NCBI GenBank assembly: GCA_022566515.1
Contig: JADFIT010000019.1
Location: 1 to 34,773 of the forward strand
Source: Gemmatimonadota bacterium
GTDB lineage: Bacteria > Gemmatimonadota > Gemmatimonadetes > Gemmatimonadales > GWC2-71-9
Direction: 5' to 3'
DNA: 34,773 nt
Shown: piece by piece, positions 1 to 34,773 of the stretch
How the letters are laid out: the number at the start of each line of letters is the position of its first letter
How positions within the stretch are numbered: the stretch's first letter is position 1
The notes under the pieces: model-generated
What the model was told of the DNA's origin: nothing
The model's input: the letters and a program-made list of their open reading frames with translations, nothing else
Database searches by the model: none
Translations under genes and position numbers: made by a program

Positions 1-42
1 CGGCGGCCATCAGTCGCCAAAGCGACGTTCGAGACACAACGC

Positions 43-75
43 AAAAAGCCGGAGAGACATTCCCTCCGGCTTTCG
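43..75. terminator. Intrinsic terminator hairpin
   Basis: Bases 45-54 and 64-73 form a perfect 10-bp stem (AAAGCCGGAG with CTCCGGCTTT) around a 9-nt loop. On the minus strand the hairpin is followed by five T; on the plus strand by three. It could end a plus-strand gene lying left of the window or act in both directions. No gene in this window obviously feeds into it. Confidence 0.75.
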
Positions 76-339
76 AGCGTGGCAAAACAGCTACGCGAAT
101 CACAGTCGTTGTCGAACCGCTCGACCACGATAGGATCTTGTCGCCCAGCACCATCCCCGACCGTTCGATTTCGTGCGCGGTGAGTTGCTCGCATTGGTGG
201 AATCCACGAGACAACACCTCGCAGCCGAGAACGGAGAGGTCCGGACGCCGCCTCCAGTACCAAGGGCGATTACTTGCGACAGGGAAAGCAGAGGCCTATC
301 CTGAGAGGAACTGGTGCTCCGTTAGGGGTATAGGGACTC
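76..339. other. Intergenic stretch without a supported gene
   Basis: Between the terminator and the first secreted protein I see no credible coding region. The one open frame here (from 138) runs into the following gene in another frame and has low-complexity Arg/Pro/His composition typical of GC-rich shadow frames. A weak AGGG lies five bases before the ATG at 340. No recognisable promoter was found. Confidence 0.5.
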
Positions 340-1329
340 ATGTCGAAGGCCGTTCACGCCGCGATCCACCTCACCACCCTGGTTCTTCTGGCGCACTCGA
401 CACCCCTCGGTGCGCAAGACAGCACTGTGACGTTATTCGGCACCCTGCTCGACTCGGCTTCGGCTGCCCCTATCCCCGGTGCCACCGTGTACGTGGACCG
501 GTGGATCATCGGGGGTTGGACCAACGAGTTGGGCGAGTTCCGGCTAGCGGACTTGCAGCGGGGGCCCCACACACTCACGCTGCGTAAGTCCGGCTTTCTG
601 CCCCGGAGCTTTCGCCTCACCATCGCGGGTGACCTGGTCGGCGATTTGAGCCTGGGTGACATCACGCTTCAGGCCACCGTCCTTCCGCCTGTGCCCTTCA
701 GCGCAGTGGTTGTTGATTCGTTGACCGGGGAGCCGCTGGCGTCAGCGCTGGTGGGCATCAACGGGACGGTCGTGGCCACCAGCGACGAGCAGGGAAGGTT
801 CAGCATCAACAGCGTGGATCAGGGACAGATCCTGCTGGACATCCGTCGCATCGGGTACACGCCGATCACGGCCGAGGTGCAGGTGAGGGACGGTCCGACC
901 GGTTATCTGAGGTTCGCCCTCCCCGCCGCTCCGTTCCAGCTCGACGCCATCGTAGTGGAGGGTAAACGCGCCACCTACTACGGGTTCGGACGCATGCGTG
1001 CCTTTGCCGAGCGCCGCCGCAGGGGTATCGGCAAGACCTTTACCCGCTCCGAAATCGAGGCTGCGCACCCATTTCAGTTGAGCGACCTGATGCGGCGGGT
1101 ATCGGGTGCCCGGGTGACTTCGCGATTTGGGCGGAATCGTGTGTCGTTCAGGAATTGCGGTTCGCCAGACATCTACATCGATGGAATGCTGATCCGTGGC
1201 CAGGCGCTGGACGACGTCATGCCCATCGAGAATGTGGGAGCAGTCGAGGTGTACAATTCCTCGGCGTCGATCCCCGCGGAGTTCCTGTCGCTGCGCGCGT
1301 GCGCCGTAATCGTTATCTGGACACGTTGA
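340..1329 (+). CDS. Secreted carboxypeptidase-regulatory-like repeat protein with C-terminal TonB-plug-like domain
   Basis: The product is 329 aa. Residues 1-26 look like a signal peptide ending in LGAQ. Two CarboxypepD_reg-like (prealbumin-type beta-sandwich) repeats follow, about 28-110 and 117-185, each with the pattern of a GxxxD start, a PIPGATV-like turn and a TNExGEF-like step. After a linker, residues about 235-329 resemble a TonB-dependent receptor plug: a FTRSEIEAAHPF-like start, YIDGMLIRG and an IENVGAVEVY stretch. No beta-barrel follows, so it cannot be a complete receptor. It ends VIVIWTR, nearly the same as the C-terminus of the next gene, so the two are paralogues. The start is the ATG just upstream of the signal sequence. 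Ligand and partner are unknown. Proteins of this layout are familiar in Gemmatimonadota as uncharacterised surface proteins. Confidence 0.82.
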   Translation: MSKAVHAAIHLTTLVLLAHSTPLGAQDSTVTLFGTLLDSASAAPIPGATVYVDRWIIGGWTNELGEFRLADLQRGPHTLTLRKSGFLPRSFRLTIAGDLVGDLSLGDITLQATVLPPVPFSAVVVDSLTGEPLASALVGINGTVVATSDEQGRFSINSVDQGQILLDIRRIGYTPITAEVQVRDGPTGYLRFALPAAPFQLDAIVVEGKRATYYGFGRMRAFAERRRRGIGKTFTRSEIEAAHPFQLSDLMRRVSGARVTSRFGRNRVSFRNCGSPDIYIDGMLIRGQALDDVMPIENVGAVEVYNSSASIPAEFLSLRACAVIVIWTR

Positions 1330-1532
1330 TCGCGGGGGAACTCCAAGTCGTGATAACTAGTCGAGATGTAATGGTTGATGGGAAGCTGGGGGAGTATGGA
1401 TAGTAGAGAACGAAAAGATCCTCGTCGGTACCAGTAGCATAGGTTTGCCAATGTTAGACCGTGGTTATAGATATCGGGATGAGAGAAAGGACTCGTCACC
1501 ACGAGTCCGGGCTTATCTCCAGGGTCGCAGTC

Positions 1533-4046
1533 ATGCACACTTGTCATTGCCGCGCTTTTTTCCGCGTCCGCAGTTCCTACCGTCCTGCCTCCCACGCTAG
1601 ACAGAGCCGCTGTGCGGCTTTGGCAAGCGTGCTTGCACTAGCCATCACCTTCGGGGCGCCAGCCGCACGCGCACAAGTCATCACGGGTCAGGTTGTCGAC
1701 AGCTTGTCGGGCCGTCCGGTCGGCCGCGGCTTCGTGGTCGTTCTCGACCAGCAAGACAATGAGGTGATCCGCGTCCTCACGACGAGCGACGGCGTCTTCA
1801 AAATGCGGGTCGCCCCCGGGCGCTATAGAGTGCGCTCCGAGCGCATCGGGTTCCGCGTCGCCGAGTCTCGACTGTTCGACCTTGTCGGCGGGCAGACCGT
1901 GACCGAAACACTCGCAGTCAGTGCCGTGCCGCTGCTGCTCCGTGAGATCGAGGTCCGCAGGGATGATCAATGCCGGATGGACCCGGCCGAGGGGGCGAGC
2001 ATGGCCGCGTTGTGGGAGGAGGCGCGAAAGGCCCTGGCAGCGGCGGTCTGGACGGCGGATCGAAGCGCGTATCGCTACGTGCTAGGCCTTTATGAGCGCC
2101 AGCTCTCCCAGAATGGCCGTCGCGTGCGCCGCGAGCGGTTGTGGACGACCACGGGAAACATGGTGCTGCCGTTCGAATCGGTCGCGCCCGAACGCCTCGC
2201 CGAAGAGGGTTACGTCGTGACTAACGACGAAGGCAGTAGCTCGTACTTTGCTCCCGACCCCCGCACGCTGCTCCACGAGAGCTTTCAGAGCACGCACTGC
2301 TTCAGCGTAGTCACCGATGATGATCTGGTAGGGCTCGAGTTCGAGCCTGTACGGGGCCGAATGCAGCCGGACGTGCGGGGTACCCTGTGGATTGACGCCG
2401 CTACCAACGAGCTGCAAAGCGTGGAATTTCGGTACAGTGGCTTGGCCCCTATCCTGGCCCAGCAAAGACCGGGCGGTGAGATCCAGTTCATGGCCTTGCC
2501 CTCGGGCGAATGGGTTGTACGGGCGTGGAGGATCCGCATGCCGGAGCTGGGCCGGTCCGTCTTGCCACTGCAAACTAGAGCATCGGTTGTCGTAAGACAC
2601 CGGGAGGTGGGCGGTGAAGTGCTCGAGATCGCCGACCGGGACGGTCAAATCGTATACTCGGCGGAGCCGGCGATCCTCACGGGAACAGTATTCGATAGCA
2701 CGCACTTCTCGCCCCTGGCCGGCGCCACCGTCGCCTTCGAGGGAACGAACTACCGAACCACCACCGATGCAGAAGGGCGGTTCACGTTGGCGGGTCCGTT
2801 CCAAGGGGAATACACCGTCGCGTTCCGCCACCCACTGTTGGACTCTCTGGGCTTCGCACCGGAACCGCAATCGGTGCTCGTACGCCGGCACGATACGGTG
2901 CGCGTCACCCTCGCGATTCCGACGATTGAGCGAATCGAGGAGACAGTCTGTGCCGGCACCGAGGTACCTACGGGGAGCGAAACCCGAACGGTGGTGGGTA
3001 GTGTGCGGGACCAGGCCGGTCGTCCGGTGGTGGACGGCCGGGTGGTGGCGACGTGGGCCGTACCATGGAGCGCCGGCATGATCCTGGGCAGCCGCGGTGT
3101 CGAGGCCGTGGCGGCCACGGACGGCGCCGGGACTTTCGCGCTGTGCGGGCTTCCGGTTGATCGGTGGATCGTACTCAAGGCACAACGCGAGCAGATGGGC
3201 AGTGCGCCGAAGACGCTACTGTTCGCCGCGGACGGCACCGGCGTGACGGTCGACGACGTCTTCCACGGCATCGAACGGCCGATCTGGCGGGAGGACCTCT
3301 CTATTAGCCCGTCCCGGCAGGCGATTGCAGTAGTAACCGGCACCGTCACCGACAGCGTGACGGGAGCGGCTTTGGCCGGTGTAGTGATCAGCGTGGGCGG
3401 AGGTGAACTCGAGACGCGATCGGACGCGTCGGGACACTTTCGCGTCGAGAACGTCCCGCCGGGAGCGGTCCAGTTGCTCGTCCGGCGGTTGGGTTACCGT
3501 CCGGTCGTGTATAGCACGCGAATTGGGCCCGGGGAGACGCTTCTCGTTCCTCCGGGAGTGACAGCGTTGAGCCAGACACCGACAGAGTTGGAGGCTATCA
3601 CCGTCGAGGCCGATGCTCCGGTGCCGTTCTACCTGCGGCGGTTCGAAGCGCGGCGGGCGACGGGGTTCGGCCACTTTGTGACGCGCGACGAGTTCGAAAA
3701 GTGGAATCCTACGCAAACGACCGACGTGCTACGGCGAACTCCTGGTCTCGCGGTGGTGCCCAACCTCAATTACGGCTGGCCCTTGCCCCCACCGGGGATG
3801 GGTCTGGATACCAGACGTTTTGTCATTCGGACCGGTCGCTCTGCCGGTCGCATTCAAGGCTCATGTCCGCTTCTTTTCTTCCTCGACGGGATTCGTATTG
3901 GCAACTCGGTGTCCGAAGATATCGATAAGCTCATATCGATCGAGCAAATCATTGCGATTGAGGTGTACCGGGGTCCTTCCGAAACCCCGGCGGAGTTCAA
4001 CACCACCGGATCGGCTTGTGGTGTGATCGTGTTTTGGACGAGATGA
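1533..4046 (+). CDS. Large secreted multi-repeat carboxypeptidase-regulatory-like protein with barrel-less plug domain
   Basis: The product is 837 aa from the ATG at 1533. In-frame GTG 1461 and ATG 1479 lie upstream, but the hydrophobic signal core ending PAARAQ sits about 48 residues after 1533, so the latest start fits best. Domain order: a regulatory-like repeat (about 50-125), a long middle region rich in beta strands (about 145-380) holding a conserved WIDAATNELQSVEF-like segment, three further repeats (about 385-460, 485-560 and 600-675), then a plug-like domain (about 700-837) with FVTRDEFEKW, FFLDGIRIG and IEQIIAIEVYRG. The last residues, VIVFWTR, match the preceding paralogue. No barrel is present. 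The middle part suggests an adapter or carbohydrate/peptide-binding role, but I cannot name one. It is probably outer-membrane associated or periplasmic. Confidence 0.8.
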   Translation: MHTCHCRAFFRVRSSYRPASHARQSRCAALASVLALAITFGAPAARAQVITGQVVDSLSGRPVGRGFVVVLDQQDNEVIRVLTTSDGVFKMRVAPGRYRVRSERIGFRVAESRLFDLVGGQTVTETLAVSAVPLLLREIEVRRDDQCRMDPAEGASMAALWEEARKALAAAVWTADRSAYRYVLGLYERQLSQNGRRVRRERLWTTTGNMVLPFESVAPERLAEEGYVVTNDEGSSSYFAPDPRTLLHESFQSTHCFSVVTDDDLVGLEFEPVRGRMQPDVRGTLWIDAATNELQSVEFRYSGLAPILAQQRPGGEIQFMALPSGEWVVRAWRIRMPELGRSVLPLQTRASVVVRHREVGGEVLEIADRDGQIVYSAEPAILTGTVFDSTHFSPLAGATVAFEGTNYRTTTDAEGRFTLAGPFQGEYTVAFRHPLLDSLGFAPEPQSVLVRRHDTVRVTLAIPTIERIEETVCAGTEVPTGSETRTVVGSVRDQAGRPVVDGRVVATWAVPWSAGMILGSRGVEAVAATDGAGTFALCGLPVDRWIVLKAQREQMGSAPKTLLFAADGTGVTVDDVFHGIERPIWREDLSISPSRQAIAVVTGTVTDSVTGAALAGVVISVGGGELETRSDASGHFRVENVPPGAVQLLVRRLGYRPVVYSTRIGPGETLLVPPGVTALSQTPTELEAITVEADAPVPFYLRRFEARRATGFGHFVTRDEFEKWNPTQTTDVLRRTPGLAVVPNLNYGWPLPPPGMGLDTRRFVIRTGRSAGRIQGSCPLLFFLDGIRIGNSVSEDIDKLISIEQIIAIEVYRGPSETPAEFNTTGSACGVIVFWTR

Positions 4047-4055
4047 TCGCCTTGC

Positions 4056-4466
4056 TTAGGGTGACGGAGGGGCTCCTCTTCCGTCTCCTTTCAACACTTC
4101 GTCGAGCAGAAAGAGGTCGGTAAGCAACGCCCTCACATGGATCGACGCATTGAGATTGTCGATGAGTTGGGAACCGATGGCAGACTGGGCCAGCACGAGT
4201 TGAACGGCTGCCTGGGCGGCATGTGCGTCTCGCTCCAAGACGCCGATTGTTGCGTGATATGGCTCCGCCGGACTCAACTTCTCTTGCTCGACGAGTTCCG
4301 TGAACCCGTTGGCCAATCCGGTGAGGGCCTCGTCGGTGCGGTGAAGATACTGGCGCACCTCATCGTCGGAACCGTCACCCGAGAGGCCACGGGCCGCGTA
4401 CGCCAGGAAGAACTCGTAGCTCTCCTCGACGATCTCGATACGCTTTCGCAGCTCTTCGCGCGTCAA
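4056..4466 (-). CDS. Uncharacterised all-helical protein at the end of the molybdo-hydroxylase operon
   Basis: The product is 136 aa, with no signal peptide, membrane segment or cysteine. It is predicted to be almost wholly helical and amphipathic, with an acidic N-terminal half (EEL, EIVEES, DEVRQYLHRTDEAL) and an Ala/Leu-rich C-terminal half. I do not recognise the family. It starts with TTG one base after the stop of the cytochrome b gene. No Shine-Dalgarno is visible, so translation is probably coupled to the gene upstream. Its place as the last gene of the operon suggests a role in assembly, cofactor insertion or subunit contact for the oxidoreductase, but that is inference from position only. 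The frame stays open with normal codon use to the stop beside the convergent plug protein. Confidence 0.65.
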   Translation of the reverse strand: MTREELRKRIEIVEESYEFFLAYAARGLSGDGSDDEVRQYLHRTDEALTGLANGFTELVEQEKLSPAEPYHATIGVLERDAHAAQAAVQLVLAQSAIGSQLIDNLNASIHVRALLTDLFLLDEVLKGDGRGAPPSP

Positions 4467-4467
4467 T

Positions 4468-5367
4468 TCAGTTATTGGATCGCTTGTTCTGCGGCACGCC
4501 CTCGCGCAATTGCGCGGAGCCGGCTACTCCGGTGAGCGTTGGTGGGTCTTCCTTTTTCACAACCCAGCGTTTCGGATCGTGATGCTCGAGATACTCCTCT
4601 CGACGCACCCAGCCTTTGATCATCGAACGAGTGATCCACAACTTCTCCGGCCGGATGGCGAAATAGATGTGTGTCATGATCAGTGTGATGAGTGCCACGC
4701 CCGAGAGGCCGTGCACGACGTACACGACGCCCCATAGCTGATCGGAGAGCAGGTAGGGATTGCGCGCCCAGAACGGCGTGTCCACCCGGAACATCATGAG
4801 CAGACCCGTGGCGATGGCCAGGGTGGTGACGACGATGATGGAGTGATGGTACAGCTTGTGATCCAACGGGTACTTGCCGGGCTTGCTACCCGGCTCGCCC
4901 GACCGCTTGAAGAACCGCGCCACCTCGCTGGCGGCCCCCTTGATCTCCTCCTGGCTGATCCACATCGACCGGAGGTCCTGCCAGAAAATCGAGTGCACGA
5001 TGTGGTAGATAACCGTGAGCAGGAGGCCGAGGCCGGCGATCCAGTGGATCGTGACCCAGGCAAACTGGATCCCCACGACCGGGAAGAACGCCGTGATTAG
5101 CAGCACGAACATCGCTACCGACATTAGCCAGTGAAACGTCCGGGCGGCAACCGTATGGCGGACGATCCGATCGGGCAGTCCCGCTGCGGCTTCGTTTGGG
5201 CCAACCGGCGCACTGAGCTTTTTTTTAGGTGCCAACAGCCACATGTAGAGAGCGTGACCCGAAAGGAACACGACTCCTACGATCGCCGCGGCCCACATGA
5301 GATCCCACGCGATCCCGATCAGGATGTCCTGATCCCAGGGGTTGGTTGCCCTGCGCCAAAAATCCAT
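4468..5367 (-). CDS. Cytochrome b subunit (formate-dehydrogenase-gamma / cytochrome b561-like) of the molybdo-hydroxylase complex
   Basis: The product is 299 aa, an integral membrane protein with about five helices (roughly 17-45, 78-100, 105-128, 175-195 and 213-237). Candidate heme-b ligands lie in or beside helices: H71 and H79 (RHTVAARTFHW), H108, H122 and H125 (IYHIVHSIFW), H174/H175 (YHHS), H219 and H233 (THIYFAIRPE). This matches the di-heme cytochrome b of formate dehydrogenase and Ni-Fe hydrogenase, which pass electrons to quinone. Its ATG overlaps the stop of the FAD-subunit gene (TAATG) and has a GGAAGG site about 8 nt upstream, so co-translation is likely. Context makes it the membrane anchor and electron exit of the exported complex. 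A cytoplasmic, NAD-linked enzyme would not need such a subunit. Confidence 0.85.
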   Translation of the reverse strand: MDFWRRATNPWDQDILIGIAWDLMWAAAIVGVVFLSGHALYMWLLAPKKKLSAPVGPNEAAAGLPDRIVRHTVAARTFHWLMSVAMFVLLITAFFPVVGIQFAWVTIHWIAGLGLLLTVIYHIVHSIFWQDLRSMWISQEEIKGAASEVARFFKRSGEPGSKPGKYPLDHKLYHHSIIVVTTLAIATGLLMMFRVDTPFWARNPYLLSDQLWGVVYVVHGLSGVALITLIMTHIYFAIRPEKLWITRSMIKGWVRREEYLEHHDPKRWVVKKEDPPTLTGVAGSAQLREGVPQNKRSNN

Positions 5368-6368
5368 TATGCCGGCCTTCCGCGGAGCGCGCGACGCACC
5401 AGGTTGCGTATGAGGGGTAGCTTGTAGTCATTGTGCCGCAACGCCTTGGCGCGACGAATCGCCACCTCGCCACCCATTTGCGCCGTCTCCTCGCTCAGCG
5501 GCCTTCCGCGCACTGCGGCCTCGACGGCATCCAGCCTCATGGGATACGGCGCCACGCCGTTCACTACGACTCGAGCTTCCGTGATGGAGCCATTGCTTAC
5601 TCTCATGGCCCGGGCCACACTCACCAGGGCGAAATCCCACGATTTGCGATCTTCGACCTTTTCCCAGTAGAAGCTCGCACCGGCCCAGGTAGCCGGTATG
5701 CGGATGCTGGTGAGGAGATCACCGGGACGTAGGACGGTCATGCGGGTGATGTCGGTGCCTGGGCCGATGAAAAAGTCCTCGGCGTCGATGACACGTTCAC
5801 GATTCGCCCGTTTCACAATCATCTTCGCGTCCAACGCTATCAATGTAGGTGCGGTGTCCGATGGGTTCACCGCCACGCATCGATCGGCCCCGAAGATGCA
5901 GTGTTCGCGGTTCATCGCTTGTGGCGCCGACGCGTAGCAGATGTTGCCGCCCGCTCGGTAACAGGGCCACCCGCCGCGGTAGTACCAGCACCGAGTGTCT
6001 TGGGAAACGTTGCCGCCGAGCGTGCCCTGGTTGCGGATTTGCGGCGTGGCGACCTGGCTTGCCGCTTTCGCAAGCAGCCCGTAGTTTGCCAGAATCTCGG
6101 AATTGGTCGCCACCTCCGTGAGGGTCGTCATGGCGCCGATCTCCACACCGTCTTCGGTGGAGCGAATTCCCTTCAGCTCCTCTACGCCGCTGAGTTCGAC
6201 GACAACCTTTGGTCGCTTGATGCGGTCCTTGAACCAGTCGAAGCTGTCCAACCCACCGGCCAGCACCCACGTGTCGTCACCGTGTTGGGCCAGGAGGGAC
6301 AAAGCGTCGTCGACGCTCGTCGGCTGGAAGAGTTCGAACGCCGGAATCATGTCGCGTATTACGGCCAC
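5367..6368 (-). CDS. FAD-binding subunit of xanthine-dehydrogenase/aldehyde-oxidoreductase family with PaoB-like [4Fe-4S] loop
   Basis: The product is 333 aa with the FAD_binding_5 and CO_deh_flav_C layout. FAD-contact motifs are WVLAGGLD (about 34-41), IRNQGTLGGNVSQ (about 111-123) and SDTAPTLIALDA (about 170-181). Between the last two lies a cysteine-rich insertion with C127, C136, C144, C157 and C164. The spacing of C127, C136, C144 and C164, and the NREHCIFG-like stretch, closely follow the loop that binds a [4Fe-4S] cluster in E. coli PaoB and the related loop of 4-hydroxybenzoyl-CoA reductase beta. The GTG start is supported by GGGGAGGA about seven bases upstream, placed just after the stop of the molybdenum-subunit gene. 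Role: electron relay between the 2Fe-2S subunit and downstream carriers. Confidence 0.9.
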   Translation of the reverse strand: MAVIRDMIPAFELFQPTSVDDALSLLAQHGDDTWVLAGGLDSFDWFKDRIKRPKVVVELSGVEELKGIRSTEDGVEIGAMTTLTEVATNSEILANYGLLAKAASQVATPQIRNQGTLGGNVSQDTRCWYYRGGWPCYRAGGNICYASAPQAMNREHCIFGADRCVAVNPSDTAPTLIALDAKMIVKRANRERVIDAEDFFIGPGTDITRMTVLRPGDLLTSIRIPATWAGASFYWEKVEDRKSWDFALVSVARAMRVSNGSITEARVVVNGVAPYPMRLDAVEAAVRGRPLSEETAQMGGEVAIRRAKALRHNDYKLPLIRNLVRRALRGRPA

Positions 6369-6385
6369 TGCTCAGTCCTCCCCTG

Positions 6386-8797
6386 TCACACGTGAATCTC
6401 GAGTGGCCCGTACGGCTGCTTTCGACCTTCCAGGGCGGCCAGGATCACGTCGGTGGTGAGTGGTGTTCGGCAGAGACATTGTCCGCCCAAGGCGTCTGAG
6501 ATGGCAGAGGCAACCGCTGCGGATCCCGCGCCGACGGGCGGCTCGCCGATTCCCTTTGCCCCCACCGGGGTCTGGGGATCGGGCTTGTTCACGGCACCCC
6601 ATTTCATCTCGAGCGGGACGTCCAGAATTCCGGGTGGTCGTGCAGTATAGAACCGCTTGGCAAACGACACGCCCCACTGTGGGTCGAACACCCACTTCTG
6701 GCTCCGTGCAATCCCGAAACCCTGGACGGCGCCGCCGTGAAGCTGTGCAGCAAGGCTCCGCGGATGGACCACCGTCCCGCAATCGGTGACGGCGGTGTAT
6801 TCCTTGAGGTCTATTTGGCCGGTTTCCACGTCCAACTCTACCAGCGCGAAACCGACCACGAACGACCAGGTGCTCCCCTCGTGGCGATAAGTATCACGCG
6901 CCGCCGCAACGAGCCCTTGACCGGCAAGGGCCCGGGCCGATGTGACGGTGACAGCGTTGAGATTGTCGGCGAGTTCGTGCCCACTGTACTTGCCGCCGAT
7001 TTGGATGGCGCGGCGCGCGGCGTAGGCGAACGACATGCGCTGCAATCGGTTTGATCTGAGGTAGACGCTGCCGTCGGCGGTTGCGTAGTCGCCGGGCGAT
7101 CCTCCGAATTCCCGTGCCGCTATCTCCTGGAGCTTGCGCTTCGCGTCCATCGCGGCCGCGTGGTTGGCGCGGGTGTGAGCGTGTGTGGTCTGGCTGCCCG
7201 CTTGAACGGAACTCCACGGGAGGTGGTTGCTCGTGTCGCCCCACACGACCACGCAGCGATTCCATGGCATGCCCAACACGTCTGCCGCCGCCCGGGCCGT
7301 GTCGGCGATGGAGTGTGTGCCCAGGTTCCCGATGCCTTGGTGAATGTAGAGCTTGCCGTCGGGACGGATCACCAGCAATCCGTCGAATCCGGTGCTCCCT
7401 CCCACGAACGGACTCAATCCCACACCGACCCCCGTCACCTTCGTACCGTTGCGCCGTCCGCTGAGCCGGATCTTCTCCTCCCAGCCGAAGATTTCCTTAC
7501 CCTTGTCCAGAGCCTCACGCACGTACGCGCTGGTCAAGGAAGCCCGCTGAGGCCCTAACCAGCCGTTGTTGTCCGGCGCGTTGATGCGCCGAATCGCTAC
7601 TCGGTCGATGCCCAACTGGCGGGCGGCCTTATCCATTATGGGTTCGAGCATGCCCACGATCTGGGCGCCGCCCGGCCCTCGCTGAGCCGATCGGGGCGGG
7701 GTGTTCGTGTAAAGCGAAACTCCCCGCAGGCGCATCGAGAGCGGCTGGTAGGAGAGAGAGGCAACGGTGCCCGCCGTACGGAAATCGCCAGAGCCGTACG
7801 CACCGCCGTCCTCCACGATATAGAGATCCACCGCGGTCACACGCCCATCGGCCCGGTATCCCATCTTGACCCGCGCCTGGAAACCGGGCCGTGACCGTCC
7901 GATGTAGTTCTCCTCGTAGCGGGTTATGCGAAGCATGACCGGGCGACCGATTTTTCTGGACAGCAGCGCCGGCACCAACTGGATCGGGCTTCCCCGAATC
8001 TTGCTGCCGAATCCGCCCCCGCAGTATTCGCCGATCAGCACCACGTCATCCGGTTCGAGGTCCAGCGCCCGTGCCACACCCACTCGGGTCTGGGCGACGC
8101 TCTGGGTCGAGGTGTGTAGATAGAGCTTCCCGTTTTGCCAGTACGCCATGGCGCTCCGAGGCTCCATCGGATGGTGAGACAGCGATTGGTGAACGATCGT
8201 CTCATCCAGGACCAGAGCGGCCTCGGCGAACCCGGCGTCGATGTCCCCAACCGTCCACTCGGTCTGGGGTTCGCCCATCGGCATGCGACCCTCGCCGGCT
8301 TCCGCGAAATCAGCCTCTGTCCATTTCAGCGTCCGGAACCCTTGCTCTTCCGGGTCCCGCGATCTGAAGAAGTAGTTGCCTTCGGTTCGCGCGTTGGGAC
8401 CGTTGGGGTGCAGGCTCTTTAGCGGATCCAGCACGAAGGGAAGGGGCTCGAAATCGACCTTGATCCGCTCCACGGCGTCGGCGGCCGTCGTCTCGTCCAC
8501 CGCAGCCACCGCCAGAATGGGCTCGCCCTCGTAGAGCGGCTCGTAGGTTAGTGCTCTCTCGCTCCGGGGAGGCGCCTCCGGGAGGTCGTCGGGCGTGAGC
8601 ATGCCAAGGACGCCGGGCATGCTGAGGGCCTCGCTCGCGTCCACGTTGCGCACCCGGGCATGCGGCATCGGGCTCAACAGCAGCTTGGCGAAGACCATGC
8701 CTGGGGCACGAAAGTCTTCGGCAAACTTGGCTCGCCCGGTCACCTTTGCTACGAGGTCGGGCGGAACGATGTCTTTTCCTATCAGTTTCTCGGCCAT
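6386..8797 (-). CDS. Molybdopterin-binding catalytic subunit, xanthine dehydrogenase / aldehyde oxidase family
   Basis: The product is 803 aa. Residues about 15-125 are the Ald_Xan_dh_C a/b hammerhead (VTGRAKFAEDFRAPGMVFAK). The rest is the two-part molybdopterin domain. GGGFGSK (260-266) is the hallmark cofactor-binding loop. GIGEPP near the C-terminus supplies Glu752, at the position of the catalytic base of xanthine dehydrogenase. There is no Tat signal, as expected for a subunit exported bound to the Tat-bearing 2Fe-2S partner. The ATG has GAGGTG about 7 nt upstream and lies 14 nt after the 2Fe-2S gene. The reaction is hydroxylation of an aldehyde or N-heterocycle; the substrate cannot be read from sequence. 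The chain is longer than PaoC-type subunits (about 730 aa), with extra sequence around residues 130-185. Confidence 0.92.
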   Translation of the reverse strand: MAEKLIGKDIVPPDLVAKVTGRAKFAEDFRAPGMVFAKLLLSPMPHARVRNVDASEALSMPGVLGMLTPDDLPEAPPRSERALTYEPLYEGEPILAVAAVDETTAADAVERIKVDFEPLPFVLDPLKSLHPNGPNARTEGNYFFRSRDPEEQGFRTLKWTEADFAEAGEGRMPMGEPQTEWTVGDIDAGFAEAALVLDETIVHQSLSHHPMEPRSAMAYWQNGKLYLHTSTQSVAQTRVGVARALDLEPDDVVLIGEYCGGGFGSKIRGSPIQLVPALLSRKIGRPVMLRITRYEENYIGRSRPGFQARVKMGYRADGRVTAVDLYIVEDGGAYGSGDFRTAGTVASLSYQPLSMRLRGVSLYTNTPPRSAQRGPGGAQIVGMLEPIMDKAARQLGIDRVAIRRINAPDNNGWLGPQRASLTSAYVREALDKGKEIFGWEEKIRLSGRRNGTKVTGVGVGLSPFVGGSTGFDGLLVIRPDGKLYIHQGIGNLGTHSIADTARAAADVLGMPWNRCVVVWGDTSNHLPWSSVQAGSQTTHAHTRANHAAAMDAKRKLQEIAAREFGGSPGDYATADGSVYLRSNRLQRMSFAYAARRAIQIGGKYSGHELADNLNAVTVTSARALAGQGLVAAARDTYRHEGSTWSFVVGFALVELDVETGQIDLKEYTAVTDCGTVVHPRSLAAQLHGGAVQGFGIARSQKWVFDPQWGVSFAKRFYTARPPGILDVPLEMKWGAVNKPDPQTPVGAKGIGEPPVGAGSAAVASAISDALGGQCLCRTPLTTDVILAALEGRKQPYGPLEIHV

Positions 8798-8811
8798 GTC
8801 AGTTCACCTCG

Positions 8812-9450
8812 CTAAGCACGACGGCGGGCGTACTCGGCTGCCCGCATGGCGGAGTTGAGGATCTTGTTGTAATCCCCACAGCGGCAGAGGTTGCCGGAGA
8901 GGGCGTGGGCGGTCTCTGAACGGGTGGGGTTCGGGTTGGCCTCGACCAAGGCCACCATGCTCATGATGAAGCCGGGAGCGCAGAACGCGCACTGGAATCC
9001 TCCCTCATCCACCACGGCCTGCTGCACGGGGTGGAGCTGCCCCGTGGAGTCCTCTAATCCTTCGATAGTGGTGATTTCCTGGCTCCGTACCGTGTGGGTC
9101 AGCGTGGAGCACGAGTAGCGGTTTACCCCGTCGATCAGGACGGTGCAGGCGCCGCATTCGGCCCGATCGCAACCCAGCTTGGTTCCCGTCAGACCCAGCT
9201 TGTACCGCAGGGTCATAGCCAGGGTCTCGTGTGGCACCACGTCCACCCGACGCTGTTGTCCGTTGACGTTCAGTGTGATGAGGCGCTCGACCGCTCCCTG
9301 GGTAAGGGTCTCGGCAAACACGCCTGAGGATCGAAACAGGTAAGCGGTAGAGGAAACGGCCGCGCCGGTGGCGATGACACCCTTGATAAAGGTTCGTCGG
9401 GAAACCCCTCCTCGTTGCTCGTGGTCGATGATGAGATCAACGGCTGGCAT
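8812..9450 (-). CDS. Tat-exported [2Fe-2S] subunit of the molybdo-hydroxylase
   Basis: The product is 212 aa from ATG 9450. The frame extends upstream to a TTG, but GGAGGGG ends 8 nt before ATG 9450, which fixes the start. A twin-arginine signal (SRRTFIKG, then a hydrophobic stretch through AYLF) opens the protein. A plant-type ferredoxin domain follows with C-x4-C-x2-C-x11-C (GCDRAECGAC then YSC), and then the helical second cluster domain with CAFC and LCRC. Lengths and spacing are normal for the small subunit of the xanthine dehydrogenase family. The Tat signal implies that the folded complex acts outside the cytoplasm. It is the first gene of the operon, with about 140 bases separating it from the convergent-side neighbour at 9593. 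Confidence 0.93.
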   Translation of the reverse strand: MPAVDLIIDHEQRGGVSRRTFIKGVIATGAAVSSTAYLFRSSGVFAETLTQGAVERLITLNVNGQQRRVDVVPHETLAMTLRYKLGLTGTKLGCDRAECGACTVLIDGVNRYSCSTLTHTVRSQEITTIEGLEDSTGQLHPVQQAVVDEGGFQCAFCAPGFIMSMVALVEANPNPTRSETAHALSGNLCRCGDYNKILNSAMRAAEYARRRA

Positions 9451-9458
9451 CGAACCAT

Positions 9459-9465
9459 CCCCTCC
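9459..9465 (-). promoter_or_regulatory. Ribosome binding site deciding the 2Fe-2S subunit start
   Basis: On the minus strand this reads GGAGGGG, eight bases before ATG 9450. It favours that ATG over the in-frame TTG at 9471. Confidence 0.75.
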
Positions 9466-9592
9466 AGGCAAAAGCCAACCCTATTATAAGGCGCAAGACG
9501 GTGATCGGCGAGCCGCCGAGCGGGGGTCCCCTGATTCAGGCCACGCCATCCGGTGCCGCGACAGGCATTTCTGGAAGATGGAGCGGTGGCGG

Positions 9593-10912
9593 TTACGACG
9601 CCTGCCTCCGTGAATTCGCCAACACCCGCAAGGTAGCCGGTACCAGGTAGGCGTTGCTCGCGGTCCGCCCGACGACGAACGCGATCATCGCGGCCGTCAC
9701 GCCCACCAGATCCAAGCCATTGCTGAACGCCACGAACGCGATGGCGATGCCAGCCACCTCCACGACCGTGGCGCCGGTGATCGGGCCCGTGTGGCGTCCC
9801 TGTACCAGGACGCCCCGCTGGAACGAGAGCAGCACCGACAGGGCCGGAAACGGAGCCAAGATCCTCACGGGAACGATTGCGAACGACGCAAGCTCGGGAC
9901 TCAATCCGGATACTGTCTCGAACCAAAAGCCGGCGAGAGGCGTGAACGCGATCAGGGCGAGCGCCGCCGAGGCTGCGATGCCGAGTCCGAAAGCGAAGCG
10001 TCTCAGTTCGTCGTAGTGCTCGAAGTCCTTGCCCATCAGCGCGATCGCAACTTCCTGATAGCTCAAGCCCAAAGCGCGGAACACGAACGAAAGGGCGTGC
10101 ACCACCGGAAACACTGCAAGAGATTCTAAGGGAAAGCGCGCCCGGCCCATGAAGAACGTGAGCATGGGATGGACCGCCAGTCCGACGATGGACGTCAGCG
10201 CCAGAGGGTAGTAGAAGTGGGTGATGCGCCGGTAGTTGAGTTGCTCGGCAGGTGGCGCATTCTTGTCGTGTGTGCCGAGTAGTTTGCGGACGGTCCGACG
10301 TGCCATCAACCGGCTGGCCACAGCATCGAAGCACACGCCCGCGGAAAGCGCCGCCGCTCCCACGTAGGCTCCCGGCAGAGCGAACACCACGAATAGCACA
10401 ACGGTCGTGGATGTCATCACGGCGAGTCGCACCAGGGTGCCGTAGGCGACGAGGCGCGTGAGGCCGGCCCGGATGAGAAGTCCCTGGAAGAACCTCCGGT
10501 ACCCTATTGCCGCGGGCCAGGGCAAGAGAATCAACAGGGCACCGTATGTGAGGCGGGCTACGTCATCGGGGAGACCGATGACTCCCTGAAAAAACCAGCG
10601 GAACACCGCCGGCGTCACAACTACCAACATTGCTCCGGTGATCGCCGCGTTCAACCCGTACGTGTAGTTGCGCAGCTTCCTGAAGCTGGACGCATCCGTC
10701 ACCAGGGCAGTGGACGCCGTCATGATCATGATGACCGGCGCCTCCACCAAGATCGCGAACGCCACGGCTACTCCGTGGGCCGCCAGGTTGTACAGGGGAT
10801 CGGGCAGGCGCGCGATGATGGCGGCGAGGAACGGCCCCTCGAATGCCATCATCAGCCACGTGCCGGCCAGCGGTACCCAGAAGATGAAAATCGACTTCGC
10901 GGAACGGCGCAG
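9593..10912 (-). CDS. ANKH/MATE-like polytopic membrane transporter (MOP-fold), probable CTG start
   Basis: This is a polytopic protein of 439 aa if it starts at CTG 10912, or 419 aa from ATG 10852. It has about 12 hydrophobic helices in two related halves, as in MATE-type flippases. Segments such as RRITHFYYPLALTSIVG, PLESLAVFPVVHALSF and AIVPVRILAPFP resemble the vertebrate ANKH phosphate/citrate transporter and its bacterial relatives more than drug-exporting MATE pumps. The ATG would cut into the first membrane helix. In frame upstream lies RRSAKSIFIFWVPLAGTWLM, a natural positively charged start of helix 1. No ATG, GTG or TTG precedes it before the stop at 10967-10969, but CTG 10912 has GGAG seven bases upstream. 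Substrate unknown. It is divergent from the lipoprotein gene. Confidence 0.75.
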   Translation of the reverse strand: MRRSAKSIFIFWVPLAGTWLMMAFEGPFLAAIIARLPDPLYNLAAHGVAVAFAILVEAPVIMIMTASTALVTDASSFRKLRNYTYGLNAAITGAMLVVVTPAVFRWFFQGVIGLPDDVARLTYGALLILLPWPAAIGYRRFFQGLLIRAGLTRLVAYGTLVRLAVMTSTTVVLFVVFALPGAYVGAAALSAGVCFDAVASRLMARRTVRKLLGTHDKNAPPAEQLNYRRITHFYYPLALTSIVGLAVHPMLTFFMGRARFPLESLAVFPVVHALSFVFRALGLSYQEVAIALMGKDFEHYDELRRFAFGLGIAASAALALIAFTPLAGFWFETVSGLSPELASFAIVPVRILAPFPALSVLLSFQRGVLVQGRHTGPITGATVVEVAGIAIAFVAFSNGLDLVGVTAAMIAFVVGRTASNAYLVPATLRVLANSRRQAS

Positions 10913-10919
10913 TGCTGTG

Positions 10920-10923
10920 CTCC
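10920..10923 (-). promoter_or_regulatory. Candidate ribosome binding site for a CTG start (transporter)
   Basis: GGAG on the minus strand lies seven bases before CTG 10912-10910. It supports a non-ATG start that restores the first membrane helix. Confidence 0.45.
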
Positions 10924-10950
10924 AAGGGGTAAGAGTGGTGATCGAGTCCC

Positions 10951-10978
10951 AATTATGCAGTGGGAATTATACAGTGGA
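10951..10978. repeat. Tandem 14-bp direct repeat in a divergent promoter region
   Basis: AATTATGCAGTGGG (10951-10964) is followed directly by AATTATACAGTGGA (10965-10978), matching at 12 of 14 bases. The repeat sits between the divergent transporter and lipoprotein genes. Read on the minus strand, the second copy contains TATAAT (10971-10966), a possible -10 element for the transporter. It may be a regulator site pair or simply a local duplication. Confidence 0.6.
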
Positions 10979-11006
10979 GCGCGGGCAGCGCCGAGGTGGG
11001 AGAGGC

Positions 11007-11014
11007 AGGAAAGG
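11007..11014 (+). promoter_or_regulatory. Ribosome binding site for a CTG start (lipoprotein)
   Basis: AGGAAAGG lies five bases before CTG 11020. From that codon the protein has a textbook lipoprotein signal. The in-frame GTG codons at 10960 and 10996 lack such a site. Confidence 0.5.
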
Positions 11015-11019
11015 GCGGC

Positions 11020-11457
11020 CTGAATAGGGCGATTGGAATTTTACTCCTGGCCGCGGCCGCGTCTGCCTGTGGCGACTCGACTGGACTGGACCCCAATGAT
11101 CTCGAGGGCACATGGGTTGCCAGCGTTTGGGAGCTGACCAACCCGGCAAGCGCCAGTCAAAGCGTGGATATGCTTGCGGCGGGCGGAAGCATGACGATCG
11201 TGTTCAGATCCGATGGCACGTTCACGTCCACCATCCTCGAGCCCAATGAGACGGTTCCCGATGTAGACACCGGCACGTACGAAGTTGTGGGGAGCGCGCT
11301 CACGATTGCGGAATCCGGTCAAGGAAGCCCGACATTGTTTCAGGCCGTGAGGGACGGGAGTACTCTTACGCTGACGTCCTCGGACGAGGACTATGACTGG
11401 GACGACGACGGCACGGACGATCCTGCCAACATGCGGATTGTGCTGAACCGGCAGTAA
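11020..11457 (+). CDS. Small lipocalin-like lipoprotein
   Basis: From CTG 11020 the product is 145 aa and begins MNRAIGILLLAAAASAC, a short basic start, hydrophobic core and lipobox (A-S-A-C). The in-frame GTG starts at 10960 and 10996 would add an odd acidic N-terminus. After the lipid-anchored cysteine the chain looks like a single small beta-barrel of the lipocalin-like type: EGTWVASVWELT opening, MTIVFRSDGTFTSTI and GTYEVVGSALTI strands, and TLTLTSSDEDYDW. The C-terminal part is rich in Asp, including DYDWDDDGTDD, which might bind metal. Such lipoproteins are common in Gemmatimonadota and Bacteroidota; function is unknown. It is probably an envelope protein, possibly binding a small hydrophobic ligand. 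Confidence 0.72.
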   Translation: MNRAIGILLLAAAASACGDSTGLDPNDLEGTWVASVWELTNPASASQSVDMLAAGGSMTIVFRSDGTFTSTILEPNETVPDVDTGTYEVVGSALTIAESGQGSPTLFQAVRDGSTLTLTSSDEDYDWDDDGTDDPANMRIVLNRQ

Positions 11458-11486
11458 GTTGCGTCAAGAGGCATAAGGAGACAGGA

Positions 11487-11505
11487 CCCCGGGCTTAGTC
11501 CGGGG
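11487..11505. terminator. Candidate bidirectional terminator hairpin
   Basis: CCCCGG (11487-11492) pairs with CCGGGG (11500-11505), with a possible extra G-T pair and a 5-7 nt loop. It lies between the convergent lipoprotein and serine hydrolase genes. There is no T-tract, so an intrinsic terminator is plausible but not certain. Confidence 0.45.
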
Positions 11506-11516
11506 CCCGCCGTGGC

Positions 11517-12965
11517 CTATCGAATCCGCTCAGAATAGTTGCTGTGCTGCTTCATCCGCAGCACTTCACCATTCGGTCCCAACTCAAACGTGATCTCCTC
11601 GGCCAAGGACTCGTCATCCCGGATCCGCCGGAAGGTGTTCCCTGCGATGTGCTTCAGCTTGGACAAGGCCTCGAGGGGGTTGTCTGTCGGCAGACCGATC
11701 ACGGCAAGGCCGCCCTCCCAGGGAATCACCTGTTCCTCGCCGCCCCAGGGGTAGCCGTCGTAGGTACCGACAAACTCGAGGAGCTGTTGATCGACGGTCT
11801 TGCCCCCCTCGGGGTTTTCTCTCGCCGCCTTGATAGCCGGTGCCACGATCTCGTATGCTCTCTGGGTGAACCGTGTCGGGTTCACACCCCCCGCGTTCGC
11901 CATGGCGATCGTGGCGATCTTGTCGTCGGTTTGTATCCGCAGATTCGACCGGAACCCGGGGCAGCTTCCGCCGTGACCCACGAACGTCTTGTCGTTGCTT
12001 CGTGACACTGAGAAACCGAGTCCCCACATGGTTTTCCAGTCGGGATTCACCCAATGCACCCGGTGCATCTCTCTGAGGGTGTTGGCCTCGAGGACTTCAG
12101 TCTTGCCGGTTTCGAGCAGACGGAACTGCCACGACGCGAACTTGGCCAAATCTTCGACGGTGGATGCAAATCCGGCTGCGGGTGCAATCCCGCGGGCTTG
12201 GAAGAACTCCACCTCCCGACGTTCGCCACCGCGCCGTGTGGCGCTGTATCCCTGGGCAAAGCGGCCGCCCCGATGCTCTACCGGGATTTCCGGGCTCGTG
12301 TCGTCCATGCCGAGTGGTTGGAGAATGTTCTCGCGAACGTAGTCGCCGTAGGGGTTGTGGGATTCGCGAGCCACGATTTCGCCGGCCAGGGTGAGCCCCA
12401 AGTTCGAATATTGGAAGATGCGGTCGGCGGGGTAGAGCGTGCTCTGGTGGGCGATCCGTTGCACGATCTGATCGTGCGTCGGGAAATCGAACGGGTCGGT
12501 CCAGTAGGGGTAGTCCGATTCCCGCGGCAGTCCCGACGAGTGAGTTAGCAGCCCTTGTATCGTTACTGGAGGCGCCTCCGGGTACGTGTTCTCGATGTCG
12601 AACCAGGGAAGGTGATCGCTCACCGGGTCGTCGAGGCGCAGGCGTCCCAGGTCGCGAAGCTGCATGACGCTCACGCTGGTAAAGAGCTTCGATATGGAAC
12701 AGATGCTGTAAATCGTCGTGGGTGTCGCCTCGATCTTCCGTGCAACGTCCGCATACCCGAAGCCCCGGCTCCACAACAGTTCTTGATCGTACACCACCGC
12801 GGCTGAGATCCCCGGGATGTTGTGGTACGCCTGTTGGGCGTCGAACCACACGTCCAGCAGGTTCAACGCGTCCTTGACCCGCGGGTCGTCGGCCACCGGC
12901 TCGACCTGCTGAGTTGTGGGGATCACGAAGAGCAAGGCGGCAAGGGCGACAGTCGGGACTTTCAT
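11517..12965 (-). CDS. Secreted serine hydrolase, beta-lactamase / class C penicillin-binding-protein fold
   Basis: The product is 482 aa with an N-terminal signal peptide (about 1-19). The catalytic set of the class C beta-lactamase/esterase family is complete: S90-I-S-K93, Y186-S-N188, and H331-G-G333 in place of the KTG motif. A C-terminal region of about 120 residues (from about 365) is predicted to be beta-rich, as in family members with an extra lipocalin-like domain. ATG 12965 has GGAGA five bases upstream. It is divergent from the S9 peptidase gene. It could be an esterase, D-aminopeptidase or peptidoglycan hydrolase; the sequence does not decide. The HGG motif argues against classical beta-lactamase action. 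Confidence 0.9.
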   Translation of the reverse strand: MKVPTVALAALLFVIPTTQQVEPVADDPRVKDALNLLDVWFDAQQAYHNIPGISAAVVYDQELLWSRGFGYADVARKIEATPTTIYSICSISKLFTSVSVMQLRDLGRLRLDDPVSDHLPWFDIENTYPEAPPVTIQGLLTHSSGLPRESDYPYWTDPFDFPTHDQIVQRIAHQSTLYPADRIFQYSNLGLTLAGEIVARESHNPYGDYVRENILQPLGMDDTSPEIPVEHRGGRFAQGYSATRRGGERREVEFFQARGIAPAAGFASTVEDLAKFASWQFRLLETGKTEVLEANTLREMHRVHWVNPDWKTMWGLGFSVSRSNDKTFVGHGGSCPGFRSNLRIQTDDKIATIAMANAGGVNPTRFTQRAYEIVAPAIKAARENPEGGKTVDQQLLEFVGTYDGYPWGGEEQVIPWEGGLAVIGLPTDNPLEALSKLKHIAGNTFRRIRDDESLAEEITFELGPNGEVLRMKQHSNYSERIR

Positions 12966-13098
12966 GGGATTCTCCGGTTCCGGGACTGCTATGATCCGTT
13001 GTGGCTGCGTTCCGTGAGGAAAAGATGGAGCGGACTACACGGCTGTACAAGGACGGCCGCGGGGGTGGGGGCAGACGAGGCGGAGCAAAGCCCAACCC

Positions 13099-13128
13099 GG
13101 TCAGCGATGCGTGGCTATCCGGCTGACC
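13099..13128. promoter_or_regulatory. 7-bp inverted repeat upstream of the S9 peptidase gene
   Basis: GGTCAGC (13099-13105) and GCTGACC (13122-13128) are perfect inverted copies 16 bases apart, ending 57 bases before the peptidase ATG. It may be an operator in the divergent promoter region or a leader hairpin. Confidence 0.4.
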
Positions 13129-13185
13129 CCACGATATCCTTACACCATCATTTCCCCTGCCAACGACACATTCGAGCATGCCGCC

Positions 13186-15963
13186 ATGACACGTACAATC
13201 TTGTGCATTCTCTCTGCCACGCTTCTCGCATCGCCCCTTGCGGCCACCGCCCAGCAGAAACCCGTGGTCAAGCCCGCCGACTACGGCCAATGGGAGTCGC
13301 TGGGCCAGCCTACGTTGTCGCCCGACGGCAAGTGGCTCGCATATGCGATCCGTCGGGTCAACGAGGAAAACGAGTTGCGCATCCGGAGCCTAACACGCGA
13401 CACCACCCGTGTGGTGGAGTACGGCTCTGCACCCCGCTTCTCGCAAGATTCGCGCTGGCTGGCGTACTCAATCGGCGTGTCGCCGGATGAACGCGAGCGG
13501 CTGGCCGAAGAGGAAAAACCGATCCGCAACAAGTTGGGGGTCCTAGACCTGGCTGCCGGCGATGAGACGATAGTAGACGACGTCGCTTCGTTCGTTTTCA
13601 GCGAGGGTGGCGAGTACCTCGCTATGCGAGCGTATCAGCCAGAGGGAAGCGAGCGGAGCGTGGCCGATCTGCTGATCCGCGATCTCGCAAGCGGTACGAT
13701 CTCCAACTTCGGCAACGTGTCGGCTTTCGCGTGGGCCGAGGTCGGAACACTGCTGGCGATGACGATCGAAACGGAGACTGGTACCGGCAACGGTGTGCAC
13801 CTTTACGATCCGGCCACCGGATCGCTTCACGTGCTCGAGTCGTCCACGTCGGTCTATCGGGGTTTGGCCTGGCGTGAGGACGCAGACGATCTGGCTGTGC
13901 TTCGCAATAGCGAGGACGACGCGTTCGAGGAAGACACCCACGCAATTCTGGTTTGGGTCGACCTCGGCTCGGGGCGGTTGTCGAAGCGAGAGTTCGAGCC
14001 CTCTCAAATAGAGGCTTTCCCTGATGACATGCGCGTCGCCGAGCAGCGGACCTTGCGGTGGGCGGAGGATGGATCGGCGATCTACTTCGGTCTCCGGACG
14101 CGTGAACGCTCCCCTGAGAGGGAAGACAAGAAAGAAGAAGAGAAAGCCGATGCCGACACCACGGCCACCGAAGAAGCGAGCGACGCCGACAGCAAGAAAA
14201 AGGAAAAGAAATCCGACGTTCAAATATGGCACGCTCGTGACTTCCGCATCATTCCAATGCAACGGTCACAGGAAGAGCGGGACCTCCAGCGCACGCTGCT
14301 CGCGGTATGGCACCTCGACTCCAATCGCTTCATCCAGTTGGGCACGGATTTCAGGGAGAGTGTGGAGGTGTTGGAGGGCGATTTATTTGCGACCGAAACA
14401 GGGAATGCGCCGTACGCCTTCGAAACCATGTTCGGACGCAGGTATAACGACATCTATCTGATTGGCATCAAGACCGGTGAACGAAGGAGGATCATCGAGC
14501 GCGTACGTCACTTCTACGGTGGCAGCTCGACGGGCCGCTACCTGCTGTATTTCAAAGGCAAGGATTTTTGGACGTACGACGTGCGGGAGGACGAGCATCA
14601 CAACCTCACTGAGGGCGTGCCCGCGATGTTCGCCAACGAGGAATATGATTACCCGGTGGAACAGTACCCGCCCCATGGCATAGCCGGCTGGACGAAAGGC
14701 GACCGTTCGGTCTTGGTCTACGACAAGTATGACATCTGGAAGCTTTCACCCAACGGGTCGGGAGTCGATCGTCTCACGAGCGGCGCCGACGCTCAGGTGA
14801 TTCACAGGTATGTGCGCTTGGATCGGGAAGAGGAGAGCATCGATCCCGACGAGACGCTCTATCTCAGCCTCTACGGCGAGTGGACCAAGAAATACGGCTT
14901 CGCCAAGATGCGAATCGGGCGCGAGCCGGAGCGGCTGGTGTTTGAAGACAAGCTCGTGAGAGGCCTGGTGCGTGCGGAGGACGCGGATGTGTTCGCGTAT
15001 GGAATGCAACACTTCGATGACTCACCGGACTATTTCGTAGCCGGCCCCGATTTGAGCAACGCACGACAGGTCACCGAGACCAATCCGTTTCAAGAGGACT
15101 TCGCTTGGGGGCACTCCGAGCTTGTGGATTTCGAGAGCACGACAGACAGGAAGCTTCAGGCGGCCTTGCTCTATCCGCCGAACTACGATGCGTCGAAGCA
15201 GTACCCCATGATAGTGTACACGTACGAAATTCTCTCGCCACGCGTGCACTCGTACGTCGTTCCGTCTCAGAGGAGCTATTACAACTTCTCGGTGTTCCTC
15301 AACGAGGGGTATGTCGTGCTGCTCCCGGACATCGTCTACCGGGACCGCGACCCCGGGCGCTCTGCCGTGGAGTCAGTGGTGGGAGCGGTGAAGGTGATTG
15401 TGGATCGCGGAGTGGCCGATCCCGAGCGGATCGGTTTGGTGGGGCACTCCTGGGGCGGATACCAGGCGACGTATATCCCGACCCAGACCGACATTTTTGC
15501 AGCGTCGGTAGCTGGTGCGCCGCTCACCAATTTCCTCAGCATGATGGGCGCGATCCACTGGCGGCCAGGTCTTCCGGAAACGGGTCACTGGGAGACGGGT
15601 CAGGCACGCATGGGCGTGCCGTTCTGGGAGGACTTCGAGGCCCACGTCCGCAACTCGCCCGCCGCTTTCGTTAATCAGCTCAACACTCCGATGCTGATGA
15701 TGTTCGGTGATGCGGATGGCACCGTGGACTGGCGGCAAGGTGTGGAGTTCTACAACTACGCCCGGCGCGCGGGGAAAAAGGATTTCGTGATGCTGGTGTA
15801 CCCGGGTGAAGACCATGGACTCCGGAAAAAGGAGAACCAAATGGACTATCAGCGCCGCATCCTCCAGTGGCTCGGCCACTACCTGAAGGGAGACGAGGCG
15901 CCGGCGTGGATGACGGAAGGTGTCAGTTGGCTGGAAAGGAAGAAGGAGCTAGAAGGCAGTTAG
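13186..15963 (+). CDS. Secreted S9 family prolyl-oligopeptidase-type peptidase
   Basis: The product is 925 aa. The frame opens at 13111, but ATG 13186 is followed at once by a signal peptide (MTRTILCILSATLLASPLAA, then TAQQ), so it is the likely start. The N-terminal two thirds are a beta-propeller with WD-like repeats (LSPDGKWLAY, RFSQDSRWLAYSIG, FVFSEGGEYLAM). The C-terminal alpha/beta hydrolase holds the triad: Ser755 in GHSWGGY, Asp844 in GDADGTVD and His877 in EDHGL. A strongly charged, low-complexity insertion of about 40 residues (about 306-345, alternating Lys/Glu/Asp) interrupts the propeller, probably as an exposed loop. The product is likely a periplasmic or surface peptidase for short peptides. 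It is not a dipeptidyl peptidase IV by any feature I can see. Confidence 0.92.
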   Translation: MTRTILCILSATLLASPLAATAQQKPVVKPADYGQWESLGQPTLSPDGKWLAYAIRRVNEENELRIRSLTRDTTRVVEYGSAPRFSQDSRWLAYSIGVSPDERERLAEEEKPIRNKLGVLDLAAGDETIVDDVASFVFSEGGEYLAMRAYQPEGSERSVADLLIRDLASGTISNFGNVSAFAWAEVGTLLAMTIETETGTGNGVHLYDPATGSLHVLESSTSVYRGLAWREDADDLAVLRNSEDDAFEEDTHAILVWVDLGSGRLSKREFEPSQIEAFPDDMRVAEQRTLRWAEDGSAIYFGLRTRERSPEREDKKEEEKADADTTATEEASDADSKKKEKKSDVQIWHARDFRIIPMQRSQEERDLQRTLLAVWHLDSNRFIQLGTDFRESVEVLEGDLFATETGNAPYAFETMFGRRYNDIYLIGIKTGERRRIIERVRHFYGGSSTGRYLLYFKGKDFWTYDVREDEHHNLTEGVPAMFANEEYDYPVEQYPPHGIAGWTKGDRSVLVYDKYDIWKLSPNGSGVDRLTSGADAQVIHRYVRLDREEESIDPDETLYLSLYGEWTKKYGFAKMRIGREPERLVFEDKLVRGLVRAEDADVFAYGMQHFDDSPDYFVAGPDLSNARQVTETNPFQEDFAWGHSELVDFESTTDRKLQAALLYPPNYDASKQYPMIVYTYEILSPRVHSYVVPSQRSYYNFSVFLNEGYVVLLPDIVYRDRDPGRSAVESVVGAVKVIVDRGVADPERIGLVGHSWGGYQATYIPTQTDIFAASVAGAPLTNFLSMMGAIHWRPGLPETGHWETGQARMGVPFWEDFEAHVRNSPAAFVNQLNTPMLMMFGDADGTVDWRQGVEFYNYARRAGKKDFVMLVYPGEDHGLRKKENQMDYQRRILQWLGHYLKGDEAPAWMTEGVSWLERKKELEGS

Positions 15964-15991
15964 AGGAATGTCGCTGTTGCGTCGCCCGCGA

Positions 15992-16012
15992 CTCCCCACT
16001 CCCCACTCCCGA
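15992..16012. repeat. Three tandem 7-bp units
   Basis: CTCCCCA, CTCCCCA and CTCCCGA follow one another between the convergent S9 peptidase and beta-barrel genes. This is a short simple repeat that may vary in copy number. There is no sign of function. Confidence 0.6.
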
Positions 16013-16020
16013 TCTCTCTC

Positions 16021-16917
16021 CTACCACGCGATCGAGAAGTTCACCAGCGGCAGGAACCCCCCGCCTTTCGTACTGGTTGCCACTGCCGCCTCCACAGTGA
16101 GACGGCTGTCGATTCTGCGGAACCCGAAGCTCAAGATGGCCGTCCCCTCTCCGGGGACGATCCAGTTCTCCGTGATGAACTTCACGTCCTTGCTGGTCCG
16201 CACCTCGCCCCCCAGCATCAGGAGTGGATCTTCGCTGAAGCCGCTCCGGGAACCGAACGGGAACGAGATACCGCCCGAGAATGAGGCCCTAAAGTCACCG
16301 GCCGTGATGCCGGTGTAAACCATCCCGACACTTTCCTCTGAGGTGCCTGGTTTCACCCAGAAGAGGCCTACCGCCCCCTGGACGTATTCGGAGCTGAGGA
16401 GCTGCAGCTTGGGGGCGATGTAGAAGAGCTGGTCTTCCAAATCGATCCCGGGAATCGCGGAGAACCCACCCGAGATCATTCCCATCTTGCCGATACCCAC
16501 GCCGAACGAGGGAACGACCAGCTCGTACACTCCGGCGTACCCGTGTCCTTGGCCGGGTACTCGTGCAGTCGGGGCCAGGAACAACCGGCTGTCGCTGGGA
16601 TCTGCCGGCCAGAATTCTCCGCGATATCGTTGGCCCCGAACCACGCGCACCTGCTTCACGTCCCTGCGTTGGAAGCCGATCTCGAGTCCACCCACTGTGC
16701 GAAAGAGAATTTGAGTGCCGTCGATTCGGGCGATCCGGCCGAACAGCTTCGTGCCGTCGAGAAGCTCGACTTGCTGGACGATGGTCGTGTCGTCCAGGAC
16801 CCTGAGCCCGTCCTCTCTCACCTGGCGCGCCGCCAGGGAACCGGTGGAGCAGGTCAACACCGCAACGATGGTGGCGGCATGAAACCGGCCGCGACTCAAG
16901 TGGCTATTGGTGCTCAT
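16021..16917 (-). CDS. Predicted outer-membrane beta-barrel-like protein with N-terminal SM-like small barrel
   Basis: The product is 298 aa. A signal peptide covers about 1-29. Residues about 45-95 (VELLDGTKLFGRIARIDG, ILFRTVGGLEIGF, VKQVRVV) have the strand pattern of an SM/Hfq-like small beta-barrel. The remaining 200 residues are alternating amphipathic strands (SFGVGIGKMGMISGGFSAI, DFRASFSGGISFPFG, TAILSFGFRRID) and end in NFSIAW, an aromatic last residue as in barrels inserted by BamA. GGAGG lies five bases before the ATG. It is divergent from the XRE gene and shares the operator-like region with it. I do not recognise a named family. An envelope location is likely; the function is unknown. 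Confidence 0.72.
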   Translation of the reverse strand: MSTNSHLSRGRFHAATIVAVLTCSTGSLAARQVREDGLRVLDDTTIVQQVELLDGTKLFGRIARIDGTQILFRTVGGLEIGFQRRDVKQVRVVRGQRYRGEFWPADPSDSRLFLAPTARVPGQGHGYAGVYELVVPSFGVGIGKMGMISGGFSAIPGIDLEDQLFYIAPKLQLLSSEYVQGAVGLFWVKPGTSEESVGMVYTGITAGDFRASFSGGISFPFGSRSGFSEDPLLMLGGEVRTSKDVKFITENWIVPGEGTAILSFGFRRIDSRLTVEAAVATSTKGGGFLPLVNFSIAW

Positions 16918-16958
16918 AAGATCCTCCAGGTCCGTCGGCCAATCGTTCTAGCTCGCGA

Positions 16959-17023
16959 ATATAGCGTGTACACAATATAATATAGCTTATAGCTGATATT
17001 GTCAATATGCGGTTACGCTATAT
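16959..17023. promoter_or_regulatory. AT-rich multi-palindrome operator region
   Basis: A perfect 9-bp inverted repeat, ATATAGCGT (16959-16967) and ACGCTATAT (17015-17023), flanks a core. The core holds a second perfect inverted repeat, ACAATAT (16972-16978) with ATATTGT (16996-17002), and the palindrome AGCTTATAGCT (16984-16994). The hexamer TATAGC occurs at 16960, 16981 and 16988, and inverted at 17017. A TATAAT (16976-16981) can serve as a -10 element. The segment sits between the beta-barrel gene and the XRE gene, so autoregulation by the XRE protein is likely. AT content is far above the surroundings. Confidence 0.7.
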
Positions 17024-17031
17024 ATTTCGGC

Positions 17032-17421
17032 ATGTCTCCGGTCCAGATTCGTCTGCGGGAACTCCGTATCGCGAAAGGCTTGACCCAGGTGCAACTCGGG
17101 AAGCTGTGCGGGATGCCCCAGTCCACCATCTCGCGCATTGAATCGGGTTCCACGACAGGGGTGGATTTCGAGACGTTGGATCGGTTGGCCGCGGTCCTCG
17201 GCGTGCACCCGTCGGAGCTGATCGTGTACGGGCAGATACCGTTCGACTATCGAGGAAGGACCTACATCGTGCACGACGCCACCGCGCAAGCGGAGACAGT
17301 TCCAGCGGGAGTCACGGTCGTGTGGGGGATTCAAGGTGAGGGAATTACATTCCCATCGGAGGTTGGTGAGACACCGGGTGACATAATCAAGAGAGCAAAG
17401 CGACTCCTGGCGAAAAAATGA
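17032..17421 (+). CDS. XRE-family (HTH_3) transcription regulator
   Basis: The product is 129 aa from ATG 17032. The frame opens at TTG 16999, but that start would lie inside the operator. Residues about 5-62 form a five-helix lambda-repressor-like DNA-binding domain: LRELRIAKGLTQVQLGKLCGM, then PQSTISRIESG as the recognition helix, then LDRLAAVLGVHPSEL. The C-terminal 60 residues (FDYRGRTYIVHDA, VPAGVTVVWGIQGEG, GDIIKRAKRLL) are not a known sensor domain to me. The next gene starts four bases before this one stops (ATGA), so the two are co-translated. The dense inverted repeats just upstream make it a probable autoregulator that also controls the two genes behind it. Confidence 0.88.
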   Translation: MSPVQIRLRELRIAKGLTQVQLGKLCGMPQSTISRIESGSTTGVDFETLDRLAAVLGVHPSELIVYGQIPFDYRGRTYIVHDATAQAETVPAGVTVVWGIQGEGITFPSEVGETPGDIIKRAKRLLAKK

Positions 17422-17786
17422 ACAAGACTGCCACCACCGAACAGATAGTCGTCGAGCCATACAGAGTATCGGGCTCCTGGGTTTTTGACTTTCCGCCCGC
17501 GGGTGTGATCGCTCAGCCGTTCGCCCGGGGCATCCCGGAGATGCTCGACATAGTATTGGCACGAAAGCACATGGAAAACGTGAGGGAATTCCGGCTCAGC
17601 TTTTCCAGCGGTTCGTTTCCGGAATGGGATGGTGAACTGGTGCTGGTGGAGACCGAACCGGGGGGGCCTCGCTATCGGTTGACCGGAGTGGAAGGCGAGC
17701 TCAGCGGGAGGCTTTTCCTCTTGAACTTCTTTTTCCCCGAACCGCCTCAGAAGCTTTACTTCCGCGTCGAGCATATCGAGGAGTAA
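17418..17786 (+). CDS. Small conserved protein co-translated with the XRE regulator (DUF6717-like by recollection)
   Basis: The product is 122 aa and soluble, with no signal. Pattern: EPYRVSGSWVFDFPPAG, QPFARGIPEMLDIVL, REFRLSFSSGSFPEWDGELVL, RYRLTGVEGELSGRL, then PPQKLYFRVEHIEE. This agrees with my memory of family DUF6717 (WVFDDP, EPFVxGIP and LFSxxPFPG patterns), but the match needs a profile search. It overlaps the XRE stop by four bases and precedes the esterase gene by 13 bases. No function is known. Its tight link to a regulator could mean a sensor partner or a toxin-antitoxin-like pair, but nothing in the sequence resembles a known toxin. Confidence 0.78.
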   Translation: MNKTATTEQIVVEPYRVSGSWVFDFPPAGVIAQPFARGIPEMLDIVLARKHMENVREFRLSFSSGSFPEWDGELVLVETEPGGPRYRLTGVEGELSGRLFLLNFFFPEPPQKLYFRVEHIEE

Positions 17787-17799
17787 GGGGCGGCGGTCG

Positions 17800-19002
17800 A
17801 TGAAGCCTTACACCACTGCGCTAGGTGTCTTTCTTGCTTTTCTTGGCCCCGGCGCCGGTACCGCTAGCGGGTTTCAAGTTGACCAGCTCCCGCGGCCTAC
17901 TGGTCCGTTCGGTGTGGGTACTACCATCAGGCATTGGACGGACTCGACGCGCCAGGAGCACTTCACGGGTGATCCGCACGATCTTCGCCGGCTCGACGTG
18001 TACGTGTGGTATCCGGCGGCGTTGCGTTCCGGGCGATCGCCAACGCCCTATGTCCCCAACATCGACCGCACGGAACGTGTCATGGGATCCGACTACGCAG
18101 CACGGGTCCGTGCTGTCAACACGAATTCGACTGTCGAACCGGCTCTTGCACGCCAGCCAGCTCGTTTTGGAGTAGTCGTCTTCTCGCACGGACTCGGGTC
18201 GCTTCCCATGCATTACACGGTGCTGGCGGAAGAGCTGGCCAGCTACGGCTACTTGGTAGCTTCGGTCAACCACAGCTTTGGCAGTGCTGCGACGGTTCTA
18301 GGCAGGAGAGGTGCCCAACCGCTACACCGATCGTGGCGTTCCGCGTTTGAAATCACGCCGGAGGCGGACCGATTCTTGGGGGAGGCGATCACGGAGTGGG
18401 CCGCGGATATCATCTTCGTCATCAATCAACTCGCCGCCGAACATCGTGTACCGACGGAATTCTTTGGTGGCCGGCTGGATCTCTCCCACATTGTTGCAGC
18501 GGGCCACTCGCTCGGTGGGTCGGCGGCCTTGTTCGCAGGCCAGATCGACCCGCGCATCAAGGCCGTGATCAACCTGGACGGTCCCGCGCATACCATTCAC
18601 ACAGGGTTTTCTCTGAATGTCCCGGTCTTGTGGATGCTCCAGGATCGCTCCTCGATGGACAGCGCATCGGCGGCTCGGAATCTCAGCGCGTCGGCGGTGC
18701 AGTTCAGGACCTTCATGAAGCGGTTGGATGCCTACCGGGATACCCTCATGAGCCGGGCGCCGGAGGGGAGCTACGTCTTTTCGATTGCGGGATCCCGGGG
18801 CAACCACTTCTCAGATTTGCCCGTGGTGTTTGGCGAGCCCCGGAGTGCGGCCGGGGTTATCGACCCCAGCCGCGTTGTGGACATCGTCCGCACGTATGTG
18901 GTGAGATTCCTAGCGGTCCAGGCCGGTCAGGCCAATGCCGGCGAGCTGGAGCGGCTCGCCCAACGTTATCCGGAAGTCGAGGTGGTCAAGCGTCGGAAAT
19001 AG
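17800..19002 (+). CDS. Secreted alpha/beta hydrolase, PAF-acetylhydrolase (isoform II)-like
   Basis: The product is 400 aa with a signal peptide (about 1-24). The family signature is clear: LDVYVWYPA near residue 65, VVVFSHGLGSLPMHYT (oxyanion region, about 125-140), the nucleophile elbow GHSLGG with Ser237, Asp260 in INLDG and His336 in GNHFSDLP. This is the arrangement of platelet-activating-factor acetylhydrolase and related bacterial dienelactone-hydrolase-like esterases. Here it is probably a periplasmic lipase/esterase acting on short-chain or oxidised lipids. The ATG follows AAGGGGCGG and comes 13 bases after the preceding small gene, so it is likely the third gene of the XRE operon. 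The exact substrate is unknown. Confidence 0.87.
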   Translation: MKPYTTALGVFLAFLGPGAGTASGFQVDQLPRPTGPFGVGTTIRHWTDSTRQEHFTGDPHDLRRLDVYVWYPAALRSGRSPTPYVPNIDRTERVMGSDYAARVRAVNTNSTVEPALARQPARFGVVVFSHGLGSLPMHYTVLAEELASYGYLVASVNHSFGSAATVLGRRGAQPLHRSWRSAFEITPEADRFLGEAITEWAADIIFVINQLAAEHRVPTEFFGGRLDLSHIVAAGHSLGGSAALFAGQIDPRIKAVINLDGPAHTIHTGFSLNVPVLWMLQDRSSMDSASAARNLSASAVQFRTFMKRLDAYRDTLMSRAPEGSYVFSIAGSRGNHFSDLPVVFGEPRSAAGVIDPSRVVDIVRTYVVRFLAVQAGQANAGELERLAQRYPEVEVVKRRK

Positions 19003-19263
19003 CCCCAAAGTTGTGACCCTCATTCGCACGAAGTGGAGGCTGAGTGCCCACGGTGCCAGTTCTTGGGCCAAGTAGGGTGGTGGGAGATCGAGTGATGCCT
19101 GTCAGGTAGCCCAGCTTTTCAGAGGCGATGCCGAATCCCGGTCACGCCGTTTTTTTGTTGCAGTGAAGATGTCGTTGCTCTTGCGTGGGCCTCCTCGAAG
19201 CCGCATTCTCTGCGTGCCAAATGAACCACCTTTTTGCTCCAGACACATTTGAGGAGGTCGGCA

Positions 19264-19680
19264 ATGGATTTCCTGGTTTCCGACGGTTTCCGCACCGCGA
19301 TTCACGTGGTGGGACGGGTGCTGTTCTCCATGATGTTCATCATGAGCGGTATGAACCATCTCATGAAGCTCAACGACATGTCCGCATACGCGAAATCGAA
19401 AGGAGTGCCTGCACCCAAGGCGCTGACAGTTGTAAGCGGACTCATGATCATGGTGGGCGGAGTGCTGGTACTTCTCGGATGGCACCGGTTCATTGGGGCG
19501 GGGCTGATCGCGCTCTTCCTCTTTCCCACAGCTATGATCATGCACGCGTTCTGGAAGGAGACCGATCCCGCCGCTCGGATGAATGAAATGGCGCACTTCA
19601 TGAAAGACATGGCGATGGCTGGTGCGGCTCTGTTGATAGCGTTTTACTCCGGACCGGTTTGGCCGATGAGCTTGGGATGA
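19264..19680 (+). CDS. DoxX family membrane protein
   Basis: The product is 138 aa from ATG 19264, chosen because GAGGAGG lies six bases upstream; the frame opens 30 bases earlier. It has four hydrophobic helices (about 10-30, 48-68, 72-92 and 112-132) with the family's opening RTAIHVVGRVLFSMMFIMSG and the GVPAPK loop before helix 2. DoxX proteins are small membrane proteins associated with quinone or thiol redox and oxidative stress in some bacteria; the role here is unassigned. It stands alone on the plus strand, about 260 bases after the esterase, and is convergent to the exchanger pseudogene. Confidence 0.88.
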   Translation: MDFLVSDGFRTAIHVVGRVLFSMMFIMSGMNHLMKLNDMSAYAKSKGVPAPKALTVVSGLMIMVGGVLVLLGWHRFIGAGLIALFLFPTAMIMHAFWKETDPAARMNEMAHFMKDMAMAGAALLIAFYSGPVWPMSLG

Positions 19681-19744
19681 AGTGTGTGGCCAGGTTGAAC
19701 GAAGCTTCATGAAGATGTAGCCGGATATCGCGCCACTTGCTCGG

Positions 19745-20406
19745 TCACGCAGGGACGAAGAAAAACGCCACCGCCAGGATTGCGTACACGGCGAGAAGCT
19801 GTACGCCTTCCATCCAGTGCGTTTCTCCATCCTGTGAGATGACGGCCATGATCCCCACTGACGCGGCGATCGCCACGACTTCCATGGTGGTAAACAGCAG
19901 GTCCATGGGCTGCGGGCCGATGAAGTAACTCAGGAAGACGAGCATTGGGGCCACGAAGAGTGCTATCTGCAGCGATGACCCGACCGCAATGTTGATGGAC
20001 AGGTCCATCTTGTTCTTGAGGGCCACGACAACGGCGGTCGAGTGCTCGGCTGCGTTACCTATGATCGCCACGAGATCGAGGCCTTTACCAGGTCGTGCAA
20101 TCCGGCCCGCAACGCTACGATCGCAATGATCAACTCGGCGGCGTTTCCGAAGGTTGCGTTGAGGAGTCCGCCGACTCCTTCTCCGACATGTGATGCCAAG
20201 TGCTCCGTGGCTCGGCCCATCCATCCGGCTAAGGGAATGATGGCGACGGCTGACGCGATGAATACCACGATTCCACTGGCGTGAATCGCGAAGTCCAGCA
20301 CCAAGGCAAGCGGCACGAAGGCGAGCATGAGGAGCAGAATGTGGTCGACAGTGAGAACTCGCTTCACCGGAACCTCGGGGGCAAGGGTCGCCTTCAATTT
20401 CCTCAA
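19745..20406 (-). pseudogene. Broken calcium/proton (CaCA/Cax) exchanger with internal deletion and frameshift
   Basis: Two pieces of one exchanger lie in different frames. The upstream piece (20406 to about 20075) has [16 protein letters not shown], a helix, and the first CaCA signature [18 protein letters not shown], running to [10 protein letters not shown]. The downstream piece (about 20080 to 19745) has the second signature [20 protein letters not shown] and [18 protein letters not shown], then closing helices. In intact relatives of about 350 aa, the two signatures are about 170 residues apart; here they almost touch, so roughly 130-150 residues are missing. The join falls within about 20067-20080 and also shifts frame. 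The first piece starts at a TTG. The gene is either truly inactivated or misassembled. Intact function would be Ca2+/H+ antiport across the inner membrane. Confidence 0.85.
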
Positions 20407-20472
20407 CCTCAGGCTCGATCGCTAGTGGAGATCTCCGATGTAAGGACGCGAGTCGTTCGGTAGGTTCGACAG

Positions 20473-20484
20473 ACCCGCTCGGGT
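20473..20484. promoter_or_regulatory. 12-bp palindrome upstream of the MATE gene
   Basis: ACCCG-CT-CGGGT is a perfect palindrome ending 14 bases before the MATE ATG, in the 92-bp divergent region shared with the exchanger pseudogene. It is a possible operator; chance occurrence is also possible in GC-rich DNA. Confidence 0.3.
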
Positions 20485-20498
20485 ACATTCCCTTCACC

Positions 20499-21902
20499 AT
20501 GCACGCCCCACCTAAACCCTTCCGGCTTTGGCCCGCGCTGAGCGAAGCAATCAGGGGATCGAAGCAGGACTATACCTCCGGTCCAATCGGTCGGTCGATT
20601 CTCCTTCTAGCGGTGCCGATGGTGCTCGAGACCGTGATGGAGTCGATCTTCGCCGTGGTCGATATCTTTTTCGTGTCACGGCTCGGTGCGGAAGCGGTTG
20701 CGACGGTGGGTCTCACCGAAACGATGATGACGTTGGTGTACACCGTAGCGATGGGATTGAGCATCGGTGTAACGGCAATGGTTGCGCGTCGGATCGGAGA
20801 AAATGATCCGGACGGTGCTGCCCGCACGGCCGTACAGGCGATCGGAGTTGGCGTTGCAATTGCAGTCGTGCTGGGAGTCGTCGGGGCTATCTTCGCACCC
20901 CATCTCTTGAGGGCGATCGGCGCCACACCGGAGATGATCGCTCCCGGCGTGAGTTATACGAGAATCATGCTTGGCGGTAATGCGACAGTCCTCCTGTTGT
21001 TCCTGATTAACGCTATCTTTCGAGGGGCTGGGGACGCGACGACGGCGATGCGGGTACTGTGGTTGGCCAACGGTATCAATATCGTACTCGATCCGATGCT
21101 CATTTTTGGTCTGGGTCCCTTCCCGGAACTGGGCATAAGGGGTGCAGCCATCGCCACCAATATCGGGCGTGGCACGGCCGTGTTGTTCCAGTTTTATGCG
21201 CTGTCTCGAGCGTCAGGTCGTGTTCGGGTTGTGGCTAATCAGATAAGTGTCAACCTCCACGTCATGTGGCAGCTCATGCGGTTGTCCGGCGCCGGCACGT
21301 TCCAAGTGTTCGTGGGTACGGCGAGTTGGATCGGGCTGATTCGGATCCTCTCGGCGTTCGGCAGCGATGCGTTGGCGGGATACACCATCGGGATCCGAGT
21401 GATCATCTTCGCGCTTCTTCCTAGTTGGGGCATGAGCAATGCTGCGGCCACGATGGTGGGACAAGCGCTGGGTGCAGGGAAGCCGGAGCGCGCGGAACGC
21501 GCCGTATGGATTGCGGCGTTCTACAACATGATATTTCTTGGCGCTATTGGGTTGCTGTTCATCATCTTTGCACCGGAAATCGTAGGCGTGTTTACGTCCG
21601 ATCCGGGACCGGCCAATTATGCTGTTAGTTGTTTGCGCATTGTGAGTACCGGTTTTCTCTTCTACGCGTACGGCATGGTACTCACGCAATCGTTCAACGG
21701 AGCGGGTGACACATGGACGCCGACCATCATCAACCTCTGCTGTTTTTGGATTCTCGAACTCCCCTTGGCTTACGCGTTGGCCCATCCGTTTGGGATTGAA
21801 GCGCGAGGAGTATTTTTCGCCTTGACCATTGCCTTCTCCTCGCTCGCCGTGGTCAGCGCGGTACTGTTCCGGCGGGGTAGGTGGAAGACGAGGAAGGTGT
21901 AG
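20499..21902 (+). CDS. MATE family efflux transporter
   Basis: The product is 467 aa with 12 predicted helices in two MatE repeats. Features typical of the family are [19 protein letters not shown] in helix 1, [35 protein letters not shown] and [12 protein letters not shown] in the first half, and the matching [23 protein letters not shown] and [12 protein letters not shown] in the second half. It is likely an Na+- or H+-coupled exporter of cationic drugs or metabolites. The ATG lacks a clear Shine-Dalgarno. The stop TAG is followed at once by the GTG of the helicase gene, so the two are probably co-transcribed, an odd pairing without an obvious functional link. Confidence 0.93.
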
Positions 21903-24830
21903 GTGTTTCACCAACCACTCGCCGCTCAGCGCCGCGCCATCGAGTCGGGGATGGGGCCCGTTCTGGTCATAGCAGGTCCCGGGGCTGGAAAGACCTTTTG
22001 TCTCATCGGCCGTGTCGTCCACCTCATCACGAAAGAGGCGATGCCGCCGGAGCGCATCTGCGCGGTGACCTTCACCAACAAGGCGGCAGAGGAGATTGCC
22101 GCCCGACTCAAGCATACGTTGGGACCTCGGGCAGAAAATGTTACCCGAGGCACGCTTCACTCGCTGTGTGTGACGATCTTGCGCGAGCATGGGGAGTCCA
22201 TCGGTCTGGCGCGAGGGTTTGGGATCGCAGACGAGAGCTACCAGCAATCGGTCTTGCGGCGTATCGGAGTGTATTCCCGCAGGCGGTTCAGTCTCCTGAC
22301 TTTGTTCGGCCGCCACCGGCTTCAGCATCATCCGCTGTCTGCTGAGGACGAGACGGTGTTCTTGCGTTACAACGCAATCCTCACCCGCCGAAACATGCTC
22401 GACTTCGATGGCATCATAGCGCGCACTGCCGAACTGCTTGAGAAGCACCGAGAAATAGCGCGGTTGGTGGCCTCTCGGTGGGACTACGTGCTCGTGGATG
22501 AGTTCCAGGACCTCAACCCAGCCCAGTACTTCATCCTAAAGCAGCTCGTCCGAGACCACGGCAACTTTTTCGCTGTGGGCGACGAAGAGCAGTCAATTTT
22601 CTCGTGGACCGGTGCGGATCCGGAAATCCTCGTCCGGTTCCAGGACGAGTTCGATATTCTGGAGCCGATTGTGCTGGACAGGAACCGCCGTTGCTCGCGG
22701 CAGATTTTCGAGGTGGCGCGAGCACTCGTGGCGCAGAACCCGACCCTCTTCGACAAGCATCTGCGTGCTGAGAAAGAATCTCGGCACGTCGTGACCGCAT
22801 ACTCCTTTGAAGACGAAGCGGCGGAGAGTACGTGGCTCCTTGCCGATCTCATTGCGGACCGCGAAAGCGACGGGGAAAGAACGTGGGGAGATTACGCTCT
22901 CCTCTACCGCCAGCATCGAGTAGGCGAGCAGCTCGAGCAGTGGCTGGTTCGCAATGGTATTCCGTGTCGCTTTGCAAGGGGGCGGTCGTTGAGCGACGAC
23001 AAGGTCATCAGATATGTCGTTGCTTCGTTGCGTCTGGTGAGCATGCCGGATGATCCGATTGCTGTGGATGTGTTCGCCGAGCAGGTGCTGTCGGATTCGT
23101 TGATAGCTCAGGTGCGCGCGGGGGCTGCGAGCGAAGAGAACCTGATCGCCACGATGCGCACGTTTGCACGGCAACGTCCCAAGGCCGATCCGGATGCGAG
23201 AAGAGCATGGCGGTTCATCTATCATGTTGAGAATCTGGGCGCCCTCTACAAGGCGCACTCTACTCTTGGCGGCTTCGTGGAAGAACTCCTGGCGCAAAGG
23301 GTGGGCAAGTATCGCAACGCCCTCGAAGAGCGCCATGATGAGTTGAGCGATCCCGCGGGTCATCCTCAAGTAGTGAAGCTGGCCGAGCGGTTGATAGACG
23401 CCATGGCCAGGAGTGCTCGCATCCAGGTGAAACCACAGCGAGGATTGGAGATTGCGCTACGTGGCATGTTGGTCTCCGCCGGGATCTCAACGGCGGTCGC
23501 TGGTGTTGACGGCGACGTCGAACCTTCTGTTGACGACATGTTGCTTCAGCCGGGAGAGGGCGGGGCCCTTGGCTTGGCGCTTTGTTTGTTCAAGGCCCTC
23601 CAGCTCATTCAGAGTCGCGATTTTGAGGAAGTGCTGGAGGATTACGTTGCTTTTGACCTGGAGACGACCGATAGAGACGTTTCGGAATGCGAGATAGTTG
23701 AGGTCGGTGCGGTCAAGGTGCGTGACGGAAAGGTGGTGGATCGATTTCACTCACTGGTTTGTGCCACGCGCCCCATTTCGTCAGGGGCCCGTGCAGTTCA
23801 TGGCTACTCTCAGGAGGACCTCAGTGGCGCACCGGTGTTCGCCGACGTGTGGCCTAGATTCCGGGAGTTCGTGGGCGACGACGTGCTGGTAGCCCACAAC
23901 GGGCAGAGATTCGATGTGCCGGTTCTCAGGCGGGTCGCCGGCCCCTTGGGTGGGACGGGGACCATGGTCTTCTTCGACACCTTGCCCCTTGCGCGTTCGT
24001 TGTACGAGGACAGTGCCCGCCTGACAGATCTCGCTGATCGGTTCGGCGTGAGCACGGGCCGGGAGCATCATGCCTTGGATGATGCAGAGACGCTCGCTGC
24101 CGTCTGCAGTCAGTTGGGCAAGCAAAAAGTGATTCGGTCACGCAAGTCAACGCTAGTGAACTTGCTCGATTATCTCGGGCTCGGACTGGCGCTCGATTCG
24201 GAGGAAAAGAAGTCCGAAGAGCACAAGATTCTGGAGGAGATCGCCCGGCCGTTCGCGCTCGGCCGATTCTCGGACTGTCTGGAGTTCTACCAAGCCGAGC
24301 GGGAGCGAACTGGTGCGGCGGCTGCTCCCACGGTAGAAGAATTGATCAAGCGCCTTGGAGGCAAGGAGCTGATGGACAAGATACGAACGACCAAGGATGC
24401 GGCGCAGCGGTATCCCGTGGCAATGGCGCGGCTGCAAGCACTCATTGACGCCAGCGGTGCCGAATCGCTGGATGAGAGCGTTCGATCTTTTCTCGAACGA
24501 GTTGCGCTCTCGACATCGCAAGGTGCAGAAGTCGATCCGCACCGTGTCAATCTGCTCACTCTCCACTCCACCAAAGGACTGGAATTCTCGCGTGTGTACG
24601 TGGTTGGTGTGGAGGATTATCAAATACCGGGCTATTACGCCGCGAAAGAGAATCGTCAGTCGGAGATTGAAGAGGCGCGACGGTTGCTGTACGTGGGTAT
24701 GACGCGGGCTGAAGATCGCCTGGTACTCACGAGAGTTGACCGGCGGAGCGGTAGGGAATCTGGGGGGAGTCGTTTCCTCGAAGAAATGGGGATCGCTCCT
24801 ACGAGAATTACTGTTCCTCGAGCGGGCTAG
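21903..24830 (+). CDS. UvrD/PcrA-type superfamily 1 helicase with nested DEDDh 3'-5' exonuclease domain
   Basis: The product is 975 aa. The helicase motifs are complete: Walker A AGPGAGKT (24-31), motif Ia FTNKAAEEI, Walker B LVDEFQD (197-203), motif III GDEEQSIFSWTGA, motif IV near 258-263 (VLDRNR), motif V LLTLHSTKGLEF (884-895) and motif VI LLYVGMTRAEDRL (928-940). Between motifs IV and V, at about residues 580-740, lies an entire DnaQ-like exonuclease: FDLETT (D585, E587), AHNGQRFD (D671) and HHALDDA (H722, D727), so all DEDDh residues are present. UvrD proteins without the insert are near 730 aa, and the excess length equals this domain plus flanking linkers. The GTG start has AGGAAGG five bases before it. 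A DNA repair role combining unwinding and end trimming is inferred. Confidence 0.93.
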   Translation: MFHQPLAAQRRAIESGMGPVLVIAGPGAGKTFCLIGRVVHLITKEAMPPERICAVTFTNKAAEEIAARLKHTLGPRAENVTRGTLHSLCVTILREHGESIGLARGFGIADESYQQSVLRRIGVYSRRRFSLLTLFGRHRLQHHPLSAEDETVFLRYNAILTRRNMLDFDGIIARTAELLEKHREIARLVASRWDYVLVDEFQDLNPAQYFILKQLVRDHGNFFAVGDEEQSIFSWTGADPEILVRFQDEFDILEPIVLDRNRRCSRQIFEVARALVAQNPTLFDKHLRAEKESRHVVTAYSFEDEAAESTWLLADLIADRESDGERTWGDYALLYRQHRVGEQLEQWLVRNGIPCRFARGRSLSDDKVIRYVVASLRLVSMPDDPIAVDVFAEQVLSDSLIAQVRAGAASEENLIATMRTFARQRPKADPDARRAWRFIYHVENLGALYKAHSTLGGFVEELLAQRVGKYRNALEERHDELSDPAGHPQVVKLAERLIDAMARSARIQVKPQRGLEIALRGMLVSAGISTAVAGVDGDVEPSVDDMLLQPGEGGALGLALCLFKALQLIQSRDFEEVLEDYVAFDLETTDRDVSECEIVEVGAVKVRDGKVVDRFHSLVCATRPISSGARAVHGYSQEDLSGAPVFADVWPRFREFVGDDVLVAHNGQRFDVPVLRRVAGPLGGTGTMVFFDTLPLARSLYEDSARLTDLADRFGVSTGREHHALDDAETLAAVCSQLGKQKVIRSRKSTLVNLLDYLGLGLALDSEEKKSEEHKILEEIARPFALGRFSDCLEFYQAERERTGAAAAPTVEELIKRLGGKELMDKIRTTKDAAQRYPVAMARLQALIDASGAESLDESVRSFLERVALSTSQGAEVDPHRVNLLTLHSTKGLEFSRVYVVGVEDYQIPGYYAAKENRQSEIEEARRLLYVGMTRAEDRLVLTRVDRRSGRESGGSRFLEEMGIAPTRITVPRAG

Positions 24831-25710
24831 CACTCACTTCCAGGAGATGTAGTAGCCCGGCTCCCTCGAGGGTTTCCCGCTGAACGCGAGCGGCAGTTTC
24901 GTTGATCCGCCTGACCCCGTCGCCCATCCGATCCACGACGGTTCGCAGCGGTCGCTGTCCCACAGGCGTCTCGATCAGACCGACGATCGTGTCGGCTACG
25001 TCCTGGGGGTTCGGGGCTTCATCGCTGGCCACGAAGGCCTCGAGGCCACCGAGGACTTGTGCTTCGAGTTCGGCCAGGGGCGCGTACTCCGCCCGACGAT
25101 CTCGGTCGGCCGGTACGACCTTGTTCCGGAATACCGAGGTGGGAAACGCTCCCGGCTCGATGATGACGGAGTCGATGCCCAGCGTGGCGAGTTCGTAACG
25201 GTAACCTTCGGCGAACGTCTCGAGTGCACTCTTGGTCGCTGCATACGGCACGCTGAATGGAAAGGGTGTGCGGGCGGCGACGCTCGACACGTGCACCAGC
25301 AGGCCCGATCCCTTCTCTCTCATGTGGGGGAGCACGGCGCGATTGACGCGCAAGGCGCCAAACACATTGGTGTCGAAGATTTGGCGAATCTGCTCCACGG
25401 GGTATGCCTCGAGGGCGCCCCCGGTGAAGATACCCGCATTGTTTACGACCACGTCCAATTGGTCGGTTTCCTGAAAAAGCGCATCAACGGCAGCTCCCAC
25501 CGACGTGTCATCTGTCACGTCCATCTCGAGCGGCTCGATCGTACCAGGCAGAGCCCCGGCGAGTTCGCGTAGCTGGCTGGAGCAGGCGGCGTTTCTATCG
25601 TCCATGCTCCGCATGGCAGCGAACACGGTGTGCCCGCGGCGGGCGAGTGCTTCAACGGTGAGGCGGCCGAACCCGCTGCTGCTACCGGTAACGAGAATAG
25701 TCTGTCGCAT
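24808..25710 (-). CDS. Short-chain dehydrogenase/reductase (SDR)
   Basis: The product is 300 aa, a classical SDR. TGSSSGFG (8-15) binds the dinucleotide, NNAG (90-93) and N115 are structural, and the catalytic set is S142/S143, Y156 and K160 (YAATK). R34 after the second strand suggests NADP preference, but this is weak. The last 60 residues extend beyond a minimal SDR and may form an extra helical cap. Its 3' end overlaps the convergent helicase gene by 23 bases. The start ATG has GGGGG six bases upstream. Substrate unknown; the closest general description is an oxidoreductase of the ketoreductase/retinol-dehydrogenase-like class. Confidence 0.92.
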   Translation of the reverse strand: MRQTILVTGSSSGFGRLTVEALARRGHTVFAAMRSMDDRNAACSSQLRELAGALPGTIEPLEMDVTDDTSVGAAVDALFQETDQLDVVVNNAGIFTGGALEAYPVEQIRQIFDTNVFGALRVNRAVLPHMREKGSGLLVHVSSVAARTPFPFSVPYAATKSALETFAEGYRYELATLGIDSVIIEPGAFPTSVFRNKVVPADRDRRAEYAPLAELEAQVLGGLEAFVASDEAPNPQDVADTIVGLIETPVGQRPLRTVVDRMGDGVRRINETAARVQRETLEGAGLLHLLEVSASPLEEQ

Positions 25711-25739
25711 GATGGCCCCCGTTCCTTATGTGACCGGAT

Positions 25740-25757
25740 GCGCCCAACAGCGGGCGC
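25740..25757 (-). other. GC-rich hairpin between the GGDEF-EAL and SDR genes
   Basis: GCGCCC (25740-25745) and GGGCGC (25752-25757) form a perfect 6-bp stem with a 6-nt loop, in the 108-base gap between two minus-strand genes. No T-run follows, so it is either a weak terminator of the upstream gene or a leader hairpin for the SDR gene. Confidence 0.35.
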
Positions 25758-25818
25758 TACGGCGCTGAGTAAGCGGCCCCCGAACGACAACGAAAGTGGT
25801 GTGAGATTCGAAGGATGG

Positions 25819-28800
25819 CTAGGCTATATGACTTGCCATGTCGTCCATTGGGAACAAGCTGGGCGAGTTGGGCGGCACGGCCTCACAGAAGAAATGACCC
25901 TGTGCACGTTCGCAGCCCAACTCGCGGAGTTGCGCTAGTTGGTCCGCGGTTTCGACACCTTCGGCGATTACCCGCATGCCGAGTTCATGGGCGAGGGCGG
26001 TGATCGACCGAACGATCTCTATGTTCTTTCGGTCGCTCAACATGTCACGGATGAAGGAGCGGTCGATCTTGAGCGTGTCTATCGGGAACCGGTGAAGATA
26101 ACTCAGCGATGAGTACCCCGTTCCGAAATCATCGATCTGTAGTTGGACGCCCACCGACCGCAGCTGTTCGAGCCTTTCCGCGGCAGATGCAGCGTTATCC
26201 ATGACGACACTCTCGGTGATCTCCAGCCCCAGTCGGCTCGGCTCGAGTCCGACGCGCTCGAGGGTGGCGCGTACGTTCTCCACGAGGTCGGGGTGCCGGA
26301 ACTGGCGTCCAGACAGGTTGACGTGCATCGAGACCAGTCGATCGGCCGGTAGATTTGGCAACCACTCCTTCATCTGGCGGCAGGCCGTTTCCAGAATCCA
26401 GTCTCCGATCGGTAACACGAGCCCGGTTTCTTCGGCGATCGGTACGAAAATGCTTGGGGGGACCATGCCACGCTCTGGGTGGCTCCAGCGCACGAGGGCT
26501 TCGAAGGCCACAACGCTTCCGTCTGAGATGGAGATGATAGGTTGGTAGTAGACGCTGAGTTCGCCACGATCGAGAGCGCCGCGCAAATCGCTCTCCAATT
26601 CGAAGCGAAGGAGCATGTGATGCTGCATGTCGCCGTCGAAGATTTCCTGGCGCGATTTGCCCAACGTCTTCGCGCGGTACATGGCGAGATCGGCGTCCCG
26701 CAAGATTTGCTCGGGATGTTCGTATTTGCGCGAACTGGCCGCTATGCCGATGCTGGCCGACGTTACAACCTCGTGGTCGCCGAGGCTAATCGGGCTCATA
26801 AGCGACTTCTGGATACGATCTGCAATGGTGGACGCCTCTTCCACGTCTTGCACACCGTCCAGGAGAACGACGAACTCATCACCCCCGAGGCGCGCGACGG
26901 TATCGTCGGGTCGGACACACTCGCGCAACCGCCTTGCGACGGTCACCAACAACTGGTCGCCCAGCGTGTGACCCAGGCTGTCGTTGATCATCTTGAAGCG
27001 ATCGAGGTCCAGGAAGAGCACCGCGAAGATGTAATCACCGCGCCGGTTCACGCGGGTCAAAGCGTGGCTCAACCGGTCGATGAGGAGCGCCCTGTTGGAC
27101 AATCCGGTCAGCGCGTCGTGAAAGGCGTCGTGGCGGAGTCGCTCCTCAATTTGCTTGCGATCCGTAATGTCAGACAACGATCCAGCTATACGGTAGACCA
27201 CGTCGTTTTGGTCTTTGAGAGCACTGCCGCGACACAGCAACCACCGGTATTGTCCGTCTTTGTGGCGTAGCCGATGTTCGCTTTCGAAGTGCTCGCTCGC
27301 TCCTCCCACGTGCGCCGAGATCTTGGCTTGGAGGATCTCGATGTCATCCGGGTGCACGCGACTGAGCCACTCGTCCGGGGCCGCTCCTATTTCGTCGTCG
27401 GCGTAACCAATCAGGGCTTTCCAGCGAGACGAATAGTAGATGTTGCCCGTCCGGAGATTCCAATCCCACAGTCCGTCATTGGCGCCGCGCACAGCCAGTG
27501 CATAGCGCTCTTGACTGTCGCGAAGCGCCTTTTCGTCGAGGTGGCGCTGGGTGATGTCGCGTACCACCACCGTGAGCCCGCCGTCCTTTAGTTGGGTAAG
27601 AGAGATTTCTTGGGGAAACGTCGTTCCATCCTGCCGCGTACCATATACCTCACCCCGCCAGTGGCCCGTTTCCTGAACCGTGGGGAGGATTTCCTCGTCG
27701 ACTCGCGTCAGATCGTCTCCGCTGTAGAACATCTTCCAGCTCTTGCCGAGGAGAGAGGCAGCGCTGCTATATCCGTAGATGCTCACGATCGCGTCGTTCG
27801 CGTATTCCACTCGTCCCCCACCGTCCACGATTGCCATGCCGTCCATCGACGCTTCGATGGCGCCCCACTGGCGACGCATCACGTCATCGGCGGCCTTTCG
27901 TTCCGAGACGTCACGCACAATGCCGCGAAATCCCTCCAGCTCGCCGTCGCTAGTCCGAATCGGTGAGACCGATCCCTCTACGAACCGACGTACACCATCC
28001 TTGCGAATGATCTCCCAGTCGACGGCGCCGGTCGGCGCGCCGCCGCGGTCGATCCACTCGAACAGCTCGTTGAGTTTCCCAGCGTTTTCCGCATCGAGGT
28101 ATTTCCTCCCGTCCATGCCAAGCAGCTCCTCGGGTGCATAGCCGAGAATCTTGCAGAGCGCGCGGTTGAGGGCGATGAGCTTGCCCGACGCGTCCAACTC
28201 GTAGTAGCCGTCGTCAATGTGGTCGAGGATCGTGTGAGACTTCTCTTCGCTCTTCCGGAGGGCGTTCTCCGTGTGCTTGTGGGAGCCGAGGTCACGGTAA
28301 ATGCCAAACGCAACGATCTCCCCTCCATTGGCTTCAATTGAGGTGCGGGTGATGGACACGGGAAGCTGCGTTCCGTCCTTTCGTTGGCGGACGGAATCCT
28401 CGGTTACCGTTTCGCCGACTGCGAGGGCCCGTTTCGGAAGGGCCCCGTCCCAACCGCCTTCCGGAGGAGCGATGAAGTCTTCGCACGTTTCGTCTGCGGA
28501 GCAGCCGAACAAGCGGATGAATTCGGCGTTCCCCCGCAACACCCGATCTTCCCGGTCCAGCAACGCGATCGCTTCGGGAGAGTGATGGAATACCTGTCCC
28601 AGAAGTGCCGCTTCGCGCTTGAGAAGGTGGCGCTCCTTCAACGCACGGGAGAAGAGGATCACCGCTACGAGAGTCGCTGCGCTGAGGGACAGCGCGGCTA
28701 TTCCAGTCCAGACGCCGGCCCCGCTCAGGGCAAAGGGCTCGCTACCGCCGAGAGCGACCGGTGCCAAGGAGACTGCCAACAGCAGCACCAACGGCGCCAT

Positions 28801-28890
28801 ATGCCAGTCGCGCAGTCGCCATAAGCCGACGGCCGCCCATCCCAACGCTACCGCGCGCAGGAGGACTGAGATTATTGCAATCAGACTCAT
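25819..28890 (-). CDS. Membrane-anchored multi-PAS GGDEF-EAL c-di-GMP turnover protein
   Basis: The product is 1023 aa. About three membrane helices occupy residues 3-83 with no large periplasmic loop. Four PAS modules follow (about 95-210, 215-335, 340-460 and 465-590), each closing with an RDxSE/RDITxR/SDITDR-like turn. The GGDEF domain (about 595-755) has the metal-binding LDLDRFKMIND and an intact ARLGGDEF, preceded by RPDD, which fits the RxxD product-inhibition site. The EAL domain (about 765-1015) keeps EAL, NLSGRQF, EITES, DDFGTG, LKIDRSF and AEGVET, so both cyclase and phosphodiesterase activities look possible. The many PAS domains point to sensing of redox, light or ligands at the membrane. 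No Shine-Dalgarno precedes the ATG, and the leader folds into alternative hairpins. Confidence 0.93.
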   Translation of the reverse strand: MSLIAIISVLLRAVALGWAAVGLWRLRDWHMAPLVLLLAVSLAPVALGGSEPFALSGAGVWTGIAALSLSAATLVAVILFSRALKERHLLKREAALLGQVFHHSPEAIALLDREDRVLRGNAEFIRLFGCSADETCEDFIAPPEGGWDGALPKRALAVGETVTEDSVRQRKDGTQLPVSITRTSIEANGGEIVAFGIYRDLGSHKHTENALRKSEEKSHTILDHIDDGYYELDASGKLIALNRALCKILGYAPEELLGMDGRKYLDAENAGKLNELFEWIDRGGAPTGAVDWEIIRKDGVRRFVEGSVSPIRTSDGELEGFRGIVRDVSERKAADDVMRRQWGAIEASMDGMAIVDGGGRVEYANDAIVSIYGYSSAASLLGKSWKMFYSGDDLTRVDEEILPTVQETGHWRGEVYGTRQDGTTFPQEISLTQLKDGGLTVVVRDITQRHLDEKALRDSQERYALAVRGANDGLWDWNLRTGNIYYSSRWKALIGYADDEIGAAPDEWLSRVHPDDIEILQAKISAHVGGASEHFESEHRLRHKDGQYRWLLCRGSALKDQNDVVYRIAGSLSDITDRKQIEERLRHDAFHDALTGLSNRALLIDRLSHALTRVNRRGDYIFAVLFLDLDRFKMINDSLGHTLGDQLLVTVARRLRECVRPDDTVARLGGDEFVVLLDGVQDVEEASTIADRIQKSLMSPISLGDHEVVTSASIGIAASSRKYEHPEQILRDADLAMYRAKTLGKSRQEIFDGDMQHHMLLRFELESDLRGALDRGELSVYYQPIISISDGSVVAFEALVRWSHPERGMVPPSIFVPIAEETGLVLPIGDWILETACRQMKEWLPNLPADRLVSMHVNLSGRQFRHPDLVENVRATLERVGLEPSRLGLEITESVVMDNAASAAERLEQLRSVGVQLQIDDFGTGYSSLSYLHRFPIDTLKIDRSFIRDMLSDRKNIEIVRSITALAHELGMRVIAEGVETADQLAQLRELGCERAQGHFFCEAVPPNSPSLFPMDDMASHIA

Positions 28891-28899
28891 CTACTAACA

Positions 28900-28987
28900 G
28901 GTGCCCGGAGATCGAAGCCCATGCTGCCTTCACACAGCCCGAGGCGAGGCTGCCGACGGGGTAAATGATGCACCCGCCGTACGGTGC
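28900..28987 (-). promoter_or_regulatory. Leader with mutually exclusive hairpins before the GGDEF-EAL gene
   Basis: On the minus strand the RNA would contain GCACC (28987-28983), GGUGC (28974-28970) and a second GCACC (28904-28900) nine bases before the AUG. The middle element can pair with either flank, and a third small hairpin (CAGCC/GGCUG, 28935-28952) lies inside the larger loop. This is the layout of a switchable leader, but it does not match the c-di-GMP riboswitch types I know. Confidence 0.35.
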
Positions 28988-29140
28988 CTCGCTAGGCCCG
29001 CTCCACTAATCTGGGGAGTCAGGAGGCCAGAAACTGTGATCTGAGTAGGGTTTTGGTCGCTCCACATAGTACGGAGTCGGGCGAATCTATCCCCTTCTCA
29101 ATTGCGACTGAGATTTTGCTGGTGCGGACGTAATCGTGGA

Positions 29141-29169
29141 TAATGACCGTAAGTGATTGTAAATGATGA
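29141..29169. repeat. Three helically spaced TAAnTGA-like units
   Basis: TAATGACCG (29141), TAAGTGATTG (29150) and TAAATGATGA (29160) follow each other with a 9-10 base period, so they would lie on one face of the DNA. This could be a cooperative regulator site in the divergent promoter region. Confidence 0.4.
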
Positions 29170-29174
29170 TCTTA

Positions 29175-29225
29175 CCGATGTCTCGGCCGCATCAGGAGCC
29201 AGAGCTTACGTGGCCGGGACATCGG
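29175..29225. other. Long inverted repeat / RNA hairpin
   Basis: CCGATGTCTCGGCC (29175-29188) pairs with GGCCGGGACATCGG (29212-29225) over 14 bp with one T-G wobble, around a 23-nt loop. It lies about 115 bases before the GTG of the duplicated membrane protein. No T-run follows on either side, so it is probably not a simple terminator. It may be part of a leader RNA, a small RNA, or a DNA element. Confidence 0.6.
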
Positions 29226-29340
29226 GTTCCCCTGGCGCATGATGCGGGCGGCGTTATATGAATCAATCTTTAAATTTCGCCGGTCAAGTAATCCAAGGGT
29301 CAGCGGCTGGAATGCGGTCGCCACGATCGGGAGGTAATCG

Positions 29341-30303
29341 GTGCAATCTCGGAATCCCCATTTGGTTCATGGTGCGGTAGGAGGTGCGATAGCCGGTGCC
29401 GTAGTGATGTTCTGGTTTTTAGCGCTCGACGTGATGGCTGGAGAGCCGCTGGCCACTCCCACGGCTCTCGCCGGTGCGCTCCTCCACCGTCAAGCGGTTA
29501 CAGCGACCATAGGAGTGTTGGTGGTATACAGCCTGCTCCACTACGGAATTTTCGTACTCCTGGGTGTTGGAGCTGCTGCGGGGATGAAGGTGTTGGGTAT
29601 CAAGCCGGCGCTACGCCACGGCGTCATCTTTGGATTGGGCGTACTGAACGCAGTTCACTACGGAGCCTTTCTGGCCACTGATGCTCAGCTAGTCGCTGTT
29701 CTTCCCGCGATTCACGTCGTTGCGGCGAATCTGGCAGGTGGAATGGCGATGATGGCGTACTTGCATCGGGCCGAAGGCGTGGACCAACCTCTGGGGTTGA
29801 GTGGCATCAAGCAGCATCGGTTGCTTGTGGAGGGGGTCACCACCGGCATGGTGGGCGCCGCTGCGGTCGCGATCTGGTTTCTCGTCCTCGACATTTTTGC
29901 TTTGAGGCCGTTCTTCACGCCCGCCGCCCTTGGCTCGGCGCTTTTTTTGGGCGCGGCAAGTCCTGGTGAAGTACAGGTCACGATCGGCCTCGTTGCCGGG
30001 TATACCGTATTGCACGTGGGCGCGTTCGTCGCGGTGGGGTCCGTGCTTGTCTGGATGTCGGATCGGGTTGAGCGCATGCCGGGGCTTTGGATGCTGGCTT
30101 TCATGTCGCTCATCATCATGGAGGTGGGGTTCCTGGGTGCCGCAGGCTTGCTCGGCACCTGGGTGCTGGGTGCCCTTGGTGGGTGGTTGGCGGTCGTGAC
30201 AGGCAACCTGCTCTCCGTGGCTGCAATGGGGCGATGGATTTGGGTGACGCGTCCCGGACTGCGAGAAAAGCTCATCGCCCGGCCGCTAGCCACGATGATG
30301 TGA
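29341..30303 (+). CDS. Internally duplicated polytopic membrane protein of unknown function
   Basis: The product is 320 aa with about eight helices and no recognised family. The two halves are clear tandem copies: HGAVGGAIAGAVVMFWFLALDV, ATPTALAGALL, IGVLVVYSLLHYGIFVLLGVG in the first, and EGVTTGMVGAAAVAIWFLVLDI, FTPAALGSALF, IGLVAGYTVLHVGAFVAVGSV in the second, offset by about 160 residues. The conserved LHxGxF motif and the WFLxLD motif occur once in each half, each at matching helix positions. Such two-repeat architecture is typical of channels and small transporters. The GTG start has GGGAGGT about five to seven bases upstream. It stands alone, followed by small hairpins. A transporter is likely; the substrate is unknown. 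Confidence 0.82.
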   Translation: MQSRNPHLVHGAVGGAIAGAVVMFWFLALDVMAGEPLATPTALAGALLHRQAVTATIGVLVVYSLLHYGIFVLLGVGAAAGMKVLGIKPALRHGVIFGLGVLNAVHYGAFLATDAQLVAVLPAIHVVAANLAGGMAMMAYLHRAEGVDQPLGLSGIKQHRLLVEGVTTGMVGAAAVAIWFLVLDIFALRPFFTPAALGSALFLGAASPGEVQVTIGLVAGYTVLHVGAFVAVGSVLVWMSDRVERMPGLWMLAFMSLIIMEVGFLGAAGLLGTWVLGALGGWLAVVTGNLLSVAAMGRWIWVTRPGLREKLIARPLATMM

Positions 30304-30304
30304 T

Positions 30305-30329
30305 GCCGGAACCCGGCGTGGCGTCCACG
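30305..30329 (+). terminator. Two adjacent small hairpins after the duplicated membrane protein
   Basis: GCCGG-AAC-CCGGC (30305-30317) and CGTGG-CGT-CCACG (30317-30329) follow the stop codon directly, then TTCTCT. They may form a weak transcription stop. The stronger stop for plus-strand transcripts is at 30529-30570. Confidence 0.4.
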
Positions 30330-30458
30330 TTCTCTCATGGTAACTTCATCGGAGCTTCACGAAGACCCATCGATATTGATTTTGCATCGAGGGAATATGA
30401 GGTTGGTCGTGTGGGCGACTGGGAAGGAACATGACCGGCGCTGCAGCCTTGATTTCCT

Positions 30459-30570
30459 CTCACCCGGTTTAATTCTTTCGGTGAGATGCATTGCCGGGTC
30501 ACCATAGAGAGACTCCTTTAGGGAGTTTGCAACCTCGACCTGTGTCGCCTCAGGCTCGGGGTTGCTTTTT
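30459..30570 (+). ncRNA. Candidate structured RNA ending in an intrinsic terminator
   Basis: A run of overlapping stems ends in a strong terminator. CTCACC (30459) can pair with GGTGAG (30480). ACCCGG (30462) can pair with CCGGGT (30494). GGTGA (30480) can pair with TCACC (30499). These are mutually exclusive, as in a switch. Then AGACTCC/GGAGTTT (30510-30528) forms a hairpin directly before the terminator at 30529. No plus-strand gene follows, so it may be a small RNA or the structured tail of the upstream transcript. I recognise no known RNA family. Confidence 0.35.
30529..30570 (+). terminator. Strong intrinsic terminator
   Basis: GCAACCTCGA (30529-30538) pairs with TCGGGGTTGC (30556-30565) over 10 bp including one T-G pair. 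Inside, CCTG (30539-30542) pairs with CAGG (30551-30554) with a single bulged C. Five T follow on the plus strand (30566-30570). Confidence 0.75.
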
Positions 30571-30617
30571 ATGTAAAGAACGCGCTTCACTCTTCGGCTC
30601 TGACCCGGGGTGTGCCG

Positions 30618-31592
30618 TCAGTGCGCCGGTGCGGCGTCTCCCAGAAGCCTGGTGAGGTCTTTCAGGCCAATGTTGCCTCCCGAAAGCACGGCAACGACCA
30701 CGTCGGTGGGTTGCAGTTGGATTCGTCCCACAAGGAGGGCCGCCATCGCCGCTGCGCCCGCCGGCTCGGTGAGCAGCTTAGCCCGGGACAACAGCAGTGC
30801 CATCGCCTCGACGATCTCTTCGTCGGTGACTAGTACAACGTCATCAACACATTCCTTGACGAACTCGTAGTTGAGTTCGCCGGCCATCGGCGGTGCGAGG
30901 CCGTCGGCAATGGTATTGACCGTATCGGTGTGAACTGCGTGTCCTGCATCGAGGCTCCGTCGCATCGTGTCGGCCCCCACCGGTTCGACGCCAATGATGC
31001 GCACGCCGGACCCCAGCATTTTCGTGGCACCTGCTATGCCGGCAATGTGACCGCCACCGCCGATTGCCGCCACTATGGTCGTTACAGCAGGACACTGCTC
31101 CAGGATTTCAAGACCGGCACTGCCGGCGCCGGCGATGATCTGCGGGTCGTCGAAAGGATGGATGAACGTGAGTCCGCGTTCGCGTTCCAGCTCATGGGCC
31201 TTGTCGAAGAGGTCGTGAATGGTACCGTGCAATAAAACCTCTGCGCCGTAGGCGGCAGTGGCTTCGGCTTTCATTCTCGAGGCATTCGCCGGCATGACGA
31301 CCGTGCAGGGCGTGCCTGTTTCCGTCGCCGCCCACGCAAGCGCCTGCGCGTGATTGCCTGCGGATACCGTTATCACTCCACTGGCGCGCAACTCTCCGTC
31401 GAGTTGCATGAGCTTGTTGAGCGCACCGCGCACCTTGAACGATCCGGTCTTCTGCAAGTTCTCACATTTGAGGTGAAGCTCCGCGCCGATCTCCTTTCCC
31501 AGCAACGTGGAACTCTCGAGCGGCGTGCGGTGGACCCGGCCTTCGATGCGCGCGCGTGCTTTGGTGAAGTCTTCGAGTGTCAGTGGGAGCAT
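30618..31592 (-). CDS. PLP-dependent threonine/serine dehydratase-like enzyme (fold type II)
   Basis: The product is 324 aa, a single catalytic domain without the ACT regulatory domain of biosynthetic IlvA. K53 in TGSFKVRGA forms the PLP Schiff base, SAGNHAQA (77-84) binds the carboxylate, and GGGG (178-181) grips the phosphate. Length and layout fit catabolic threonine dehydratase (TdcB), serine racemase and related beta-eliminating enzymes. Two family-typical spots differ: GGGGH rather than GGGGL at 182, and AGAGSAGLEIL where AGQGTIGLE is usual. The substrate may therefore be another hydroxy-amino acid. No Shine-Dalgarno precedes the ATG. A tight palindrome lies seven bases upstream and may control it. 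Confidence 0.88.
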   Translation of the reverse strand: MLPLTLEDFTKARARIEGRVHRTPLESSTLLGKEIGAELHLKCENLQKTGSFKVRGALNKLMQLDGELRASGVITVSAGNHAQALAWAATETGTPCTVVMPANASRMKAEATAAYGAEVLLHGTIHDLFDKAHELERERGLTFIHPFDDPQIIAGAGSAGLEILEQCPAVTTIVAAIGGGGHIAGIAGATKMLGSGVRIIGVEPVGADTMRRSLDAGHAVHTDTVNTIADGLAPPMAGELNYEFVKECVDDVVLVTDEEIVEAMALLLSRAKLLTEPAGAAAMAALLVGRIQLQPTDVVVAVLSGGNIGLKDLTRLLGDAAPAH

Positions 31593-31599
31593 GGTGGAA

Positions 31600-31634
31600 A
31601 CATACGGCGGTATGTGGTATTACGCATATGTGTA
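31600..31634. promoter_or_regulatory. Palindrome pair upstream of the dehydratase
   Basis: ACATAC-GGCG-GTATGT (31600-31615) is a perfect 6-4-6 palindrome seven bases before the dehydratase start. Next to it TACGCATATGTGTA (31621-31634) is a palindrome with one mismatched pair. These could be two operator sites for one regulator, or ribosome-access hairpins. Confidence 0.4.
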
Positions 31635-31670
31635 AGCCGGGGACAGGGGAGATCGCGCAATGCCGGTAAA

Positions 31671-31751
31671 CCCCTTTGGGGGTGAAGGGGTCCGTGGGTT
31701 CTGTGGCTGATTTGGGGTGGGGTGGAAGGGCAACGTTGTCCCTTCAGCCAC
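31671..31751 (+). promoter_or_regulatory. Structured leader before the EVE-domain gene
   Basis: CCCC (31671) can pair with GGGG at 31678 or 31687. GTGGCTGA (31703-31710) is the exact inverse of TCAGCCAC (31744-31751), and nested inside are GAAGGG (31725) with CCCTTC (31740) and the CAACGTTG palindrome (31731-31738). The region ends 38 bases before the EVE start. Whether it acts as RNA or as an operator is not decided by the sequence. Confidence 0.4.
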
Positions 31752-31789
31752 TTGCCCCGAAATTCCCGGAAGAACCCTATCTTATACGC

Positions 31790-32248
31790 ATGGCAAACTA
31801 CTGGCTTCTCAAATCCGAACCGAACGTCTACTCCATCGCCGACTTGCAGCGCGACGGCAGCACGTGCTGGGAGGGGGTGCGAAACTACTCGGCGAGAAAC
31901 AATATGCGCAGGATGACCGTCGGTGATCTGGCCTTGTTCTACCACAGCAACGCCAATCCGCCGTGTGTTGCCGGAGTTTGCCGGATCAAGAAGGAGGCCT
32001 ATCCGGATCGGTACGCGTGGAATGAGAAGAGCAAGTACTACGACGACAAATCGCCCAAAGACAGTCCGCGCTGGTTCATGGTAGATGTCGAATTTCTCGA
32101 GGCGTTCGACCGGTTGGTGTCGTTGGAGGAGATCAAGAGCACCAGGTCGTTTGAGGATATGGTACTGGTGAAGCAAGGCCGTCTTTCAGTGCAGCCGGTG
32201 AAGAAGAGTGAGTTCGACGCGATCGTGAGGATGGGTAGGAGAAAGTAA
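31790..32248 (+). CDS. EVE-domain protein
   Basis: The product is 152 aa from ATG 31790. The frame opens at 31676, but the conserved EVE start (MANYWLLKSEPNVYSI) is here. The single domain shows CWEGVRNYSARNNMR, VGDLALFYHSN and VAGVCRIKKEAYPD, all diagnostic of the EVE/PUA-like fold. EVE proteins bind modified bases, in several cases modified cytosine in DNA, and often sit near restriction or RNA-modification genes. No such genes are near here. There is no Shine-Dalgarno within 12 bases of the ATG, and a TATCTT box ends six bases upstream, so a leaderless transcript is possible. It is convergent with the second GGDEF-EAL gene, seven bases apart. Confidence 0.93.
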   Translation: MANYWLLKSEPNVYSIADLQRDGSTCWEGVRNYSARNNMRRMTVGDLALFYHSNANPPCVAGVCRIKKEAYPDRYAWNEKSKYYDDKSPKDSPRWFMVDVEFLEAFDRLVSLEEIKSTRSFEDMVLVKQGRLSVQPVKKSEFDAIVRMGRRK

Positions 32249-32255
32249 TCGTCCG

Positions 32256-34034
32256 TCACACCAGCGGCGGGTGATCTCGCAGAAAGGCCGTCGCCGCGGC
32301 TGGCTCCAAGGGCCGGCAAAAATAGTTGCCCTGGCCGAGATCGCATTCCAGATCCTTCAGCTCGGTCAGCTGTTCCTTTGTTTCGATCCCCTCCGCGATG
32401 ACGCGCATGTTCAAGTTCTTGGCGAGCGCCAGGATGGTGCGAATGATCTCGGAAGCTCCCGGACGGGTGCCCATGTCGACGACAAACGATCGATCGATCT
32501 TCAACGTGTCGATCGGGAAGCGGTGAAGGAAGCTCAGTGAGGCGTAACCCGTTCCGAAATCATCCATATGAAGCTGGACATTCAGTGCCTTGAGTTGGGA
32601 GAGCATGCGCAGGGCAGGCTCGGCATCGTTCATGATCGCCGTTTCCGTCATCTCGAGCATCAAATTTTCCGCATCAAGGCCTGTCTCTTTGAGTATGTTG
32701 CCGATTCTCTTCACGGCGTCGGGCTGCGTGAATTGCTTGCGCGATAGGTTGACACTGAGCGTCAATGGATGACTCACCGACTCCATGGACTGCCACTTGC
32801 ATGTCTGCGTGCACGCTTCTCGGAGAACCCACCAGCCGATTTCTTGAATCAATCCGGTCTCTTCCGCCACCGCGAGAAAATCCTTCGGGGCCAGCAACCC
32901 ACGACTTGGATGCTCCCACCGCACGAGGGCTTCCATTCCGGTGACGCGTCCCGTGTCCAGTGCGACGATGGGTTGGTAAAAGGTACGGAACTCGCGTCGC
33001 TCGAGCGCCCGGCGCAAGTCCGTTTCCAACTGTAGCAGCGTCACCGCATTCTGATGCATCACGGTATCGAAGATCTCGTGACTCGACTCGCCGCGTGCCT
33101 TGGCACGACGCAGCGCGAGGTTGGCATCGCGGAGCAGCTGGTCGGGTTGAGTGTATCCGTTGCTGCTCACGGCAATCCCGATGCTCGCTGATACGAATAC
33201 CTCCTGCCCGTCGATGATGAACGGTGCTGCCAGGAGACCACGCATGCGGTTGGCCACGCGCGTTGCCCCGATTTCCTTGGAAATGTCCTCGGCTAGTATG
33301 GCGAATTCGTCGCCGCTCAGCCGGGCGAAGGCATCGGTGGGCCGGAGGCAGGCGTGCAGCCGCCGAGCAACTGACACCAGCAACCGATCTCCGAAGGAGT
33401 GTCCCAGACTATCGTTGATGACCTGGAAACGGTCGATGTTCAGGATCAGGACGGCAAACAGGTAATTCTTCTGTCTCCTCGCGCGCCCCAGCGAGCGTTC
33501 CAAGTGGTGGATGAGCAGAGCCCGGTTCGCCAACCCCGTGAGCGGATCGTGCAGAGCATCGTCGATCAGCTGTTGCTCGGCCCGCCGCCGCTCGGTGAGG
33601 TTCCCACAGGTCGTGACAATGGCGACAGGGCCATCTGGGCCCTCAACCACGTCGGAAATTAGCAGCACCGGGAACGTGGTTCCGTCCTTCCGGGCGTCGA
33701 CAGCCTCCCGCTCCCAGACCCGCACCCGCAGCACCTGTTCCACCGCTAGCCGGCTATGCTCGGGCGCGGCGAGTAGGTCCACGTTCTCCCCGATGAGCTC
33801 TTCTACCGCGTAACCGTGCATGGTCGCATCGGCTGGATTCGTGTAGAGTATGGTGCCGTCTAGATCCGTGATCGTCACCCCGATATGCATCGTGTCGACT
33901 GCCCGCTCGAGACGCTTGAGGGCCTTCTCTGCATGCTGCCGTCCCTTCTCGGCGTCCTCCAGCTTCTCGAACAACTCCTGCATGGCGGGGGTCTCGATGG
34001 CCTTCCCGTCTTGGGCGTCGTGTGTAGCGGGCAT
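32256..34034 (-). CDS. Soluble PAS-GGDEF-EAL protein, GGDEF degenerate, probable c-di-GMP phosphodiesterase
   Basis: The product is 592 aa with no membrane segment. An N-terminal coiled coil (about 18-48) leads to one PAS domain (about 45-160), a GGDEF domain (about 165-330) and an EAL domain (about 340-585). In the GGDEF domain the first metal-binding Asp is replaced (LNIDRFQVIND instead of LDxDRFKxIND), the following Lys is Gln, and the signature reads SGDEF. RPTD matches the inhibition-site pattern. The EAL domain is intact: EAL, NLSRKQF, EMTET, DDFGTG, LKIDRSF and AEGIET. Net phosphodiesterase activity is therefore the better guess, with the GGDEF domain perhaps sensing GTP. GAGGAT lies five bases before the ATG. 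Confidence 0.92.
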   Translation of the reverse strand: MPATHDAQDGKAIETPAMQELFEKLEDAEKGRQHAEKALKRLERAVDTMHIGVTITDLDGTILYTNPADATMHGYAVEELIGENVDLLAAPEHSRLAVEQVLRVRVWEREAVDARKDGTTFPVLLISDVVEGPDGPVAIVTTCGNLTERRRAEQQLIDDALHDPLTGLANRALLIHHLERSLGRARRQKNYLFAVLILNIDRFQVINDSLGHSFGDRLLVSVARRLHACLRPTDAFARLSGDEFAILAEDISKEIGATRVANRMRGLLAAPFIIDGQEVFVSASIGIAVSSNGYTQPDQLLRDANLALRRAKARGESSHEIFDTVMHQNAVTLLQLETDLRRALERREFRTFYQPIVALDTGRVTGMEALVRWEHPSRGLLAPKDFLAVAEETGLIQEIGWWVLREACTQTCKWQSMESVSHPLTLSVNLSRKQFTQPDAVKRIGNILKETGLDAENLMLEMTETAIMNDAEPALRMLSQLKALNVQLHMDDFGTGYASLSFLHRFPIDTLKIDRSFVVDMGTRPGASEIIRTILALAKNLNMRVIAEGIETKEQLTELKDLECDLGQGNYFCRPLEPAAATAFLRDHPPLV

Positions 34035-34205
34035 CAGAATCCTCGAGCGCGAATTTCCAACCCTAGGTGGTCCCCTCCAGATCGAGGGTGATTCACAGTA
34101 GGGTGTTGGCTACGGCGATTCAACGATGTGGATCACAGCCCGGAGCGATTCATAGGCCGTGTGCCGAACAAACACCGCATATTCGCGGGGTCAACTGAGC
34201 AGTGC

Positions 34206-34773
34206 CTATCCATCCGAGGCTTTTCGGGCGATTTCCGCTTCGGCTGCGATGTATCCGAACGCGGCCCACTGACTTCCCGACAGCACCGTCTGCCACGCCC
34301 TTTCGGCATCCTCCCCCCGGCCCTCGAGAGCATGCCACTTGCCTATGCCGTATCCCACCGTGGCGTTCGCCAGGGGCACGTCGTCCTCGCTGGCCAGGTT
34401 CAGCAGGTTCTCCTCCGAGAGTTGGCCTTGGTTGAGCAGCAGAAGGCGGTGGTAGGAGTGGTTCTCGATGATGTCCATGTCGGAGGTGATGGATTCGAGA
34501 ACTCTATTCGCCTCGGTTTCCTTCCCCAGGTACCTCAGGGTCATGTAGAGCCAGTACGACGTGGCGACGAGGGCGTCGGGATTCTTCGATACCAGCAGGC
34601 ACTCGCGGTAGGCCTGCAAAGCCTCCTCGAAGCGACCGCTGAGGTAGTATGCCAGGCCGCGGTGGTACCAGATGTTGAAGTGCAGGGTGCTCGTGGGGAT
34701 GTTGCGGACGTTGGGGAGGCCGTCCGGCTCGACCTGGTCCGCCGTGCCTCGAATCAGGGTTGCCGCATGCTCC
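34206..34773 (-). CDS. C-terminal part of a TPR-repeat protein (partial, runs off the window)
   Basis: The minus-strand frame is open from the right edge of the window (34773) to the stop at 34206, giving 188 residues of an incomplete protein; the start lies outside. TPR-like helix pairs are visible: YHRGLAYYLSGRFEEALQAY is a clear TPR unit, and ATSYWLYMTLRYLGKETEANRVL and YGIGKWHALEGRGEDAERAW are two more. It is a helical scaffold protein, probably soluble in the part seen. The gap of 171 bases to the downstream GGDEF-EAL gene has no clear terminator, so the two may or may not be co-transcribed. Function cannot be assigned from the fragment. Confidence 0.8.
   Translation of the reverse strand, partial: EHAATLIRGTADQVEPDGLPNVRNIPTSTLHFNIWYHRGLAYYLSGRFEEALQAYRECLLVSKNPDALVATSYWLYMTLRYLGKETEANRVLESITSDMDIIENHSYHRLLLLNQGQLSEENLLNLASEDDVPLANATVGYGIGKWHALEGRGEDAERAWQTVLSGSQWAAFGYIAAEAEIARKASDG

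Follow-up and report, generated by a model that had tools for sequence, protein, structure and literature searches.

The gene described here lies in a window of 34,773 nucleotides, by which we mean the whole stretch of DNA analysed, and encodes a protein combining a UvrD-type helicase with an exonuclease (Table 1). According to Pfam, its adjacent genes code for a MATE exporter and a short-chain dehydrogenase, and its GTG start directly abuts the stop of the exporter gene, in the same frame. Several other genes of the window lie on the minus strand. These include the large subunit of a molybdopterin enzyme of the xanthine/aldehyde dehydrogenase type (6386-8797; Pfam), two multi-domain regulators of the PAS-GGDEF-EAL type (25819-28890, read from the sequence alone, and 32256-34034, by Pfam), and a CaxA-like calcium/proton antiporter (19081-20500) that appears to be split, with its N- and C-terminal halves in different frames and its middle apparently missing. 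The antiporter is apparently a pseudogene or an assembly collapse.

Table 1. Features of the nested helicase-exonuclease gene and the exporter gene upstream, in window coordinates.
Feature	Position	Strand	Basis
MATE exporter, upstream of the nested gene	20499..21902	+	Pfam MatE 7.4e-60; neighbourhood clustering
Nested helicase-exonuclease, whole gene (975 aa, GTG start)	21903..24830	+	Pfam; orthologues in other genomes
Helicase part 1, residues 1-478: 1A/1B, first 2A half with motif IV, first 2B half	21903..23336	+	Pfam UvrD-helicase 8-250; alignment with own PcrA
Motif I / Walker A, GAGKT 27-31	21981..21995	+	G29, K30, T31 invariant in 66 sequences
Motif II / Walker B, DEFQD 199-203	22497..22511	+	D199, E200 invariant in 66 sequences
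Insert in 2B subdomain, residues ~479-836 (358 aa)	23337..24410	+	Deletion alignment to PcrA; model of residues 480-850
Small alpha/beta lobe ahead of nuclease, residues 487-572, no named family	23361..23618	+	Secondary structure in models; Pfam empty there
DEDDh (RNase_T-type) 3'-5' exonuclease core, residues 581-749	23643..24149	+	Pfam RNase_T; PDB profile; Foldseek
Catalytic D585 and E587	23655..23663	+	Invariant in 66 sequences
Catalytic D671	23913..23915	+	Invariant in 66 sequences
Catalytic H722 and D727 (DEDDh signature)	24066..24083	+	Invariant in 66 sequences
Helical lobe behind nuclease, residues 750-836, no named family	24150..24410	+	Models
Helicase part 2, residues 837-960: remaining 2B, second 2A half with motifs V and VI	24411..24782	+	Pfam UvrD_C piece 849-943; motifs V (885-895) and VI (926-936) conserved

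A DEDDh exonuclease nested in the 2B subdomain of a UvrD-type helicase

The 975-residue protein matched the Pfam family UvrD-helicase at residues 8-250 (1.5e-65), RNase_T at residues 582-734 (2.1e-26), and UvrD_C (6.5e-34) in two separate pieces, the N-terminal one encoded at 22668-23066 and the C-terminal one covering residues 849-943. Helicase motifs I-VI are all present, in order and with conserved catalytic residues, which places the motor among the SF1A helicases of the UvrD/PcrA type. Motif IV lies at residues 258-263 and motif V at 885-895, and the insert falls between the two, exactly where a sequence-only reading had put the nuclease. Matches to curated NCBIfam models stayed below their cut-offs (344 vs 911 for pcrA, 336 vs 951 for rep); the helicase portion gave no more than sub-threshold likeness to pcrA, rep and uvrD, and the nuclease portion no more than that to the PolC, DinG and dnaQ models.

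The same genome encodes its own PcrA on another contig (737 aa by its GTG start), which we used to locate the insertion. When the family profile was aligned to this PcrA with hhalign and the insert was kept, the alignment ended at residue 394. Deleting residues 479-836 in a script left 617 residues, and these gave one unbroken alignment with PcrA residues 2-644 (E=5e-100, 31% identity). On the generally known subdomain boundaries of PcrA and UvrD, the insertion point is inside 2B; the nuclease had earlier been placed near this subdomain. The window protein is thus a helicase of the UvrD/PcrA type, SF1A, with a DEDDh exonuclease nested inside.

Structure models agree with this layout. AlphaFold2 modelled the whole chain (58-sequence alignment) with a pLDDT of 87.5 and a pTM of 0.73, and residues 480-850 alone formed one confident unit (pLDDT 92.7, pTM 0.85). 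The whole model matches structures of PcrA, UvrD, Rep and Mycobacterium tuberculosis UvrD1 (9dci), and its alignments to 1pjr, 2is6 and 4c30 span ~990 columns with E about 1e-31, as expected of the 1A/1B/2A/2B fold. In Foldseek the insert model is closest to Pol III epsilon (TM by target 0.86, rmsd 1.7 Å) and also matches the exonucleases of PolC and S. aureus DinG as well as TREX1/2; a PDB profile search likewise matched the nuclease to the PolC exonuclease (6.6e-42). The structure prediction that the sequence-only reading had called for accordingly gives an intact RNase-T-like fold within the 2B region, which holds the D, E, D, H and D residues. All exonuclease motifs lie in this one domain rather than scattered, and the helicase keeps both motif V and motif VI.

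Conservation and spread among the Gemmatimonadota

A profile search found relatives, essentially in single copy, in 96 of 395 Gemmatimonadota genomes, so the nested layout has real phylogenetic spread. The carriers belong to four families, here called f1 (47 genomes), f2 (42), f3 (2) and f9 (5), the last including Candidatus Kutchimonas (Palauibacteraceae). When GTDB contigs were scanned with short exact peptide patterns derived from the window, a method that distant relatives would escape, eight relatives of 58-78% identity emerged, all from Gemmatimonadota, along with one further UvrD-type helicase that matched only in the N-terminal part and lacks the nested architecture. In an alignment of 66 sequences, with identities as low as 44%, no substitution occurs at the five nuclease residues or at the motif I and II residues checked, and motifs III-VI hardly vary; the sequence-only reading had named D585, E587, D671, H722 and D727 correctly, and its description of a fully motif-bearing SF1 helicase is borne out. 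Because both active sites are conserved to this depth, the helicase and nuclease activities both appear to be under selection.

The same full-length architecture occurs in independent genomes, including the single-contig chromosomes G158, G166, G184 and G314. In the genomes examined, separate domains were seen only as apparent frameshifts or contig breaks, and a few genomes hold such broken copies. That the fusion is an artefact of assembly or reading frame, a reading for which we found no support, is refuted by the number of genomes with relatives, most of them full length and with invariant active sites, and we give it practically no weight.

The protein tree mostly follows the families. Support is 99 for a single f2 clade and 100 for a single f9 clade nested within f1; two sequences of f1 fall next to f2, which suggests some transfer. 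The f9 loci (L009, L013, L016, L017 and others), from Palauibacteraceae and thus from another order than the window, branch within the window's family and are nearer to it than f2 is, though f2 shares the window's order; this position suggests horizontal transfer. No relative appeared at the threshold used in 295 Bacillota genomes, an empty result that shows little, as that search had no positive control. Plasmid and phage collections gave no match with 80% coverage of the protein, and a script scan of 80 IMG/VR helicase loci together with earlier matches gave no open reading frame combining helicase and exonuclease. A viral or plasmid origin was rejected for want of a full-length match in these collections, and the candidate L046 has no nuclease. 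In BFVD, the large viral proteins A0A3G4ZXM9, H2EDS0, A0A7D3QTW5 and A0A6J5QNL6, annotated as 'helicase' or 'helicase/exonuclease', align to all or part of the model.

Linkage to Ku and co-occurrence with end-processing genes

Clustering of gene neighbourhoods showed that DUF72, Ku and LigD are among the recurrent neighbours of the relatives, and that the MATE exporter is not. The gene does sit directly behind the exporter, as first noted, but this adjacency carries no meaning for function, and we rejected a MATE operon as its functional context. Ku lies within 10.5 kb of the nested gene in 25 of the 84 carriers that have Ku, spanning 16 genera in two families, and in 23 of these 25 it is downstream on the opposite strand. 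The random expectation is roughly 0.6% per genome, giving a naive P of 2e-33 that is far too optimistic given the relatedness of the genomes. As a control, the paralogue PcrA was sought in 80 of these genomes; it was present in 75, and in none of them did it lie within 10.5 kb of Ku. The linkage is not universal: Ku is far off or on a different contig in G158, G166, G314 and many others, linkage is absent in f9, and in the window's own genome Ku is on another contig (C29), leaving the window itself without it.

At locus L074, Pfam identifies a DUF72-Ku-LigD neighbourhood in which LigD has phosphoesterase, ligase and primase-polymerase domains; the three genes lie together near the nested helicase (L074:1832-6067). 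The same clusters include DUF72, a domain of unknown function, in several relatives, and it may act as another accessory of end joining.

Over whole genomes, Ku is present in 84 of 96 carriers vs 148 of 299 non-carriers, with none detected in the other 12 carriers. The AddAB-type nuclease family PDDEXK_1 shows the reverse (9 of 96 carriers vs 181 of 299 non-carriers) and was not found in the window's own genome. These statistics ignore phylogeny. Within f1 alone both associations are weak (p=0.09 for Ku, p=0.19 for AddAB), and clade history thus explains part of them.

Proposed role in break-end processing and comparison with known systems

UvrD-family motors travel 3'-5' along single strands, and DEDDh enzymes are 3'-5' exonucleases that digest from 3' ends. 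The sequence-only reading suggested that the nuclease could degrade the strand during unwinding. Going by these families, the window protein would be expected to combine ATP-dependent 3'-5' unwinding with metal-dependent 3'-5' exonuclease activity, and its natural substrate would then be a 3' end, for example the 3' tail of the tracking strand itself. A 3'-5' trimmer takes away the strand that RecA needs, so that such an activity would fit the cleaning of ends for joining, or the removal of 3' flaps, better than recombinational resection. This polarity, together with the precedents of UvrD1 with Ku and of ExoDinG, leads us to favour, with moderate confidence, break-end processing tied to end joining. 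We propose a second, PcrA-like SF1A helicase with a DEDDh 3'-5' exonuclease in 2B, most likely acting on double-strand-break ends and probably serving Ku/LigD end joining in many carriers. The protein is probably a tool of DNA-break repair that has gone unrecognised. The motor would load onto a 3' single-stranded tail and open or clear the DNA end in the 3'-5' direction, while the nuclease, carried next to the duplex by the mobile 2B arm, would trim overhangs, flaps or mismatched termini at the 3' end. Coupling through movement of 2B, like the pathway itself, is what we infer.

Alternatively, the protein could be a helicase-exonuclease of replication or lesion repair, processing crosslinks or 3' flaps as ExoDinG does and having no special role at double-strand breaks. 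ExoDinG fuses the same type of exonuclease to a helicase and is needed in crosslink repair (PMC12345164), and the nested nuclease is closest to the exonucleases of PolC, epsilon and DinG; yet linkage to Ku recurs, and the PcrA paralogue shows none, which makes this reading rather improbable. It could also be a one-protein substitute for AddAB or RecBCD, resecting ends or serving homologous recombination in carriers that have lost AddAB, as the scarcity of PDDEXK_1 among carriers and its absence from the window's own genome might suggest. The net output of AddAB after Chi, however, preserves the 3' strand for RecA, which is the opposite of the action of a 3'-5' exonuclease, as this would destroy that strand. 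Moreover, the mutual exclusion is mostly between clades and is not significant inside f1, where many genomes have neither the nested protein nor AddAB. Although presynaptic systems yet unknown have been postulated for genomes without RecBCD/AddAB (PMC1193525), we consider this substitution unlikely. A role as an anti-phage helicase-nuclease is very unlikely: the top PADLOC helicase matches are the GajB and RTasHel models, but these reflect generic UvrD likeness, the gene is single-copy with a distribution that mainly follows clades, and no recurrent defence-type neighbour was noticed in the part of the neighbourhood clusters viewed. Nor does the protein belong to Gabija as a GajB, as the exporter and the dehydrogenase, and no GajA-type partner (ATPase-TOPRIM), adjoin the window gene.

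UvrD-family helicases are believed to be turned on and off by rotation of 2B, and a nuclease embedded in 2B would let the conformation of the motor directly control cutting. To our knowledge, the helicase-nuclease fusions known or described (AddA, RecB, ExoDinG) carry the nuclease at a terminus, and we found no description in the open-access literature of a UvrD helicase with a DEDDh nuclease nested inside it. Returning to break-end processing, we tentatively raise the possibility of an undescribed class of bacterial DNA-end-processing enzymes, in which the regulatory 2B arm of a UvrD-type motor has come to carry the nuclease and its rotation gates the trimming of 3' ends. Such enzymes would operate alongside Ku and LigD in those Gemmatimonadota that for the most part have no AddAB. 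The recurrent Ku/LigD linkage, and the fact that carriers almost all lack AddAB-type nucleases, point to an end-processing factor hitherto missed in this little-studied phylum. The layout is a variation on helicase-nuclease fusions, with a distribution examined mainly within the Gemmatimonadota.

The window protein shares its helicase motifs and 1A/1B/2A/2B layout with the SF1A helicases PcrA, UvrD and Rep, to which it aligns continuously once the insert is removed, but these lack the insert of 358 residues that brings the nuclease into 2B; its own genome also encodes an ordinary PcrA as a separate protein, as do 75 of the 80 carriers searched. AddAB, RecBCD and AdnAB also join a UvrD-type motor, similar in fold, and a nuclease in one polypeptide. 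They act as complexes and their nuclease is a C-terminal PDDEXK domain, whereas the window protein has a nested DEDDh nuclease and no partner gene was identified for it; membership of the AddAB/RecB group was rejected, as the protein has no PDDEXK match and scores far under the NCBIfam cut-offs for addA and recB. Mycobacterial UvrD1, the structural match 9dci, is likewise a UvrD-family helicase tied to Ku, which it binds, and takes part in double-strand-break repair (Sinha 2007, as cited in PMC3102665), but it has no nuclease, and for the relatives of the window protein the tie to Ku is one of gene linkage only. ExoDinG (DinG with an N-terminal DEDDh domain, e.g. S. aureus DinG) similarly unites a helicase and a DEDDh 3'-5' exonuclease in one chain, and both activities are required for repair, namely of crosslinks (PMC12345164). 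However, DinG is an SF2 5'-3' helicase with its nuclease at the N-terminus (PMC12345164, PMC11981726), whereas here the motor is an SF1A UvrD type and the nuclease internal, and we therefore rejected membership of ExoDinG. MrfAB likewise pairs a helicase with a DEDDh exonuclease for DNA repair (PMC10889028), but as two separate proteins, where the window protein is one nested chain.
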